A DNA stretch of 64,000 nt from Spirochaetota bacterium. Its GTDB lineage: Bacteria > Spirochaetota > Brachyspiria > Brachyspirales > JACRPF01. The notes under the pieces are model-generated. The model was not told the DNA's origin and did no database searches. It saw only the letters and a program-made list of their open reading frames with translations. Below are positions 1-64,000 of this stretch, in pieces. The number at the start of each line of letters is the position of its first letter. Position 1 is the stretch's first letter. The DNA is taken from assembly GCA_016214035.1 (NCBI GenBank), contig JACRPF010000014.1, forward strand, positions 1 to 64,000. The letters are read 5' to 3'. The position numbers were made by a program, and so were the translations under genes.

Positions 1-2223
1 ATAATTCTCGATGTCTTTGAGCGCCAGTTCCTTAGCGATCCTGAACTCGCGTATGGCGGTATCCGTGTCCCCGCGATCACGGTTGAGTTCCCCGAGATAG
101 CGGTGCACATCGCCGTCATTATTGTCAATGGCGAGTGCCCGTTTGAAGTATGTCTCGGCATTCTTGATGTCATTGAGGCGCGTCGCGGCGCGGGCGAGGA
201 GTACCAGTGCTTCCTTGTCCTTCTGGTTTTTAGCAAGAAGGTTCTGTGCTATGCTCACCGCGTTGTAATAATTCTTTGTTTTAAAATATGACGATGCGAG
301 ATTGAGCGCCACCGTACGCAAAGTATCGTCCACGGCAAGCGCCGATTCATAGCGCGATATTGCCGCGGCGTAATCGGCATTATCGAAAGCCGTGTCTGCG
401 GCGATTACCGTTTCCTTGAGCGTACGCCGTTTGCGTTCATCGGCGATTTTACGGAGACCGAAAGCGGCATCCTTCGATTCCGGCTGATATTGTACTATTT
501 CCCTGAACAGACGTTCCGCTTCATCAAGCCTTTTTTCGTTGAACGACTGAACGGCACGGTTGTAGGTGATGACGGCGAGATGCTCGTTGGCCCGCGCGGT
601 ATATGATGTGTTGCTTCTCACTCTCGTGAACAGGTCGAATGCCTTCACTTGATCTCCGGACTGTTCATAATTCACCGCAATCTGATAGATGACATCCGGA
701 TTGCCTGAAGCGGAAAGTTTTTCGAGTTCGGCGAGTACGGCAGCCTGCTGTTTCGGCAGTTTCTGCTCGCTGTACATACGAGCGAGTGACAGATATGCGC
801 TTACGTTATTGCTGTCAATTGTCCGCGCTTCGGTGAGCAGTGTTTCCGCTTCGCCGAACTGCTGACGCAGTATGGCGGTGTTTGCGAGTGAGATGAGTAT
901 AACCGGCCGGCGTTCCACATCCAGCGCTTTCCGATAATGACCGGCGGCGGAGTCCAGTTTCGTTCGCGCCTTCGCATCGATGGCGGTGTCCTTGACTTCA
1001 TTGTAGATATCGTTTCCCATGCCGGTGTAATACGCGATAGACACATCTTTATACAGTGCCAGCGCGTCTGCGTCTTTATAGCCGTTGTTGACCGCGCGTG
1101 CGAGATAGTTCATAGCATCGGCATAGCGTCGATCTTTTGCCAGAAGCACCGAGAGCCAGTGCAGAACGCGGAAATCCTGCTTGAGTTCAACCGCTTTGAT
1201 GTAATGTGCAATGGCCTTGGCGTAATCGCCGCGCATCTCATAACCGCGGCCGAGCGCGCGCAGAATATCGTAATCGCCGGGATTGTACGCAAGCGCTTTC
1301 TTTCCCGTTTCGGTGAGCGCGTCATACTGCTTGAGCTGATAGAGTGTGAGCGCGAGCAGCTTGAAGAACGGATAGGCGTTCTCCGCGTCGCCGATGATGT
1401 CACGGTTGGTCTCGAGCTTTTTCAGCGACACAAGCGCTTTTTCATAATCGCTATTGTTGAAATATGCGTTCGCCAGTTTGAATATCACGCCGGTGGCCGT
1501 CGCGTCGATGGCGATTATCTCCTCAAACATCTTCACCGCGAACTGGTATTCCTTGCGTTCAAAATACTGATTACCGAGACGGAAATTCCTGCCGATGACG
1601 ATGTTATTGTATATGGACTGTATTGCCGGTGATTTCGTCTTCGCAAGCGCCGATGAGAGCACCGCGATGGCCTTTTCCTCGTCGTTCGCTTCCTGATGAA
1701 TTGCCACGAGGTATTTAACCGCATCCACATATCCCGGATCGGCGGCGAGCACCGTTTCGAGATATTTCACCGCGAGCGGTATCTCCCCCTTGAACTTATA
1801 GAGCACGGCGATATTGAACGTGAGCACGATGTCGTTCGGTTTTTTCGCGAGGAGTTTCTCGAATACCGGGATGCCCCTGGTGAAATCCTTCGTTGCCACA
1901 TAGATGTTGCCGAGCGCGGTGAGTACGGTCATCTCCTCGTCGGCGTCGGGCGATAGCGTGAGTGCCTGCGCGTAGAGCTTTTCGGCCGAAACGAATTTCT
2001 TTTTGTAGTAATACGACTCCGCAAGGCAGAGCACCGCCGGCTTGATGTCGTTGATCTCAAGGGTTATCGGCGACAGTTTCGCGATGACGCCGTCGTAATT
2101 GCGCTGTTTGAAAAGCGTTATCGCCGCGTTGACGGTGGTATTGCGCTCATTCTCGGTGATGCCTGAGAGCGCGCATGCGGATACGAGCGCAAGCGTGATA
2201 AGCTGTCGTAGGGCTCTTTTCAT
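1..2223 (-). CDS. TPR-repeat lipoprotein (3' end outside window)
   Basis: The frame is open for 741 codons from an ATG at 2223 to the window edge, so the C-terminus is missing. The N-terminus (MKRALRQLITLALVSAC) is a lipoprotein signal with Cys at residue 17 and lipobox VSAC, which predicts export and lipidation. The rest is a long run of tetratricopeptide repeats, with recurring A-x-x-Y patterns such as ALGNIYVATKDF, KLANAYFNNSDYEKAL and ALGRGYEMRGDYAKAI. TPR arrays mediate protein-protein contacts, so this is probably a periplasmic scaffold. AAGGAG overlaps the stop of the upstream barrel gene, which ends 12 bases away, so the two genes are almost certainly one operon. The specific partner cannot be read from the sequence. 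Confidence 0.85.
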   Translation of the reverse strand, partial: MKRALRQLITLALVSACALSGITENERNTTVNAAITLFKQRNYDGVIAKLSPITLEINDIKPAVLCLAESYYYKKKFVSAEKLYAQALTLSPDADEEMTVLTALGNIYVATKDFTRGIPVFEKLLAKKPNDIVLTFNIAVLYKFKGEIPLAVKYLETVLAADPGYVDAVKYLVAIHQEANDEEKAIAVLSSALAKTKSPAIQSIYNNIVIGRNFRLGNQYFERKEYQFAVKMFEEIIAIDATATGVIFKLANAYFNNSDYEKALVSLKKLETNRDIIGDAENAYPFFKLLALTLYQLKQYDALTETGKKALAYNPGDYDILRALGRGYEMRGDYAKAIAHYIKAVELKQDFRVLHWLSVLLAKDRRYADAMNYLARAVNNGYKDADALALYKDVSIAYYTGMGNDIYNEVKDTAIDAKARTKLDSAAGHYRKALDVERRPVILISLANTAILRQQFGEAETLLTEARTIDSNNVSAYLSLARMYSEQKLPKQQAAVLAELEKLSASGNPDVIYQIAVNYEQSGDQVKAFDLFTRVRSNTSYTARANEHLAVITYNRAVQSFNEKRLDEAERLFREIVQYQPESKDAAFGLRKIADERKRRTLKETVIAADTAFDNADYAAAISRYESALAVDDTLRTVALNLASSYFKTKNYYNAVSIAQNLLAKNQKDKEALVLLARAATRLNDIKNAETYFKRALAIDNNDGDVHRYLGELNRDRGDTDTAIREFRIAKELALKDIENY

Positions 2224-2235
2224 GCAGCGCGCTCC

Positions 2236-4854
2236 TTAATTATTTTCCAGCTTCAGACTTTCGACGGTGAAATTGACCGCATCGCCTTCTTTCGCACTGT
2301 CGGCGAATATCACAAAACGCACTTCGGGGTCAAGCACACAACGCTCTTCATATACCTTGACGTCGTTGACCGTCATTGTTACATTGTTTCCGTGTACGTT
2401 ATAGACGAGGCGTATGCGCTGTGGTACACCCGGTTCAGCCCGTGCCGCGGGGATATATTCATCCGCGCGGTTGGCAACGCCGAATGCCAGCTTGCTAACC
2501 GCTTCGTCGCGATATCGCATGAGATAGCCGTTCTTTTTCTCGTCGATGAGGCCGATGCAGAGCGCGCCCTTGTTGCCCGAGCCGATGTTGAATATCAGAT
2601 CGGCGGTTATGGTGTCGTTCGCGGTGAATGGAGCCGTGGCCACGCCGTTGCCTTTCATGTTATCGTCGCCGGTCTTCCCCTGAATGACGAGGCCGTTGCC
2701 GGCGCTTCTGACGGAGATGTCGTCGTCACCTTTGATGCGGCGCCATGTTGTTTTATCAGTAACTCGGAAATTGTCATTGATGGATGAAAGTTCATAAACC
2801 GTATGCACCATGTTTCTGGTTATGGTAAGCTTCCGTTCACGAACGTTGCCGCGTGCATCGCGTGCGAAATAGGAGTGCATTCCATTTTTGACTTTCTTTG
2901 CCGCATACGCCGTTTTGTTCGTCAGCGCATTATCGTCGAGCGATACGGCAAGCCCCGACGGGAATGAGACGAAATTGACCGTGGTGTAAAAATCAGTTTC
3001 CTTGAGTGCGGCCGCAACCGTGAACGTGTCGCCGGCCACCACTTTGATCGGCGGGTCGGTAGTGAAGGCGGGTAGGCCGAACTTTGACACGGTTATCATG
3101 TTGTCGCCTTCGGGCGCGCGGAAGGTGAACGATTTGTCTTTCCCGATGCTTCCCACACGCTTGCGGTTAAGGAATACCTCGGCGTCGATGGTCGCACACT
3201 GCACCGTCACAATACCGGTGAGCGCTTCTGCAAGCGATGTCGCCACGAACTGCGCACCTTCGGTGGTAAGCGATTCAACCTGTGCCAGGTCGCGGTTCTC
3301 CGTTGCGGATGATGCATCGCTCAGAAGTATGAGCTTTCCGTTTCTGCTCACCGCTTTTATGGCGTCATACGGTTTTTTTTCACGGTCGAACGCGATGTTC
3401 TGCGTGAGCGTGTTCTTCAAGAGCGTTTTGCCGGTGCGCGGGTGGCGGAACATGCAGGTAAGCGATACAAGCTCACCCTGTATCGTGAGCGACGAAGTGA
3501 GTTCGGCATTTACCGATTCGCGCTTCATGCCCTTGCGTTCGTCGAATACGACCAGCGAGCTGTTGCGTTCGAGCTTTTCACGCAATGCGGTTTCAACCTG
3601 TTCAAGAAAACCGGGACGTGCGCGCACCGCATCGTTGGCGTCGATGCGTCCGATATCGAGTACGAACCTGCGCTGCGAAGGAATATCGGTACGCTTGTCC
3701 TCATCGTCATCCGCCGATTTTGCGGAGAGCCGGTCGCCGAAATTGATGAGCGTATCGGGGAATGCGATGAACTCGGATTGCACGTTCATGAGCGGTGCGG
3801 CGAGTGTGCGTACGGTGAGTCCGAATGCGTTTTTTATGGCGAACTGCCGGCTTGCTGCGGTATACGAAAGCACCATCGCGTAATCGAGCGACCAACGTAG
3901 TTTCAATAGTTCCTGATTATAGCCGAGCCCCCACGTTCCCGAGAAGCGGTTCTGGTCGATGATGATACCTGCTCGCGGCGAGAAAGCGGCGTCCTCCCAC
4001 ATGTCCATACCGAGGCGTATAGAAATGGGGGAGAGGTCATAATGGTCTTTGCCTGAAATATTCGCAATCACGGTCGAAGTTTTCGGATATCCCGATGTGA
4101 AATAGACCTCGGATTCAATCGCGATAGAAAAGGTGGTGTTGAGTTTCGGGACGAATTCACTCAATGAAAGCACCGCGAGTGTGTTGAGCGGTATTTCGTC
4201 GAACGTCTCATGATCATATGAGCTTTCTCGGTTGTACTTGAGAACAGGCCCGATATTTTTCACTACCGCACTGATCATCAGGTCTTTTTTCATTCCCGAT
4301 GACAGCAGATTGAACGAGCCGGTAAGCCCCGCGTCGAAAGCGCAGGGGAAGCCGGCGGTGTTAAAGCCGAGAATCGTCGACGTAAGATATTTGAAATTCA
4401 GACCGGCTGAAAAGTTATTGAAAAACCGGATGCCGTAACCGAACACAAACATGCCGTCCATGTTGAGCAGCGACGATACATCGCCGATGCCGGGAAGTAT
4501 TTGTACCACGCGTGTGTCTATTTGGCCGAAGAAATTTCCGGCGGTTGCCAATCCGAAGCTGAAATTACCAAGCCAGGTTTTCTGCGCATATGAAGCGGCG
4601 AAAAGCGTGCGCCCGTCGCCGAGGGTGTAGGATGATGCCGAACCTGCGGTAAAACGCTGGAGGCCGATTATGGCGGGATTGTAGAAAATGATGTTCGGGT
4701 CGTCGATAATGCCGGATACGGAGCCGCCTACGCCAAGCTCCCGCACCCCGATGGAATCGACAAAATCGAAGCCGAGATCAAGCGGAAACAGCGGCATTAT
4801 GGCGATACATGTTATAAAAAATGCCCGAAAAAGCATTGAAAATGCGCTCCTCAT
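2236..4854 (-). CDS. PorV/UPF0164-type outer-membrane barrel with PEGA and lectin-like C-terminal domains
   Basis: About 872 residues. A signal peptide (residues 1-25) is followed by a beta-barrel region to about 385. The barrel opens with the pattern GVRELGVGGS...IIDDPNIIFYNPA, typical of PorV/UPF0164 proteins. Residues about 395-540 resemble the FlgO/CsgG-type alpha-beta fold (LEQVETALREKLERNSSLVVF). Next come one or two PEGA-like carbohydrate-binding repeats (about 555-680, for example DAEVFLNRKRVGSI) and a concanavalin-like domain at about 700-870. I prefer the ATG at 4854 to the TTG at 4863 because the signal peptide then starts cleanly. First gene of an operon with the TPR lipoprotein. 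The likely role is outer-membrane and surface architecture; no substrate can be assigned. The domain limits are estimates by eye. Confidence 0.72.
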   Translation of the reverse strand: MRSAFSMLFRAFFITCIAIMPLFPLDLGFDFVDSIGVRELGVGGSVSGIIDDPNIIFYNPAIIGLQRFTAGSASSYTLGDGRTLFAASYAQKTWLGNFSFGLATAGNFFGQIDTRVVQILPGIGDVSSLLNMDGMFVFGYGIRFFNNFSAGLNFKYLTSTILGFNTAGFPCAFDAGLTGSFNLLSSGMKKDLMISAVVKNIGPVLKYNRESSYDHETFDEIPLNTLAVLSLSEFVPKLNTTFSIAIESEVYFTSGYPKTSTVIANISGKDHYDLSPISIRLGMDMWEDAAFSPRAGIIIDQNRFSGTWGLGYNQELLKLRWSLDYAMVLSYTAASRQFAIKNAFGLTVRTLAAPLMNVQSEFIAFPDTLINFGDRLSAKSADDDEDKRTDIPSQRRFVLDIGRIDANDAVRARPGFLEQVETALREKLERNSSLVVFDERKGMKRESVNAELTSSLTIQGELVSLTCMFRHPRTGKTLLKNTLTQNIAFDREKKPYDAIKAVSRNGKLILLSDASSATENRDLAQVESLTTEGAQFVATSLAEALTGIVTVQCATIDAEVFLNRKRVGSIGKDKSFTFRAPEGDNMITVSKFGLPAFTTDPPIKVVAGDTFTVAAALKETDFYTTVNFVSFPSGLAVSLDDNALTNKTAYAAKKVKNGMHSYFARDARGNVRERKLTITRNMVHTVYELSSINDNFRVTDKTTWRRIKGDDDISVRSAGNGLVIQGKTGDDNMKGNGVATAPFTANDTITADLIFNIGSGNKGALCIGLIDEKKNGYLMRYRDEAVSKLAFGVANRADEYIPAARAEPGVPQRIRLVYNVHGNNVTMTVNDVKVYEERCVLDPEVRFVIFADSAKEGDAVNFTVESLKLENN

Positions 4855-4868
4855 GCCTGTCAATATTC

Positions 4869-4897
4869 ATTCTAAAGGCAAATGTCGATTTAGTCAA
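4869..4897 (-). promoter_or_regulatory. Promoter of the barrel/TPR operon
   Basis: On the minus strand, -35 TTGACT (4892-4897) and -10 TAGAAT (4869-4874) are separated by 17 bp. The expected start near 4862 leaves a leader of only about 8 bases before the ATG at 4854. It is divergent from the glnS promoter. Confidence 0.55.
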
Positions 4898-4907
4898 TGA
4901 ATAATTC

Positions 4908-4935
4908 TTGCAATATCAGGTGCATATCGTATAAT
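4908..4935 (+). promoter_or_regulatory. glnS promoter
   Basis: -35 TTGCAA (4908-4913), 16-bp spacer, perfect -10 TATAAT (4930-4935). The predicted start near 4942 gives a 5' leader of about 44 bases. No T-box or other structured leader is evident. Confidence 0.65.
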
Positions 4936-4985
4936 CTGCGCTGCATTGCGTATCATTTCTGAAATAAAAGCGAGACGGAATCATC

Positions 4986-6656
4986 ATGGAAGAAACGAAG
5001 CCCGTTCATTTCATCAAAGAAGCTATCATTGAAGATAATAAAACCGGACGATACGGCGGCGCTGTTGTCACGCGTTTCCCGCCGGAGCCCAACGGGTATC
5101 TGCATCTCGGTCATGCGAAGGCAATCGCCATCGATTTCGGCATGGCGGCTGATTTCGGCGGCCGCTGTCACCTCCGCATGGACGACACCAATCCGAGTAA
5201 AGAGGATGAGTCGTACGTTGCATCCATTAAACGTGATGTCGCCTGGCTCGGCTGGAGCTGGGGTGAGCATTTTTATTACGGCTCGGATTATTTCGATAAA
5301 ATGTATGAATGGGCGATTCATCTCATCCGCGAAGGCAAGGCATATGTCGATGATCTGTCTCCGGAGGAGATGAGCACATATCGCGGTACGCTGACGAAAC
5401 CGGGTAAGAACAGCCCGTATCGCGACCGCGGCATTGATGAAAACCTCGACTTGTTTACGCGGATGAAAAACGGCGAGTTCCCGAACGGCGCCCGTGTGCT
5501 TCGCGCAAAGATAGATATGGCGTCGCCGAATATGAATATGCGCGACCCGGTGATATACCGCATCATGAAAGTTCCGCATTACCGAAGCGGCGATACATGG
5601 TGCATCTATCCGATGTACGATTATGCGCATCCGCTTGAAGACGCAATAGAGGGCATCACCCATTCGCTTTGTTCGCTCGAGTTCGAGGACCATCGTCCGT
5701 TGTACGACTGGGTCATACAGAACTGTCCGGTGCCGGCGAAACCGCGGCAGATAGAATTCGCTCGGTTCAATCTTACCTATACCATGATGAGCAAGCGCAA
5801 GCTTTTACAGCTCGTCGAACAGAACGTTGTCAATGGCTGGGACGATCCGCGCCTGCCGACGATAGCGGGACTGCGCCGCCGCGGCTATACGCCGGAAGCG
5901 CTCAAGGATTTCTGCGAGCGCATCGGCGTGGCAAAAGCGATAAGTACCGTGGATCTGGCGCTGCTTGAACACTGCATACGCGAAGACCTTAATAAACGGG
6001 CAAACCGCGCCATGGCGGTGCTCAATCCGCTTAAAGTAGTCATTACGAACTATCCCGAGGGAAAGGTTGAGGAATTGGAGACGGACAATAATCCTGAAAA
6101 TCCGGCTGCGGGCAAGCGGAAGATCCCGTTCTCTCGCGAAGTATATATCGAACGCGACGATTTCATGGAAGTGCCGCCGAAGGGATTTTACCGGCTTTCT
6201 CCCGGCAAGGAAATCCGGCTCAAAAACGCGTGTTATATAACCTGTACTGATGTGGTGAAGGATGCCGCCGGTAATGTGACCGAAGTGCACTGCACGTATG
6301 ACCCGGCAACCATGGGCGGGTGGTCGAGTGACGGACGCAAAGTGAAAGGGACGTCGCACTGGGTGTCGGCGAAACATGCCATCACAGCAACGGTGCATCT
6401 ATATGAAAACCTGTTTCTCACGGTCGATCCCGATGACGGCGGCGATTTTATGAAAAATATAAATCCGAAGTCGCTCACGGTTATAACCGATGCGAAGCTT
6501 GAGCCGTCGCTTGCGGAAACGAAGGCGCATGACCGTGTGCAGTTCGAGCGGCTCGGGTATTTCTGCGCTGACGACGATTCGAAGCCCGGCGCGCTTGTCT
6601 TTAACCGCATCGTGAATTTGCGCGATACCTGGGCGAAAGAAAAGGCGAAAAAGTAA
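4986..6656 (+). CDS. glnS: Glutaminyl-tRNA synthetase
   Basis: A 556-residue class I aminoacyl-tRNA synthetase that charges tRNA-Gln with glutamine in the cytoplasm. The Rossmann HIGH motif is HLGH at residues 40-43, within [15 protein letters not shown], the signature of the GlnRS branch. The KMSKS-type loop is MMSK at 267-270. The second half is the beta-barrel anticodon-binding domain, with the characteristic [17 protein letters not shown] stretch. Length matches bacterial GlnRS (about 550). Having GlnRS means tRNA-Gln can be charged directly; whether GatCAB is also present cannot be judged here. hpt and the NrpR-like gene follow closely on the same strand. Confidence 0.97.
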
Positions 6657-6674
6657 ACATCCATCGGGAAATGA

Positions 6675-7229
6675 ATGGCAGCAGCGGCATATACCATCGG
6701 CGAAGTACTTTTTAACGAGCATGTGATACAGACGCGTGTGCACGAACTCGCAAGTGATCTCGGTTCAATGCTGATGGGTAAGAAGGATGTTGTTGTCGTT
6801 GCACTGCTGCGCGGCAGCTTCGTTTTTTTCGCCGATATTATCCGTGAACTCGCCCGCGACGGCTTGGATATGCGCATCGATTTTCTCACTGTCGGCAGTT
6901 ATGTCGGGAACGTGTCGTCAACACTGCAGCTGAAACACGATATTGAGATTGACATACGAGGAAGCACCGTCATGGTGGTGGATGATATCCTTGATACCGG
7001 ACGGTCGCTCTCGTTCGCCTGTGATCATCTGCGGGCGAAGGGTGCGGCGGAAGTGCATACGTGTGTACTTCTCGATAAGCCGTCGAGGCGTACGGTGCCG
7101 CGTCAGGCGGATTTCATCGGATTTACGATTGATGATGTTTTCGTCGTCGGTTACGGACTCGACTTCGATCACCGGCATCGTGAACTGCCGCATATCGCCG
7201 CGGTGCGGTTCCCGGAAGATAAACAATAA
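6675..7229 (+). CDS. hpt: Hypoxanthine(-guanine) phosphoribosyltransferase
   Basis: A 184-residue type I phosphoribosyltransferase that converts hypoxanthine or guanine plus PRPP to IMP or GMP in purine salvage. The PRPP loop VMVVDDILDTGRSL (about residues 97-110) and the N-terminal motif LLRGSFVFFADIIREL (about 44-59) are those of the HPRT family. DFIGFTIDDVFVVGYGLD near the C-terminus matches the purine-binding strand. It starts 18 bases after glnS with a modest GGGA ribosome site and is probably cotranscribed with it. Length is normal for bacterial Hpt (about 180). Confidence 0.95.
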   Translation: MAAAAYTIGEVLFNEHVIQTRVHELASDLGSMLMGKKDVVVVALLRGSFVFFADIIRELARDGLDMRIDFLTVGSYVGNVSSTLQLKHDIEIDIRGSTVMVVDDILDTGRSLSFACDHLRAKGAAEVHTCVLLDKPSRRTVPRQADFIGFTIDDVFVVGYGLDFDHRHRELPHIAAVRFPEDKQ

Positions 7230-7244
7230 GGATGTGATGCAACG

Positions 7245-8240
7245 ATGATGAACAAACGCCAGATAGCGATACTTGATATGCTGAAAAATGCCGATGGTCT
7301 CCTCACCAGTCCGATCATCACCGATGCGCTGATAAAGAGCGGTTACGACGTGAGCGAACGCATGGTGCGTTACTATCTATCGGAAATGGAACGGCACGGC
7401 CATGTGGATAAAAGCGGCAAGCGCGGATATGCCATCAATGAAAGCGGATTAAGCACGCTGAAAGCCGAGATCGTCGTGGAGCGCATCGGTTTTCTGTCGG
7501 CTAAAATTGATCAGATGACATACCGCATGAGCTTCGATCTTACCCGTCAGACCGGAACCGTGGTCGTCAATATGACGCTGGTGGAACCGAAATATCTGAG
7601 GCAGTATTTTGACATGTTCACCGAAGTGTATCGCCGCGGCTATGCGATGGGTGAGCGGCTTATCATCATAAAGCCCGGGGAAAAGATCGGCGGTATCATC
7701 GTCCCGCCGGACAAGATAGCCATCGGCACGGTCTGCTCGATAACGCTTAACGGCGTGCTCCTGAAATACGGTATTCCGACGAACTCGCGATTCGGCGGAC
7801 TCATGCAGATACAGAACAGGAAGCCCGTGGGTTTCGTCGACATTATCACCTATGACGGCACCAGCATCGACCCGCTTGAAATATTCATTCGAAGCGGTAT
7901 GACGAGTTATATCGGTGCAATCACGAATGGTTTCGGCCGCATCGGCGCAAGCTTCCGTGAATTTCCGGCATCGAGCGCGCAGACGGTGAAAAAAATTGCC
8001 AAAGAACTTGTGGCAATCGGTCTCGGCGGATTTCTGGAGATAGGTAAGGCGAACCAGCCGCTGTTCAATATTCCGGTGAACGAAGGGCGTGTGGGTGCTG
8101 TGGTGATAGGCGGACTCAATCCGGTATCTATTTTTGAGGAGAACGGTATCCGCGTGCTTTCGCAGACACTTGCAGGTCTCATTGAGTATGAACGGCTGTT
8201 TCATTATACCGAGCTTGAAAAACATCTGAATGCATTGTAA
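7245..8240 (+). CDS. NrpR-like transcriptional regulator (winged helix plus DUF128)
   Basis: 331 residues. Residues 1-70 form a winged helix (RQIAILDMLKNADGLLTSPIITDALIKSG... VSERMVRYYL), and residues about 75-320 form one NrpR/DUF128 effector domain (TLVEPKYLRQYFDMFTEVYRRGYAMGERL; TVCSITLNGVLLKYGIPTNSRFGGLMQI). In methanogens NrpR represses nitrogen-assimilation genes and is released by 2-oxoglutarate. That role is known for archaeal NrpR; here it is only an inference. No glnA, amtB or nif genes are in the window. It lies 15 bases after hpt, probably in the same transcript. NrpR proteins are less common in bacteria. Confidence 0.85.
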   Translation: MMNKRQIAILDMLKNADGLLTSPIITDALIKSGYDVSERMVRYYLSEMERHGHVDKSGKRGYAINESGLSTLKAEIVVERIGFLSAKIDQMTYRMSFDLTRQTGTVVVNMTLVEPKYLRQYFDMFTEVYRRGYAMGERLIIIKPGEKIGGIIVPPDKIAIGTVCSITLNGVLLKYGIPTNSRFGGLMQIQNRKPVGFVDIITYDGTSIDPLEIFIRSGMTSYIGAITNGFGRIGASFREFPASSAQTVKKIAKELVAIGLGGFLEIGKANQPLFNIPVNEGRVGAVVIGGLNPVSIFEENGIRVLSQTLAGLIEYERLFHYTELEKHLNAL

Positions 8241-8267
8241 GGTGTCGGAAGAATCATTAAAAACATC

Positions 8268-8295
8268 TTGCTTTTTATTCAGAAATAGATATTAT
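8268..8295 (+). promoter_or_regulatory. Promoter of tRNA-Ala
   Basis: TTGCTT (8268-8273), 16-bp spacer, TATTAT (8290-8295). The predicted start near 8302 is 7 bases before the mature tRNA 5' end. Confidence 0.55.
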
Positions 8296-8308
8296 GTAAG
8301 CGACTTTC

Positions 8309-8381
8309 GGGGCTGTAGCTCACCTGGTAGAGCGCTTGAATCGCACTCAAGAGGCAGACGGTTCGATCCCGTTCAGCTCCA
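8309..8381 (+). tRNA. tRNA-Ala (anticodon CGC)
   Basis: A complete 73-base cloverleaf. The acceptor stem is GGGGCTG with CAGCTCC (one G-T pair) and discriminator A. The D stem is GCTC/GAGC. The anticodon stem is CTTGA/TCAAG with loop ATCGCAC, giving anticodon CGC, which reads the alanine codon GCG. The T arm is GACGG-TTCGATC-CCGTT. The 3' CCA is not encoded, so CCA must be added by nucleotidyltransferase. The gene has its own promoter and terminator. Confidence 0.95.
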
Positions 8382-8385
8382 TAGT

Positions 8386-8421
8386 AAAACCTTCGGTTCC
8401 ATGATGGAATCGAAGGTTTTT
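8386..8421 (+). terminator. Intrinsic terminator of tRNA-Ala
   Basis: A 12-bp stem (CCTTCGGTTCCA against TGGAATCGAAGG, one G-T pair) with loop TGA, extended by A/T pairs and followed by TTTTT. It is a very strong rho-independent terminator that isolates the tRNA from the GH28-like gene downstream. Confidence 0.9.
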
Positions 8422-8433
8422 GTGCTTTTTGAC

Positions 8434-8462
8434 TTGAAATATTCCATTTGGTGACGCATAAT
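8434..8462 (+). promoter_or_regulatory. Promoter of the GH28/AraC operon
   Basis: TTGAAA (8434-8439), 17-bp spacer, CATAAT (8457-8462). The predicted start near 8469 gives a leader of about 50 bases. AAGGA lies just before the ATG at 8521. It does not resemble the 64-bp element of the two downstream carbohydrate genes. Confidence 0.5.
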
Positions 8463-8520
8463 AAAAGCATGGCTCGGGATTCGATATCACGGTTATAAAA
8501 AATCATGACAAGGAAATACT

Positions 8521-10425
8521 ATGAAATGGTTCACCGCATTGTTCACGATGGCCGTGATGATAAGTCTGCCGATATTCACCATGCTTAACGCCGCGGAGAC
8601 GGTCAGGATTTATCCGGCGCCATCCGGTGTACCGCTATCGTCGACTTTTACCGCGCAGGCGGACGGGCGTGACGTTCCGGTATATGTGACGACAGTCCTC
8701 TCAGAGAAACCCGAAGAACGGCAGAAGTCTGCGAAAAACAATATGCTGACATCCTTCGCGTCTTTTGATATGCGGTCGGGCGTTCGCGTCACCGTGCGCA
8801 GTTCAACCGCTGTCACGTCGGCGAAAATTCTTCCGACATCGAGCGGCATACAACCGGTCATTTCCGGCCGGCAGATCGAGTTCACGATATCCAAACCCGG
8901 TCAGATAGCGCTCGAACTCAACGACGACTGGCAGAACACGATACAGATTTTCGCGAATCCGTTTGAGACGAATATTCCCAGGTCCGATGACCCGAATGTA
9001 ATCTATTTCGGACCGGGTGTGCATCAGGTTGAAAGCGTCAAAGTGACCAACGGTCAGATGGTCTATATCGCCGGCGGCGCGGTAGTATACGGGAATTTCA
9101 CGCCGAAGAAATCAGCCGGCGGCGCGGTATTCGCGCTCGAGGGCAATAACATCACGCTGCGCGGCCGCGGAATCATCGATGGCAGCCAGTGTCCGGGACA
9201 TACACGAAGTCTCATCACGGCTCACGGGAAGAACATCGCGGTGGAAGGCATCACCCTGTGTGATTCCTCGGGATGGTCATTCCCCATCAGAGGCTGCGAT
9301 CATGTCGCGGTGGATAACATTAAACTCTTCGGCTGGCGTCCCAATGCCGACGGGATAGACATCTGCGGAAGCCGTTCCGTCACGGTGAGCAATTGCTATA
9401 TCCGCACATGGGACGACCTTATCGTGATAAAGAGCATCAATCCGGCCGACGGGGATGCGCGCGATATCACGGTGGGGCATTGTGTTCTGTGGAACGAGGT
9501 TGCGCATGCGCTCTCACTCGGCGCCGAGATGCGAAAGCCCGTATCGAACATTGTTTTCAGGGACTGCGATGTGATACGCGACAAGGGCCGTGAATGGGTG
9601 CTTCGGGTCTATCACTGCGATGCGGCGGATATCAGCGGTGTTGTGTTTGAGAATATACGCATCGAGGAGGCCCGGCGGCTCTTTTCGCTCTGGATAGGCA
9701 AGGCGGTGTGGAGCAAAGATAAGGCGTACGGCCGCATTGATGATGTTATCTTCCGCAACATAACCGTCACCGCCGAGCGTCCCCGTATCGAATTTCAGGG
9801 CATCGATGATGAACATATGGTGCGCCATGTGCAGTTCTCGAATGTCATCATCAACGGAAAAGCACTGACGCCGGATCTCGTGCGGCAGAACGACTATGTC
9901 TCCGATGTGACATATGACGGTGTTGATGGCGAGACACTGCGGCCGAAGAAAGAGGCCAAGCTTGTGACAACGTTAGGTTTTGAACCGGAGGATACACCGA
10001 AATGGACGCTGGGCTTCGGCGCAAAACCGTCGGATGAGGCCCCCATGTTCGGAAAAGCATCGCTTCTGGCCGATACCAGCGGGACTGCCGGCGAGTGGTT
10101 TGAATTTTTCTACAGCGATCCCCAGGCATTGCCGTTGACTCCCGGCGAGACCTACACGGTGCATTTTAAATACAAGGCTCTTGACAAAAAAAATCCCAAG
10201 GCCCGTCTCTATTTTCTCGCCCGCAGTGCCGCAGGCAAGGCGCCTGATCAGGGTTGGACGGAACTTGATATCGAACCCGGAACGAGCGGAAGAAAAACGG
10301 TGACGTTTACACTTGAAGACGGCAAAGACTATCGTCTTATCTTCGGGCTTCATTTTCAGGGTAAGGTGCAGCTTGATGATGTAAGGATATTCACCGGACA
10401 GATCAAAGACAAGGCGCTACAGTAG
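8521..10425 (+). CDS. Secreted GH28-like (polygalacturonase-type) beta-helix glycosidase
   Basis: 634 residues. A signal peptide (1-25, ending near NAAETVRIY) is followed by a beta-sandwich (about 30-155) and a right-handed beta-helix (about 160-460). The helix carries the GH28-type acidic sites NADGID (275-280) and WDD (297-299), and a His in HALSLG near 327. Residues about 480-630 look like a carbohydrate-binding jelly roll (GFEPEDTPKWTLG... VQLDDVRIF). GH28 enzymes hydrolyse galacturonans by inversion; the beta-sandwich plus helix arrangement also fits GH49-type dextranases, so the substrate is uncertain. The LacI/AraC-type regulator follows after 19 bases, pointing to an inducible sugar-response operon. 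Confidence 0.75.
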   Translation: MKWFTALFTMAVMISLPIFTMLNAAETVRIYPAPSGVPLSSTFTAQADGRDVPVYVTTVLSEKPEERQKSAKNNMLTSFASFDMRSGVRVTVRSSTAVTSAKILPTSSGIQPVISGRQIEFTISKPGQIALELNDDWQNTIQIFANPFETNIPRSDDPNVIYFGPGVHQVESVKVTNGQMVYIAGGAVVYGNFTPKKSAGGAVFALEGNNITLRGRGIIDGSQCPGHTRSLITAHGKNIAVEGITLCDSSGWSFPIRGCDHVAVDNIKLFGWRPNADGIDICGSRSVTVSNCYIRTWDDLIVIKSINPADGDARDITVGHCVLWNEVAHALSLGAEMRKPVSNIVFRDCDVIRDKGREWVLRVYHCDAADISGVVFENIRIEEARRLFSLWIGKAVWSKDKAYGRIDDVIFRNITVTAERPRIEFQGIDDEHMVRHVQFSNVIINGKALTPDLVRQNDYVSDVTYDGVDGETLRPKKEAKLVTTLGFEPEDTPKWTLGFGAKPSDEAPMFGKASLLADTSGTAGEWFEFFYSDPQALPLTPGETYTVHFKYKALDKKNPKARLYFLARSAAGKAPDQGWTELDIEPGTSGRKTVTFTLEDGKDYRLIFGLHFQGKVQLDDVRIFTGQIKDKALQ

Positions 10426-10444
10426 GCCGGCGGCGGGCTCACCG

Positions 10445-11701
10445 ATGCGCATCGCATACATTACACTTGGCGGCAATCCCTTCACCGTTTTTTCCCAGTA
10501 TGAGATATATCCGCATCTTTGTCTTGTGGGAGCGCATGAGCAGTGCATGCGGATGAAGATAGACTGCGACTACTATCTGGTCCCGTCGCGTTCAGCGCTG
10601 CCGTCCGTGGCAGAGCTCAATAAACGCTACGACGGCATTCTCCTCAATCTCGACGACGGCGTGTCGCCGGATTTTCTCAAGCGTCTTGCGATACCCATTT
10701 TGGCGATAAACCTGGAGAATATAGCCACGGGTTTCAATCATGTCAATATCGACGACGACAACTGCATGCGGAGTGTGGTGACGCATTTGAAGGAAACCGG
10801 CTTCACCCGCATCGGGTTTTTCAGTGTATACACATTCTCGTGGGCGCAGGCCCGGCGACGGTTCTTCGTGAACAATATGAAGGCCCTGGGTCTCACGGTT
10901 GATGAACGGTGGATAGGTGACTATGACTCGGCGAAGCGCTTTCTCGGCAGCGCCACGGCGTCGATACTCAAACGCATCTGCATTAAAGAGACGTGGGAGG
11001 ATCAGACAAACGTGCTTGAACAGCTGTTCGACGCATATCTCGGTCAGGGCGCACCGCCCGAAGCGCTTGTATTCGCCAACGATCTCATCGCCTCATTTTT
11101 TTATCAGTATGCCCAGAAGCGTAACATCCGCATTCCGGGTGATATCGCCATCGCGGGGACCGACGACCTGGGTTATGATTTTCCGCCGCACGGCACTTCG
11201 TTTCTCACCACGATCCGGCATGACTTCAGCGAACTCGGCGGCCTTGCGGCGCAGGTGCTTGCGGAGATCATCCGCAAAGAACGCCCGCCGGAAGGACAAC
11301 GCGTCATGCTGCCGATGCGGCTTATCGTACGTCAGTCGACCGCGCGGCATGCGCCCACTCCCGCAGAGCGTGCGGATATGGCGCTGAAAAACGAGATTGT
11401 CGATCACATCGACCGGCACTGCAATGACGAGAAACAGCTGCACTATCTCGCGCATATGACCGGCTATTCGCTGTCGCATCTTTCCGGAAAATGCAGGCGC
11501 TTTTTCGGCATGCCCTTCAAACAGTATCTCAGCGAGGTGCGTCTTGCCAAGGCCGAGTTCCTGTTACGCAGCACGAAGCAGCCGGTGATGGATATCGCGT
11601 TCGGTGTTGGATACACGAATCACAGTTCGTTCGCCACGCTGTTCAACCGGAAATACGGTTGTTCGCCGTCGGCATACCGTACGCGTATGCTGTCCTCGTA
11701 G
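10445..11701 (+). CDS. XylR-like regulator: LacI-type sugar sensor fused to AraC DNA-binding domain
   Basis: 418 residues. Residues 1-300 form a periplasmic-binding-protein-like effector domain of the LacI/GalR type (VFANDLIASFFYQYAQKRNIRIPGDIAIAGTDDL). Residues about 315-415 form an AraC double helix-turn-helix (YLAHMTGYSLSHLSGKCRRFFGMPFKQYL; DIAFGVGYTNHSSFATLFNRKYGCSPSAYR). As in E. coli XylR, a LacI-type sensor precedes an AraC DNA-binding part, and there is no N-terminal LacI helix-turn-helix. Such proteins usually activate sugar-catabolism genes when the sugar binds. It is cotranscribed with the GH28-like gene and is the natural candidate to bind the 64-bp elements at 11717 and 14300. 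The inducer is unknown. Confidence 0.9.
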   Translation: MRIAYITLGGNPFTVFSQYEIYPHLCLVGAHEQCMRMKIDCDYYLVPSRSALPSVAELNKRYDGILLNLDDGVSPDFLKRLAIPILAINLENIATGFNHVNIDDDNCMRSVVTHLKETGFTRIGFFSVYTFSWAQARRRFFVNNMKALGLTVDERWIGDYDSAKRFLGSATASILKRICIKETWEDQTNVLEQLFDAYLGQGAPPEALVFANDLIASFFYQYAQKRNIRIPGDIAIAGTDDLGYDFPPHGTSFLTTIRHDFSELGGLAAQVLAEIIRKERPPEGQRVMLPMRLIVRQSTARHAPTPAERADMALKNEIVDHIDRHCNDEKQLHYLAHMTGYSLSHLSGKCRRFFGMPFKQYLSEVRLAKAEFLLRSTKQPVMDIAFGVGYTNHSSFATLFNRKYGCSPSAYRTRMLSS

Positions 11702-11716
11702 AATAGCATCGGTGCG

Positions 11717-11780
11717 CAACTGATGGAACACGGTTTTTCGCATCTTAGGTGAAGCACCATCCGCATATTTGATGTACAAT
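11717..11780 (+). promoter_or_regulatory. 64-bp promoter/operator element, copy A
   Basis: This segment aligns without gaps to 14300-14363, with 48 of 64 identical bases by hand count. Conserved blocks include CAACTGA, GGTTTT, GTGAAGCA and the terminal -10 hexamer TACAAT (11775-11780). At the -35 position lies AAGCAC, a poor match to consensus, which suggests an activator-dependent promoter. The -10 ends 63 bases before the ATG at 11843. The adjacent AraC-type regulator is the likely ligand (inference). Confidence 0.7.
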
Positions 11781-11842
11781 TATGATCAGTTTAAAATGAG
11801 GAGATCACGGTCGTCGTAAAAAATAGTCACATGGAGGCATTG

Positions 11843-14251
11843 ATGAGCTTGAATCGTATACTCCGGGCGCCTCAGAAAGAGCGGTCGCAGAGAAATATCT
11901 TCTGCTTTGTATCATCCAAAATACGTCTGTCGTTTCTTATACTCGCTATCGTATCATGTGTCTTTGTCTACAGTGAAAGTGTTTTGTCGTCGTCTGCAGT
12001 TGTATTCGATTTCACAGATCCGTCACAGACCGCCGGTTGTTTTTTTGATAACCGGTTTGCCCGTGTGGCGGGACCGGATGGTGCGATTACGGCATCCGGT
12101 CTGCGTTTCGATACGTTTGACAAGGGCGGGGAGTGGAACTGCTGTTTCTATACCAAGCCGGGACTCTTTCAGCCGGGTAAAAGTTATCGGGTCAGGCTGC
12201 GCTGCAGGACCGAGCGTGCAGCCGAGGATTCATTCCTGTATCTGCTTATCCGACCGGTAGCCGGAGGGGATGCCTACAGCGATCTGGCACAGCGCTCCGT
12301 CTACCAATTCGAAGGCGAGATCACGGTGGAGATGCAGTTCACCATTCCCGCGGGGAATACGAATTATGCGATTCAGGTCCACACGCGAAAGCAGGCGAGC
12401 GGATACGTGAAAGAGATCCGTATCGCCGAGAAAGCGGAGCAGGTACTGCTTCCACTGGATGGGGCCGCGGGAATGCTGCCGGCGCCGCTGCCGAACGGTG
12501 CGTCTGCATTCAGCATCGATCTGCCCCGGCTTAAAACCGGTTCATCGCTGTCGGTTGCGGATTGCGGCGCGAGTACGGAGCTGGCCGACAATTCCGAGGC
12601 GTTCAAAACGGCGATTGCGCGCTGTGCCGCCGAGGGGATATCGCAGCTCACCGTGCCGCCCGGTGTCTATCGCTTTACATCTGACGCCCCGCTGAGTTTC
12701 AAGAAGCTTACCGATTTTGAACTCGACGGCAGGGGTTCCACATTCCAATTCTTTAAAAAACGCAATGCGCTCATCGAGATCACGGACTGCGAACGTGTAC
12801 GGTTCAAGGACCTCATCATCGACTGGGATTGGGAAAAAGCACCGTTGGCCAGCCGTGTGACGGTTGAGGAAAGCGACCCGGTTAGTAAGTCCACGATGCT
12901 CCGTTTCAACGATTATGAGAACTTTCCCGCACGCGATACGCGCATCGCTTTTTTGGAGCTTCTTGACCCTGAGACGCAGCAGTTCGATTTCACTGCCAAT
13001 TACCGGCTCTATGTCGAGACGTTCAAAGGGCGGAGCGTTCCGAAATATGAATGGCTCGACGGCAGACGCCTGAAGGTATCCGTAGCAAACGCGAAGCTCA
13101 AGCCGGGGGCATTGCTTCTTGCTGCCCATTATTACTACGATATGCCCGGCGTGTCCATGAACGATAATGAGCATCTTACGCTTCAGGATGTGACGCTCTA
13201 TTCCTGCCCCGGTATGGGTTTTCTGGGGCACGGACAGCAGCATCACTGGCAGCTCATCCGTGCGAAGATCGTAACGCCGCCCGGGAGCGGCCGCCCGACG
13301 ACATGCACCGCCGACCATCTGCACGTCGGGAATTCAAAGGGTTTCCTGAAAATGGAAGCGTGCGAGTTCAGCCGCGGGAACGACGACTTCATCAATATCC
13401 ACGATACATCGGCCGTGGCTATCAAGTCCGGTGAAAAAAGCGTGACGGCGCGGAACACCGCGAGCTTTCCGGCAGTCAGCCCCGGTGACCGCATTGAGCT
13501 TCTGCGCGAGGATTTTACCCCTTCGGGTTTCATTGCTCCGCTCACATCCGCCAAAGCCGTGCCGAAGGCGCGCGGCACCTACGAGCTTCAGTTCGACGAA
13601 ACGGTTCCCGGAGATGTCGGCTCGCTGTTCGTCATGTTCAACCGGCGCTACGATTCGGGACAGATACTCATCCGCGGCTGCCGTTTTTTCGACGCGCCGG
13701 GAAAGCGCTTTATCCTCTCGGCGCACGATGTTACATTCGAGAGCAACAGTCTTGAACTCACCGGGCCGGTAAAACTTGAGACCGGCTATACGCTGAACAG
13801 CTGGTGCGAGGGCTACGGCGCATCGAATGTGGTGATCCGCGGCAATGACTTTCAGCGCGCGAATGCCGTCGGGAGATACGTAAACGAGCTTCGTCCTGCC
13901 GTATACATGAGCAGTTACATCAAGAACGATCCGTCGACTGAAAAGACGATGTATCCTATTCTGTCAGACTTTCTTATCGAGGGTAACCGCTTTCTCGATT
14001 GCCCGGGCGCCATCGCCTTTGTCTGCTCGGCACGCAATGTCATCATACGCAGCAACAGAATAGAGAACACCATTCCCGGTTTCGATGATCCCCCGTACCG
14101 CGGAGCTGTCGGCGTGTCGTATTCCTCGAATGTATTTGTCACCGGCAACCGCTGGTTGAGATCGCCGCTCATGCCCCAACCGGGTTTGCGCTATGACCCC
14201 GAGTCGGCCGGGGGCGTGCACTGCTGGAGCAATGAGGTTGTCGATCGCTGA
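11843..14251 (+). CDS. Secreted beta-helix protein, GH110-like (alpha-1,3-galactosidase type)
   Basis: 802 residues from the ATG at 11843, which has GGAGG 5 bases upstream; the ATG at 11831 lacks such a site. A signal segment (FLILAIVSCVFVYSESVLSSS, about 25-45) is followed by an N-terminal beta-sandwich CBM-like domain (about 48-195). A pectate-lyase-superfamily beta-helix then runs to the end, beginning DCGASTELADNSEAFKTAI. The helix carries TADHLHVGNSKGF (about 490) and RGNDDFINIHDT (about 512-522), which resemble the TADATH and DD-x-x-N-x-HG signatures of GH110 galactosidases. GH110 is my best guess; an unclassified pectate-lyase-like helix is the alternative. It has its own promoter element. 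Confidence 0.65.
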   Translation: MSLNRILRAPQKERSQRNIFCFVSSKIRLSFLILAIVSCVFVYSESVLSSSAVVFDFTDPSQTAGCFFDNRFARVAGPDGAITASGLRFDTFDKGGEWNCCFYTKPGLFQPGKSYRVRLRCRTERAAEDSFLYLLIRPVAGGDAYSDLAQRSVYQFEGEITVEMQFTIPAGNTNYAIQVHTRKQASGYVKEIRIAEKAEQVLLPLDGAAGMLPAPLPNGASAFSIDLPRLKTGSSLSVADCGASTELADNSEAFKTAIARCAAEGISQLTVPPGVYRFTSDAPLSFKKLTDFELDGRGSTFQFFKKRNALIEITDCERVRFKDLIIDWDWEKAPLASRVTVEESDPVSKSTMLRFNDYENFPARDTRIAFLELLDPETQQFDFTANYRLYVETFKGRSVPKYEWLDGRRLKVSVANAKLKPGALLLAAHYYYDMPGVSMNDNEHLTLQDVTLYSCPGMGFLGHGQQHHWQLIRAKIVTPPGSGRPTTCTADHLHVGNSKGFLKMEACEFSRGNDDFINIHDTSAVAIKSGEKSVTARNTASFPAVSPGDRIELLREDFTPSGFIAPLTSAKAVPKARGTYELQFDETVPGDVGSLFVMFNRRYDSGQILIRGCRFFDAPGKRFILSAHDVTFESNSLELTGPVKLETGYTLNSWCEGYGASNVVIRGNDFQRANAVGRYVNELRPAVYMSSYIKNDPSTEKTMYPILSDFLIEGNRFLDCPGAIAFVCSARNVIIRSNRIENTIPGFDDPPYRGAVGVSYSSNVFVTGNRWLRSPLMPQPGLRYDPESAGGVHCWSNEVVDR

Positions 14252-14299
14252 CTCGTCGATCCATCAATCATCATAACGATATCGCGTGTCATCTGTGCT

Positions 14300-14363
14300 C
14301 AACTGAAGCAACATGGTTTTCCGTATCTCAAGTGAAGCATCGCCGCCATTTTTGTCTTACAAT
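14300..14363 (+). promoter_or_regulatory. 64-bp promoter/operator element, copy B
   Basis: Second copy of the element at 11717-11780, the same length and ending in the same -10 hexamer TACAAT (14358-14363). It ends 63 bases before the A of the GH26 start codon at 14427, within one base of the spacing of copy A. The -35 position reads AAGCAT. The shared length, position and motif blocks indicate coordinate regulation of the GH110-like and GH26 genes. Confidence 0.7.
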
Positions 14364-14426
14364 AAACACATCTTGTTCCAATAATATATTCACTTGATCT
14401 GCATGATGATGGAACAGGGAGGCGTT

Positions 14427-17177
14427 ATGGGCGGTATTGTCACAAAAATAACCGCGCGATATAGCTGTCGCGGTGCGGGCATCGGCAGGTATGCATCGGC
14501 GTTTATCAGCACATGGAAACTGATAGCCGTCATAGCTTCATGTGTCGTCGTCTGCGGAGCAACCCTGCCCCTACCGCCGTCACCGGGACAGCGCATGCAT
14601 CACGGCGTGGTTCTCGATTGGCCGGGCGCGTTTGAAAGCAAGTATGCTGAATATACTCTGAGCTCCGGCAAAAAACCGAGCATCATCGCCCGGTTTACGC
14701 ATGCATGGAATAATGGAACGTTTATCGATGCGAGCAACCAGTATTACATCAACTATCATGCGTGGGGCACAGCGTGGGCCACCGGCAACAGCAATATCGG
14801 GCAGGTGCTGAGCAAAGGCGCCATCCCGCTCATCAAGATGACCACCACCGACTGGAATTATCCGAGTACCAAATGCCACATGCTGGTGCGTCAGATTCTG
14901 AGCCACACCTACGACGGGTTTTTCGCCGTGATGGCGAATACCCTGAAGTCATATGCGTCGCCGATAATCATGACCATCAATCATGAGATGAACGGCAACT
15001 GGTACGATTACGGCGAACTGTATACGGTTCTGCATACCAATGAGTCCGACTGGTACGCGACAAACTATATCAAGGCGTTCCGGTATATCAGGGATTATCT
15101 CACGTCGGCCGGCGTCACCAATGTACTCTATGCATTCGCTCCCGATGTCAGCGGTTCGAGCGGTTCGGTGAACGGTACGTACTACTACGCCTCGAACAGT
15201 TTTGTTCCCTATTATCCCGGCGACTCGTATGTCGATATCATCGCGCCGTCGTTCTATAACAAGACCGCGCCGGATTCGATGAAATATATCGCTCATGCGT
15301 ATCCGTCGAAACCGATAATCGTTTCGGAAGGCGGGCTTATCACGGATTTCAGCAATTACTATAACAATCCCGATTACGGCAACACGCCCACGGTATATCC
15401 CGGACATCTGTCATGGATAACGAATTTCATGCTGACGATGCCGCAGAAATATACGAATGTCGTTGGCATATGCTGGTTTGAATTCGGCAGCGGGTATGAT
15501 TTTTCATCGTTCGGAACCGCCGTCTCGAACGCCTACGTCAACTGTCTGACGAACGGTATGTATATCCATGCGGATTCGGCGGCGGCGCCCGTAATAGCCG
15601 GTGCTCCCGCGTCATTCATCACCAATAAGCCTTTTGTCATCGCTCTGTCGGTGAACAGGAATTACGGTTATTGGTCGACGAACGGCTCGGTGTTCAATCA
15701 GTTCGGCATCAGCGGTACGAGCATCACGGTCAATCGTACTACAACACTTTTATATTACGGCAGCGATACTGTCAACGGATTGACCGGCGCTACGAACAGC
15801 CGCGTCTATACCTTTGATACTGCCGCGCCGTCGACAGGTATATCGCCCGCCGCATCGTTTACGACGAATAAAGCGTTCACGTCGGTGCTGACAGTGAACG
15901 AAAATTACGGTTACTGGTCAACGAATGGCACGGTGTTTAATCAGTTTTCGACGAATGGTGCGAGTGTAGCTGTCGCCCGGTCGACAACACTCTTGTACTA
16001 CGGTAAGGATATGCTTGGCAACACAAGCGCGACAAACAGTGTGGCCTATACGTTCGATACGAATGCGCCCGTGGTAAGCGGTGCTCCGGCGAACTGCTCG
16101 ACAAACGCGGGGTTTACGGTGAACCTTGGCGTGAATGAAAATTACGGATATTGGTCTACCAACGGCACGGCATTCACTCAGTTCACAACAGCCGGTGCGG
16201 GTATTTCCATCACGCGCACGACATCACTCTACATGCTCGGCCGTGATGTATTGGGGAATACAGGGCCGACTAACGTGCGTACGTATATCGTCGATGCGGG
16301 ACTGCCCGTCATGCCGTCACTTGTCGTTATTACGAATACGGACGGTAATACGGTCATTGTGTCATGGAACGACATGTCGACGAATGAAACGGCGTTTCGC
16401 ATTTACAGAAGCACCAACGGCATGAATTTTGTTCACGCAGGCTCGGTTGCGCCGAATACCGTAACATTTACGAATACAAACCTGTTCTGCGATACGCGGT
16501 ATTACTATTCGGTGAGCTCCACAAATGCCGCCGGAGAATCGATGCTGTCAGCACCGGTGAGTTACAGTGCCGCATCACAATGTGCAGTGTCGGGAGCATC
16601 ATGCACACTGGATACCGCCGGCGGAGCGGTACGCCTGTATTACACGCTTACCAAAAACTGCAGGGAATCTGCAACGGTAGTGTTTTCGGTGTCGTCCGCC
16701 GGGTCGAATGACTATTCCGCCCCCGGCGGCACGCTGTCAGGGACGGCGAGTTACGTGTCATCCGGTTCTTGTTCCAATGTGTGGGCGCCGCCCGAAGGAT
16801 TCGATATGAGCCGCCGGTATGACCTCCGTATAACACCGTTTGTGGGGACGAATGCGGGAACATCGTGCATTATCACCGCAGTCGATGTTTCCCGGTTATT
16901 TATCATGGGAACCGACATGGACCATATCATCCCTGTCGGCAGTCCATGCAGGAATTGCTCCGCCGTATATCTGGGGAACGTACCCGCCGGAACGACGGCA
17001 CGTGTCTATTCGATCGCGGGAAAACTGGTGGCGTCACATCTGGTATCGGCCGGAGGGAACACGCTGATGTGGGATTTAAAAACGATTGACGGGCGGCGTG
17101 CGGCACCGGGCGTATATCTGTGCCATTTGAACTCGACAAAAGGAACGGCTATAGCGCGTGTTATGATTGTTCAGTGA
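14427..17177 (+). CDS. Secreted modular GH26 endo-beta-mannanase
   Basis: 916 residues from the ATG at 14427 (GGGAGG 4 bases upstream; the earlier TTG at 14394 has no such site). A signal or anchor (about 22-44) leads into a GH26 (beta/alpha)8 domain at about 55-375. The acid/base is probably E187 in NHEMNG and the nucleophile E301 in SEGG. Three tandem modules of about 78 residues follow (about 388-622), each with NYGYWSTNG, resembling chitobiase C-terminal Ig-like domains. Then come a fibronectin III module (about 625-718) and a C-terminal FlgD/T9SS-type-A-like sandwich (VYSIAGKLVAS... GVYLCHL). GH26 retaining enzymes cut beta-1,4-mannan; other GH26 specificities such as xylanase or lichenase exist. 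Confidence 0.85.
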   Translation: MGGIVTKITARYSCRGAGIGRYASAFISTWKLIAVIASCVVVCGATLPLPPSPGQRMHHGVVLDWPGAFESKYAEYTLSSGKKPSIIARFTHAWNNGTFIDASNQYYINYHAWGTAWATGNSNIGQVLSKGAIPLIKMTTTDWNYPSTKCHMLVRQILSHTYDGFFAVMANTLKSYASPIIMTINHEMNGNWYDYGELYTVLHTNESDWYATNYIKAFRYIRDYLTSAGVTNVLYAFAPDVSGSSGSVNGTYYYASNSFVPYYPGDSYVDIIAPSFYNKTAPDSMKYIAHAYPSKPIIVSEGGLITDFSNYYNNPDYGNTPTVYPGHLSWITNFMLTMPQKYTNVVGICWFEFGSGYDFSSFGTAVSNAYVNCLTNGMYIHADSAAAPVIAGAPASFITNKPFVIALSVNRNYGYWSTNGSVFNQFGISGTSITVNRTTTLLYYGSDTVNGLTGATNSRVYTFDTAAPSTGISPAASFTTNKAFTSVLTVNENYGYWSTNGTVFNQFSTNGASVAVARSTTLLYYGKDMLGNTSATNSVAYTFDTNAPVVSGAPANCSTNAGFTVNLGVNENYGYWSTNGTAFTQFTTAGAGISITRTTSLYMLGRDVLGNTGPTNVRTYIVDAGLPVMPSLVVITNTDGNTVIVSWNDMSTNETAFRIYRSTNGMNFVHAGSVAPNTVTFTNTNLFCDTRYYYSVSSTNAAGESMLSAPVSYSAASQCAVSGASCTLDTAGGAVRLYYTLTKNCRESATVVFSVSSAGSNDYSAPGGTLSGTASYVSSGSCSNVWAPPEGFDMSRRYDLRITPFVGTNAGTSCIITAVDVSRLFIMGTDMDHIIPVGSPCRNCSAVYLGNVPAGTTARVYSIAGKLVASHLVSAGGNTLMWDLKTIDGRRAAPGVYLCHLNSTKGTAIARVMIVQ
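15589..16290 (+). repeat. Three tandem Ig-like coding repeats within the GH26 gene
   Basis: Three copies of about 235 bases start near 15589, 15829 and 16066. Each encodes (S/N)TNxxFxxxLxVNxNYGYWSTNGxxFxQF followed by TTxLYxxGxDxxG and TNxxxYxxD. The nucleotide copies have diverged while the protein pattern is preserved, so selection acts on the module rather than this being a recent duplication. Confidence 0.8.
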
Positions 17178-17194
17178 TTTAATCTATCTGCCGT

Positions 17195-17518
17195 TCATGA
17201 ATGTCTGTCGGCGATTCCGGCGATGAGTTTATGGTCCTTTTCCGAAAGCTCGCTGAACTCAATGCCGATGACATATCCCTCTCCGTGAGCGGTGCAGCGT
17301 ACCACGACGCCTTCACACTGCACCAGTTCGTTATGGTCGGGGATCGAGAACATGATATAGGCACGCGATTGCAGTTCGATGCAGCTCGTGGAATAACACA
17401 GGATGCCGGTAATGCTGATGTTTTTTCCTTGCGCGTAGATGATCTCCTGTCTGCCGTATTCCAGCTTGACGATCTGATGTATTATGAACCTGGGGCTCCG
17501 TCGTTTTTCAGATGTCAT
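17195..17518 (-). CDS. PilZ-domain protein
   Basis: 107 residues from the ATG at 17518, which has GGAGGA 5 bases upstream; longer frames lack a ribosome site. The PilZ signature is complete: KRRSPRF near the N-terminus supplies the RxxxR loop, and NISITG supplies the (D/N)xSxxG motif, followed by the small barrel to VIGIEFSEL. PilZ proteins bind cyclic-di-GMP and adjust motility, exopolysaccharide output or enzyme partners in the cytoplasm. It is a stand-alone domain, so its partner is unknown. It lies downstream of the 61-residue gene and near a REC-GGDEF-REC protein. Confidence 0.85.
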   Translation of the reverse strand: MTSEKRRSPRFIIHQIVKLEYGRQEIIYAQGKNISITGILCYSTSCIELQSRAYIMFSIPDHNELVQCEGVVVRCTAHGEGYVIGIEFSELSEKDHKLIAGIADRHS

Positions 17519-17588
17519 AATGTTCCTCCAGTATACGGCCGCTGCGATGCGGCACCGGCACAATTATCGCAATCATCGGGACCTTGCT

Positions 17589-17774
17589 CTATTTGAAATG
17601 GTGTGCCTTTTTCACCATTTCTTCCGCCTGCAGCCAGGCTGAGACAGCGTCGCCCGGCATATTATTCTTCCGCTGTTCAAGGTATGTCTCAAGCGCTTTC
17701 TGCTTGATCTCATGGAGTAACTGACTGATGTCGGTGGGCCGGTCGGCCTGCGGATCTTTCTTCTCGATGTCCAT
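17589..17774 (-). CDS. Small DUF2934-like hypothetical protein
   Basis: 61 residues, starting at an ATG with GGGAGA 6 bases upstream. The sequence is charged and helical, with ALETYLEQRKNNMPGDAVSAWLQAEEMVKKA. It loosely resembles the DUF2934 pattern (a Y-x-x-R helix, a short loop with G, then W-x-x-AE). There is no signal peptide or membrane segment. It precedes the PilZ gene by 70 bases on the same strand, and both can be read from the promoter at 17864-17891. No function can be assigned. Confidence 0.6.
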   Translation of the reverse strand: MDIEKKDPQADRPTDISQLLHEIKQKALETYLEQRKNNMPGDAVSAWLQAEEMVKKAHHFK

Positions 17775-17863
17775 AAAGCTTCTCCCGAAAGATGGTTCAT
17801 GAACAAGAGCCCTCTTTACCGGGATGCGGCGGAACGCTGTGCGGCAAATACCTTATAGGAACA

Positions 17864-17891
17864 ATAATAGTGTGTTTCGATAGAATGTCAA
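17864..17891 (-). promoter_or_regulatory. Promoter of the 61-residue/PilZ transcript
   Basis: On the minus strand, perfect -35 TTGACA (17886-17891), 16-bp spacer, -10 TATTAT (17864-17869). The predicted start near 17857 gives a leader of about 83 bases. Confidence 0.65.
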
Positions 17892-17925
17892 ATAGTTCCG
17901 GACAGCGGTGCATGCCGCAGGCGGA

Positions 17926-19275
17926 TTATTTACTTACCAGAATTTCATAGACATTCCGGAAGAGTTCCGGATTGTTGATCGGCTTGATGAGATAGCGTGA
18001 CGCGCCGCTGCGTATCGCCTGGATGACGAGTTCCTTGTTCGCGAATGACGAGAGGAACATGACCGGTGTCGTTTTGAGCGATGCGATGCTTTTCAGCCGC
18101 GTGACGAACTCAAGCCCGTTGCCGTCGGGGAGTTCCACATCGGTGATGATGAGGTCGAACTTTTTGTCATAGGCGAGTGCGAACGCTTCATTGATGGTGC
18201 CTGCGGATGAGACGGCGAGGCCCTGCATCTCAAGATATGTGGTTATCATCGCCCGGGCGGTGGCGTCCTTGTCGACGATGAGCACGGCGTTCTCGCCGAT
18301 GAGCGTGCGGCGTTCCGTCTGCGCCTTGGTGACGGTGAATTTGGTGCCCTTATCGCCGCGCCGGTCGATTACCGAGACGGAATAATTACCCTTGCGTTCC
18401 ACTTTTTTCAGCTGGGTGATGATTTTCATGACATCATCCAGCGAGTGATACTTGCGCTTTTCAGTGCCGGCGACGAGTACGGACAATGTCATGAAGTTGA
18501 AGCGTTTCATCTCGCCGTTTTCACGCGCGGCAATGTGGCCCTGCTTACGGTCGGTTGCCGTGTAAAATCCCTGGCTGGTGTTGTCGAATTCCGTCGTGAC
18601 ATATTTTGATATTTCTGTGGCCGCGGTAAGCGGCGAGAGCGATACGACAGCATCGCCGTCGAGATGTCCGATGAAATCGGTGGTTTCGCTGTATCGTTTA
18701 TGCGCCTGACGCACCAGCTTGACGAGATAGGTGAGGACACGGTCTCCTTCAAAATATCCGTATTTATTGTTGAATGCGTCAAAATCGTTGATCTGGTAAT
18801 AGAGAAACGAGAAATCGCCCGCTTTGACGGCCTTGCGCACCGCCTCGGCAATGCCGCGTTTTCCCGGCAGTCCGGTAATGGGGCTGTGCCCGCGTACAAA
18901 GCTCAGCCATTTTTCAATGACCTTGATGCGTGAGAGCAGTATCTTATAATCGAGCGGTTTTTCGATATAATCGTCGATGGCGTCCTCGTATTGCCTGAGC
19001 GCCGGTATCATGTCCTCGTGCAGCAGCATGAGCATCTTCGGTATGAAGCGCACATCCTTCTCGTTGATGAGCGACGACATGATGGCCGCAAACGAGTCGG
19101 AGTCGTTCGGTCGGTCAACGATGATGATGTCGGGTTTGAAGAGACGGACTTCGGCGACAATGTCCTTTACGCTGAAGATTATCTTGCTCGCATATCCGCG
19201 TTCATCGAGGAATGAGCTTAACGTCTTGTTGGTGCTGTTCTCGGCGCCGATGAGAAGTATTTTGTTGGCGTTCAT
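17926..19275 (-). CDS. REC-GGDEF-like-REC signalling protein with degenerate GGDEF
   Basis: 449 residues. REC1 (1-120) has D54 at the phosphorylation position. A GGDEF-like domain (about 130-310) begins SPITGLPGKRG, as diguanylate cyclases do, but its signature loop is LDGDA at 205-209 instead of GGDEF. REC2 (about 328-449) is complete (DLIITDVELPDGNG; K in YLIKPINNPE). The altered loop makes cyclase activity unlikely, so the domain may bind GTP or a partner as a sensor. GAGG lies upstream, and the start is 6 bases after the ridA stop, which places it third in the nadB-ridA transcript. A PilZ gene lies 0.4 kb downstream. Confidence 0.85.
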   Translation of the reverse strand: MNANKILLIGAENSTNKTLSSFLDERGYASKIIFSVKDIVAEVRLFKPDIIIVDRPNDSDSFAAIMSSLINEKDVRFIPKMLMLLHEDMIPALRQYEDAIDDYIEKPLDYKILLSRIKVIEKWLSFVRGHSPITGLPGKRGIAEAVRKAVKAGDFSFLYYQINDFDAFNNKYGYFEGDRVLTYLVKLVRQAHKRYSETTDFIGHLDGDAVVSLSPLTAATEISKYVTTEFDNTSQGFYTATDRKQGHIAARENGEMKRFNFMTLSVLVAGTEKRKYHSLDDVMKIITQLKKVERKGNYSVSVIDRRGDKGTKFTVTKAQTERRTLIGENAVLIVDKDATARAMITTYLEMQGLAVSSAGTINEAFALAYDKKFDLIITDVELPDGNGLEFVTRLKSIASLKTTPVMFLSSFANKELVIQAIRSGASRYLIKPINNPELFRNVYEILVSK

Positions 19276-19281
19276 GGTTCG

Positions 19282-19650
19282 CTACCTCTGTGCAATGACT
19301 TCGATCTCTACGGGAACGTCCTTCGGCAGACGGGACACCTCGACGGTGGTCCGGGCGGGATATGGTGCGCTGAACGTGCGCGCGTAAACGTCATTCATCG
19401 CCTGAAATGAACCCATGTCTTTCAGATATACTGTCGTCTTAACCACGTCGTTCATTGTAAAGCCCGCGGCTGACAGTATATTTTTGATATTGTCAAACAC
19501 CAGTGTCACCGCAGCGGCTATCTCGGTTTCAACTTTTCCCGATGTCTGATCGAGCGGAATCTGTCCGGAAAGATACAGCGCGGAGCCGATGCGTATCGCG
19601 GGACTATAGGGGCCTATGGCGCCCGGTGTAACGATAGCTTCTTTCGCCAC
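19282..19650 (-). CDS. ridA: RidA-family enamine/imine deaminase
   Basis: 122 residues starting at a GTG (19648-19650) with AAGGAG 6 bases upstream, overlapping the nadB stop. A longer ATG frame would overlap nadB by 50 bases and adds a tail unlike the family. The family motifs are SGQIPLD, the NDVYARTFSAPYPARTTVEVSRLP loop with its conserved Arg, and the terminal EIEVIAQ. RidA hydrolyses reactive 2-aminoacrylate and related imines and forms a cytoplasmic trimer. Placement directly after nadB is notable, because L-aspartate oxidase makes the unstable imine iminoaspartate, which some RidA-type proteins hydrolyse. Confidence 0.93.
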   Translation of the reverse strand: MAKEAIVTPGAIGPYSPAIRIGSALYLSGQIPLDQTSGKVETEIAAAVTLVFDNIKNILSAAGFTMNDVVKTTVYLKDMGSFQAMNDVYARTFSAPYPARTTVEVSRLPKDVPVEIEVIAQR

Positions 19651-19660
19651 AATCTGCTCC

Positions 19661-21172
19661 TTAGTTGAGGCGGTAATGACAGCCGCCGCTGATCTTGTTT
19701 TTATACGCACTTTCCGTGACGATAGATGCTGTTGTTATCGCATTTGTCAACTGAATGAGCGCGCGTGTCCGCCGTTTGGCGGCATAGAACCAGTGCATTG
19801 TTTCGGTAAGATGCGCGATATCTTTCATCGCGCGCGCCAAGTGCCGTTCCTGCCGTACGATGCCCACATAGTTCCACATGATGTTTTTCAGCGTCTGCCA
19901 GTCCTGTGTGATGAGCGTCGGCGGTACATCGGATTCCTGCCCCTGTTCCTGCCATGGGCGCAGCGTTCTGAGCGCCGGCTGTGCCGTATGCAGGCGCGAC
20001 GCGGCGATGTGTTCTGCGATGCGACGTCCGAATACCACGCATTCAAGCAGCGATGTGCTTGCGAGACGGTTCACGCCGTGAAGTCCCGAATACGCCACTT
20101 CGCCGACGGCATAGAGGCCTTCGATGTTCGTTCTGCCGTGAAGGTCTGCCGCAACACCGCCGCAGCTGAAATGATATGCCGGAACGATGGGTACCGGCGT
20201 GGTGAAAATATCTATGCCGATGGAGGCTGTTTTATCCACGATGTGCGGGAAATGCCGTTTCATCTCCGCGGCGCCGATTTTCGTGCAGTCGAGCAGCACA
20301 TGGTCATCACCGCGTTCGGTCATCTCCTGCACGATAGCACGCGATACAATATCGCGCGGCGCAAGCGATCCTGCCGGGTGATATTTCTTCATGAACGCGG
20401 TGCCGTCCATGGCGATGATCTCCGCGCCCTCGCCGCGCAGCGCCTCGGTGAGCAGAAAGTTGGCCGCGTTCGGGTGGCAGAGTGTTGTGGGATGGAATTG
20501 CGTATATTCCATATGCGAGAGCGTGCATCCGGCGCGGGCGGCAAGCGCGTAACCGTCGCCGGTGGCCGAACGAGGGTTCGTGGTATGCGCGTAGATCTGG
20601 CCGATGCCGCCGGTGGCGATGACGACGAAGGCCGCAGCGAACGTCATGATGTCGCTTTCACCGCGTTTCACATAGATGCCGGAGACTCGGTGCTGTTTGA
20701 CGATGACGTCTATGGCAAGCGTGTGATAATGCATGGTGATATTCGGATGCGCATGTGCTGCCGCATACATGGTGCGCATCATGCCTTCGCCGGTTGCGTC
20801 GGTTATGGAAAGGATGCGTCGCTTTGTGTGTGCCGCTTCGCGTGTGTATATGAGCGACCCGTCATCGGTGCGGGCGAACGGCACCTGATATTTATCGATA
20901 AGGAGTTCCTTGACGGCGCGCGGACCTTCGTTTGCCACCACGGCTATTGCATGCGGATTGCCGCTGTTGCTGTTCGCCGCATTGATATCACTGATGAGCT
21001 GCTCGGGACTGTCATCGGGTCCGCAATAAACAATGCCGCCCTGAGCATAGAACGAATTCGCCTCAAGAGGTTCGCTTTCCTTTGTCAGAAGGTCTACGGG
21101 AATTCCCTTGTCGGCTAGTTCAAGCGCCGTTGTCAGACCTGCGATGCCGGAACCGATGATTACTACGTTCAT
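19661..21172 (-). CDS. nadB: L-aspartate oxidase
   Basis: 503-residue flavoprotein catalysing the first step of de novo NAD synthesis, L-aspartate to iminoaspartate. The FAD dinucleotide fold is at the N-terminus (VVIIGSGIAGLTTALELA). The succinate dehydrogenase-like motifs are present: YAQGGI, ATGGIGQIYAHTTNPRSATGDGYALAARAG, the active-site region QFHPTTL, and VAYSGLHGVNRLASTSLLECVVFG. Length is near the family norm of about 530. The partner genes nadA and nadC are not in the window. It is first in a transcript with ridA and a REC-GGDEF-REC gene. AAGGA lies before the ATG. Confidence 0.96.
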   Translation of the reverse strand: MNVVIIGSGIAGLTTALELADKGIPVDLLTKESEPLEANSFYAQGGIVYCGPDDSPEQLISDINAANSNSGNPHAIAVVANEGPRAVKELLIDKYQVPFARTDDGSLIYTREAAHTKRRILSITDATGEGMMRTMYAAAHAHPNITMHYHTLAIDVIVKQHRVSGIYVKRGESDIMTFAAAFVVIATGGIGQIYAHTTNPRSATGDGYALAARAGCTLSHMEYTQFHPTTLCHPNAANFLLTEALRGEGAEIIAMDGTAFMKKYHPAGSLAPRDIVSRAIVQEMTERGDDHVLLDCTKIGAAEMKRHFPHIVDKTASIGIDIFTTPVPIVPAYHFSCGGVAADLHGRTNIEGLYAVGEVAYSGLHGVNRLASTSLLECVVFGRRIAEHIAASRLHTAQPALRTLRPWQEQGQESDVPPTLITQDWQTLKNIMWNYVGIVRQERHLARAMKDIAHLTETMHWFYAAKRRTRALIQLTNAITTASIVTESAYKNKISGGCHYRLN

Positions 21173-21230
21173 GGAGTCCTTATGGTCATAACCGCAGAAT
21201 ATTCGGCGGTGTTTGTTCTCAATATATACG

Positions 21231-21259
21231 AGTATATCCTATCAGACGGTAAGCGTCAA
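21231..21259 (-). promoter_or_regulatory. nadB operon promoter
   Basis: On the minus strand, -35 TTGACG (21254-21259), 17-bp spacer, -10 TATACT (21231-21236). The predicted start near 21224 gives a 50-base leader. No NadR/NrtR operator can be recognised by eye. Confidence 0.65.
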
Positions 21260-21287
21260 CCGCCGGAAAGCCGATCTGTCAAGCCGA

Positions 21288-23282
21288 TCACACAGGACGA
21301 AGCAGAAATATCCTGCACGTATGCGGAGCAACTGATACGTTAAAACTGCCGGAGATTCCGGATAGGTGCAGTCCGCTCCAGTGCTCGGTTGCGTTGAAGG
21401 TCCCGGTGACAGGCAGGTTTACCCTATATTCACGAATGGTGGTCTCGAAATTAAAAACGCCGACGGCATATGTGTTTTTCAGCTTCGTGTTTTTCGCGAA
21501 CCATACCGCAGGGAATTCACGTTCCAGGAAATCCAGCGGGCGTGTTTCAGTGAATGCGTCAGGATCTGCGAGAAGCATCTTCGACAGCGCAGCCCGTTCA
21601 GGGGTAAGCGTACTGAAGCGATCGCTGAGGAGGAGCGCTCCGCCGGTGAGCCACACCGCGGCCGTCCAGAGGTTTACTTCATCTTCGGTGAGTTCATTGT
21701 TGTCGATGCGTGCGATATGCGTGTCCGGGTCGTTGAGCCAGAGCCGTCCATGCAGATACCGGCGGTTGATGACGTTTCTGCAGACATTTGCCACCGTCGG
21801 CGCTTCTTTGTAAATCTTTTCGCCCTTTTCCCAATACGGGGTTATATCGGTTCCTATTCTTGCTCCGTTCACCAATCCTACTTCGGGTCCGAACGGACAG
21901 GTGCAGCCGACGATGAATTTATCGTCGCCGAAACCTCTGCGTATGGCTCCCAGGCCGCGGCGTAGCGCCTGCGCCCGTGTCGCTTTCGGGTCGGCATAAT
22001 GTCCGCCGAGCGATATCACACCGATTTCCTGCACCAGAAAATCGAGTTTCGTATATTCGAATCCCCATGACCTGAGCTGTGCGAAAATAGCAGTCAGCCG
22101 GTCACAGGCGGCGGGTATCGTGCAGTCGAGGAGTGCAACTCTCGACCCGCGCCAATTCATAGCCCACGCAGTCTGACCGCTGCCGTCTTTCACCATCCAT
22201 TCCGGATGTTCGCGATAGAGATGCGACCGTTCCTCAACCATGAACGGCGCAAGCCATACGCCCGGTTTGAACCCGGCCGCTTTTGTCTCCGCGGCGAGTG
22301 ACGCGAGCCCGTGCGGGAACTTTTCATTGCAGGTAAGCCAGTCTCCCAGTGCAGACTGATATCCGTCATCGAGCTGAATGTATTCAAGCGGAAATGCGGT
22401 GCGGTTATCCCTGAGCCAGTGTATATTTTCGAGCATATCGGCTTCGGTGATCTTTTCGAAATAGTAATACCAGCTGCACCATCCCGTGGGCGTGTGATCC
22501 CAGGTGCGCGCATGCATGATGCGTCCCCACGCTGATGCGAATTGTTCCAAGAGGCCGTAGGCGTCATCGGACGCAAAAATGGCAAGCGCTTCCGAACAGA
22601 CAGATTCACCGTGATCGACTGCGATATTATCGCAGCAGGAGATCGCCTCAAGCCGGGATATGCCGTTTTCTTCAAGTTCTACCGCGATGCGGGTAAACTG
22701 ACGTTCCGAACTGATGAAACCCATCAGCGCCGATATTCCGGTTTCGGAATCGCTGATGATAGCCGCATATTCGCCGGAGAACTTGTTCGGAATGTCGTCA
22801 TGATATTCTGCGGGATCAAGTACGGCAAACGGTTTGTACTCAGGATTCAGCTCAAAGTCTTTTTCACCGAATCTGAGCGATGCAGCCGGCGTCGCCATGG
22901 TAAGGCCTTCTTTATGGATGCGAATCCGTCTTCCGGGAATTGACAGCAGATCGGAACCCTGTCCCGCAACGGCGTTGAAATGAAATGCACCGATATGTAC
23001 CCGTGCACGGGTATTGTTGGTCATGGTCGCCGTCAGTGCATGGTCACCGGTAATCGCGCATGTGAGTTCAATGCCGTTTATCTGTGCCGTGATCGTGCCG
23101 TTCGATACATTCCACGTAGATGGTGCAACGGTTTTGCCGTCAATATCTGCGGAAATCATGAGGCTGCATATCAGTGATGACGTTGGAGATTGTTGTGCAA
23201 TGCCGGCAGGCCAGCGGTAGCGTATGCCGCTGTGTTCGTTCAATTCCGGTGTGATGATGGACGGAGAGTTTTGCATGAGCAT
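21288..23282 (-). CDS. GH36 family alpha-galactosidase
   Basis: 664 residues with no signal peptide, so probably cytoplasmic. An N-terminal beta-sandwich (about 1-270) is followed by a (beta/alpha)8 barrel opening with GWCSWYYYFEKIT. The strand YIQLDDGYQ, the catalytic nucleophile D414 in YTKLDFL and the probable acid/base D479 in RIGTDITPYW match GH36 chemistry (retaining hydrolysis of alpha-galactosides such as raffinose or galactomannan side chains). It would complement the GH26 mannanase. It has its own promoter. Other GH36 specificities, such as alpha-N-acetylgalactosaminidase or transferases, are possible. Confidence 0.88.
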   Translation of the reverse strand: MLMQNSPSIITPELNEHSGIRYRWPAGIAQQSPTSSLICSLMISADIDGKTVAPSTWNVSNGTITAQINGIELTCAITGDHALTATMTNNTRARVHIGAFHFNAVAGQGSDLLSIPGRRIRIHKEGLTMATPAASLRFGEKDFELNPEYKPFAVLDPAEYHDDIPNKFSGEYAAIISDSETGISALMGFISSERQFTRIAVELEENGISRLEAISCCDNIAVDHGESVCSEALAIFASDDAYGLLEQFASAWGRIMHARTWDHTPTGWCSWYYYFEKITEADMLENIHWLRDNRTAFPLEYIQLDDGYQSALGDWLTCNEKFPHGLASLAAETKAAGFKPGVWLAPFMVEERSHLYREHPEWMVKDGSGQTAWAMNWRGSRVALLDCTIPAACDRLTAIFAQLRSWGFEYTKLDFLVQEIGVISLGGHYADPKATRAQALRRGLGAIRRGFGDDKFIVGCTCPFGPEVGLVNGARIGTDITPYWEKGEKIYKEAPTVANVCRNVINRRYLHGRLWLNDPDTHIARIDNNELTEDEVNLWTAAVWLTGGALLLSDRFSTLTPERAALSKMLLADPDAFTETRPLDFLEREFPAVWFAKNTKLKNTYAVGVFNFETTIREYRVNLPVTGTFNATEHWSGLHLSGISGSFNVSVAPHTCRIFLLRPV

Positions 23283-23307
23283 ATCGCCTTGGTGAAATAT
23301 GGCCGGC

Positions 23308-23335
23308 AGTATACGATGTTATGACATTACCGCAA
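23308..23335 (-). promoter_or_regulatory. Promoter of GH36 gene
   Basis: On the minus strand, TTGCGG (23330-23335), 16-bp spacer, TATACT (23308-23313). The predicted start near 23301 gives a leader of about 19 bases carrying AAGG. Confidence 0.5.
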
Positions 23336-23346
23336 GTGCGTGATCG

Positions 23347-24294
23347 TCAGCCCGCTTTGCCGCGCTTTATCGGCGTGCGGCCGCCTTTCTGTTCAAAACG
23401 GCGGGCGCATTCACGTCCGAATGCATACGCGTCAGTGTCGCCTATGGAAGTATATTCGTCTTCGAATACGCGAAGCGTTATCTCGTCGATGCTCCGCACC
23501 GAAAAGCGCAGCTCGTCGCCGTTGACGGATGCCCGTCCGGCAAGCGGTGCGTCGAACGGCGGATTGAAATCGTGCATGAATCCTTCCTCGCATCGCGTGG
23601 TGCGGAGTGTCGCCGCATCGGTGACATGTTGCATCGCTGAGATGACGGCGCTGTTTTCCCGGTGCGTAACGCAGCCGAATGCGCTCTGCCTGAGTGCCGG
23701 CAGGATCATTTCTTCGGAGAATGTCTCGGTGATGAGCGCATCGTATGACAGCCGCTTGACGTCGGATTCGGGATAGACGACGGCGGCAAGATCCTTCATG
23801 CCGGTCACGCTGAGAAGTGTCTCCGCGTCGGGCGGAACAATGACGTACGAGAGGTCGCCCCGAATGTGTTTCAGCTGAACGACCTGTCTGAGCGAATACA
23901 CGCCGACAGATGCGCCCGGGGGAAGTTTCGCGAACGGGACTTTGTCGCGCGAGATGAGCACTTCACGGTGCTGCACGCGCCCTACAACGCCGGCAAGCGT
24001 GAGCGGGTAGGGAAGCTCTTCGGGAAGAATTTCGAGCGGCACTACGGCGCAGTCAATCTCTCCCGAGCGTATGGCCGCATCGATGATCGTCGTGTGAAAA
24101 TGAAGATCGATGCTGAAACTGTTGGTGTAGATGTGCGACGCCACCTTCACGAGATCGTCACGGTTTTCGGGCGCTATGGAGCGGGTGAATACCGGAATCG
24201 GGACGATGTGCTCAAGTATCTTCCGGACGTAGTCGCCCTGCCAGGCGAAGAGCCGTCCCTCAAAATGCCCGATGATTATTTCATCATGCGTCAT
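23347..24294 (-). CDS. Degenerate hydroxymethylbilane synthase (HemC) homologue
   Basis: 315 residues, the usual HemC length, with HemC landmarks throughout: AAIRSGEIDCAVVPLEILPEELP (HemC A-x-x-x-G-x-IDxAVHSxKDxP), LPPGASVGVYSLRQVVQLKHIRGDL (HemC LPxGAxVGTSSLRRxxQL), and SAFGCVTHREN. Two essential positions are changed. The catalytic Asp of the KD pair is I89 (with E88 before it), and the Cys that carries the dipyrromethane cofactor is F247 in NPPFDAPLAG. It therefore cannot make hydroxymethylbilane by the known mechanism. No other haem genes are nearby. It follows the PBP gene, with start and stop inside a 7-bp tandem repeat. Function unknown. Confidence 0.75.
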   Translation of the reverse strand: MTHDEIIIGHFEGRLFAWQGDYVRKILEHIVPIPVFTRSIAPENRDDLVKVASHIYTNSFSIDLHFHTTIIDAAIRSGEIDCAVVPLEILPEELPYPLTLAGVVGRVQHREVLISRDKVPFAKLPPGASVGVYSLRQVVQLKHIRGDLSYVIVPPDAETLLSVTGMKDLAAVVYPESDVKRLSYDALITETFSEEMILPALRQSAFGCVTHRENSAVISAMQHVTDAATLRTTRCEEGFMHDFNPPFDAPLAGRASVNGDELRFSVRSIDEITLRVFEDEYTSIGDTDAYAFGRECARRFEQKGGRTPIKRGKAG

Positions 24295-24307
24295 GCGTCA
24301 TGCGTCA
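24287..24307. repeat. Triplicated 7-bp tandem repeat at a gene junction
   Basis: TGCGTCA is repeated three times exactly. On the coding (minus) strand this is TGACGCA three times. The first unit supplies the TGA stop of the PBP gene, and the overlapping ATGACGC supplies the start of the HemC-like gene. Confidence 0.9.
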
Positions 24308-26803
24308 GAATTCGAATTTCAGCGAACGTTTCTTTTCGGTTTTTTTCTTGTATTTTTCAAGCAGTGTGTCGCTCCAGTCCGTCTGTTCCTGTTCCATGCT
24401 GCAGCGTGTGCAGGCGTCAAGCGGCGATGTGTTTCTGATGAAGCATTCGTCGATTATCGTGGCGCATTTCTCCGTGGGGATAAGACCGCTTTTCGCGCAT
24501 ACACGCACACGGATGACGTCCTGCGGCTGCTTGAAATCCATGACCTTGTCTCGTGCCAGCGCGCGCTTCATGAACTCGCCCCAGATGGGTGCCGCTATCT
24601 GGCCGCCCGCGCGGTCCTTGCCGAGCGAGAAATCGTTCTTGTCAAAGCCCATCCAGACGCAGGCGACGAGCTGCGGCGTGTAGCCGATGAACCAGGCGTC
24701 GCGCCAGTCTGTCGTGGTGCCGGTCTTTCCGGCGGCGGGCCGCTTGAAACCGGTCTTGAATATCGATGCTGATGCGGTTCCCGATGCGACAACATCCTTG
24801 AGCATGTCGGTGATAATATACGCCGATTCCGGTTCCACAAGACGTTTGCGTCCGCCTTTGGCGTAATATTTTTTGTGCATTTCCTCTTCAACGTTCTCTA
24901 TCATCTTGTCATTCCGGTCGGCGATATAGCGGATGGCAATCGGATGCACCTCTTCACCGCCGTTGGCGAACACGGCAAATCCGTTGGCAAGTTCAAGCGG
25001 CGTGTAGACGCCGGTGCCGAGCGCGAGCGTAAGATTTTTCGGGAACATGCGCCGTACATCCGCCGCGGTCTCCGCGTTGAGTATCGGTTTGACGAACGAG
25101 ATGAGATTGTCGACGCCGATTGCATCGAGGAGCTTCACGGAGATGACGTTGATGGAATTCTTAAGCGCCGTACGCAGGGGTACCGGTCCGCGGTGGTCGC
25201 CCGAATAATTTTTCGGCACCCACATCTCGCCGTCGCTGATGGGATATGCCACCGGCGCGTCGATGAGTTCCGACGATGCGGTGAACTGCCTGCTCTCAAT
25301 GGCTTTTGCGTAGAGGAACGGCTTGAAGACGCTCCCCGCCTGGCGGTATGCCTGCATAGTCCTGTTGAGCTGATTGTTCGGCGTGAATCCGCTTCCGCCC
25401 ACCATCACCTCGATATAGCCGGTGCGCGGGTCCATCGCGACGATGGCTCCTTCGACCTTTTTGGCAATCTCCTCGTCTTCTTCCTGCATGGCGGCATACA
25501 TGAGCGATGAGACGTCGTTCACGCCCATGATGAGCGATACCTGATATACGGGCAGGAGTACGTCGCTGTTAAGCTTCTGCTGCATGCCCGCGGATATCTT
25601 TGATTCGCCGATATTGAGCGGTATGTTGAATATGGTCGTCAGGAGATCGGCACTATCGAGCGTTTCCATGCCGAATGCGGTGGTGAGCACCGCACTGTAG
25701 CGTGAATAGAATTCGTTCTGCTCGGCAAGGCCGTTCATGAGTGTTTCTTCCGCCGCTTTCTGTTTTCTGAGATTGAGTGTCGTGTACACCTTCATGCCTT
25801 CGTTGCGTACACGTTCGGCGCCGAATTTCGATTCAAGGATCTGCCGGATATATTCCGCGAAATACGGGGCGTTGTTCACCGAGTCCGAGTAAGCCGTCGC
25901 ACCCTGCTTCTTGATGCGGTACTGATACTCAGTCCAGAATGCATTGTAGACTTCATGGCGTTCGCGGTCGTTGATATATCCGAGCTCAGCCATGCGTCTG
26001 AGGACCACGCGGTGGCGCTGCATTGATTTTTTGATGTTGTTTACCGGGGAATATTCATTCGGCGCTTTGGGCAGCGTCGCCAGGAGCGCGCATTCGGCGA
26101 GAGTAAGATCTTTCACGTGTTTGCCGAAATAAAAACGCGAGGCGGCATGGACTCCGTACGCCGAGTGGCCGAAATAGATCTGGTTGAAGTAAAGCGTGAG
26201 GATTTCTTTTTTCGTGTACTTGCGTTCAATCTGAAACGCACACCATGCTTCCTGTATCTTACGATAAAACGTCTTTTTACGCCCGAGAAAGATGTTCCGC
26301 GCGAGCTGCTGCGTGAGCGTACTGCCGCCCTGCCGTTTGCTCAGCGTAATGATATCGATGAACGCCGAACGGAGTATGCCCCAGAAGTCAACGCCGGTAT
26401 GCGTGTAGAAGTTATTGTCCTCCATGGCGATGATGGCGTTAATAAGGTGCGGCGGTATGTCGTCATATTCAATCAGTTCGCGTTTTTCTTCGAATATCTC
26501 GGCGATGACCTCGCTGTTGATATCGAGAATCTTTGTCGGTATCGTCGGTTTATAGTTCTCAAGACGGGCGATATCCGGCTGTGCTCTGAGTGCTGCTACC
26601 AGGAGCCCGAGCGCTATGCCGGCGACGATTGCCCCGACGATAATAGACGTGAAAAAGAAACGTTCTATTTTTTTTACCGTCATCGCGTCATATTTCTTAT
26701 GAAGGTCATGCAGACGCGATGACATCCATTTACCGAAACGTGTGCGGGAAAACCGTTCGGCCAGGTTTCGCAATGTCTGGAATATCGATTTCAGTAGTCG
26801 CAT
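24305..26803 (-). CDS. Class A penicillin-binding protein (PBP1A type)
   Basis: 832 residues. Domain order: cytoplasmic N-terminus, one transmembrane anchor (about 50-72), GT51 glycosyltransferase (about 100-290) with catalytic E128 in AMEDNNFYTHTG and GGSTLTQQLARN, then a transpeptidase domain. The transpeptidase motifs are SVFK (Ser near 491), SIN in KNSINVISV, and KTGTT near 694. It polymerises and cross-links peptidoglycan in the periplasm, as a housekeeping enzyme of PBP1A length (about 800). The -10 box ends only about 10 bases before the ATG and there is no Shine-Dalgarno site, so the transcript should be leaderless or nearly so. It is cotranscribed with the HemC-like gene. Confidence 0.95.
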   Translation of the reverse strand: MRLLKSIFQTLRNLAERFSRTRFGKWMSSRLHDLHKKYDAMTVKKIERFFFTSIIVGAIVAGIALGLLVAALRAQPDIARLENYKPTIPTKILDINSEVIAEIFEEKRELIEYDDIPPHLINAIIAMEDNNFYTHTGVDFWGILRSAFIDIITLSKRQGGSTLTQQLARNIFLGRKKTFYRKIQEAWCAFQIERKYTKKEILTLYFNQIYFGHSAYGVHAASRFYFGKHVKDLTLAECALLATLPKAPNEYSPVNNIKKSMQRHRVVLRRMAELGYINDRERHEVYNAFWTEYQYRIKKQGATAYSDSVNNAPYFAEYIRQILESKFGAERVRNEGMKVYTTLNLRKQKAAEETLMNGLAEQNEFYSRYSAVLTTAFGMETLDSADLLTTIFNIPLNIGESKISAGMQQKLNSDVLLPVYQVSLIMGVNDVSSLMYAAMQEEDEEIAKKVEGAIVAMDPRTGYIEVMVGGSGFTPNNQLNRTMQAYRQAGSVFKPFLYAKAIESRQFTASSELIDAPVAYPISDGEMWVPKNYSGDHRGPVPLRTALKNSINVISVKLLDAIGVDNLISFVKPILNAETAADVRRMFPKNLTLALGTGVYTPLELANGFAVFANGGEEVHPIAIRYIADRNDKMIENVEEEMHKKYYAKGGRKRLVEPESAYIITDMLKDVVASGTASASIFKTGFKRPAAGKTGTTTDWRDAWFIGYTPQLVACVWMGFDKNDFSLGKDRAGGQIAAPIWGEFMKRALARDKVMDFKQPQDVIRVRVCAKSGLIPTEKCATIIDECFIRNTSPLDACTRCSMEQEQTDWSDTLLEKYKKKTEKKRSLKFEF

Positions 26804-26812
26804 AGTGCCGGT

Positions 26813-26840
26813 ATTATATATCGCTGTATCCTGACGTCAA
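26813..26840 (-). promoter_or_regulatory. Promoter of the PBP1A gene (near-leaderless)
   Basis: On the minus strand, TTGACG (26835-26840), 16-bp spacer, perfect TATAAT (26813-26818). The expected start is near 26806, three bases before the ATG at 26803. Confidence 0.7.
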
Positions 26841-26863
26841 ATACTCGCGGGATAATTCTTCTG

Positions 26864-29386
26864 TCAGCGGCTTGGACTGATGATTGTTTTCAGTGTGAGC
26901 GTCTTGCCTTGAGTTTCAATGTAAAGTACGTCCCGGCGGGTGGGAGGATAGTCCGGCGCCGACGCATATACTATAGAAAAGGCGCCGGCGAGCTGTAATT
27001 CGATTTGAAAACCTGCGTCCTGGCAGTCGAACTCTAGGACTGCTTTGTCCGTGAAACGGGCGCTTTGAAAACCGTTCCAATATTGAAATCCGTTGGCTGC
27101 GTGAGCGGCTGCGAATCCCGCATCGGGCGCAAATGCGGAAGTAAGCCGGAGTTTGCCCTGAAGATGAAGGACAACTCCCAAATTGTGGTCTTTGCCGTCA
27201 AGCGTGTTCACGGCGACGGTGTCGATGAACTGTTTTCCAGCAATGCTGAGCGTTCGTGATGCTTCCGCGTTCGGACGGTACTTTGGCTGGCTTGCGGTGA
27301 CCGCTGTCGGTGAAAAGCGATCCAGCCGTCCGGGATGCCAGCCCTGTTGACCAAAACCGTCGACGAGCGGAACGTTATGGCACACACCGCGGGTATAGTA
27401 GCCGCCGTGCAGCGGAGAGCCATAACCGACCGTGCCGGGGTCATGGCTGACATCGATTTTATTATAGGCCAGTTCATAATTGAGTGCCTCGGCCTGTGCG
27501 TGGGAGGCGTTGAGCTGACCGTAATGAAAATAGACCTGCCAGGGCCCTTCGCAGAGTATTGCCATGCGGCTTGATTCCATATTGAGACTGACACTGGGCG
27601 GCGCTGTATCGCCGGCTTCTGCATCCCGGGGTTCGGGTGGATCGAGCAGCGTGCTCCAATTCTTATCCTGGCTGCGCTGCCTCCTGCCGAGTTTAGTCGG
27701 GAACAGATCGGCCATCTCTGAAAGAAATCGCGTGCCGGGGGCGATCTGGGGTTTCGATGAAGTTGCATCGGCGGGGTTGGGTATCTGTCCGTTGGGGAAA
27801 CGCATCATGATAGGTGCGAGCATCAGATTCTCAATCGACTGCATTTCCGGCTTAAGACTTTCACCCCTGCCTGTGAGCAGCGCATACCGGAAGAACGGCG
27901 CGAGTGCGGATACGACGTAACTGTTGTACCCCATGGACTGTTCATACCATAAATAATCGCTGGTGATGCCGCGGGCAACCTGATCGCGTATGCCGTTGGT
28001 GTCATCGACGGCAATCTTCCACAGCGCCTCGTCTTCACAGTAGATGGCCGCCTGGGCGGAGGCCGAGCGCTGCCAGCATGCGATGTTATGGATTATGCTA
28101 AAAGACTGATTGAGGAGCAGCGCTTCCGGTTTGAAAAGATCCCGGCTCCATTTTAACTTGCGTTCGGCTGTAACGAATGGTCCCAACGTGCGCGCCGCGT
28201 TGATGTACTGCGTGAGATTGACGGCCTCATCGAGACCCTGCCTCATGATGCGCGATGTACCCATGGTGTTCTGAACGGGCCATTCGGTAAAGTGCTCGGC
28301 GTAAAAATCGAGCTGGCTTGCGGCCCATTCGGCGAACTTTTCCTCGCCGGTAAGGCGGTAAAATCTGGCCGCCTGGAGGATTTTGCCGGCGTGCCGTGAG
28401 CGGAAACCGAATACCCAGGCGCCGAAAATCTTCGGGGTGACCTTGATGCTCGGATCAGAAGGACTTGATAATGTATCTCCCGGAATTTCCGGAGTGAAGG
28501 TGATAAAAGAGCCGTTTTTCGGACTTACAAAATCGTGCCACCAGCCGGTCTTCCATTCCACGTTCTCTTTGCAGGTTGACATCCATTGCTCGAGATCAGT
28601 GCGTTGTGTCTGTACCCACTGTTTCCAGGTTTCATCCTCAGCCGCGATTGCTTTTGCCTTTTCCCAGTTCTCACGCGGTACCCGCAAAGGACTGTTTTTT
28701 TCATCATACACTTTCAGTGCTTCGAATGCGCGGTCTGGCTTTTCTTTGGTGAACTTAGGCAGCTCCACCTTGCCGGGCCAGGGGAGCAAGTCATCGGAAG
28801 GTTTTAGCGGCATTGCAGCGGCCTCCGCGGCGCTTAATTCTATGAGTCGAAAATCATCAAAATCAGCGGTTACCTGGGAGGAATTGAACGAGTGTATCCA
28901 TAATTGTCCTTCCACCGCGCCCTCCGGTGGGGACTTGCGAAGTATATATTCCTTCCAGTCACCCTGATCTTTAGGCAGGATAAACGGGGTCAGTTTGTAT
29001 TTGGTCTCCATTTCTTTTGTGAAGCTGAAAGACTTTCCTTCTTTGTTATAAAAAAGGAGATACACGCCTATGCCGTCCCCTGAAACACACCGTGCCCAGA
29101 AATGAGTCTGGTAGAAATTACCCGCAGTGACCTTAAATCGCGCACTGTAGAGCGACGAACCCGCGTTCACATTGGCGTCGTTGATACGCAGCCCGTAATC
29201 TCCCGAATGTTTTGCATCCGCAGAGACCACACTCATGCCGTTGCCCCCGCTATTTTCCCAGCCGTCAATGTTTTTTTCAAAGCCCGGGCTTTCAAGATGT
29301 ATGGTATCAGCGGCAGCGTTGGCAAAGGTTAGAAAAGCTATTACAAAAAAGCAATGATAGTTTCGAATGGTATTTTCCTTTTTCAC
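26864..29386 (-). CDS. Secreted heparinase II/III-like polysaccharide lyase
   Basis: 840 residues. A signal peptide (about 1-26) is followed by a CBM-like beta-sandwich (about 30-185: HSGDYGLRIND... FDDFRLIEL). Next come an (alpha/alpha) toroid (about 210-560, with SIIHNIACWQRSA) and a C-terminal antiparallel beta-sheet domain (about 610-840). The last carries the family pattern YNKIDVSHDPGTVGYG...HGGYYTRGVCHNVPLVDGFGQ. This layout is that of heparinase II/III-type lyases (PL12, PL15, PL17, PL21 and relatives), which cleave uronic-acid polysaccharides by beta-elimination. The exact substrate (alginate, heparinoid or other) cannot be read. The start is a GTG with no ribosome site close to the promoter. 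Confidence 0.8.
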   Translation of the reverse strand: MKKENTIRNYHCFFVIAFLTFANAAADTIHLESPGFEKNIDGWENSGGNGMSVVSADAKHSGDYGLRINDANVNAGSSLYSARFKVTAGNFYQTHFWARCVSGDGIGVYLLFYNKEGKSFSFTKEMETKYKLTPFILPKDQGDWKEYILRKSPPEGAVEGQLWIHSFNSSQVTADFDDFRLIELSAAEAAAMPLKPSDDLLPWPGKVELPKFTKEKPDRAFEALKVYDEKNSPLRVPRENWEKAKAIAAEDETWKQWVQTQRTDLEQWMSTCKENVEWKTGWWHDFVSPKNGSFITFTPEIPGDTLSSPSDPSIKVTPKIFGAWVFGFRSRHAGKILQAARFYRLTGEEKFAEWAASQLDFYAEHFTEWPVQNTMGTSRIMRQGLDEAVNLTQYINAARTLGPFVTAERKLKWSRDLFKPEALLLNQSFSIIHNIACWQRSASAQAAIYCEDEALWKIAVDDTNGIRDQVARGITSDYLWYEQSMGYNSYVVSALAPFFRYALLTGRGESLKPEMQSIENLMLAPIMMRFPNGQIPNPADATSSKPQIAPGTRFLSEMADLFPTKLGRRQRSQDKNWSTLLDPPEPRDAEAGDTAPPSVSLNMESSRMAILCEGPWQVYFHYGQLNASHAQAEALNYELAYNKIDVSHDPGTVGYGSPLHGGYYTRGVCHNVPLVDGFGQQGWHPGRLDRFSPTAVTASQPKYRPNAEASRTLSIAGKQFIDTVAVNTLDGKDHNLGVVLHLQGKLRLTSAFAPDAGFAAAHAANGFQYWNGFQSARFTDKAVLEFDCQDAGFQIELQLAGAFSIVYASAPDYPPTRRDVLYIETQGKTLTLKTIISPSR

Positions 29387-29403
29387 AGCATGACATGAAC
29401 TAC

Positions 29404-29432
29404 AGTATAGTTCCGAATATATGCCGCGTCAA
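29404..29432 (-). promoter_or_regulatory. Promoter of the heparinase II/III-like gene
   Basis: On the minus strand, TTGACG (29427-29432), 17-bp spacer, TATACT (29404-29409). The predicted start near 29397 is about 11 bases before the GTG at 29386. Confidence 0.6.
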
Positions 29433-29454
29433 GGATGCTTTTGAGAAAGCAATA

Positions 29455-30495
29455 TTACCACGTCACCTGCTTTCCCGTAGCCGCACTGGTATAGATGCCG
29501 TCAAGTATTTTCATAACTTTGATGCCTTCGTCGCCGGTGGCGAGCGGCGGGCGCTTGTTCTTGATGCTGTCGACGAATTCATACGCCGGAGCCGGCACCT
29601 GCGCGGTGGTGAAATCGAGCTTCTTGGTATAGAAGAAGCCGTCAGAATCCGTATACATATCAGCTTCGAATTTGTATTCACCGTTGAGGTTATACTGCAT
29701 GAGGCCGCCCTTGGTGCCGCAGAGGCGTGTGTTCATCTCTTCCTTGTCTTTGATGTTTGCTGCCCAGCTTGCCTCGACGATGAGCGTCGCGCCGTTCTTG
29801 AACTTTACAATGCCGCAGGCGAGGTCTTCAACGGTATACTTTTTGTTCTCTTTCTTCGCCTGTTCCATGGCGATGGGATTGTACGTGGAGCCGAATACGC
29901 TCACCGGTTCCGGATAGCCCATGAGCCAGAGCGCGAGATCCACGCGGTGCACGCCGAGGTCTATGAGCGGGCCGCCGCCGGATAGTTCCTTGTCGCCGAA
30001 CCAGCCGCCGAATTTCGGCATGCCGCGGCGGCGATGCCATACGGTGCGGCCGAAATAGATGTCGCCGAACGTGCCCTTGTCAACTTCCTGTTTGAGGGCA
30101 TAGCTCATTGGGTTGAAGCGGTAGGAGAAATTGATCATCAGGTTCTTTTTTTTCTTCTTCGCCAGGTCGTTCATCTGTATCGCTTCATCGGTGTTCATAG
30201 CCATGGGCTTTTCGCAGAGCACATGCAGCCCGTGTTCAAGCGCCGTCATCGTGAGCGGGGCGTGGAATTTGTTGGGCGTGCAGACACTTACCGCATCCAG
30301 TTCGCATTCTTTGAACATCTTCTCTGCGTCGGTGAAAATCTTCGGTACTTTATATTCGGCGGCTATCTGCGCTCCAAGTTCCTGGTTCAGATCACATACG
30401 GCGACGATCTCGGCATCCGGATGTGATTGATATCCTTTCAGGTGGCTTTTACCGATACCGAGACCTATGACGGCAACTTTTATTTTCGAGCTCAT
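29455..30495 (-). CDS. Gfo/Idh/MocA-family oxidoreductase
   Basis: 346 residues. The N-terminal NAD(P) Rossmann fold (VAVIGLGIGKSHLKGY, then AVCDLN) is followed by the family signature CEKPMAMNTDEA, the EKP motif that places the nicotinamide. The C-terminal alpha/beta substrate domain contains GGGPLIDLGVHRVDLALWLMGYPEPVSVFG, with the conserved D-x-x-x-H. These enzymes oxidise or reduce cyclic polyols and sugars in the cytoplasm; the substrate is not predictable from motifs. AAGGAT precedes the ATG. It lies 60 bases downstream of a ThuA-domain gene, a recurrent pairing in sugar-catabolic loci. Confidence 0.92.
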   Translation of the reverse strand: MSSKIKVAVIGLGIGKSHLKGYQSHPDAEIVAVCDLNQELGAQIAAEYKVPKIFTDAEKMFKECELDAVSVCTPNKFHAPLTMTALEHGLHVLCEKPMAMNTDEAIQMNDLAKKKKKNLMINFSYRFNPMSYALKQEVDKGTFGDIYFGRTVWHRRRGMPKFGGWFGDKELSGGGPLIDLGVHRVDLALWLMGYPEPVSVFGSTYNPIAMEQAKKENKKYTVEDLACGIVKFKNGATLIVEASWAANIKDKEEMNTRLCGTKGGLMQYNLNGEYKFEADMYTDSDGFFYTKKLDFTTAQVPAPAYEFVDSIKNKRPPLATGDEGIKVMKILDGIYTSAATGKQVTW

Positions 30496-30555
30496 AAATT
30501 TATCCTTATGATATTTTAGAACAGGTAAGGAACTGTTGTGCTGTCGGAAAATTCG

Positions 30556-31299
30556 CTATTTCGGTTCCACAGACCGGATAGTCTCAAGCGGCACCTTGAT
30601 ATTCGGAGCCGCTTTCATGACATCCGTAGCACCTTCATACTTCGCCCAGTCGATGGCGTTCTCGATGACCTTGATGACGGTGGGATTATGGAATGTCGGG
30701 TGTGTTTCGTGTCCGGGGCGGAAATAGAATACTTTGCCCATGCCGCGGGTATAGGTGACGCCGCTGCGGAATACTTCGCCGCCTTCGAACCACGAGATGA
30801 AGACCACTTTGTCGGGATCCGGTATGTCGAAGCGCTCGCCGTACATCTCTTCATTGGGAAGTTCGAAATACTGGGGAATTCCTTTGGCGATGGGGTGGAA
30901 CGGCTCAACGGTCCAGAGGCGCTCTTTTTCGTTCGCTTCGCGCCAGCGCAGTCCGCAGCCGGTGCCCATGAGGCGTTTGAATATCTTTGAATAATGCGCC
31001 GAATGGAGGAGGATAAGTCCCATGCCTTCAAGCACGCGCTGCTGCACACGGTCGACGATGGCATCTTCGACCTTTGCGTGACCCACATGCGCCCACCAGA
31101 TGAGCACATCGGTCTTGGCGAGTACGTCCTGCGTGAGTCCGTGTTCCGGCATATCCTGCGTGGCGAACTGATAATTGTACTTATCACCGAGCATCTGCGC
31201 TATTTTTCTATGTATTCCATCGGGATAGACTTTTTTGACTTTTTCGTCTTTCTGTTCGTGGATGAACTCGTTCCAGATGGTTACCGTTGTCTTGCTCAT
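30556..31299 (-). CDS. ThuA-domain (trehalose-utilisation type) protein
   Basis: 247 residues. It has the ThuA glutamine-amidotransferase-like fold: TVTIWNEFIHEQ at the N-terminus, DVLIWWAHVGH, GLILLHSAHYSKIFKRLMGT, and the C-terminal GKVFYFRPGHETHPTFHNPTV. ThuA proteins are linked to oxidation of trehalose and other disaccharides, but their chemistry is poorly defined. No signal peptide. AAGGAG lies 8 bases before the ATG. It is upstream of and probably cotranscribed with the MocA-type dehydrogenase, which suggests that they act on the same sugar. Confidence 0.88.
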   Translation of the reverse strand: MSKTTVTIWNEFIHEQKDEKVKKVYPDGIHRKIAQMLGDKYNYQFATQDMPEHGLTQDVLAKTDVLIWWAHVGHAKVEDAIVDRVQQRVLEGMGLILLHSAHYSKIFKRLMGTGCGLRWREANEKERLWTVEPFHPIAKGIPQYFELPNEEMYGERFDIPDPDKVVFISWFEGGEVFRSGVTYTRGMGKVFYFRPGHETHPTFHNPTVIKVIENAIDWAKYEGATDVMKAAPNIKVPLETIRSVEPK

Positions 31300-31337
31300 G
31301 GCATTTGCTCCTTATTCGTACCGAATTGACTCATTAC

Positions 31338-31343
31338 AGTATA
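31338..31343 (-). promoter_or_regulatory. Candidate -10 box for ThuA/MocA
   Basis: TATACT on the minus strand, with only a weak -35 (GTGCAA) 16 bp upstream. The predicted start would be near 31331, giving a leader of about 32 bases. Confidence 0.35.
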
Positions 31344-31653
31344 CAGCGAAAACTGAATATTGCACGGCCTGTTCGGTTGAGCATAAAGTATGCAGAACGG
31401 CCAACGGATTCAATAGCGGAAAACCGTTTTTCGTTAGGTGCAAATTTTGTATAAGGGAAAATGTTATTTTTTCCTACTTTGCTGTCGCTCTCGCGTGGTC
31501 GCCGAGTACGGCTCCGCAGCGGCATCCGGCATCGCTGGCGCTCGGCATTAGCGCGGGTGTTATACAATATTCCGCGCATCCATGCGCGTGCTATTTCTGG
31601 CATACCATTTTTAAAAGCTATTTGGTTTGCGGTAAATGTCCCGCGCTTGCTTA
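31344..31653. other. Gene-free interval between divergent ThuA and citrate synthase genes
   Basis: I see no credible gene here. The interval holds the upstream part of the ThuA promoter and a GC-rich repeat (31457-31590), then runs into the citrate synthase promoter at 31654. Short frames across it lack ribosome sites and owe their Arg/Ser-rich translation to the repeat. Confidence 0.6.
31457..31590. repeat. Dispersed intergenic repeat, copy R1
   Basis: Shares AAAATGTTATTTT, then GCATCCGGCATCGCT-GCGCTC-GC (from 31522), then ATATT-C-CGCATCC-TGCG-CGT (from 31567) with 36791-36893, in the same order. The last block forms the hairpin CGCGCAT-CC-ATGCGCG. Confidence 0.55.
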
Positions 31654-31681
31654 TTGACATTCCACACCAGTACAGTACTAT
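31654..31681 (+). promoter_or_regulatory. Citrate synthase promoter
   Basis: Perfect -35 TTGACA (31654-31659), 16-bp spacer, -10 TACTAT (31676-31681). The predicted start near 31688 gives a leader of about 60 bases. Confidence 0.7.
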
Positions 31682-31747
31682 TGCGCGGACAAACCCGTAA
31701 TCGCGGGCGCGTCAGCAAAATACTCGAACTACGAAGGAGCGCACGAC

Positions 31748-33130
31748 ATGGAAAACGAAGAGCTCAAGGCAACGGAGAAGGAGTTTCTTCAACGCATGCA
31801 TAAAACGGCTGTGGAACATAACCGCATTGCCCCGGAACTCTATGAGAAATATAATGTGAAACGGGGGCTGCGCAATGCCGACGGTTCAGGCGTACTCGTG
31901 GGACTCACCGAGATCGGCGATGTGCACGGATATGTCGTTTCCGAGCATGAGACAAAACCGGTAGCCGGCGAATTGCGCTATCGGGGCATAGAGATAAAAG
32001 ACCTTGTCAGCGGTTTTCAGAAGGAAAAGCGGCACGGCTTTGAAGAGACGGCGTTCCTGCTCCTGTTCGGAAAGTTGCCGACAAAAGAAGAACTGAAATC
32101 TTTTACGGATATTCTCGCATCAAAACGGACGCTGCCGCTGGGTTTCAAAGAGAATATGATACTGAAGAACCCGAGCCGCGATCTTATGAACCAGCTCGCG
32201 AGAAGCGTATTGATCCTTTATTCATTCGATGAGCAGGCAGAGGACCGCGCGCTTCCCACCGTTATCCGGCAATGTATCGATCTTATCGCGCGGTTTCCGA
32301 CCATCATCGCGTACAGTTATCAGGCGAAGCAGCACTATCACGGCGACAAAAGTCTGCATCTGCATCAGCCGGTCGAAGCGCTCTCCACAGCGGAAAGTTT
32401 TCTGCATCTTATCCGGCCTGATTCGCAGTATACGAAGCTTGAAGCAGATCTGCTCGACATCGCGCTCGTGCTGCATGCCGAGCACGGCGGCGGCAATAAT
32501 TCGACGTTTGCCACCCATCTGGTCGCATCATCGGATACCGACACCTATTCCGCGATAGCGGCTGCGGTGGGCTCGCTGAAAGGACGCAAACACGGCGGCG
32601 CGAATATCGAGGTCATCGAGATGATGAGCGATATCAAGAAGCACGTGAAAGACTGGACCAGCGAAAAACAGGTTGCCGCATATATCAAAAAGATCATCAA
32701 CAAGAATGCGTTCGACAGAACCGGACTTGTGTACGGTATGGGTCATGCGGTGTATACGATATCGGATCCGCGCGAGGAAATACTCCGCGAACACGCGAAG
32801 AAACTTGCCAAAGAAAAAGGACGCAGTGAAGAGTTCGAACTGTACCGGCTCGTGCAGACGCTCACGCCGATGCTGTTCGCCGAGATAAAGAAATCCAAGA
32901 AGTCTATCGCCTGTAATGTGGACTTCTACTCGGGGTTCGTCTATAGCATGCTCGGCATCCCCGGAGACCTGTTTACGCCTATTTTCGCCATCTCGCGCAT
33001 ATCTGGCTGGGCGGCGCATCTCATCGAGGAACATGTGAGCGGCGGACGCATCATGCGCCCCGCATACAAATATGTCGGCGGGTCAAAACAGTTCATTCCG
33101 ATGAGCAAACGCATCCCGGTTGAAGCGTAA
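31748..33130 (+). CDS. gltA: Citrate synthase
   Basis: 460 residues. It condenses acetyl-CoA with oxaloacetate, the entry step of the TCA cycle. The catalytic triad is readable: H282 in GRKHGGAN, H333 in GMGHAVY and D392 in NVDFYSG. The substrate-binding segment HAEHGGGNNST is at 243-252. The N-terminal extension of about 40 residues and the wording of these motifs fit a divergent clade of the citrate/2-methylcitrate synthase family, so methylcitrate synthase activity cannot be excluded. AAGGAG lies 8 bases before the ATG. A HAD hydrolase and a nitroreductase follow on the same strand. No other TCA genes are in the window. Confidence 0.92.
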   Translation: MENEELKATEKEFLQRMHKTAVEHNRIAPELYEKYNVKRGLRNADGSGVLVGLTEIGDVHGYVVSEHETKPVAGELRYRGIEIKDLVSGFQKEKRHGFEETAFLLLFGKLPTKEELKSFTDILASKRTLPLGFKENMILKNPSRDLMNQLARSVLILYSFDEQAEDRALPTVIRQCIDLIARFPTIIAYSYQAKQHYHGDKSLHLHQPVEALSTAESFLHLIRPDSQYTKLEADLLDIALVLHAEHGGGNNSTFATHLVASSDTDTYSAIAAAVGSLKGRKHGGANIEVIEMMSDIKKHVKDWTSEKQVAAYIKKIINKNAFDRTGLVYGMGHAVYTISDPREEILREHAKKLAKEKGRSEEFELYRLVQTLTPMLFAEIKKSKKSIACNVDFYSGFVYSMLGIPGDLFTPIFAISRISGWAAHLIEEHVSGGRIMRPAYKYVGGSKQFIPMSKRIPVEA

Positions 33131-33145
33131 GCGCGCGAACCGGAC

Positions 33146-33742
33146 ATGCGCACGGTTATTTTTGACTGGGGCGGGGTGGTGATAGACAATCCAACACCCG
33201 GATTTCTCGCTCATTTTTCCGGCCTGTGTAATGTGCCGGAAGATACATTTGCCGCGTTTTATGCCCGTCATGAATTCCGTTTTCAAACCGGCGCGATACG
33301 CGAGCATGAACTCTGGATCTTTGCGCACCGGGAACTTGGCGTACCGCTGCCGGATGCCGGTACTTCGCGATGGAAAGACGCCCTTCGTTCGGTGTTCAAG
33401 GATAAACCGGAAATGATAGCGTTGATACACGATCTTAAACAACAAAGCGTGTTTACCATGCTGCTTACAAACACTGAAGTGCCGACACGTGAATTCTATC
33501 ATGAACGGCAATATCCGTTCGACGACGCGGTTTTTTCCTGCGACGAAGGGCTTGCCAAGCCTGACCCGGAGATATACCGGAGAGCGCTTGCCCGACATAA
33601 CACACGGCCGGAGGATACGGCATTCATCGATGATAAACCGGAGAATGTTGCGTCGGCAAATGCTTTGGGTATTCATGGCATTGTCTGCCGTTCCACTGAA
33701 CAGGTTCGAAACGAATTGCTGCAATGGATGGCTTCGTCCTGA
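33146..33742 (+). CDS. HAD-superfamily hydrolase (subclass IA, YihX-like)
   Basis: 198 residues. Motif I is VIFDWGGVV, with the nucleophile Asp and a Gly where most HAD phosphatases have the second Asp, as seen in the YihX/epoxide-hydrolase-N branch. Motif II is LLTNTE, motif III is K in GLAKPDPEIYRRAL, and motif IV is FIDDKPENV. The cap is of the C1 helical type. It is probably a cytoplasmic sugar-phosphate or nucleotide phosphatase with no assigned substrate. It starts 15 bases after citrate synthase and is likely cotranscribed. Confidence 0.85.
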   Translation: MRTVIFDWGGVVIDNPTPGFLAHFSGLCNVPEDTFAAFYARHEFRFQTGAIREHELWIFAHRELGVPLPDAGTSRWKDALRSVFKDKPEMIALIHDLKQQSVFTMLLTNTEVPTREFYHERQYPFDDAVFSCDEGLAKPDPEIYRRALARHNTRPEDTAFIDDKPENVASANALGIHGIVCRSTEQVRNELLQWMASS

Positions 33743-33803
33743 CGCTTGACGGAATATTTTGTATTTATACCGCTGGTCAAAAATACAAAACGAGGAGCTG
33801 CCG

Positions 33804-34313
33804 GTGGAATTGATAGAACTTATCAGTAAGCGATATTCAACACGCGCATATCTTAACACGCCCGTTGAAGACGAGAAGCTCATGAAGGTGCTTGAGGCAG
33901 GACGTTTGGCTCCGTCCGCGTGCAATATTCAGCCGTGGCATATTATCGTGCTGCAGGAACCGTCATCTATCGAGAAAATGCGGCAGGTGTGCAGAGCCGC
34001 ATGGATCTTGCAGGCTCCGGTCATCATCGCGGTATGCATCGACAATGATAAGGCATGGAAACGCGCCGATGGTGTATCATATGCGTTCGTCGATGCGGCG
34101 ATAGTCATGGATCATATGATATTACAGGCCGCAGAGCTCGGCCTCGGCACCTGCTGGATCGGCGCCTTCAATGCGGCTGAAGCGGCATCGGTTTTCAACC
34201 TTCCCGGACATATCAAACCGGTTGCCATGACACCGCTCGGCTATCCGGACGATACACCACGGGAGAAAGTCAGAAAATCAATCAATGAGATAGTTCACTG
34301 GGAAAAGTTCTGA
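33804..34313 (+). CDS. Nitroreductase-family flavoprotein
   Basis: 169 residues from a GTG at 33804 that has GAGGAG 6 bases upstream; a longer frame begins upstream without such a site. The N-terminus (ELISKRYSTRAYLNTPVED) and LAPSACNIQPWHIIVL form the FMN-binding signature. DAAIVMDHMILQAAELGLGTCWIGAF and the terminal PLGYPDDTPREK complete the fold. Members are homodimeric NAD(P)H-dependent FMN reductases of quinones and nitro compounds; some take part in cofactor breakdown. The physiological substrate is unknown. A second member of the family lies at 59734. Confidence 0.9.
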   Translation: MELIELISKRYSTRAYLNTPVEDEKLMKVLEAGRLAPSACNIQPWHIIVLQEPSSIEKMRQVCRAAWILQAPVIIAVCIDNDKAWKRADGVSYAFVDAAIVMDHMILQAAELGLGTCWIGAFNAAEAASVFNLPGHIKPVAMTPLGYPDDTPREKVRKSINEIVHWEKF

Positions 34314-34330
34314 CACAACGGTGTTCGAGC
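34312..34330. repeat. 19-bp direct repeat, first copy
   Basis: GACACAACGGTGTTCGAGC, 18 of 19 bases identical to 34548-34566. It begins inside the nitroreductase stop codon. Confidence 0.8.
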
Positions 34331-34410
34331 AGGTAAGGCAGCAGCGCGAGCAGAATTCGACTGCGATGATGCTGGTACGGTTTTTATAACGCCCCTTCCT
34401 CCAGCTGGCC

Positions 34411-34460
34411 TCGGCTGCGCTCGGCCCAACGCCATTCCCCGCATGTTCGCCTGCGGCTCA
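34411..34460. repeat. Dispersed intergenic repeat, diverged copy R3
   Basis: Contains TGCGCTCGGC...ACGCC followed by the hairpin CCGCA-TGTTCGCC-TGCGG, matching the order and pairing of copies R1 and R2, though base identity is low. Confidence 0.35.
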
Positions 34461-34547
34461 CCGACGGCAGGGCAGGAGAGCGCTAGTTGCATGACGAAAG
34501 TCGATACTCTTTTTTCTCATTTACTTACAAGTATACGAAAGAAAAAA

Positions 34548-34566
34548 GACACAACGGCGTTCGAGC
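34548..34566. repeat. 19-bp direct repeat, second copy
   Basis: GACACAACGGCGTTCGAGC, 236 bases after the first copy. Its ACAACG also pairs with CGTTGT just downstream to form a small hairpin. Confidence 0.8.
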
Positions 34567-34628
34567 GTTGTAAGAACAATGACATGGAATTACAATACCA
34601 CCATCAATATCAACAGCGCGTGAGGCGA

Positions 34629-34797
34629 GGGGAGAAATGTCTTTCTGAGCATCGTGCTTACTGAATAATAGTTATGAAATATGTTATTCAGAAAAAACGA
34701 AACTACAAAAAAGCGGCAAGGATGCCGCGTATGCGACGAATCCGTCCACGGAAGGACGGCTGAGTCGCGCACGGTGCGAAGAAAGACATTTCTCCCC
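34629..34797. other. Candidate structured RNA or MITE-like element closed by an 18-bp inverted repeat
   Basis: The ends are exact inverse complements over 18 bases (GGGGAGAAATGTCTTTCT at 34629-34646 and its complement at 34780-34797). Inside lie five hairpins in series: AGCA-TCG-TGCT (34648-34658), CTGAATAA with TTATTCAG (34661-34691), GCGGCA-AGGA-TGCCGC (34713-34728), CCGTCC with GGACGG (34742-34759) and TCGC with GCGA (34765-34779). Almost every base outside an A-rich linker (34692-34712) belongs to a stem or loop. The orientation of any transcript is unknown. I saw no target-site duplication next to the ends and no second copy in the window. Confidence 0.6.
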
Positions 34798-34833
34798 GAA
34801 CAATAGCGCGCGCCTTCGGCCCGCGGCCAGCGC

Positions 34834-35838
<1,005 letters not shown>

Positions 35839-35900
35839 GGTTCACTCCTTGTGATTATTCGGCCGCACGTGGTGCGCGGCAATGGGGGAACAACCCCCGT

Positions 35901-36662
35901 TTATTTTTTTGTATAGTTGATGATGCGCGCGAACGATTCCGCTTTCAGCGCCGCACCGCCGATGAGACCGCCGTCGATATTCGGCATATTGAGGAGTTCA
36001 TCAGCGTTCTTGTCGTTCATCGAGCCGCCGTAGAGGATGATGGCCGCTTCGGCGAAAGTGCTGCTGTATGTCTTCGCAAGTACGTCGCGGATATGTTTGT
36101 GCATTGCATCAGCGTCCGCGGGGGTGGCTGTCTTACCGGTGCCGATGGCCCATACGGGTTCATAGGCAACGACTACGCGTTTCGCGTCGGCTTCGGGTAT
36201 GCCTGCATATCCTTTAACAACCTGGTCACCCACGATGCTGTCGGCTTTTCCGGCTTCGCGTTCGGCGAGCGTTTCGCCTACGCAGAGTACCGGAACGAGG
36301 TTCTTGGCAAGCGCCTTTTTAACTTTCTTGTTGATGAACGTATCGTCTTCCTTGAAGATGGACCGGCGTTCCGAGTGGCCGAGTATCACGTGGCTGACGC
36401 CCGCTCCGATGAGCATATCAGCGCTGATTTCGCCGGTGAACGCGCCCGAATCCTCGCTCGACATGTTCTGAGCGCCGAGTTTTATAGACGTGCCTTTGAT
36501 GACGGCGCTGACCGCCGCAAGCGATGTGAATGTGGGGGCTATCATGATATCGCGTTCGGTGATTTTTCCGACTGCCGCGACGAGTTCTTTTGCGAGTACT
36601 TCGGCTTCAACTGCCGTTTTGTTCATTTTCCAGTTCCCAGCGATGAGCTTTTTGCGTGCCAT
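35901..36662 (-). CDS. tpiA: Triosephosphate isomerase
   Basis: 253 residues from the ATG at 36662 (MARKKLIAGNWKMN), with GAGGA about 8 bases upstream; the longer frame from 36698 begins within the promoter. Catalytic residues are K12 in NWKMN, H96 in LGHSERR and E168 in AYEPVWAIGTG, with phosphate loops GGS and GGAAL near the C-terminus. It interconverts dihydroxyacetone phosphate and glyceraldehyde-3-phosphate in glycolysis. No gapA or pgk is adjacent; asd follows instead. Confidence 0.97.
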   Translation of the reverse strand: MARKKLIAGNWKMNKTAVEAEVLAKELVAAVGKITERDIMIAPTFTSLAAVSAVIKGTSIKLGAQNMSSEDSGAFTGEISADMLIGAGVSHVILGHSERRSIFKEDDTFINKKVKKALAKNLVPVLCVGETLAEREAGKADSIVGDQVVKGYAGIPEADAKRVVVAYEPVWAIGTGKTATPADADAMHKHIRDVLAKTYSSTFAEAAIILYGGSMNDKNADELLNMPNIDGGLIGGAALKAESFARIINYTKK

Positions 36663-36696
36663 GTGTGTTTCCTCGAAGGTATTATAAAACGGACAC

Positions 36697-36724
36697 ACTA
36701 TACAGCGGCACGGGAAAAATGCAA
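36697..36724 (-). promoter_or_regulatory. tpiA-asd promoter
   Basis: On the minus strand, TTGCAT (36719-36724), 16-bp spacer, TATAGT (36697-36702). The predicted start near 36690 gives a leader of about 28 bases with a ribosome site. Confidence 0.65.
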
Positions 36725-36790
36725 GAACTTTTCAGCAAAAAAGAACGACATGATCTCTCGATAATATTGTTCTCTTTATTGGATACATTT

Positions 36791-36893
36791 AAAAATGTTA
36801 TTTTGTCACTTTCGCGATGCATCCGGCATCGCTTGCGCTCAGCGTTACGCGGCGAACCACCTACATCGCGATATTGCCCGCATCCTGCGGCGT
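36791..36893. repeat. Dispersed intergenic repeat, copy R2
   Basis: Matches R1 (31457-31590) in three ordered blocks. It folds into GCGATGC-ATCCG-GCATCGC (36814-36832) and CCGCA-TCC-TGCGG near 36880. Pairing in the second hairpin is kept although bases differ from R1. Confidence 0.55.
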
Positions 36894-36935
36894 ATAGTGC
36901 GATCCTTTCTCGTTATGAGCATTGTCACCGCCTCG

Positions 36936-38945
36936 TTAGTTTTCAATGACCGCCGCCTCGTGTACATAAACCTTCTCAACGGTAAACTGCGCATATCCGT
37001 TCTCGTACGTGAACGGTATGTCTTTTCCGCTCACCGCACCGTACACACGCGACGGTTTTTTCGGCATACGGATGCGGCAGGGGATATCGTATATCGGGTT
37101 TACATCCTCGATGATGAGCATCTTGACACCGCGTCCCCAGCCGGCACCGCTTTCACCGCGCGGCTGTATCTCCGCATAGAGCAGATGCAGAATCGTTCGG
37201 TTCTTGTCCTTCTGTTCCATTACGCTCATGCGCCCGCTTGAGGGGAGCGACACATGGACGTCGCGTACCGGAAGGAGTTTTTCGATGGCGCCGCGTACGA
37301 TGTATTTATAAAGCGGCTGACCGCGGTCGTAATACGTCTTGAATATCGGGTATGCGATATAGACGATGTTGCCGTCCTGTATGACCGCGTCATTATCGTT
37401 CGACTTTTCCATCCTGTACGGTGTGTGCTGATGCGAGCAGAAATGTTCCCAGGTCCGGTTGAAGTACGGATTCCACGTCTCGGCGAGCACGGTTGCGCCT
37501 TTCGCTTTTACTTTGTGCGCCGCAGCATACATGACGAACGGCGATTCGGTGAGGTCTTTATCCAGCCCGGCTGTTGCTTTTACATAATCCGGGTTGAAAT
37601 CACACATCCCGTTCACCGACGCTTTGATGTCGATGGCGAATGCTGTGGCGTCCGCGTTCATACCTGACGAACCGGAAAGGATAAGTTTGCCGCCTTTCTT
37701 TACATAACTTTTAATGCGGTCGGCAAGTTTTGCATCGAGTTTAATGACATCGGGAAGTACGAGCAGCTTGTATTTGCCGAAGTCCTCATTCGTATCGATG
37801 ACGTCATACATTAGATGCAGTTCATTGAGCATGCGCGCAGCACCCATATCCACGCTTTCAAACTCACGGGAATGGTGTACCGCTTCGGCAGACAGGAGCG
37901 CTATTTCAGAACGCGGTGTTGCGCCGAGTGCGAACGGTTCAAGCTGTTTCACACGCGCATACCCGGGTCCGATGACGCGGTAGGTGTCCATATCCATCTT
38001 TCCGGAAGGATGAAGCTGATCGCCCACGCTTGATCGGGCGCCGAGCGACGTCATGAGTGCACATTCATATTCGAGGGCAACAGGCCGTTTGAAACCGCCG
38101 AACTCGCCCCATGACGTATGGAATTTTCCCGTCATGCCGAGATATTCCATGCCGAGCGTGTTCGCATATCGCGCGGAGAGCGGGAAGTGGTCGTATCCCC
38201 AGCCGGCGGTGGGCAGCGATTCGAGTTCGAGATGCGTGAAATGATTCCAGCGTTCGCGTTCGCCTTTGTAGATATGCCCGCTGTTGTGAAACACGCGCAT
38301 ATCCGGGTCTTTCTTATGCACCGCTTCGCTCACGCGCTTGTAGTAATCGATTATCACGTTGCGGTGATTCCTGAGGCGGTCTTCTTTTTTGTTCGGGTCT
38401 AGTCCGTCACGCTTCATACGGTCGATGCAGTTCTGACAGCAGCAGTCCCACATGAGGAGGATGTCGAAGAAAAGACCGTCCGGCTTGCAGTGATCCATCA
38501 CCTCATGCGCCTGAGCGATGACGAGGTCCACATAACCCTGATTGCTCAGACATATCGAATGCCAGCCGGCGTTCATCTGGTTCAAGTCCGACTGCTGCGA
38601 TGCCGCATCGCCTTTCACCACGCGCCATTCCGGATGCTCACGCGCGACACGTTCGTTCCACTGTACCGTGATGTATGCCGGCACATTGATGTCATTCTCG
38701 CGGCAGGCGTTCACCATGTCGCCGAGAAGGTCAGGCCGTTTGAGGTTCGGATGTACTTTGCCTACCTTGGTGGGATAATATGCCCAGCCGTGATGGCACA
38801 CTGCGAACACGGTCACCGAATCCACATTGCCGGTCTTAAGCGCGTCGACGAACTGTTTTTTGTCGAACGCCGCACCAACATCGGGAACGTGCTCTGATGT
38901 ATGGAAATCGAGGTGTATCTGACGATAGCGGAACGTGCTGCGCAT
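36936..38945 (-). CDS. GH42-like/hypothetical glycosyl hydrolase 6-type protein
   Basis: 669 residues, no signal peptide. The N-terminus (QIHLDFHTSEHVPDVG) and the strands CHHGWAYYPTKVG, PAYITVQWNERVA, GLFFDILLMWDCCCQNC and MRVFHNSGHIYKGE fit the TIM-barrel GHL6-type family. Residues about 380-530 look like a beta-galactosidase trimerisation (GH42 M) domain (YKLLVLPDVIKLDAKLADRIKSYVKKGGKLILSG). The C-terminus is a small sandwich. The activity is uncertain; a fucosidase, galactosidase or arabinosidase role is plausible. It starts 21 bases after the GH29 gene, so the pair should be coexpressed. AAGGA precedes the ATG. Confidence 0.75.
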   Translation of the reverse strand: MRSTFRYRQIHLDFHTSEHVPDVGAAFDKKQFVDALKTGNVDSVTVFAVCHHGWAYYPTKVGKVHPNLKRPDLLGDMVNACRENDINVPAYITVQWNERVAREHPEWRVVKGDAASQQSDLNQMNAGWHSICLSNQGYVDLVIAQAHEVMDHCKPDGLFFDILLMWDCCCQNCIDRMKRDGLDPNKKEDRLRNHRNVIIDYYKRVSEAVHKKDPDMRVFHNSGHIYKGERERWNHFTHLELESLPTAGWGYDHFPLSARYANTLGMEYLGMTGKFHTSWGEFGGFKRPVALEYECALMTSLGARSSVGDQLHPSGKMDMDTYRVIGPGYARVKQLEPFALGATPRSEIALLSAEAVHHSREFESVDMGAARMLNELHLMYDVIDTNEDFGKYKLLVLPDVIKLDAKLADRIKSYVKKGGKLILSGSSGMNADATAFAIDIKASVNGMCDFNPDYVKATAGLDKDLTESPFVMYAAAHKVKAKGATVLAETWNPYFNRTWEHFCSHQHTPYRMEKSNDNDAVIQDGNIVYIAYPIFKTYYDRGQPLYKYIVRGAIEKLLPVRDVHVSLPSSGRMSVMEQKDKNRTILHLLYAEIQPRGESGAGWGRGVKMLIIEDVNPIYDIPCRIRMPKKPSRVYGAVSGKDIPFTYENGYAQFTVEKVYVHEAAVIEN

Positions 38946-38966
38946 AATGTGTCCTTACAAATATTT

Positions 38967-40274
38967 TTACTCTAAATACAATTCGATAACGGGAACGGTA
39001 ACGTTCGGTTTAACCTGCGGGAGTACCAGTGTCAGCGTTCCCGCCGGAATGTCCATGTGGTGCTGCTGCCACTCGGGCACGGAGTTGATGTTTACTTCAG
39101 ACGCGTCGTTCAGAAGCTGTGCATATTTTACTTTGCCGGCGAATCCTTCGCAGTGAAGGAATTTATACGGCCAGACATAACAATGGATATAGAGACGTTT
39201 CTTTTCCGGGTTATAGGTGAGACGGCATCCTTCCGGGACCTTGAATTCTGCCGGAGCCTGCGTGCAGCCGTAGATCGAACGGCTGTGACGGCGCATCCAG
39301 TCGCCGATGCCGCGAAGCCGTTCAAGCGCTCGATCGTCGATCTCTCCGCGCGCGGTGGGGCCTACGTTCAGGAGCAGATTGCCGCCTTTCGATACGCAGT
39401 CGATGAGTGTCTGTATGAGGTTTTCCGTGCTGCGGAAACTCGACTCGTCGCGATGATATCCCCAGGAGCCGGAAAGCGTCTGGCACGCCTCCCATACCAC
39501 CGGCTGCCCGTTGACGGTGACCCAGGCGCGCGGCTGGAACTGCTCCGGCGTTTTTACGTCCCATCCGTCGGGAAGATCGAGCCGGTCATCGAGGATGACA
39601 TGCGGCTGCAGCTTGCGTATGATGCTCATCAGTTCTTCCGAGCGCCAGGCTTTGTGTCCTTTACCTTTTGAAAAATCATCCGGAGCGTTCTTGTCGGGAA
39701 ATGAGAAATCGAACCAGAGGATATCCACTTTGCCGAATTCGCTGAGCAGCTCCTTCACCTGTCCGTGCAGATAGTCGGCGTATTTCATCTGATCGCGGCC
39801 GACGTTCATCTTTTCGCGATCGGGGCTTTCACGGTACGGACCGTTCTTATTGTCGATGACATACTGCGGATGATGCCAGTCGATGATGGAGTGATATAAT
39901 CCCACTTTGATGCCGCGCTTTCTGAAAGCCTCGATCATCGGGCGGAGCAGATCGCGTTTCGCGGGGGTGTTCGGCGCCTTGTAATCGGTGAGCTTTGAAT
40001 CCCAGAGACAGAAGCCTTCATGGTGTTTCGTGGTTATGACGAAATATTTCATGCCGGCGTTCGCCGCGGCCTCGGCCCATGCGTCGGGATCATACAGGTC
40101 CGGCTCGAAGCGCTTGAAATATTTTTCGTCATATACTTCGTTCGTGATGCGCTCATTGTTGCGCACCCATTCATGACGTGCCGGCATTGAATACAGGCCC
40201 CAGTGGATGAATAGTCCGAAGCGGTCTTTTACAAACCAGGACGTGTCGCCCGGTGTTTTCATGGTGTCAAGCAT
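38967..40274 (-). CDS. GH29 alpha-L-fucosidase
   Basis: 435 residues, no signal peptide, with GGAGG 5 bases before the ATG. The GH29 barrel motifs are clear: RFGLFIHWGLYS, the ITTKHHEGFCLWDS strand, GLYHSIIDWHHP, and the nucleophile D189 in ILWFDFSF. GGNLLLNVGPTARGEI marks the end of the barrel, followed by a C-terminal sandwich. It hydrolyses alpha-L-fucosides with retention; the acid/base residue cannot be placed by eye, as is usual in GH29. Probably intracellular, acting on imported fucosylated oligosaccharides together with the downstream GH42-like protein. Confidence 0.92.
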   Translation of the reverse strand: MLDTMKTPGDTSWFVKDRFGLFIHWGLYSMPARHEWVRNNERITNEVYDEKYFKRFEPDLYDPDAWAEAAANAGMKYFVITTKHHEGFCLWDSKLTDYKAPNTPAKRDLLRPMIEAFRKRGIKVGLYHSIIDWHHPQYVIDNKNGPYRESPDREKMNVGRDQMKYADYLHGQVKELLSEFGKVDILWFDFSFPDKNAPDDFSKGKGHKAWRSEELMSIIRKLQPHVILDDRLDLPDGWDVKTPEQFQPRAWVTVNGQPVVWEACQTLSGSWGYHRDESSFRSTENLIQTLIDCVSKGGNLLLNVGPTARGEIDDRALERLRGIGDWMRRHSRSIYGCTQAPAEFKVPEGCRLTYNPEKKRLYIHCYVWPYKFLHCEGFAGKVKYAQLLNDASEVNINSVPEWQQHHMDIPAGTLTLVLPQVKPNVTVPVIELYLE

Positions 40275-40360
40275 AGTGTCCTCCGATGAATACGTTCGTT
40301 CGCGTTCGTTGAGGAGTAATATACCGTCGCCTGACCGCAGGGGGAACGGTCTCTATTGAC

Positions 40361-40386
40361 AAAAAGGTAGACTAAATTGACCTACC
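40361..40386 (-). terminator. Intrinsic terminator of the DUF4412 gene
   Basis: On the minus strand, GGTAG and CTACC flank an 11-base loop, followed at once by TTTTT. The TAG stop codon of the gene lies inside the first arm. The stem is only 5 bp, so efficiency is probably moderate. Confidence 0.5.
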
Positions 40387-41302
40387 GGAAGAAACCTTTC
40401 AGCAGTTCCTTTGCGGCTTTCTCGGCAACATCCTTATCGGACGGCTTCGATTTGCCCGCATCGGCATCGGTCTCTTTTTCGCTTTTTGCCTTACTGTCTC
40501 CGGTCTCTTTCGCCGGTTTTGACTGCGTTTCACGTGACGATGCCGGGGCTTCCATGGTGGTCTTTTCATAACCTGTAGGGACGGTGAAAAGACTGTCGCT
40601 CAGGTTTTTGTTATCAATCGTCTGTACGGTCATTTCCGATGTGGACATGGTCGTCTTGCCGTCGGCGGTGTTCTTCTGTTTCGTTATCGATTTTACCACG
40701 AACCCGAGGTCGGCGTTCGCCTGCATGTTTTTAGTAATGACACTGTCAAGTTCCTTCATGCCCGTACGGAACGCCTTGTTTTTGAATCCGGCAAACATCT
40801 CTTTTGATGCGGCCGCCTGCGTACCCCAGAGTTCCTGTGTCTGTTCGACATGCGACTTGCTCGTCATGAAGAGAATCTTCATCTCCATGTCGTATGTCGT
40901 GGTGATGAGTATGTGTTTGCACTGCCAGCCGTTGACCGTTTCCGGCGCGAGTACTTTTACGGTTACCTGCGGATTGGATACCGTCATCTGCATGGCACCG
41001 CCCATGGTCATCATACCGCCGATATTGTCCAGCGGCAGTTCGATGTAGCTTTTTTCTTTCACATCGATCATGGCAACCGTGTTGTTCTTACCGTTATACA
41101 GGTAGTAGTTTCCGTCTTTAAAACCTAATTCACCTTTAACATCAGAGAACTCTTCGCGCACCGAGCCGCCCTGCGCATAGCCGGTGATCGTCATCGATGA
41201 CGACTTGTTGTCGTTCTGCTGCGATGACTTTGCCGTCCACTGTACGCCCGCGAAGAGCGACTGTGCTGCGATGATAGCCGTTAACATGAGAATGCGTTTC
41301 AT
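40382..41302 (-). CDS. Exported DUF4412-domain protein
   Basis: 306 residues from the ATG at 41302 with AGGAGG 6 bases upstream. A signal peptide (MKRILMLTAIIAAQSLFA) is followed by a DUF4412-type beta domain (about 20-225: MTITGYAQGGSVREEF; YIELPLDNIG; GWQCKHILITTTYDMEMKILFMTSK). The tail (about 240-306) is a low-complexity, Lys/Ser/Glu/Asp-rich segment. The family is periplasmic or cell-surface with no known biochemistry; parts resemble LolA/LolB-like open barrels. It is monocistronic, with a short terminator overlapping its stop. Confidence 0.75.
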   Translation of the reverse strand: MKRILMLTAIIAAQSLFAGVQWTAKSSQQNDNKSSSMTITGYAQGGSVREEFSDVKGELGFKDGNYYLYNGKNNTVAMIDVKEKSYIELPLDNIGGMMTMGGAMQMTVSNPQVTVKVLAPETVNGWQCKHILITTTYDMEMKILFMTSKSHVEQTQELWGTQAAASKEMFAGFKNKAFRTGMKELDSVITKNMQANADLGFVVKSITKQKNTADGKTTMSTSEMTVQTIDNKNLSDSLFTVPTGYEKTTMEAPASSRETQSKPAKETGDSKAKSEKETDADAGKSKPSDKDVAEKAAKELLKGFFR

Positions 41303-41379
41303 GATCTGCCTCCTATGCGTCGTGTGACGCACGCGGCGGATTGTATGTGAATGAGATTATTTGTCAATGAAAAAACGGC

Positions 41380-41408
41380 TTGACGCGGCGGATATGATGC
41401 AATACACT
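41380..41408 (+). promoter_or_regulatory. Promoter of the GT-C glycosyltransferase gene
   Basis: TTGACG (41380-41385), 17-bp spacer, TACACT (41403-41408). The start near 41415 gives a 28-base leader containing CGGAG. Confidence 0.6.
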
Positions 41409-41442
41409 GCATGGATTCAACTGTCAATCGGAGCGACATACC

Positions 41443-43068
41443 ATGCAGGCATTCTTTGACTTCGTGAACCGGCATTACTATAAGGCTGTCTGTGCCGTGC
41501 TCATTGCGGGAGTAGCACTCAGACTGTTCGGTTTTTTGTATACGCCGTTCTTCTACCATTACAGGATGGGTGATGAACCTGCTGCATATCGCATGGCGAT
41601 GCTGTATATGACCGGCGAGGAAAAGAAAAAGCAGGGCATAGAGCTCAACTACGAAGAAAAACGTGCGCAGTACTTAAGCTCGGCATATCTCGGTGTCGAT
41701 CGTGCCGCATTGGCGGGTCCGCTGCAGAATCAGCTGCTTGCGCTGGGTATTAAAATGTCGGGTACTATTGAGGGCGCACATGTCGTCACATTTATACTTC
41801 ACTGTCTATCGCTCATCCTCGTCTGGCACGGCGCACAACTTTTGTTCGGCAGGCGTGCGGCGCTTCTCACGCTTGTCATGGCGGCTCTGTTCACCTGGCC
41901 GGTCTATTATACCTTCGGCATGTGGCATCCGCATTTTATCTCGCTGGTAGCCGCCGCGGTATGTTATCCTTTGATATGGCATCTGAAAACGCAGAAGGCC
42001 GTGTTTGCGGCGCTGTCAGCGTTCAGCTATACGCTCTTTTTCCAGTTCCACCTCATCGGCGCGTTCCTCTTTTTTTTCATCATCTTCTATTTTATCTTTC
42101 TTGCCGAAAAGAAGCGCTTGTTCATCGTCGGTGTTGTCCTCGGCGCGGCAGCCGCTGTCGTGCTTGTCTATATCCCGTACCTGAAGATGGAGCTTTCCAC
42201 CGGATTTGTAAACGTCCGCAATCTGTTTGATCACGGACTTTTCCATATCGAGGTGTTGAAGCTGTTCTCGAATATTGTAGTCGTGGGCAGCGCCGAGATG
42301 TCGCGTATCATCTTTCAGGGATGGCAGGGGTATCAGGAGTTTTACGCGCGGTACATGGGGAGCGTGTTCGTTGCGTTGCCGTTCGTATTCCTCAGTATGG
42401 CAATCCCCATCGCGGGTTATGTGTATATATTCCGTGAGACATTCATAGCGCTTTTCAGAAAACCGCTGCGCACCTGGTTCACTGAGATTCGCGGACGCAA
42501 AGAACTCTGGTTCGTTTCCGGATGGTTCTTTATCCCGTGGATAGCATATTTTCTCAGGCTGAAATACCACGAGCTTCGTTTCGTGGCGCTTGATTACCCG
42601 GTGATGTACGCAATGTTCGCCGTTGCCATACTCGCGCTCTATGACCGGTATAAGGGCAGGGGTGCGAAATTAATCGCCGTCGGAATGACGGTGGTTGTTG
42701 TTTTCCATGTGGCGCTCAGCATATTTCTGTTCGATTACGGGCGCTATGAACTCAGAAAGCCGCCGCATCTTGTCTTTTCACTGCGCTATTTCGATGCGAT
42801 AACGCGTCCCATACTCGCCGATCTTAAGCGCGACGGTGATACTACGTATCGCTTTGAAATGGATGGGCCCACGCATTACAGCGGCATGATGCTGGGGCGG
42901 CTGAAAGACCATGTGGTCGACACGACATCGGGTGCGGTGCAGTATAACGAAAACGCGAAGCATGTGTACCGCATTTCAAACCTGCCGGCATTGCCCGGTT
43001 ATGAGATGAAACGAGAAATATATTCGGTGTATCTGCACCGGAAGCTAACTGACGCGAAACTGAAATAA
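41443..43068 (+). CDS. Polytopic GT-C type glycosyltransferase (PMT/ArnT-like)
   Basis: 541 residues with about 9-11 hydrophobic segments (for example 14-32, 113-130, 137-160, 180-220, 225-245, 300-330, 365-380, 395-410, 420-440). The first extracytoplasmic loop carries YRMGDEPAAYRMA, an acidic DE pair where GT-C enzymes keep the catalytic Asp. Such enzymes transfer sugars from polyprenyl-phosphate donors to lipid, glycan or protein on the periplasmic face. Acceptor and donor are not identifiable. It is flanked by minus-strand genes and stands alone with its own promoter. Another polytopic membrane protein family is possible but less likely. Confidence 0.75.
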   Translation: MQAFFDFVNRHYYKAVCAVLIAGVALRLFGFLYTPFFYHYRMGDEPAAYRMAMLYMTGEEKKKQGIELNYEEKRAQYLSSAYLGVDRAALAGPLQNQLLALGIKMSGTIEGAHVVTFILHCLSLILVWHGAQLLFGRRAALLTLVMAALFTWPVYYTFGMWHPHFISLVAAAVCYPLIWHLKTQKAVFAALSAFSYTLFFQFHLIGAFLFFFIIFYFIFLAEKKRLFIVGVVLGAAAAVVLVYIPYLKMELSTGFVNVRNLFDHGLFHIEVLKLFSNIVVVGSAEMSRIIFQGWQGYQEFYARYMGSVFVALPFVFLSMAIPIAGYVYIFRETFIALFRKPLRTWFTEIRGRKELWFVSGWFFIPWIAYFLRLKYHELRFVALDYPVMYAMFAVAILALYDRYKGRGAKLIAVGMTVVVVFHVALSIFLFDYGRYELRKPPHLVFSLRYFDAITRPILADLKRDGDTTYRFEMDGPTHYSGMMLGRLKDHVVDTTSGAVQYNENAKHVYRISNLPALPGYEMKREIYSVYLHRKLTDAKLK

Positions 43069-43074
43069 GCGCTG

Positions 43075-44787
43075 TTATTCCATAAGGATGAAACAGAGCG
43101 TGAGCGCCGCGGTCCAGTGATAATCGCGGATGGAGTCCATCTTTTTACGCAGGTCATAGACGCCGGTCGACGGTCCTTTGCGCGCGCATTTTACCGGCGG
43201 CAGTTCGTCGGTGGCGTCATAGAACTCGAACACAACGCCGTATTCCTTGTAATATTTCATCACATAATTCACGGTGATATCTCGGAGCATATGCGCCTCT
43301 GCGGTGTGCCCGTGTTTGGCCAGCCCTAATGCGGTGAGATAGTTGGTGTTTATCCACGTTGCACCGCGCCACATATCGGTACTCCAGGTGGGTTCATTGA
43401 GCGCGGCGCTCGGCAGCGGGAATTCGGTTGCGAACTCATCTCCGTTACGCATATGCGCGATGAGCCGTTCAACGTTCTTTGCGGGAATATCCTCCAGCAT
43501 GAGCGGCAGAAATCCGGTGACCGCTTTCACCGTTGACAGACGTCCGTCAGCATGGCGGTCGTAATAGAAACCGTCGGCGTCGTTCCAGAGAAGCGCATGT
43601 ATCTTCTGCGACATCCCTTTCGACGCCTGTTCCCAATAGAGCGACTTCTGTGTGTCGCCTATTTCTTCAGCAATATGCGCAAGCATCATCATGTCATGAG
43701 CGGCGAAGACGGAGAAGTCCACGGCGTCAAGATTTACCGCTTCGTCAAAGCGCGGCGAATTGTCGAGGCCCGATTCACCGGAGCGGCAGAGCGGATTCCC
43801 TTCGATTTCCCACACAAGGAGGCCGCTGTTGTTTTTGTTGCGGTGCTGCAAGTCCCAGGTGATATAGCGTTCGAGTTTCGGGAACGCATATTTCAGCATG
43901 CTTATATTTTTAAGATGATGATAGTTCTCCCAGACACCCCAGGCGAGTATCGGCGGCTGTGTTATCTCGGAGCGCCATCCGGTGGGACGCATCTGATGCG
44001 AAACGAAGCCGTCCTCGCGCTGCGCCTCAAGAACCGATTTGATGAACTGCCATGAGAGGTCGGGCGAGATGTGATTCATCGCGAGACTGTGGAATACCGA
44101 ATCCCAGAGCCACATGTCCTTGTGAGGCACGCGGTCCGGTGTTGACCATTTCTGTTTGAAGGAGTGTTCCGATGCGAGCGTGTTTACTTTCATTACGCTC
44201 ACGCATTTGTTGAGGAGCATGTTTTTCTCGCCGCTCTTAATCAGGGGAACATCGGCATAGAATGCGAGGCGCGCCGTCAATTCCGCTGCCGCGTTCTTCT
44301 GAAGCCCTTCTTTGGCACGGTTTTTTGCTTCATCCTCAGTTGTGCCGTAGGCAAGCGCGAAACGGCCGTCGCCGATCATGAGCACATACGCATCCGGATG
44401 CTTTTTGTCGATTGAAATAAAGGTACTGCCGTTTCTGTCGGCGGCTTTTCCCTGTTCATCAGTGAGCGTTATCGCTGTTCCGGCGGGAAATGAGCCGACG
44501 AGTGTATGCCATGCGCTGTACGCAACGGTCACATCGCCTGCTTTTGTACGTATCGAAAAGCAGTCTGACATCGCCAGCGAGACCGCAAGCACATTCAGCG
44601 GTGCGACCGTGAGAATCCTCCGTACCGGTGTATGAAAGAGGATGGCGCCCGGACAGCGCATATATGAACCGGTGAAGCCGGTGGTGCTGTCCGTGTCGCC
44701 GTCGGCGCCGGAGAATGCGAACAATGCTCCTTCACCCCAGACGTCGGGCGCGTTGGTGATGGGGAAACGTGAGGCTTCGTTTGACAT
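43075..44787 (-). CDS. GH63-like (alpha/alpha)6 glucosidase/mannosylglycerate hydrolase-like
   Basis: 570 residues from the ATG at 44787, which lies just after the OmpA stop with AAAGG upstream; the longer frame would overlap ompA. An N-terminal beta-domain (about 1-190) is followed by an (alpha/alpha)6 barrel. The barrel has the clan-G signatures HKDMWLWDSVFHSLAM, GFVSHQMRPTGW, ILAWGVWENY, and STDMWRGATWINTNYLTALGL. These match GH63, GH37 and glycogen-debranching-like hydrolases; GH63 mannosylglycerate/glucosylglycerate hydrolases are the closest in size. It has no signal peptide and is translationally coupled to ompA. The substrate is unknown; compatible-solute breakdown is one option. Confidence 0.78.
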   Translation of the reverse strand: MSNEASRFPITNAPDVWGEGALFAFSGADGDTDSTTGFTGSYMRCPGAILFHTPVRRILTVAPLNVLAVSLAMSDCFSIRTKAGDVTVAYSAWHTLVGSFPAGTAITLTDEQGKAADRNGSTFISIDKKHPDAYVLMIGDGRFALAYGTTEDEAKNRAKEGLQKNAAAELTARLAFYADVPLIKSGEKNMLLNKCVSVMKVNTLASEHSFKQKWSTPDRVPHKDMWLWDSVFHSLAMNHISPDLSWQFIKSVLEAQREDGFVSHQMRPTGWRSEITQPPILAWGVWENYHHLKNISMLKYAFPKLERYITWDLQHRNKNNSGLLVWEIEGNPLCRSGESGLDNSPRFDEAVNLDAVDFSVFAAHDMMMLAHIAEEIGDTQKSLYWEQASKGMSQKIHALLWNDADGFYYDRHADGRLSTVKAVTGFLPLMLEDIPAKNVERLIAHMRNGDEFATEFPLPSAALNEPTWSTDMWRGATWINTNYLTALGLAKHGHTAEAHMLRDITVNYVMKYYKEYGVVFEFYDATDELPPVKCARKGPSTGVYDLRKKMDSIRDYHWTAALTLCFILME

Positions 44788-44797
44788 GGGTAAACCT

Positions 44798-45976
44798 TTA
44801 ATTGAGTTTGATGATGACATCGACGCGGCGGTTTTTCTGGCGTCCTTCCGCAGTCGCGTTGTCGGCGATGGGACTGTCTTTTCCGTAGCCGCGGAATGAC
44901 ATTTTATCGGTACCGAGTTCTTTTTTCAGCGCCTGCGCCACGGTCTTCGCGCGGCTTTCGGATAATGTTTTATTGTACGATGAACTGCCCACATTGTCCG
45001 TATATCCCTCAACGATGATTTCGCGGTCGGGATACCGCTCGGAGATGACTTTCATTATCGCATCAAGCGCATTTTTGGAATCGGGACGGAGCTTGTCGGA
45101 ATCGAAGTCGAAAAGAAGTTCTCCCATGCGAAGCACGAGACCCCGTTCGTTCGTGTCAACGGTGACGCCGCTGTTTTTGGGGAGCGACTTTTCAACCGCG
45201 GCCCGGTCGTCCATTTTCGTGGTGTCGTTCACCGGGTCGTAGATGCGGTAGGTGCTGTAGATGTTGAATCGATATTCCTCGCTGTTGTAACCGCGCCGGT
45301 TGTCGCCCTGCACGATGAGGAGGCGATACTGTTCGTTCGCGTCGATGGGTATGTTGCGGTCGAGGTCCCATCGCTGTGCGGTGTAATCGATGCCGTAAAG
45401 CTTTGCCGGATACGCCGGTCCGAGACGCTTTGCGGCAACGTCCTTGTCGATGACATAGGTATAATTGATGATGCCGATATTCGTAGTGTCTTCTTTCGTC
45501 ACACCGGCGAAGAAATAATCAACACCCACCTGCATATTGATGAACGGACGGAGGATTATGTCCTCGCCGCGCGCTTCCCATTTTGAACCGACCGGAACAT
45601 CACCGTCGGGAAACGACGGCATGTGACGCACGTTGGGCATCACATATTGCTTCGGTACGGTGAACTCGCCGTTTCTGGCGATATGAAAATCCGAATAGAA
45701 CCGTTCTTCAAGCGAAAAGACCGACAATCCTTCCTGCCGCTTGAATGTTGAAAACGCGCCCTTGAAGCGTCCGCCGTTCGTAGTCTTTTCATAACAGGTG
45801 AGGTCGACGATATTGCGTTCCTGATATCGTTTGATGAAGCGCGAGTCCTGATAGTATTCCACGTCGGCAGTCTTCACCACTTCAAGACGTTTTCCCTGCG
45901 GTATATCCCATGAAAGTGTGTAGCCATGGAGCAGAGATGACCAGCAGATAGCGAAGATGACGGCGATATTTTTCAT
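44798..45976 (-). CDS. OmpA-family envelope protein
   Basis: 392 residues from the ATG at 45976, which begins a typical signal peptide (MKNIAVIFAICWSSLLHG); the longer frame from 46090 does not. Residues 20-270 are a beta-rich exported region of unknown type. Residues about 275-392 are an OmpA peptidoglycan-binding domain (LLFDFDSDKLRPDSKNALD; VEGYTDNVGSSSYNKTLSESRAKTVAQAL; QKNRRVDVIIKL) that tethers the envelope to diaminopimelate peptidoglycan. There is no ribosome site, and the promoter places the transcript start on the ATG itself. The downstream glycosidase is coupled by an 11-base gap. Confidence 0.88.
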   Translation of the reverse strand: MKNIAVIFAICWSSLLHGYTLSWDIPQGKRLEVVKTADVEYYQDSRFIKRYQERNIVDLTCYEKTTNGGRFKGAFSTFKRQEGLSVFSLEERFYSDFHIARNGEFTVPKQYVMPNVRHMPSFPDGDVPVGSKWEARGEDIILRPFINMQVGVDYFFAGVTKEDTTNIGIINYTYVIDKDVAAKRLGPAYPAKLYGIDYTAQRWDLDRNIPIDANEQYRLLIVQGDNRRGYNSEEYRFNIYSTYRIYDPVNDTTKMDDRAAVEKSLPKNSGVTVDTNERGLVLRMGELLFDFDSDKLRPDSKNALDAIMKVISERYPDREIIVEGYTDNVGSSSYNKTLSESRAKTVAQALKKELGTDKMSFRGYGKDSPIADNATAEGRQKNRRVDVIIKLN

Positions 45977-45982
45977 ATATCG

Positions 45983-46010
45983 ATAGTATAACGCGGAAAC
46001 AAAAATGCAA
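45983..46010 (-). promoter_or_regulatory. Promoter of ompA-like gene giving a leaderless mRNA
   Basis: On the minus strand, TTGCAT (46005-46010), 16-bp spacer, TACTAT (45983-45988). Counting 7 bases from the -10 gives 45976, the A of the start codon. Confidence 0.65.
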
Positions 46011-46116
46011 GAGCAGTGTCGCGTATGATGTGCCGGATGTCTAAATTCCATTTTCGCCTTGCTTTTTAGCAATTTTAAGATATCGTTCAAATATTACAAA
46101 TACTCCGGGAGGAACC

Positions 46117-47397
46117 GTGCGATACTGTTTTTTTCTTTTGCTGATAGGCGTAACTACGGCATTTGCGGCCGTTCAAAATACAAAACCGGCGGTAACGAAT
46201 AGCGCATCGCAGAACACAAATCGTACAGCGACGAATACGGTGATAACGAATACGGCGACAGCAAAAACGACTGCTGCCGATAAACCCGCGGTGATGCAGC
46301 CGGTGAGCATCAGCAATAACGTCTCAACAAGTAACGAGGCCGTGACGGTGAAGAGCGCGGCAGCTCCGGCTGCTCCTGTTGCCGCTGAATCAAAAGAAGA
46401 GACCGCGTATGAGTTTTTTACACGAACGCTCACCTATGGTACACCCTCACAGATCAAAGATGCTGTCGAGCGGACGAAGAAGAGTAAGAATGCCCGGGAG
46501 ATGGCATACATTGCGTCGCATTTTGCCGAAGAGCGGCGGAAGGCGGTTAAGCTTACAACGATATCGTTTTTCAAGACTATTATTGATAACAATGCGAAAG
46601 CGGTGCTCCGGGTAGCGGTTAAGGACGAGGATGAAGCGGTGAAGCGAGAGGCCTTTTCAATGCTGGCATATTATCCTGATAAGGAATTCGAACCGAATCT
46701 GATTGAAGGCCTGAAGAGCAAGGATGTGACCACGGTAGACGGATGCATCAAGGCGCTCGGCGAGATAAAGTCGGAGCTGGCGGTGAGCAATCTCATTGCC
46801 ATGTACACCAACGGCGTCATCAAGGATTCAACCCGCGGCGAGATAATTCACTCGCTTGGCGTGCTGAAGGCAAAGGAGGGCGAAACGTTTATCCGCGCCG
46901 CCGCTTCGGATATCGGTGAAGGTGCGTTTCTCCGGTATCAGGCCATCGTCGCGTTAGGCGCATTCCCCTCAAAAGAGAACTTTACGCTCCTGCGGGAAAT
47001 TCTCGCGGAGGAATCACCCGAGCTTTCGGCGCGCGTCATCTATGTGCTGCCGTCATTCGCCGCGTTCACCGATGTACGCCGCGAGATCATGGATGCCGCC
47101 AAGAGCGACGCAGAAAAGGTGCGTATGTATGCGGTCACCGCGCTCAAGAATTATAAAGACGATGACGTGAAAAAGCTTTTGATCTACCGCATTGTCAGCG
47201 ATAATGCGCCGGATGTCATCTATGAGGCGGTCGAGAGTCTTTCCGCGTTCAGCGACGGACCGGGGACACGCGCGTCGGAAAGCGTGATAGAAACGCTCAA
47301 GAATGTCACACGCGCAGGATATGCGGCGAAGATTAAAAAACGCGCGAAGGAAATCCTTGCCGAGCGCGGTGTTGAGACTGACGAGAAAAAGAAATAA
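46117..47397 (+). CDS. Exported HEAT-repeat protein
   Basis: 426 residues beginning with a GTG that has GGGAGG 4 bases upstream. A signal peptide (MRYCFFLLLIGVTTAFA) is followed by a low-complexity Thr/Asn/Ala-rich linker (about 20-92) and then paired helices of HEAT type (about 105-415), such as VKDEDEAVKREAFSMLAYY, TTVDGCIKALGEI and FLRYQAIVALGAFPSKENF. HEAT arrays form curved interaction surfaces. The flexible linker could span from the membrane to the repeats. The AraC gene begins at the base after its stop, so they share an mRNA. No specific function. Confidence 0.8.
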   Translation: MRYCFFLLLIGVTTAFAAVQNTKPAVTNSASQNTNRTATNTVITNTATAKTTAADKPAVMQPVSISNNVSTSNEAVTVKSAAAPAAPVAAESKEETAYEFFTRTLTYGTPSQIKDAVERTKKSKNAREMAYIASHFAEERRKAVKLTTISFFKTIIDNNAKAVLRVAVKDEDEAVKREAFSMLAYYPDKEFEPNLIEGLKSKDVTTVDGCIKALGEIKSELAVSNLIAMYTNGVIKDSTRGEIIHSLGVLKAKEGETFIRAAASDIGEGAFLRYQAIVALGAFPSKENFTLLREILAEESPELSARVIYVLPSFAAFTDVRREIMDAAKSDAEKVRMYAVTALKNYKDDDVKKLLIYRIVSDNAPDVIYEAVESLSAFSDGPGTRASESVIETLKNVTRAGYAAKIKKRAKEILAERGVETDEKKK

Positions 47398-48204
47398 ATG
47401 CGCACGCTCGACAAGCAAGAAGGATATTTTCATACGGTTTCGAGCGACGACCGTCGATTCGGTATCTGGGTGAACATCGCCGGGCATTATACGACGCATA
47501 AACATCGCGTCATGGGCCGCACGATGGATGATTACCAGCTCCTGTACTGCGTGAAGGGAAAAGGCAAGGTCTCCATGGGAACATCCACCTGGGAGATACA
47601 GCCGGGCGACCTGTTCATCGTCGTGCCGAACATACCGCATACCTATTATTGCGATCCCGACGAGGGATGGGAAGTATGGTGGGTTCATTTTCAAGGACCG
47701 TATGCGAAACAGCTTATGGATTTTGCGCATGTGAGCCTGTCGCGGTTTGTGTTCAAGCTCGGGGTGAGTAAGAAACTGATCGGCGATCTGTCGGCCATCA
47801 TGCGGCTCATCAAGACAAAGGACTACGGCAGCGCGCTCAGCGCCTCATCGAAGCTGATATCGATCTTTGTGGAGATCAAGAAGACCGCGTTTTACCGGGA
47901 ACTTCCCGGTGCGATGCTTTTAAGCGAGGCGGATTACGAGGTGTCCAGTGTGGACGCGCTCGCGAAGAAAGCGGGATACTCAAAATATCATTTTATACGA
48001 AAGTTCAAACGCATGACGGGGCTGTCGCCCTGGCATCACATCCTTCTCATGCGCATCAGCAGAGCAAAAGAAATGCTCATCAGCGGATTGTCGGTGAAGG
48101 AAACAGCGCATACGCTCGGTTTCCGCGACCCGAATTATTTTTCTCGCGTCTTCAGGAAAAAAACCGGACTGTCGCCGCTCGATTTCCGTACAAAACATCA
48201 ATAG
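47398..48204 (+). CDS. AraC-family regulator with cupin sensor
   Basis: 268 residues. The N-terminal cupin (about 15-105) contains MDDYQLLYCVKGKGKVSMG and the sugar-sensor-type run PGDLFIVVPNIPHTYYCDP. The C-terminal double helix-turn-helix (about 168-267) reads ALAKKAGYSKYHFIRKFKRMTGLSPWHHILLMR and ETAHTLGFRDPNYFSRVFRKKTGLSPLDFR. Proteins of this plan usually respond to sugars (as with RhaS, MelR and AraC). Its ATG follows the HEAT stop with no gap. Target genes are unknown; the next gene has a separate promoter. Confidence 0.92.
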   Translation: MRTLDKQEGYFHTVSSDDRRFGIWVNIAGHYTTHKHRVMGRTMDDYQLLYCVKGKGKVSMGTSTWEIQPGDLFIVVPNIPHTYYCDPDEGWEVWWVHFQGPYAKQLMDFAHVSLSRFVFKLGVSKKLIGDLSAIMRLIKTKDYGSALSASSKLISIFVEIKKTAFYRELPGAMLLSEADYEVSSVDALAKKAGYSKYHFIRKFKRMTGLSPWHHILLMRISRAKEMLISGLSVKETAHTLGFRDPNYFSRVFRKKTGLSPLDFRTKHQ

Positions 48205-48230
48205 AGTCCGGCAGAAAGACTATTCCGTGA

Positions 48231-48258
48231 TTGACATTTATGCGGAATACTGTAATCT
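48231..48258 (+). promoter_or_regulatory. Promoter of the giant barrel/FlgD-Ig/OmpA gene
   Basis: Perfect -35 TTGACA (48231-48236), 16-bp spacer, -10 TAATCT (48253-48258). The predicted start near 48265 gives a leader of about 52 bases ending in TGGAG. Confidence 0.55.
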
Positions 48259-48316
48259 TATTGCACGCAGCATATGCATGGGAAACGAATTCCCGGCGTT
48301 ATACATGGAGCTTATT

Positions 48317-51300
48317 ATGGTAAGAAAAACAACGGCAATAATCGTTTTCGTAGTGACTGCGCTCATCGCAGAGGCGGCTACAATGCTCCCCGGTTCGCAG
48401 CTTCTGTATCTCGGCCAGGGTGCGAACGGTCTCGCGCTCGGCGGTAACGGTATAACCCAGTTCGGGAACATCGAAGGGATATTCTATAACCCGGCGGTCG
48501 CGGGCGACATACGGCGTGTAAGCGCAACGCTTTCGGGCGGATCGTCGGGCATTGCGGCCGGTAATCATCAATACTGGTTCGGCGGTGTGTCGCTGCCGAC
48601 CCGCTTCGGTGTATGGAGCGGTGGAGCAACGCTCCTTACGAGTCCGGAGTCTTCATCGCTCTCGAATGTGAACATCGGCACGGTCATCGGCCTTAATGCT
48701 GCGCTCTCCAAACGCATCAATGATTTTGTGTTTCTCGGTTTCGGCCTGCGCGGTTATTTCGGCATGGAAAAGACACTTGGTAATGATTTCGGCATCAATG
48801 CCGATATCGGCGTTTATTTCAAGACATTCCCGAATCTTGAGGATATATCATTCACGGCATCCAGCAATACAAATAATGCAGCCAACACGAACGCCGTGAA
48901 ACAGAAAGGTTTGGGACTCTATGATTTCGCCGCAGGCATCGCATTGCGCAATATCTTTGTGTTTAAAACGTTGTCCTACGGCACGAATTACCTCGGATCA
49001 GAGCCGGTGAATGTGGGGCTCGGCGCTTCGGTGAAGCTGCTGAAGATCGACTGGTTCAAACTCGGTTTGCTCGGCGATATAACCATGCCTATCTATCCGT
49101 TCAATGTGAACGGGAATCTCGGTATGGAACTTTCATTCTTCGATGTGATATTTCTACGCGGCGGACTTCTGCTTACCGCCACCAATTTCGGTCTGCCGTA
49201 TACCGGTTTCTGGACCGGCGGTCTCGGTTTTTCTTTCAAACGCACACCCATTTTCGGCAGCGACATCAAACTTGATTTCGCCGTTGTTCCGCAGTCGTAC
49301 GTGACAGGCGGAACGAGCCAGGATTACGGCATCTTCGGTACGCTCGGCGTGGGCTTCGGCTATTATGACGATGTGCCGCCGAAGATAGAATTCGCCACCA
49401 GCAACACTTATTTCTCGCCGAACTTCGACGGCTCTCAGGATACCGTGAGCATTGTGCTCGGTATCAAAGACAATGAAATGGTCAACGGCTGGATGGTGGC
49501 GGTAAAGGATGAAAAGGGCGAGGTTATCAAGGAATTTGTAAGCCAGGACAAACTGAAGGAAAGCCTCACGGCGATGAAATTCTTCGAGCGCATCGCCGGT
49601 GAAGAACAGGAAGTTATCATACCGAAATCGGTAGAGTGGGACGGTATCGACAAAAACGGAAAACAGGTGAAGGACGGGACATATACCTACACGGTGTCCG
49701 CATGGGATAAGAATAACAATACGAACACGAGCAGGGATACGCAGATTTTCATCGACCGTGTATTCCCCGAGGTGAAGCTTGCGGCGGAACCGGAACTGAT
49801 TTTCTCTCCGAACGGTGACGGCAATAAGGATATATTTGCCGTATCGAACACGGTGAAGATGAAGCAGGGTGATGTGGCCACCGGACGTATCGTGAATGAT
49901 AAGGGAGAGACGATACGCACTTTCGTGTATTCGAACGCCATGCCGGCGCTTACCGAATGGGACGGCAAAATGGATAATGGCGCCGATGCGCCGGAAGGCG
50001 CTTACGGTTATAAAGTAGAAGTAAAGAATCTCGCCGGCAATAATTTAAAGAATGAGATAAAGATGTTCCGGCTGGTCCGCCGTATCGAGACAGTGAGTGT
50101 TTCATCGGACCTCGCCGATTTCTCGCCGAACAGCGACGGCACGATGGATACCGTTCGTATCGGCGTGAATGCTTCATCGACAACCGATCTTGCGCAATGG
50201 CGTCTGGATATACTCGACAAGAAAGGCGTGCTGCGCAAACAGTTCAAGGGTACATCGGATCTGCCCGAGTCTCTCATCTGGGACGGTTCGGGAAATGACG
50301 GCAAAACGCTTCCCGACGGTGAATATCGTTATGCGGCGGCGTTGCGCTATACGAGCGGCAACCGGCCTGAAAGTGCAACCAACAGCATTGTGATAGATAC
50401 CACCGCGCCGACGGTGCGCGTGAAGGCGTCAAGCCGCGCCTTCGGCGGCGAGACAAAATCGACGATCACGTTCGCGAACGACTATGATCCCACGACGACG
50501 AAAAGCAACGATACGTTTGAATTCTCGGTCAGAAACGATAAGGGCACGGTAGTGTTCCTGAAGGACGAGACGGTCGCCTCGTTCCCCGCGGAGATCACCT
50601 GGAACGGGTTTTTCAGCAACAATAGCTCAATGGAACGCGTGCCGGACGGTATGTATGTCTATTCCGTACGGAGCAAGGATCCGGTGGGGAATTCAAAGAC
50701 AATTATGATCGAAAATATATCGCTCGATACCGGCAAGAAAAAAGTCGAGATCGATAATGACACGGGGACGTTCTCTCCGAACCGTGACGGGAAAAAAGAT
50801 ACGATCAATTTTATTCTGCGTGTTTCAGACACACAGACCGTCGCATCCTGGGCGATCGAGATCGTCGATGCGGCAAAAACACCGGTATACAGCATCACCG
50901 GCGGCAAAGAACTTCACTTCGGCTATGAGTGGGACGGACGCGACGCGAACGGCAAGCTTGTTGCCGACGGTCAGTTTCGCTACCGGCTCACGGTAAACTA
51001 CAGTGCGGGACAGGTTGAACGTTCGCTCGTGAAATCGTTCTTCGTCGACACAAAACCGCCTGCTGTCGCGGTCGCAATCAATGACAAGGTATTCTCCCCC
51101 AACGGCGACGGCAAAAAAGAAACGCTGACGATAGAACATACGATGACATCTCCGGCGTTGTCTCCCGAACGTTTTGAAGGTGTCGTAAAGGATACCGCCG
51201 GGCGCGCGGTGCGCCGCTTTTCGTTTAAAGGTGTTCCTCCGGCATCGTTCTCATGGGACGGCCGCGACCAGAGCGGCACGGTTGCGAAGCAGGGCGTGTA

Positions 51301-52438
51301 TTCGTATGAATTGTCTGCCGAAGACGACGGAGAGAATACTACGAATATCGTGATACCCGGCATACGTGTAGTCACCGATTTCGAGAAACTGACAGTCGCG
51401 GCGGGCGGCGGACGCTTTTCACCCAACGGCGACGGCGTTCTCGATACGATAAAAATAACGTCATCAGCGACATCGCTTGAGGGCATGACGGCATGGAAGA
51501 TGATAATCAGCGACAGCGCAAAGAAAACGGTCCAGGCGCTCAAGGGCACCCGCGCCGATTTTCCGAAAGAGACGGAATGGAACGGCAAGGATGCCGAAGG
51601 CCGCATGGTTGCCGATGGAACGTATACGGTAACGCTCGCGGTTCGCTATGACAGCGGCAATGAGATTGAATCATCCATAAACATCGTGGCCGACCTGACG
51701 GCGCCGGTGGTGAAGCTTACCGTTCACCCGAAGGTGTTCTCACCTGACGGCGACGGCGACAATGACCGGCTGTTTCTTAATTTCGATATCGATGACCCGA
51801 GCGGCGTTGCCGCGTGGCAGGCCGATATTTATCAGGTTGTTGACGGCGTTGTGGGGACCAATGCGTTCAAGACATTCAAGGGTACCGGAGCGCTGAAAGA
51901 GCTCATGCAGTGGGACGGGTACGGTAACGACGCCCCCGCGGGCACCAAGGACGATAAATACCTCGCTGAATCGGCATCGGATTATGCGGTGGTCGTTCGT
52001 GTGGCGGATACGCTCGGCAACACGGCGGTCATGCGCCCGGTACCGTTCTATGTGGATATTCTCGTCATTCCCACGCCATACGGGTACAAGATACGCATCA
52101 GCTCCATACAGTTCGATGTGGACAAGTGGGACATCAAATCGAAGTATGAGCCGATACTCACGCGTCTTGCGCAGATCCTCAATAAGTTCAAGCAGCATAA
52201 GGTGCGCATCGAAGGACACACCGATATGACAGGCCCGCATGAGCACAATATCGAACTTTCAAAGAAGCGGGCGGGCAGCGTGTTCAACTATCTCGTCGAA
52301 CGCGGTCTTGCCGCCGAACGTTTCACCGTCGAGGGTCTCGGAAAGACCCGCCCGGTGTTCGAGGAAAAGGCGGACGATCCGAACCTTACCGACAACCGCG
52401 CGCGAAATCGGCGCGTTGAGTTCTATCTGCAGAAATAA
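48317..52438 (+). CDS. Giant PorV-like barrel / FlgD-Ig repeat / OmpA fusion
   Basis: 1373 residues from the ATG at 48317 (TGGAG 6 bases upstream). A signal peptide (about 1-21) leads into a PorV/UPF0164-like barrel to about 355, with GQGANGLALGGNGIT and IEGIFYNPAVAGD. Eight Ig-like FlgD-type modules of about 100-115 residues follow. Seven carry the F-S-P-(N/D)-x-DG-x-x-(D/E) signature (for example VFSPNGDGKKETL) and each ends with a W-(D/N)-G-x-(D/N)-x-x-G-x-x-(V/L)-x-(D/E)-G-x-Y turn; one, near 50430-50700, has lost the first motif. Residues about 1255-1373 are an OmpA domain. The layout suggests one protein linking outer membrane, periplasm or surface, and peptidoglycan. Confidence 0.85.
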   Translation: MVRKTTAIIVFVVTALIAEAATMLPGSQLLYLGQGANGLALGGNGITQFGNIEGIFYNPAVAGDIRRVSATLSGGSSGIAAGNHQYWFGGVSLPTRFGVWSGGATLLTSPESSSLSNVNIGTVIGLNAALSKRINDFVFLGFGLRGYFGMEKTLGNDFGINADIGVYFKTFPNLEDISFTASSNTNNAANTNAVKQKGLGLYDFAAGIALRNIFVFKTLSYGTNYLGSEPVNVGLGASVKLLKIDWFKLGLLGDITMPIYPFNVNGNLGMELSFFDVIFLRGGLLLTATNFGLPYTGFWTGGLGFSFKRTPIFGSDIKLDFAVVPQSYVTGGTSQDYGIFGTLGVGFGYYDDVPPKIEFATSNTYFSPNFDGSQDTVSIVLGIKDNEMVNGWMVAVKDEKGEVIKEFVSQDKLKESLTAMKFFERIAGEEQEVIIPKSVEWDGIDKNGKQVKDGTYTYTVSAWDKNNNTNTSRDTQIFIDRVFPEVKLAAEPELIFSPNGDGNKDIFAVSNTVKMKQGDVATGRIVNDKGETIRTFVYSNAMPALTEWDGKMDNGADAPEGAYGYKVEVKNLAGNNLKNEIKMFRLVRRIETVSVSSDLADFSPNSDGTMDTVRIGVNASSTTDLAQWRLDILDKKGVLRKQFKGTSDLPESLIWDGSGNDGKTLPDGEYRYAAALRYTSGNRPESATNSIVIDTTAPTVRVKASSRAFGGETKSTITFANDYDPTTTKSNDTFEFSVRNDKGTVVFLKDETVASFPAEITWNGFFSNNSSMERVPDGMYVYSVRSKDPVGNSKTIMIENISLDTGKKKVEIDNDTGTFSPNRDGKKDTINFILRVSDTQTVASWAIEIVDAAKTPVYSITGGKELHFGYEWDGRDANGKLVADGQFRYRLTVNYSAGQVERSLVKSFFVDTKPPAVAVAINDKVFSPNGDGKKETLTIEHTMTSPALSPERFEGVVKDTAGRAVRRFSFKGVPPASFSWDGRDQSGTVAKQGVYSYELSAEDDGENTTNIVIPGIRVVTDFEKLTVAAGGGRFSPNGDGVLDTIKITSSATSLEGMTAWKMIISDSAKKTVQALKGTRADFPKETEWNGKDAEGRMVADGTYTVTLAVRYDSGNEIESSINIVADLTAPVVKLTVHPKVFSPDGDGDNDRLFLNFDIDDPSGVAAWQADIYQVVDGVVGTNAFKTFKGTGALKELMQWDGYGNDAPAGTKDDKYLAESASDYAVVVRVADTLGNTAVMRPVPFYVDILVIPTPYGYKIRISSIQFDVDKWDIKSKYEPILTRLAQILNKFKQHKVRIEGHTDMTGPHEHNIELSKKRAGSVFNYLVERGLAAERFTVEGLGKTRPVFEEKADDPNLTDNRARNRRVEFYLQK
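49390..52060 (+). repeat. Eight tandem FlgD-type Ig modules within the fusion gene
   Basis: Module starts are marked by FSPN/D-DG codons near 49412, 49801, 50120, 50770, 51097, 51417 and 51738, with a degenerate module near 50430. Spacing is about 315-390 bases. Nucleotide identity between modules is low, so they are old duplications kept by selection. Confidence 0.75.
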
Positions 52439-52447
52439 GGCGCATTG

Positions 52448-53146
52448 ATGAAGAAAAGATACGGTTGTCTCATTATCTTGCTGGTTGCTGTCGTCGCGGC
52501 TTGTATAGCAGGGCTTTCGGTCACCGGAGGATTTCGTTTCAGCACCATCACGAATTTCGGCGCTGCACAGTATGTGCAGAATATCATGCATTTCCATAAG
52601 CCGCGATACTATCGCGCGTTACAGGATATTGAAGCGCGGAAAAGCATCGGCAGGATAGCCGCGGACGAGGAATGCCTATTCACGCTCAAAGCACGCCGGA
52701 TATTCATATGTGAAGGATATGTCAAGCGTAATGAGGTTACGTGGATAGCGATTACCGTGTTTCGCGGCATGGATGCGGTTCATGCGTATATCATGGTGCC
52801 TGAAAGTGAAGCGGTTCTGTTCGGCGAGAAGGTGAACAGCGCGTACATAGAACGGCTGCCGGCGGATTATCTGAGGTCATTCGATGCTATTTACCGGAAA
52901 GAATATGAAGACGCGCTCATGGCGAAGGTCAGGGTCATAGTCCCGGCGGATAATCTCGGCCGTCAGAAGGCGCGTGAGAACCGGGCGCTTGCTGTCGTTC
53001 CGGACCTGCGCGGCACGGTGTCATTTTACGAAAAAAAAGATGCCGCGCTCGTCAAGCGCATCCATGGTTTTTATCTCGGTGAACGGTATACGCAGGTACG
53101 TCTCACCCAGATTGACGATGGTTTTACCCTTGAGCCCGGTTTTTAG
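52448..53146 (+). CDS. Single-pass membrane-anchored hypothetical protein
   Basis: 232 residues from the ATG at 52448. A hydrophobic N-terminus (CLIILLVAVVAACIAGLSV, about 6-26) acts as a signal anchor. The rest is soluble and mixed alpha/beta, with DEECLFTLKARRIFICEGYVKRNEVTWIAITVFRGMD and a C-terminal VRLTQIDDGFTLEPGF. I do not recognise a family. It starts 9 bases after the giant fusion gene and is followed 10 bases later by a lipoprotein-like gene, so the three form an operon and probably act together in the envelope. Confidence 0.6.
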   Translation: MKKRYGCLIILLVAVVAACIAGLSVTGGFRFSTITNFGAAQYVQNIMHFHKPRYYRALQDIEARKSIGRIAADEECLFTLKARRIFICEGYVKRNEVTWIAITVFRGMDAVHAYIMVPESEAVLFGEKVNSAYIERLPADYLRSFDAIYRKEYEDALMAKVRVIVPADNLGRQKARENRALAVVPDLRGTVSFYEKKDAALVKRIHGFYLGERYTQVRLTQIDDGFTLEPGF

Positions 53147-53156
53147 GAGATCCGCT

Positions 53157-54008
53157 TTGCTTCGTATTTTGCAGAGGTACTGCTGGTTTTTCCTATGCGC
53201 ACTTGCGTCCCTGTCATGTGCCCTGCCGTCGGCAAACTATCTCAAAAAAAACACGCCGGTGTTCAAGGTGCGCGAGGTGAAGCTTACGCACGTAACGCCG
53301 GTAATGCTCACCTTCACAATGTCGGTGTCACTGAGCAACCGCTACTCGTTCGATATTCCGTTCACGGCGCTGTCTGCCGACCTGTACACGATGAACAACG
53401 AGCTCTTGTGCACCACACGTGTAACCAATGCAGTGCTGATTCCCGCCGGACAGGAGCTTGTCTTGCCGGCCATAATTGACGTGGAGAATGCGTCGCTCAT
53501 CGCCATGGTGAAGGATCTGCTGCGTGCGTCACGGATAAAACTGACGGCTCGCGGTGAGGCGGTCGTTGGAGTCGAGGGCGTTCAGGTGCCGTTGCCGTTT
53601 TTCCACACATTCTCCTTCGCAGTGCCGATGCCGCCGCGTGTCAAGGTACTTGCCATCGGTATCGATGAGTTCAATCCAGTCAGTCAGCGTCTTTCATTGC
53701 AGGCAATGCTTGCGGTTGAGCGCGGCGGCACCAATTCGGCTATACGTTCGCTGTCATATACGCTCACGCTGAACGGCATGAAGGTGCTTGCAGCCGACGA
53801 CAGGAATGTGCGCTGTGTACGGCGCGATGATACGACCGACACGGTGGAACTGATGATGCATGTCGACGCGGCGGCGGTCAAAGAGATACTGCGCGGTTTC
53901 CTGCGAGACAGGAGATTGTCCTATCAGTTCGCGCTGACAGTGGTCTCTGCAGACCCGTCGGGTGTTGAACAGACGGTGCCGTATCTGTTCGAAGGCCAGA
54001 CGAAGTAG
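53157..54008 (+). CDS. Putative lipoprotein with LEA_2/WHy-type domains
   Basis: 283 residues from a TTG at 53157 that has AGGAG 7 bases upstream, overlapping the previous stop; a longer open frame from 52974 overlaps the upstream gene and is rejected. The N-terminus (LLRILQRYCWFFLCALASLSC) looks like a lipoprotein signal of the relaxed spirochaete type (SLSC). The body resembles a LEA_2/WHy beta-sandwich (KVREVKLTHVTPVMLTFTMSVSLSNRYSFDIPFTALSADLY, about 37-78, and PAGQELVLPAIIDV), with a probable second copy in the C-terminal half. The role is unknown. Third gene of the fusion-protein operon. Confidence 0.65.
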   Translation: MLRILQRYCWFFLCALASLSCALPSANYLKKNTPVFKVREVKLTHVTPVMLTFTMSVSLSNRYSFDIPFTALSADLYTMNNELLCTTRVTNAVLIPAGQELVLPAIIDVENASLIAMVKDLLRASRIKLTARGEAVVGVEGVQVPLPFFHTFSFAVPMPPRVKVLAIGIDEFNPVSQRLSLQAMLAVERGGTNSAIRSLSYTLTLNGMKVLAADDRNVRCVRRDDTTDTVELMMHVDAAAVKEILRGFLRDRRLSYQFALTVVSADPSGVEQTVPYLFEGQTK

Positions 54009-54037
54009 TATTTAATTTTTCCGAAGGATGCCGGGCT

Positions 54038-55024
54038 ATGTTCGATAATCTGGAATTTCATAACCTTGTCGTGGAGAAGCGTGAAGGTTTCTCCGGCGTG
54101 TTCCTGCCGCGCTATCCCGATGCAGTGCGCGCGACTTTGAGTGAGCGGGGACGCTTTGTTTCTATGGAATCCACCGGCGGCGAGATCCGTTTTGTGACGC
54201 CGGCAAAGAACGTCCGGATATACCTGTCGTCACTCGACAATGACAGCGACGTGCATGTGTATCGCGGCGATTTTCACTGCGGCACGCACCGGGTGGTCAA
54301 GGGCGCGACGAGCGTGATTCATCTCGAGGTTCCGGCCCGATTCGCCGAAGTGAAGCCGGAGATGCTTGCGGGGACATTTTCTCCCGATGTGTGGCGCATA
54401 CGGTTCAACCGGTTTGCCGCGCTTCTGCACGATGTGGATGCGTTCGGTTTCGAGGTGCGTCCGCCGTCGCAGGACGAAAAACCGGCGCGTACGCTTCTGG
54501 CATACGGTTCATCGATAACGCATTCGAACGCGAACGGTTATCCCCAGCATGCGGCGCGGCTCTTGAAGACGGATATGCTTAATAAAGGCCTTTCCGGAGC
54601 ATGTCACTGCGAACCGCAGGCGGCGTCATTTATCGCATCGCTTGCGTGGGATTATGCGTTTCTGGAGCTCGGCGTGAACATGCGCGGAGGTTATACGCCG
54701 GACGATTTTCGTTCACGCGCTGAACATCTTATCGACCTCGTGCTTGCGCGCAGGAAACCGGTCGCCGTGACGACGATATACCCCAATTTCTCCGATTATG
54801 AGCTGCATGAAACAACATCGGGCCTCCACGATAAGGCCTATTCGCAGATACTTCGCGACATTGTTTCGCAGAAGAGCAATCCGCTGCTGCATCGTATCGA
54901 AGGTGCCGATGTGCTTTCTGATGTGGGCGGATTAAGCGCCGATCTGATACACCCCGGGGACTTCGGGCACGCGCTTATGGGTGCGAATCTCGCGCGTATA
55001 TTGTCCTCTGTATTCGGGATATAA
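54038..55024 (+). CDS. SGNH/GDSL-type esterase with N-terminal beta-sandwich
   Basis: 328 residues, no signal peptide. Residues 1-145 form a beta-sandwich (FVSMESTGGEIRFVTPAKNVRIYLSS... VWRIRFNRFAALLHDVDAFGFEVRP). Residues 150-328 form an SGNH hydrolase with block I AYGSSITHS (catalytic Ser about 159), block II Gly in LNKGLSGAC, block III Asn in ELGVNMRG, and block V DLIHPGDFGH. This two-domain plan is that of carbohydrate esterases that remove acetyl groups (CE2-like and others). Substrate unknown. It begins 29 bases after the lipoprotein gene with GAAGGA upstream. Confidence 0.82.
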   Translation: MFDNLEFHNLVVEKREGFSGVFLPRYPDAVRATLSERGRFVSMESTGGEIRFVTPAKNVRIYLSSLDNDSDVHVYRGDFHCGTHRVVKGATSVIHLEVPARFAEVKPEMLAGTFSPDVWRIRFNRFAALLHDVDAFGFEVRPPSQDEKPARTLLAYGSSITHSNANGYPQHAARLLKTDMLNKGLSGACHCEPQAASFIASLAWDYAFLELGVNMRGGYTPDDFRSRAEHLIDLVLARRKPVAVTTIYPNFSDYELHETTSGLHDKAYSQILRDIVSQKSNPLLHRIEGADVLSDVGGLSADLIHPGDFGHALMGANLARILSSVFGI

Positions 55025-55058
55025 AGGCCCGGACGGGATTTGTGCGGTCCGGCAGGTT

Positions 55059-55067
55059 ATAGTACCC
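55059..55067. promoter_or_regulatory. ATAGTACCC motif upstream of the XRE gene
   Basis: ATAGTACCC recurs exactly at 55579-55587, and ATAGTAC again at 55540-55546. The three copies bracket the XRE regulator gene, which makes them candidate operators. Confidence 0.35.
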
Positions 55068-55120
55068 AGTTTTGTGAATAGCGTTTCACATAATGTTATT
55101 TCATATTATTTTATTTGATG

Positions 55121-55126
55121 TATAAT
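55121..55126 (+). promoter_or_regulatory. -10 box of the XRE gene (near-leaderless)
   Basis: Perfect TATAAT preceded directly by TG. The -35 region is AT-rich without a good hexamer. The predicted start near 55133 is 4 bases before the ATG, and no ribosome site is present. Confidence 0.5.
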
Positions 55127-55136
55127 CATTCCCGCT

Positions 55137-55484
55137 ATGATAAATGATAATCTCGGTGAACTCATCAAAGAACGTCGACAGACGCTGGGTATGACCCAGG
55201 AGGAGTTCTGCGAACGCGCGAACATCAGTACCGCTTTTCTTTCCTCGGTGGAAAACGGCAAGCGGAACATGAGCCTCACGACATTCTGCAGTATCGTCAA
55301 AGCGCTCGAGATGCGCCCGGAATCGTTCTTCAAACCCGTGCACAGCGACGATCCGTCGATTGCGGTACGTCTCCCGTTCGGCAGGTCGAAGGACGAAATG
55401 CTTGAAGAGATCATGAAACATCTCGACGACATGCCGCGTGAAAAAATAGCGGTATTCCATCACCTGATACGCACCTTGAAATAA
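55137..55484 (+). CDS. XRE-family (Cro/CI-type) regulator
   Basis: 115 residues. Residues 5-62 form a helix-turn-helix of XRE type (LGELIKERRQTLGMTQEEFCERANISTAFLSSVENGKRNMSLTTFCSIVKAL). The C-terminus (about 70-115) is a short helical tail (RSKDEMLEEIMKHLDDMPREKIAVFHHLIRTL), likely for dimerisation. Stand-alone regulators of this size often repress their own and adjacent genes. ATAGTAC motifs on both sides of the gene are candidate targets. The transcript appears nearly leaderless. Confidence 0.9.
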   Translation: MINDNLGELIKERRQTLGMTQEEFCERANISTAFLSSVENGKRNMSLTTFCSIVKALEMRPESFFKPVHSDDPSIAVRLPFGRSKDEMLEEIMKHLDDMPREKIAVFHHLIRTLK

Positions 55485-55520
55485 GCATTTCATATGTCGT
55501 AACGTATGCGCTGCGACGCC

Positions 55521-55549
55521 TTGATAAATAGCCTGTTCCATAGTACTAT
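55521..55549 (+). promoter_or_regulatory. Promoter of the polyprenyl synthase operon
   Basis: TTGATA (55521-55526), 17-bp spacer, TACTAT (55544-55549), overlapping the palindrome TAGTACTA (55541-55548). The predicted start is near 55556. Confidence 0.5.
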
Positions 55550-55585
55550 CCAATATGTAGACATTACGTCTGCATATCATAGTAC
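55539..55585. promoter_or_regulatory. Candidate operator: CATAGTAC repeats flanking a 10-bp hairpin
   Basis: CATAGTAC occurs at 55539-55546 and 55578-55585. Between them ATATGTAGAC (55553-55562) and GTCTGCATAT (55568-55577) pair over 10 bp with one G-T pair and loop ATTAC. The first repeat lies on the -10 box, and the hairpin begins at the predicted transcript start. XRE binding is an inference. Confidence 0.45.
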
Positions 55586-55599
55586 CCCATAGGTAATAG

Positions 55600-56562
55600 A
55601 TGACGGTGACTGCGAAAAATAGTATCCGGCAGAATGCATACGCGCTGGTCAGCAGGCATATCGGCGGCGATCGTGTGCGTGTCCAGCGGATGATATCCGC
55701 TCAGTTCGGCGGTTACCGCGGTCTTCCGCGGCATGCCGGCGATTATTTTTTCTCGAAGAACGGAAAGATGATACGCGCATCGCTTGCGCTGCTTCTGGCG
55801 AAGGAGTGCGGTGCCATCAACCAGCGGGTATGCCGGTTTGCCGCCGCTGTTGAACTGATACACGCGGCAAGCCTCATCCATGACGATATCATTGACGGAG
55901 AGGCGCTCCGGCGCGGCAGGGCTACGCTCAATAAAAAGTGGAATAACAAGGTTGCGCTCCTGTTCGGCGATCTTGTTTTCGTGAAAGCGTTCGGTCTTTT
56001 CAACTCGCTTGAGCATCAGAAGATCAACAAGAAACTCCTCGCGGCGGTGGATGAGATGTGTGTGGCGCAGCTTGTGGAAAGCGAGCGGCGCTTTGACCTG
56101 TCAATGACACCCGACGCGTACCTCGGCATTGCCGGCGGGAAAACGGCGGCGCTGTTCGAACTCTGCGGTTTCGGCGCACTCGCGCTTTCGGATGCTGACG
56201 CCGCGGCGGGGGCATCCGTGGGCCGGTCTATCGGCATGGCATTTCAGCTTCTCGATGACGCGGATGACATCGGCGCGAACGACCTCACTGAAGGATATTT
56301 TACGTATCCGCTGCTTCATACCTTACGTCATTGCGGTGCGGCCGATAAACGGGCGCTTCGCAAACGGCTTCGTCCCGGCATCACCGCTGACGAGCGTGAC
56401 GAGGTAAAAAACATCATCGTACGGACGGGCGGACTTACCGCGGGTAATGAGCGTGCGGCCGGATATCTTGACAAGGCGCAAAGCGAACTCAAGCGTGCAG
56501 GACTTGCTAGTACCGCGCTTTTCTCGCTCATTGATGAGCTTCGCGCGAGAAGCGGTGTTTGA
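55600..56562 (+). CDS. Polyprenyl diphosphate synthase (trans-isoprenyl, IspB/IspA-like)
   Basis: 320 residues, all-helical isoprenyl synthase. The first aspartate-rich motif is LIHDDIIDGEALRRG (DDxxD near residues 93-97). The second is LLDDADDIG (near 218), and it lacks the usual DDILD wording but keeps the two Asp pairs. It extends allylic diphosphates with isopentenyl diphosphate to make a quinone side chain or carrier lipid. The chain length cannot be fixed by eye, and small residues before the first motif leave medium or long products possible. First gene of an operon with the NAD(P)HX-repair and UlaG-like genes. Confidence 0.88.
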   Translation: MTVTAKNSIRQNAYALVSRHIGGDRVRVQRMISAQFGGYRGLPRHAGDYFFSKNGKMIRASLALLLAKECGAINQRVCRFAAAVELIHAASLIHDDIIDGEALRRGRATLNKKWNNKVALLFGDLVFVKAFGLFNSLEHQKINKKLLAAVDEMCVAQLVESERRFDLSMTPDAYLGIAGGKTAALFELCGFGALALSDADAAAGASVGRSIGMAFQLLDDADDIGANDLTEGYFTYPLLHTLRHCGAADKRALRKRLRPGITADERDEVKNIIVRTGGLTAGNERAAGYLDKAQSELKRAGLASTALFSLIDELRARSGV

Positions 56563-56591
56563 CGGACATGCCGAATCATCCGGGGTGAACG

Positions 56592-58166
56592 ATGAACGTG
56601 ATACGTATCGCCGATATGCAGGATATCGATAGGCTGGCTGTTCATCGGTACAAAATACCGTCGCTATTGCTTATGGAACACGCCGGGTACGGTATGTTCA
56701 CGCAATTCAAACACCATTTCCCCAAGCGGTGTTCGGTAACCGTCATCTCCGGTACGGGGAATAACGGCGGCGACGGGCTGGTGCTGGCACGTAATCTTTC
56801 AGCACATGGATATCACGTAACAGTAATTGTGTGCGGTGATCGCGGCAGATGTACGGCTGATTTTAAAACGAATTTTGATATGGTAGAAACAAGCGGTGTG
56901 ACGGTAGTCGAGGTGCCGCATGAACGCGCAGTTGTAAAGTCTGTCGGCAGGATAAAAAATACCGATGTCATTGTGGACGCCTTGTTCGGTACCGGACTAA
57001 ATCGTCCTCCCGCCGGTACCGCGAAAAAACTCATCGCAGCGATGAATGCGTCAGACGCAAAACGTGTTTCACTCGATATACCGTCGGGACTTCCGTCAGT
57101 AAAGGACGGAGGAATATGTGTTCATGCGGACAGGACATACACCGTCGGTCTTCCGAAAGATATCTTTTTCCGGGCGCCGTATTGTGCGTATATCGGTTTG
57201 CTCAGTGTAGTCCCGTCGATATTTCCTTCAGAGCTTCTTAACCGCGGCACGGTACAGATGCTTGATGCCGCAGCGTTATCAACCGTACGAATACCGGAAA
57301 ACCGTTTCGGCGACAAACGTTCCGCTGTCGTTGGTCTTGTCGCCGGAAGCGCGCGGTATCCCGGGGCTGCGGTCATGGCTGCCGCTGCAATGTATCGTCT
57401 CGGTGCAGGATACATCCATCTTGTCGTTCCCGGAGCGATACGCGGCCTGGTTCAGAAAAAACTACCGCCGGAAATTGTTGTCACGGGTATCGGTGACAGA
57501 AATACCGATTACTTTACCGGAGCGCATGTTCCATCAGTTGCAGACGTGCTTTCGAATGCCGGCGCGGTGTGCATCGGCTGCGGCATTGGCCGTGAAAAAG
57601 AAACCGGCGTGTTTTTCGAAGCCGTTCTGCCGAAGCTGCCGCGGCGTACGCTTATAGACGCTGACGGATTGTATTTCCTGAGCGGACAGCCGCCATTGCT
57701 GCAGAAAATAAAATGCGATGTGATAATCACGCCGCATATATTCGAATACGCGCGGATTACGGGACTTACGCCGGATGCGATTCGGGAGAATCCGGAAGCA
57801 TCACTTATGGCATATAAGCACAAAGGCACGGCGCACATCGTGCTGAAAGATGCAATAACGTTTGTGCGTGCGTCGTCGTCGTTGTTCATACACAATCATC
57901 CCGCGGACGGCATGGGTAAAGCGGGTATGGGTGATGTGCTCGCGGGTATCATCACCGCACTGTGGGCGCGGGGATTCTCCGCTGAGGATGCGATGAAGCT
58001 TGGTGTATACCTGCACGGTGCGTCTTTCCGTCAAGTCCGCAGAAAACGCGGAGCCGCGGCTGTTATGCCTACCGATGTGGGTGAAGCGGTAGGTACGATG
58101 TATGCGCGTTTTTTTTCAGCGTATAAGCATAAGAAAATTGAAAGTATCAGGAAGCGGTCAGTATGA
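56592..58166 (+). CDS. nnr: Bifunctional NAD(P)HX epimerase/ADP-dependent NAD(P)HX dehydratase
   Basis: 524 residues. The N-terminal YjeF/NnrE epimerase (about 1-215) has MEHAGYGMF, VISGTGNNGGDGLVLARNL (near 52-70) and VDALFGTGLNRPPAG. The C-terminal NnrD kinase-like dehydratase (about 230-510) has VAGSARYPGAAVMAAAAMYRLGAGY, VIITPHIFEYARITG and the catalytic MGKAGMGDVLAGII (near 440-453). It repairs hydrated NADH/NADPH in the cytoplasm. Length matches the fused bacterial Nnr (about 500). The next gene overlaps its end by 4 bases (ATGA), a sign of translational coupling. Confidence 0.95.
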   Translation: MNVIRIADMQDIDRLAVHRYKIPSLLLMEHAGYGMFTQFKHHFPKRCSVTVISGTGNNGGDGLVLARNLSAHGYHVTVIVCGDRGRCTADFKTNFDMVETSGVTVVEVPHERAVVKSVGRIKNTDVIVDALFGTGLNRPPAGTAKKLIAAMNASDAKRVSLDIPSGLPSVKDGGICVHADRTYTVGLPKDIFFRAPYCAYIGLLSVVPSIFPSELLNRGTVQMLDAAALSTVRIPENRFGDKRSAVVGLVAGSARYPGAAVMAAAAMYRLGAGYIHLVVPGAIRGLVQKKLPPEIVVTGIGDRNTDYFTGAHVPSVADVLSNAGAVCIGCGIGREKETGVFFEAVLPKLPRRTLIDADGLYFLSGQPPLLQKIKCDVIITPHIFEYARITGLTPDAIRENPEASLMAYKHKGTAHIVLKDAITFVRASSSLFIHNHPADGMGKAGMGDVLAGIITALWARGFSAEDAMKLGVYLHGASFRQVRRKRGAAAVMPTDVGEAVGTMYARFFSAYKHKKIESIRKRSV

Positions 58167-58981
58167 AAACAGGAAAGCAGCTGATTGCGGAAATCGATTC
58201 TTATCCCGTTGGAAAAGGATGCATTACATTCTGGTGGCTGGGACAGCACAGTTATGTGCTTAAAACCGCAAGAAAGATTATCTATCTCGACCCGTATCTG
58301 AGCCCGGCTCCGAGCAGACTGCTTCAATCTCCGCTCAAGCCCGAGGAAATTACCAATGCTGATATCGTCACCGGCAGTCATGACCATAGCGACCATATCG
58401 ACCATCCGGTGCTGCCGGCGCTGATGAATGCGTCTCCGAAATGCAAGCTGCTCGTCCCGAAAGCGGCTGCCGCCGCGCTTCGTAAGGATAATATCGATAT
58501 GGCGCGGGTGTGTACGCTCGATGACGGCGGCGTGTACGATTCAGACGGGGTGCGGATTACAGCGGTCAAAGCGGCGCATGAGTTCTTCGACTATGACGAA
58601 AAAGCGGGATATCCGTATCTCGGCTTCATCATAGAAACGGACGGCGTTGCGGTATATCACTCGGGAGACACCTGCAATTATGAGGGGCTTGCCGCCGCGC
58701 TCAGGCAATGGGATCTGACAGCAGCGTTCCTGCCGATAAATGGACGTGACGCGAAACGCTTACGCGCCGGCTGCATCGGAAATATGACATATCAGGAAGC
58801 GGTGGATCTCGCCGGTACAATCACGGTCGGCGCGGTGATACCAGGTCATTACGGTATGTTCGCTATGAATACTGCCGACCCGGCACTGTTCGCCGATTAT
58901 CTCGATGCAAAATATCCGGAGCGACGCTCTGCGCTGCCGAAGTTCGGAGAGCCGGTGGATATCAGTAAAACCACAGACTGA
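58163..58981 (+). CDS. UlaG-like metallo-beta-lactamase-fold hydrolase
   Basis: 272 residues. The zinc motif HxHxDH appears as HDHSDH in TGSHDHSDHID (about 71-81). Other ligands are probably in VKAAHEFF, VYHSGDTCNYEG and PGHYGMF. The opening TFWWLGQHSYVLKTARKIIYLDPYL and the segment MTYQEAVDLAGTITVGAVIPGHYGMF fit the UlaG (L-ascorbate-6-phosphate lactonase) branch. Without ula neighbours the substrate is unknown. It overlaps nnr by 4 bases and ends the operon; the broken lemA gene converges on it. Confidence 0.85.
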   Translation: MKTGKQLIAEIDSYPVGKGCITFWWLGQHSYVLKTARKIIYLDPYLSPAPSRLLQSPLKPEEITNADIVTGSHDHSDHIDHPVLPALMNASPKCKLLVPKAAAAALRKDNIDMARVCTLDDGGVYDSDGVRITAVKAAHEFFDYDEKAGYPYLGFIIETDGVAVYHSGDTCNYEGLAAALRQWDLTAAFLPINGRDAKRLRAGCIGNMTYQEAVDLAGTITVGAVIPGHYGMFAMNTADPALFADYLDAKYPERRSALPKFGEPVDISKTTD

Positions 58982-58989
58982 ACTGGCGC

Positions 58990-59544
58990 TCAGAATTTCA
59001 CGTTGACCGGGCGGCGTTCCTCGGGATTGTCGACGGTAAAATATGCCCGCTGTGTGAATCCGAACGCGCCGGCGATGATATTCGACGGGAAAGTCTCACA
59101 TGCGGTATTAAGCTCACGCACCACGTCGTTGTAGGTGAGGCGCGCGGATTGTATCTCCTGTTCTATCTCGGAAAGTGTGCGCTGCAGATCGATGAAATGC
59201 GCATCTGCTTTGAGATTCGGATATTGTTCCGAAAGTGCGAATATACTTTTCAAGGCGCCCGTGATCATGTTCTCAGCGCTTGCTTTCGCCTCAAAACCGT
59301 CAGCCGACATCGCCTTTCCGCGCGCCTCGATGACGGCGGTGAGCGTCTACTTTTCATGCGCGGCATAACCTTTCACGGTTTCGACCAGATTGGGAATGAG
59401 ATCGTAGCGGCGTTTGAGCTGCACGTCGATGCCGCTGAGGGTCGCGTCGACACGGTTCTTCAGTCCGATGAGCCCGTTATACAGCATTATCATGACAATG
59501 ATCGGCAGCAGTATCACGATTGCGATGACAGCGAATATGAACAT
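58990..59544 (-). pseudogene. lemA: lemA gene interrupted by an in-frame amber codon
   Basis: From the ATG at 59544 (AGGAG 6 bases upstream) the frame encodes 65 residues: an N-terminal membrane helix ([20 protein letters not shown]), then [25 protein letters not shown]. It meets TAG at 59347-59349. The same frame continues for 118 more residues with normal LemA sequence (TLTAVIEARGKAMSADGF... SEQYPNLKAD... FTVDNPEERRPVNVKF). Total length without the stop is 184, the family norm. At this place LemA usually has Glu (HEKETL), so a single GAG-to-TAG change explains it. Point mutation, sequencing error and readthrough are the options; no other damage is visible. Confidence 0.85.
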
Positions 59545-59675
59545 GATGAACTCCTGATACGGATTTTGCGCCGCCGGAAAGTACTTCCGCTTCAGACGCT
59601 CATACAATTATACTAAAGAAGCGGCGCTATAGCAACACGTGCCGGATGCTCATATCGCGGAAACATGCCGTCGAA

Positions 59676-59703
59676 TTGACAATCAGAAAAAATGGACTAT
59701 AGT
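59676..59703 (+). promoter_or_regulatory. Promoter of nitroreductase gene at 59734
   Basis: Perfect -35 TTGACA (59676-59681), 16-bp spacer, -10 TATAGT (59698-59703). The predicted start near 59710 gives a 24-base leader with AGAGGAG. Confidence 0.7.
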
Positions 59704-59733
59704 AGTATTATGAATTGATCAGAGGAGTACCGT

Positions 59734-60282
59734 ATGGAATTCAAAGACCTCATCGAACAACGGCGTGCTACACGATCGCTCGCGCCGGTTACGATAACCG
59801 ATGCGATGGTGGAATCACTCGCAAAGTCGGCATCGCTTGCACCGTCATGCTTCAATAAACAGCCGTGGCGCTTTGAATTTGTTTATTCCGCGAACATGCT
59901 TCCAAAGATCAAGACCGCGCTCAATTCCCCCGGCAACGACTGGGCACAGGCGGCCTCGCTTATCATCGCCGTTCACAGCACCAGAGAACTTGACTGCATG
60001 GTAAAGGAACGGGATTATTTTCTGTTCGACACCGGCATGGGCGTAGCACTTATGCTGCTTGCCGGCATCGAGATGGGGCTCGTGATGCATCCGATCGCCG
60101 GATACGATGCCATCGCCGCGAAAAGCATACTCGGACTTCCCGAATCGCACACGGTGATCACACTCATTATCGCCGGAGCGAAGGCTGCGGAGTTCAATCC
60201 GATATTAAATGAATCGCAGCGCGCAAGCGAAACGGTCCGTCCTGCGCGGTTTGCCTTCGACGCATTCGCACATAAACGCTGA
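59734..60282 (+). CDS. Nitroreductase-family flavoprotein (second copy)
   Basis: 182 residues with GAGGAG before the ATG. The FMN motifs are IEQRRATRSLAPVTITD at the N-terminus, LAPSCFNKQPWRFEFVY, and LFDTGMGVALMLLAGIEMGLVMHPIAGYD in the middle. The fold matches the nitroreductase at 33804, but the sequences differ widely, so they are paralogues with different substrates. It is expected to be a homodimeric cytoplasmic FMN enzyme using NAD(P)H. It is followed after 19 bases by a GH36-type gene that may share its transcript. Confidence 0.9.
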   Translation: MEFKDLIEQRRATRSLAPVTITDAMVESLAKSASLAPSCFNKQPWRFEFVYSANMLPKIKTALNSPGNDWAQAASLIIAVHSTRELDCMVKERDYFLFDTGMGVALMLLAGIEMGLVMHPIAGYDAIAAKSILGLPESHTVITLIIAGAKAAEFNPILNESQRASETVRPARFAFDAFAHKR

Positions 60283-60301
60283 CAATCCGGGAGCACTATT
60301 G

Positions 60302-62350
60302 ATGAGTCTTCACACAAGCGACAGTTTCAACGACTGCTACTATTCCTTTTCCAACGGTATACTGGTCATCGGCAACAGCAGATTTGAGCACAAGGTTGTT
60401 TTCGAACAGAATGTGCCGCGTGCCGATTATATGCTTGATAAGGCATTGCGCTACCGCTGGGAGAACATCAGAACAAAATCGGCGCTCTGCAATCTGCCGT
60501 TCATTGACTGGCAGTCGGTTGCGATTGAAAGTTCATCGCTGGTAAGAAATAATAATGATCTTTCTGAACGTTCACTGCTCATTGATCTTGCGCTCACGGC
60601 GCCCGATCTGTCGGCACATATGACGTGGCAGATATATCCCGCAATGCCGTTCTTTACCGCACGGATGTTTGTCAAAAAAATGAAGGCGTCCGAGACAGCG
60701 GCCGCGAGCGGGGTTAATCACGGAAATATTGAAAAGCTTGAGCAGGCGGCAAAGTGGCAGATCCCCGAGTCAGGTACCATCTATACGCTTCCCATCGACG
60801 AGCGTCATCTAAAGCTGGATGCGATACGTCTCCACGATATCACCGACCATAACGACATGCTGGTGAAAACGACCACCGAGCAGCTCTATACGGCACGACG
60901 GCAGCGCTTTTCCGGTAACATATTTTTGATGCACCGGTATCTGCACGGCAACACACTTATGATAGTAAAGGAAGGTCCGACACCTGATGCATCGCTTTCC
61001 CGCAATGCGGAGGAATTATCAATTCAGGGTAACACCGCGGTCTCGCTGATCGGGACCGGACTGGGGACGGAGGCGTATGAAGGTGAAGCGCTTCCATGCT
61101 ACGGGATAACCGTCGGTGTGGGTACATGCGGCGGCATGCTCCGTGAATACAAACGATTCTACCGCGCCACCCACAGTGATACGGAGAATACAACGCTTAC
61201 GGTCATGTCCAACACCTGGGGCGACCGTAATCAGGACAAAGCGGTGAACGAATCGTTTATGACGCAGGAGATTTTCGCGGCAAAGCTCATTGGTGTTGAC
61301 GTAGTTGAGATAGATGACGGCTGGCAGCAGGGTGTTACCTCGAATTCCGCGCTGAAAAAAGGCGGAGTCTGGGAGGGATATTACGCGGCGGACCCCGGAT
61401 TTTGGAACGTCAACGCGGTGAAATTCCCGCACGGACTTGACCCGCTCGTCACTCAGGCTGTGGGCAGCGGTTTGTCGGTGGGACTCTGGTTCTCGCCGGA
61501 CTCATCGAACGATTTCGCCAATCATGAAAAGGATGCGGCGGTATTACACGGCTTCTATCAGAAATACGGCATCCGGCATTTCAAACTCGACGGCATCAAG
61601 ATACGCAACAAGACCTGCGAGGCGAATCTCATCAAGCTCATGACGCACGTGATACGCGACAGCAATGCTCGCGTGGCGTTCACGCTCGACGTCACCGCCG
61701 AAGTGCGGTTCGGGTATATCTATGAAAAGCAGTTCGGCACGCTCTTCGTGGAGAACCGTTATACCGATTGGGGGAATTATTATCCGCACCGGACACTGAA
61801 AAACGTGTGGCTTCTCTCCGGTGTACTTCCCGCGAGAAAACTCCAGTTCGAGGTGCTCAATAATAAACGCAATCGCGAAAAATACGGCGACGATCCGCTC
61901 GCACCCGCAATGTACGGTATCGACTATCTTTTCGCGAGCGTCATGGTGTCGCATCCATTGCTCTGGATGGAACTCCAGCATCTCACGCCCGACGATGCGT
62001 CGACGTTGGCAAACATTATCGCGGTGTTCAAACAGCACCGTGACGCGCTGCATGCAGCCGAAGTGTTTCCCATCGGTGAAATCCCCGACGGCACCTCGTT
62101 CACCGGCTTTCAGGCGGTCACCGGTGCCGACGAAGGATATCTTATACTCATCAAGGAATACTCATCCCGGCAATCGTACCGGTATAAGCTTACGGATGCT
62201 GCGGGCAGGACGCTCACGGTCACCGAGCTTGCCACGAACGCCTCCGGCGGATATACGGTTGCCGCCGCTGTCGACGCGGAAGGGTATATCGATGTCTCGA
62301 TATCGTCGCCGCGTTCGTATGTTTTTTTGAAATATTGCATTGAGAACTGA
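60302..62350 (+). CDS. GH36-type alpha-galactosidase-like enzyme
   Basis: 682 residues from the ATG at 60302 (GGGAG about 9 bases upstream; the longer frame overlaps the nitroreductase). An N-terminal beta-supersandwich (about 1-300) precedes a (beta/alpha)8 barrel with VMSNTWGDRNQD, VVEIDDGWQQG, GLWFSPDSSNDFANH, the nucleophile D430 in FKLDGIK, and the probable acid/base D489 in ENRYTDWGNYYP. A C-terminal sandwich ends the protein. It lacks a signal peptide. It differs from the GH36 at 21288 in its barrel wording (FKLDGIK against YTKLDFL), so the two likely have different specificities. The alternative is an unclassified GH-D clan enzyme. Confidence 0.8.
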   Translation: MSLHTSDSFNDCYYSFSNGILVIGNSRFEHKVVFEQNVPRADYMLDKALRYRWENIRTKSALCNLPFIDWQSVAIESSSLVRNNNDLSERSLLIDLALTAPDLSAHMTWQIYPAMPFFTARMFVKKMKASETAAASGVNHGNIEKLEQAAKWQIPESGTIYTLPIDERHLKLDAIRLHDITDHNDMLVKTTTEQLYTARRQRFSGNIFLMHRYLHGNTLMIVKEGPTPDASLSRNAEELSIQGNTAVSLIGTGLGTEAYEGEALPCYGITVGVGTCGGMLREYKRFYRATHSDTENTTLTVMSNTWGDRNQDKAVNESFMTQEIFAAKLIGVDVVEIDDGWQQGVTSNSALKKGGVWEGYYAADPGFWNVNAVKFPHGLDPLVTQAVGSGLSVGLWFSPDSSNDFANHEKDAAVLHGFYQKYGIRHFKLDGIKIRNKTCEANLIKLMTHVIRDSNARVAFTLDVTAEVRFGYIYEKQFGTLFVENRYTDWGNYYPHRTLKNVWLLSGVLPARKLQFEVLNNKRNREKYGDDPLAPAMYGIDYLFASVMVSHPLLWMELQHLTPDDASTLANIIAVFKQHRDALHAAEVFPIGEIPDGTSFTGFQAVTGADEGYLILIKEYSSRQSYRYKLTDAAGRTLTVTELATNASGGYTVAAAVDAEGYIDVSISSPRSYVFLKYCIEN

Positions 62351-62383
62351 CAGGGCAGAACCGCATCGGGCATTGACGGCTGT

Positions 62384-63949
62384 TCAACGTGAAATATGCA
62401 CCCGCGTAAGCGAATACGGCGGCAGTACAAGTTCATCCGGACATAACGGCATACGGAGTTCCGTCATAATGAATCGATCACCGTACGCCTGTTCCAGAGG
62501 CACGTCACCGCGCGGTGAATATTGCAGAACGCTGCCGTTTCTGCAGATGCCATCCGCCGCATGGTCGGCAAACTCAGACGGCGCAAGACGGTATTCCCGT
62601 TCGAATTTGTTGACAATCACGAGCCAGCCGCTGCTGCCGTTCCAGAATATCGCAGTTTCAATCTCTGCATAATCACCGCGGTACTTGCCGGCCCCCGAAT
62701 AACGTTCAGCACCCGCAACGCGCGGGATACAGACACGTTCCGAGCCGCGCAGTGCTTCGCCCAACAGCAGGAAATGCCGCCAGTTATTGTTGCGCACGCG
62801 CGTTATCCCGTCTGCGGCAGTGGTTCCGCCCAGCATGGCGGTGAATGTATTGCGGTGCGCCATGGTTATTTCACTTCGCCGCGCGGCCTTGAGCAGCATT
62901 GCCGCCGAATGCAGCGATCCGAGATACGAATCGCTCAGAGGGTATTGCCGCAGTGCCGGTGTCCAGCCGCCAAGATGATATTCGGTAAGCCATATGTCTT
63001 TTCCGGGAAACAGCGCCGCCGCCGAATCGATACAGACATCGAAACGGCCGTCTTGATGCGCCATGGCATTCCGGTAGGTCTGCGCAAGCGGCGGGAAAAT
63101 TTCAATTTTAATATCCGGCGGCAAGCCGTAGGTCGAATACAAATGGAGAATGACAGCATCGAAAAAAACATCCTGCCGGAGCTGCCGCACCCAATCATCG
63201 TAGCGACGGTTGTTTTTCGCCGCAGGCCGGAGTTCGTCAAGAAATACCTCGTCGGTGTACGATACATTGGGGATGACGACGCCGACGCGCGCACCGGGAA
63301 ACAGTTCGCGAATGACGTCGGTCATGCGCCGCGCCGTTACAGCATACGCGGCGCCATCGGCAAAGAAGCCGGCGTATTCGTTATAATGCACCTCGTTGCC
63401 GAGCTCGAAAAAACGAGGCCGTGCTCCTGCATCGCGCACCGCGGCAAGCCATCGCCGGTTGCTTTCCACGCTCAACGTACACAGGTTGAGGGTTATGCTG
63501 TACGGGACATCGAGATCACGCACGAATTTAAAAAATTCACCGTAGGGTTCTCCGCTGCCCCCGGTTCGTTTACGTATCGCTTCGTTTGCTTCAACCGAAC
63601 GATGCTCGTGTCCGGGAATAACATCCATGAATCCCGTGAACGGGTTCCAGTAATTCGCCGTAGTACCGCCCGGATACCGGATGATCGGTTTTTCAGCAGC
63701 ACGGTATAGTTCCTGAAAACCGGAGTCAAGATAGCTCAAACGGCGCATCATCTCACAGTTGACGCCGTACAGTTCCTGATGCAGCGGCCGCATGTCGTTG
63801 AGCGGGATTGTAACGCGGAGCCGCCCGGGCTCCTGGCCGGCGATGGGCTCCATATATAAAAAACACAATATAAAAACTACGCAGGCGGTTATTTTTATGC
63901 GGCATACAGATAGTAACGGGTAGTACTTTGTTTGTGTGTCACATGTCAT
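62384..63949 (-). CDS. Secreted clan-A glycosidase (GH51/GH39-like)
   Basis: 521 residues from the ATG at 63949; a TTG at 63985 would add 12 residues, and neither has a ribosome site. A signal segment (ITACVVFILCFLYMEPIAGQ, about 17-38) is followed by a (beta/alpha)8 barrel. The barrel has IIRYPGGTTANYWNPF, acid/base E186 in FELGNEV, and nucleophile E323 in WLTEYHL, both at the ends of strands 4 and 7 as expected for clan GH-A. The C-terminus is a beta-sandwich (FWNGSSGWLVIVNKFEREYRL). The wording is closest to alpha-L-arabinofuranosidases (GH51), but GH39 or GH79 are possible. It converges with the GH36-type gene. Confidence 0.78.
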   Translation of the reverse strand: MTCDTQTKYYPLLSVCRIKITACVVFILCFLYMEPIAGQEPGRLRVTIPLNDMRPLHQELYGVNCEMMRRLSYLDSGFQELYRAAEKPIIRYPGGTTANYWNPFTGFMDVIPGHEHRSVEANEAIRKRTGGSGEPYGEFFKFVRDLDVPYSITLNLCTLSVESNRRWLAAVRDAGARPRFFELGNEVHYNEYAGFFADGAAYAVTARRMTDVIRELFPGARVGVVIPNVSYTDEVFLDELRPAAKNNRRYDDWVRQLRQDVFFDAVILHLYSTYGLPPDIKIEIFPPLAQTYRNAMAHQDGRFDVCIDSAAALFPGKDIWLTEYHLGGWTPALRQYPLSDSYLGSLHSAAMLLKAARRSEITMAHRNTFTAMLGGTTAADGITRVRNNNWRHFLLLGEALRGSERVCIPRVAGAERYSGAGKYRGDYAEIETAIFWNGSSGWLVIVNKFEREYRLAPSEFADHAADGICRNGSVLQYSPRGDVPLEQAYGDRFIMTELRMPLCPDELVLPPYSLTRVHISR

Positions 63950-64000
63950 TACAGATAGCTTAATGCAACATCTCCACCGCGTCAAGCCGCATATGCGGCA

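Follow-up and report, generated by a model that had tools for sequence, protein, structure and literature searches.

A dispersed intergenic repeat family in a Spirochaetota genome, probably selected as folded RNA and carrying candidate CsrA-binding loops

Introduction

Dispersed repeats of bacterial genomes are usually regarded as decayed transposons. The BOX, RUP and SPRITE repeats of S. pneumoniae are modular composites, with different units clustered or nested in intergenic spaces. Prokaryotic MITEs such as Correia, ERIC and QMITE2 are palindromic intergenic elements of about 120–230 bp, present in tens of copies and often located near 3′ gene ends, with stable stem-loop transcripts and no coding capacity (PMC10969869). 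REP/BIME sequences are extragenic and dispersed; REPs are 20–40 bp hairpins with a tagged end, and the associated RAYT gene is flanked by the same repeat (for example, PMC3733652). The sponge RNAs CsrB, CsrC, RsmY and RsmZ carry hairpins whose loops, ANGGAN or CAGGA(U/A/C)G, are bound by CsrA/RsmA; ANGGAN in a hairpin loop is the recognition motif of RsmE, RsmN and CsrA, and CsrB has CAGGA(U/A/C)G repeats (PMC3791407, PMC7652899).

Located in the window (the whole 64,000-nt stretch of contig JACRPF010000014.1 analysed here) is an element with some features of each of these systems, which belongs to a repeat family that is previously undescribed and fits no named one. The family shares the listed properties of MITEs, its stem-loop transcripts being predicted ones, and has terminal inverted repeats, but these have no fixed sequence and their arms covary; its interior is exchanged between structured classes, its apical loops are conserved, and no target duplication was seen and no autonomous parent found. 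As with REP/BIME systems, the genome also encodes RAYTs, but the element is branched and 160–200 nt long, and no copy flanks a RAYT gene. Its modularity recalls BOX, RUP and SPRITE, whereas its modules have a closing-helix architecture in common around RNA interiors that differ (BOX being taken here by its general description); we know of no sequence match between these repeats and the family. Unlike the CsrB-type sponges, which have many sites in one RNA gene, it has one or two predicted sites per element at tens of loci, and no Rfam match.

Architecture of the element

The element is closed by exact 18-nt inverse-complement arms around 133 nt (34647–34779), as the original prediction stated, and the inverted repeat as a whole reaches 29 nt at 90% complementarity (Table 1). 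Folding of 34629–34797 gives a minimum free energy of −89.0 kcal/mol on the + strand, far below the −38.8 ± 3.6 kcal/mol of dinucleotide shuffles (z −13.8), and of −79.8 kcal/mol on the − strand (z −10.6).

Stacked on the closing helix P1, across a 2×2 tandem G·A internal loop, is a second helix, P2. Inside P2 are a linker with an A/T-rich hairpin (34661–34691) that is unconserved and present in this copy alone, and the conserved hairpins P3 and P4; the five further hairpins in series that had been proposed for the interior give way to this arrangement. The loop of P3 is AAGGAT here and mostly ACGAT elsewhere in the family. P4 contains a tandem G·A internal loop of its own (34738–34739 opposite 34762–34763), and the feet flanking P1 appear, by inspection, to form a further tandem G·A and an outer helix. 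The G·A loops are symmetric and the 3-nt bulge is absent, and a kink-turn is not claimed. A coding role was also rejected, as the frame over 34590–34664 is interrupted by stops in the other copies read.

Upstream of the left foot are two modules, B and A. A partial second start of module B (GACACAACGGTGTTCGAGC) lies at 34312–34330, over the stop codon of the nitroreductase-like open reading frame and 236 nt 5′ of the full module B; the two starts, at 34312–34330 and 34549, can be read as nested or successive insertion.

Table 1. Positions of element features in the window, and of Y1/RAYT-like transposase loci in the same genome
Feature	Position	Strand	Remarks
Module A, ATTCGACTGCG..., long left extension	34354..34548	+	common to about 12 loci
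Module B, CAACGGCGTTCGAGCG...TACCACCATCA	34549..34611	+	precedes many copies, all classes
Left foot, GCGCG...GCGA	34616..34628	+	conserved in classes I–III
P1 left arm, closing helix, 18 bp	34629..34646	+	covaries with right arm, 27 copies
P2 left arm, 9 bp	34649..34657	+	fold and covariation
Hypervariable A/T-rich linker	34658..34712	+	unconserved in alignment A1
P3 hairpin, GCGGCA-AGGA-TGCCGC	34713..34728	+	fold, covariation; conserved
P4 domain, GCGAC-GAAU-CCGUCC[ACGGAA]GGACGG-CUGA-GUCGC	34733..34768	+	best-conserved part, all class I copies
P4 hexaloop, ACGGAA = ANGGAN, CsrA/RsmE-type site	34748..34753	+	ANGGAN in 27/27 copies
P2 right arm	34769..34777	+	fold and covariation
P1 right arm, closing helix	34780..34797	+	covariation with left arm
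Right foot, GAAC..GCGCGCG	34798..34812	+	21 nt from asd stop codon (34834)
Y1/RAYT-like transposase loci	L055:1408-2007; L054:1198-1989; L056:1300-1869		

A family of four interior classes

About 70 copies of the element, divided among four interior classes, are scattered in the genome, every copy examined being intergenic and in an unrelated place. A DNA search of the genome gave dozens of partial matches, and a class I covariance model from 27 copies (R1) found at least 31 class I copies at ≥95 bits, including that at 34629–34797; the further copies that the original prediction called for do exist. Classes II–IV were resolved from weaker matches. Class II (about 158 nt; model R2 gives 29 copies or more) has a UGUUUGAGCA...UGCGAGUU core, class III (at least 6 copies; about 122 nt) consists of P3 and P4 with the linker missing, and class IV (at least 3 copies) carries GUCAAGUCCYCCGGGACUAG.

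The left-hand modules are common to classes I–IV, module B being absent from several copies, and the foot sequence CGCGCG..GCGAAGG / CCGAGC..CGCGCG to classes I–III. P1 arms, varying in sequence with covariation, close all complete copies, and the two-step closing-helix architecture recurs in classes II and III around different interiors. Tandem arrays (I–II–II at L029, III–IV at L089, I–II at L033), chimeric copies, nested extra hairpins (L033, L035) and one-armed fragments (L036, L040, L041, L043) all occur. The class II pair L088/L106, at unrelated loci, is 92% identical, with module B at one locus and absent at the other. An inverted-repeat scan of 1.2 Mb of the genome (seed ≥12 nt, arms 50–320 nt apart) returned nine repeats, all nine of which belong to the family, and none in a 436-kb Markov control. 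On inspection no reading frame is conserved among the copies of this short, non-coding, dispersed family.

Class III elements at L098:1197-1359 and L099 (reverse strand) are identical over about 125 nt, at paralogous loci comprising an ECF-sigma-like gene and a gene of unknown function whose flanking genes are clearly diverged (72% identical over the whole alignment); this identity fits strong constraint or gene conversion. The class IV copies (L105:1197-1700, L104 and L089) share a highly conserved GUCAAGUCCCCCGGGACUAGUUUUGCGGC core, and two of the three lie behind module A.

Covariation and the folded strand

In the class I consensus structure (27 copies), 96.6% of cells are paired, and 26 of 41 pairs in the helices have changes on both sides, so the stems do covary, a check proposed with the original prediction. 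No shuffle reached either value, and sliding the partner by 1–3 columns left at most 53% of cells paired and at most 9 pairs changed on both sides. A closing helix of like kind is seen in classes II and III.

Read on the + strand, G·U pairs outnumber A·C pairs in class I (44 versus 11), class II (15 versus 3) and class III (13 versus 4), or 72 versus 18 in sum, four to one, which argues that the + strand is the selected, folded single strand, as RNA or as ssDNA. Copies are 70–90% identical, with linkers saturated to the point of being unalignable and stems about 97% paired; the structure has thus been kept for longer than the sequence. In the P4 stem, four of six pairs never vary, more invariance than CsrA hairpins need. 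A link between orientation and replication was rejected: on three contigs, the strand of the element did not follow GC skew consistently.

Hairpin loops and CsrA

The tip of P4 in class I is C[ANGGAN]G in all 27 copies, with all four bases found at both N positions. The P3 loop is mostly ACGAU, with AGGAU in six copies and ANGGAU in two. Class I copies carry one strict ANGGAN site, or two in 2 of the 27, with more in L033-type copies; the several sites per RNA of CsrB-type sponges are not found in class I. Class III loops are CACGGAUG or a CNGGAN variant, together with CAGGA(A/U)G. Of the 99 hairpin loops predicted in classes I and III, 46 contain GGA, compared with 26 of 555 in shuffles. When the 256 hexaloop patterns are ranked across 1.2 Mb of the genome, ANGGAN comes top for stems of both five and six pairs, and about half of the cases with six-pair stems are family members. 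In class II the GGA hairpin is absent, and CsrA binding therefore cannot account for all the classes.

The genome encodes CsrA (98 aa, L115:1360-1656, − strand), with the gene for FliW adjacent. The loops suggest that the element could plausibly bind CsrA, a reading that we hold tentatively. Against it weigh the usual ACGAU loop of P3 in class I, the invariance of the P4 stem and the family's own share, about half, of the ANGGAN excess in the genome.

Occurrence in other genomes

Class I sequence was found in none of about 85,000 GTDB genomes, IMG/VR or 392 other genomes of the phylum. Searches with the exact P4 pattern gave no match in GTDB r220 genomes or IMG/VR, the exact class IV pattern none in GTDB genomes, and the class III pattern none in IMG/VR. 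The R1 model, run over 393 phylum genomes, gave nothing convincing in the 392 others (a partial 31.9-bit match in one, L087, was judged to be chance), nor in 38 relatives with laxer filters. No Rfam family scores above its gathering threshold for the element, and sub-threshold matches to known RNA families were attributed to chance. In the genomes searched, the repeat family is lineage-specific.

Outside the genome, R2 detected one class II homologue, in the sister genus G001, the only same-family relative (C49:19248-19394, E 2.9e-9). It lies between convergent genes and keeps a UGUGCGAGCA...UGCGAGUU core and the closing-helix plan, with different stem sequences. G001 also has structured repeats (L222, L225, L200, L213 and L186) with unrelated closing stems, in which ANGGAN is carried on the unrelated stems GCAAC, GGC, GCGCC, GGCC and GCGGC; in its interior hairpins the stem is variable and the loop fixed. 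On the 3′ side of asd in G001 the element is absent and the neighbouring gene is different.

Gene neighbourhood

The element sits between the nitroreductase-like open reading frame (ending at 34313) and asd (stop codon at 34834, − strand). This copy does have the convergent setting originally described, and the family shows an excess of it: in a survey of 59 copies, convergent genes make up 38 of 54 right-hand neighbours, 19 of them at 12–36 nt from the right end as modelled. Neighbours on the right that start downstream are mostly 75–200 nt away, and many copies are found 5′ of genes or have co-oriented genes on both sides. The right end tends to lie a few tens of nucleotides past a convergent gene's stop codon, a preference that the left end does not show. 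An intrinsic terminator was rejected, in agreement with the original prediction: the U-run is absent, no + strand terminator was found, and the sole match is on the − strand, at the P3 hairpin. Preceding the element is one weak promoter-like (−35/−10-like) match (34568–34596).

Proposed function and alternative explanations

That the family is dispersed and under selection as RNA is quite likely; the noncoding RNA and the palindromic mobile element, offered originally as two possible readings, are both supported together, by dispersed multi-copy repeats and by covarying structure on one strand. On balance we favour 34616–34812 being a copy of a lineage-specific, dispersed, non-autonomous MITE/ERIC/BOX-like repeat that functions as + strand RNA, with CsrA binding as the preferred but uncertain mechanism. 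The family is probably mobile. P1 and P2 form a long, near-continuous helix with G·A-stabilised junctions, holding two short hairpins. Copies may have spread by transposition, may sit in transcripts that pass through gene ends and leaders, and may be retained because the folded RNA does something. The hairpin tips would bind CsrA, a dimer of which can bridge two loops, making the copies local CsrA sites or, collectively, a decoy, and the P1–P2 duplex might protect transcript ends or be cut there by RNase III.

Several alternatives bear on the same evidence. One is purely selfish DNA, in which a tyrosine transposase of the Y1 (RAYT/IS200-like) type moves a MITE or a REP/BIME-like repeat in the form of ssDNA hairpins. 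The structure would then be needed for transposition alone, and the covariation would reflect lineages of active copies. Copies are indeed dispersed, truncated, chimeric and in tandem arrays, the genome encodes three Y1 transposases, one of them above the NCBIfam RAYT cut-off, and the single-strand bias would equally fit recognition of top-strand ssDNA. We nevertheless consider this account unlikely: the ends flanking the three Y1 genes (IS200/605-type ends) do not match the element, and two of these genes have adjacent palindromes, which are unlike it; stems 97% paired in copies 70–90% identical, with saturated linkers, indicate a structure that outlived neutral decay; and apical loops conserved across genera on unrelated stems are not required by transposition alone. 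Against the favoured reading itself, no target-site duplication was defined, the element ends not being sharp on flank inspection, and none of the transposases compared (Y1 type) could be linked to those ends; no open reading frame lies between the matching arms in the copies read. Paired changes can also arise in long inverted repeats by template switching, and such palindrome correction between arms that are near-perfect complements in most copies could give those of P1–P2 without selection; it predicts no strand bias, however, against the G·U excess in classes I–III, and leaves the invariant loop and internal-loop bases unexplained, so that it is already disfavoured and highly improbable.

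A role at 3′ ends, in which the element serves convergent genes as an RNA barrier in both directions or as a stabiliser and the P1–P2 duplex acts through RNase III or an exonuclease block with no specific ligand, would account for the convergent right-hand neighbours clustered at 12–36 nt and for the very stable fold on both strands. We find it improbable, given the missing U-run, the many copies upstream of genes or between co-oriented genes, and the invariant P4 loop, internal loop and G·U strand bias, which a bare stabiliser does not explain. Equally improbable is a family of free-standing small RNA genes with their own promoters in module B: this module is conserved upstream of many copies in all classes, and the −35/−10-like match lies within it, but several copies lack it, and the right end continues into the adjacent gene with no terminator after it.

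Compensatory change has preserved an RNA fold in tens of copies, structured interiors are exchanged on one closing-helix plan, and the apical loop common to two genera matches the textbook site at which a global regulator binds RNA. Should CsrA bind it, the family would be a distributed regulatory sponge and a route for selfish DNA to rewire post-transcriptional control. A CsrA network borne by mobile elements, in which dispersed repeats of two genera on unrelated scaffolds each present one or two ANGGAN hairpins to a CsrA dimer, is conceivable, and we advance it with some reserve. In that case the repeats across the genome would together form a distributed CsrA decoy, or would bring neighbouring genes under CsrA control; the only other type of CsrA antagonist recognised in the genome is FliW.

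Other short palindromes

Short GAAGG...CCTTC REPs like the palindrome beside the RAYT gene at L055 were not found in 1.2 Mb of the genome. Other short palindromes, GAAGGTGCGGATATATATCCGCGCCTTC and CAAGGGGCTNNAGCCCCTTG, occur near at least two of the three Y1/RAYT-like genes. In G001, a high-copy short palindrome, CCCCTCTCTCAC-(A/G)GGGAA-GTGAGAGAGGGG (L206:9909-10087, L187, L196, L197, L211 and L222), constitutes a REP-like family, and its loop, too, contains GGGA.
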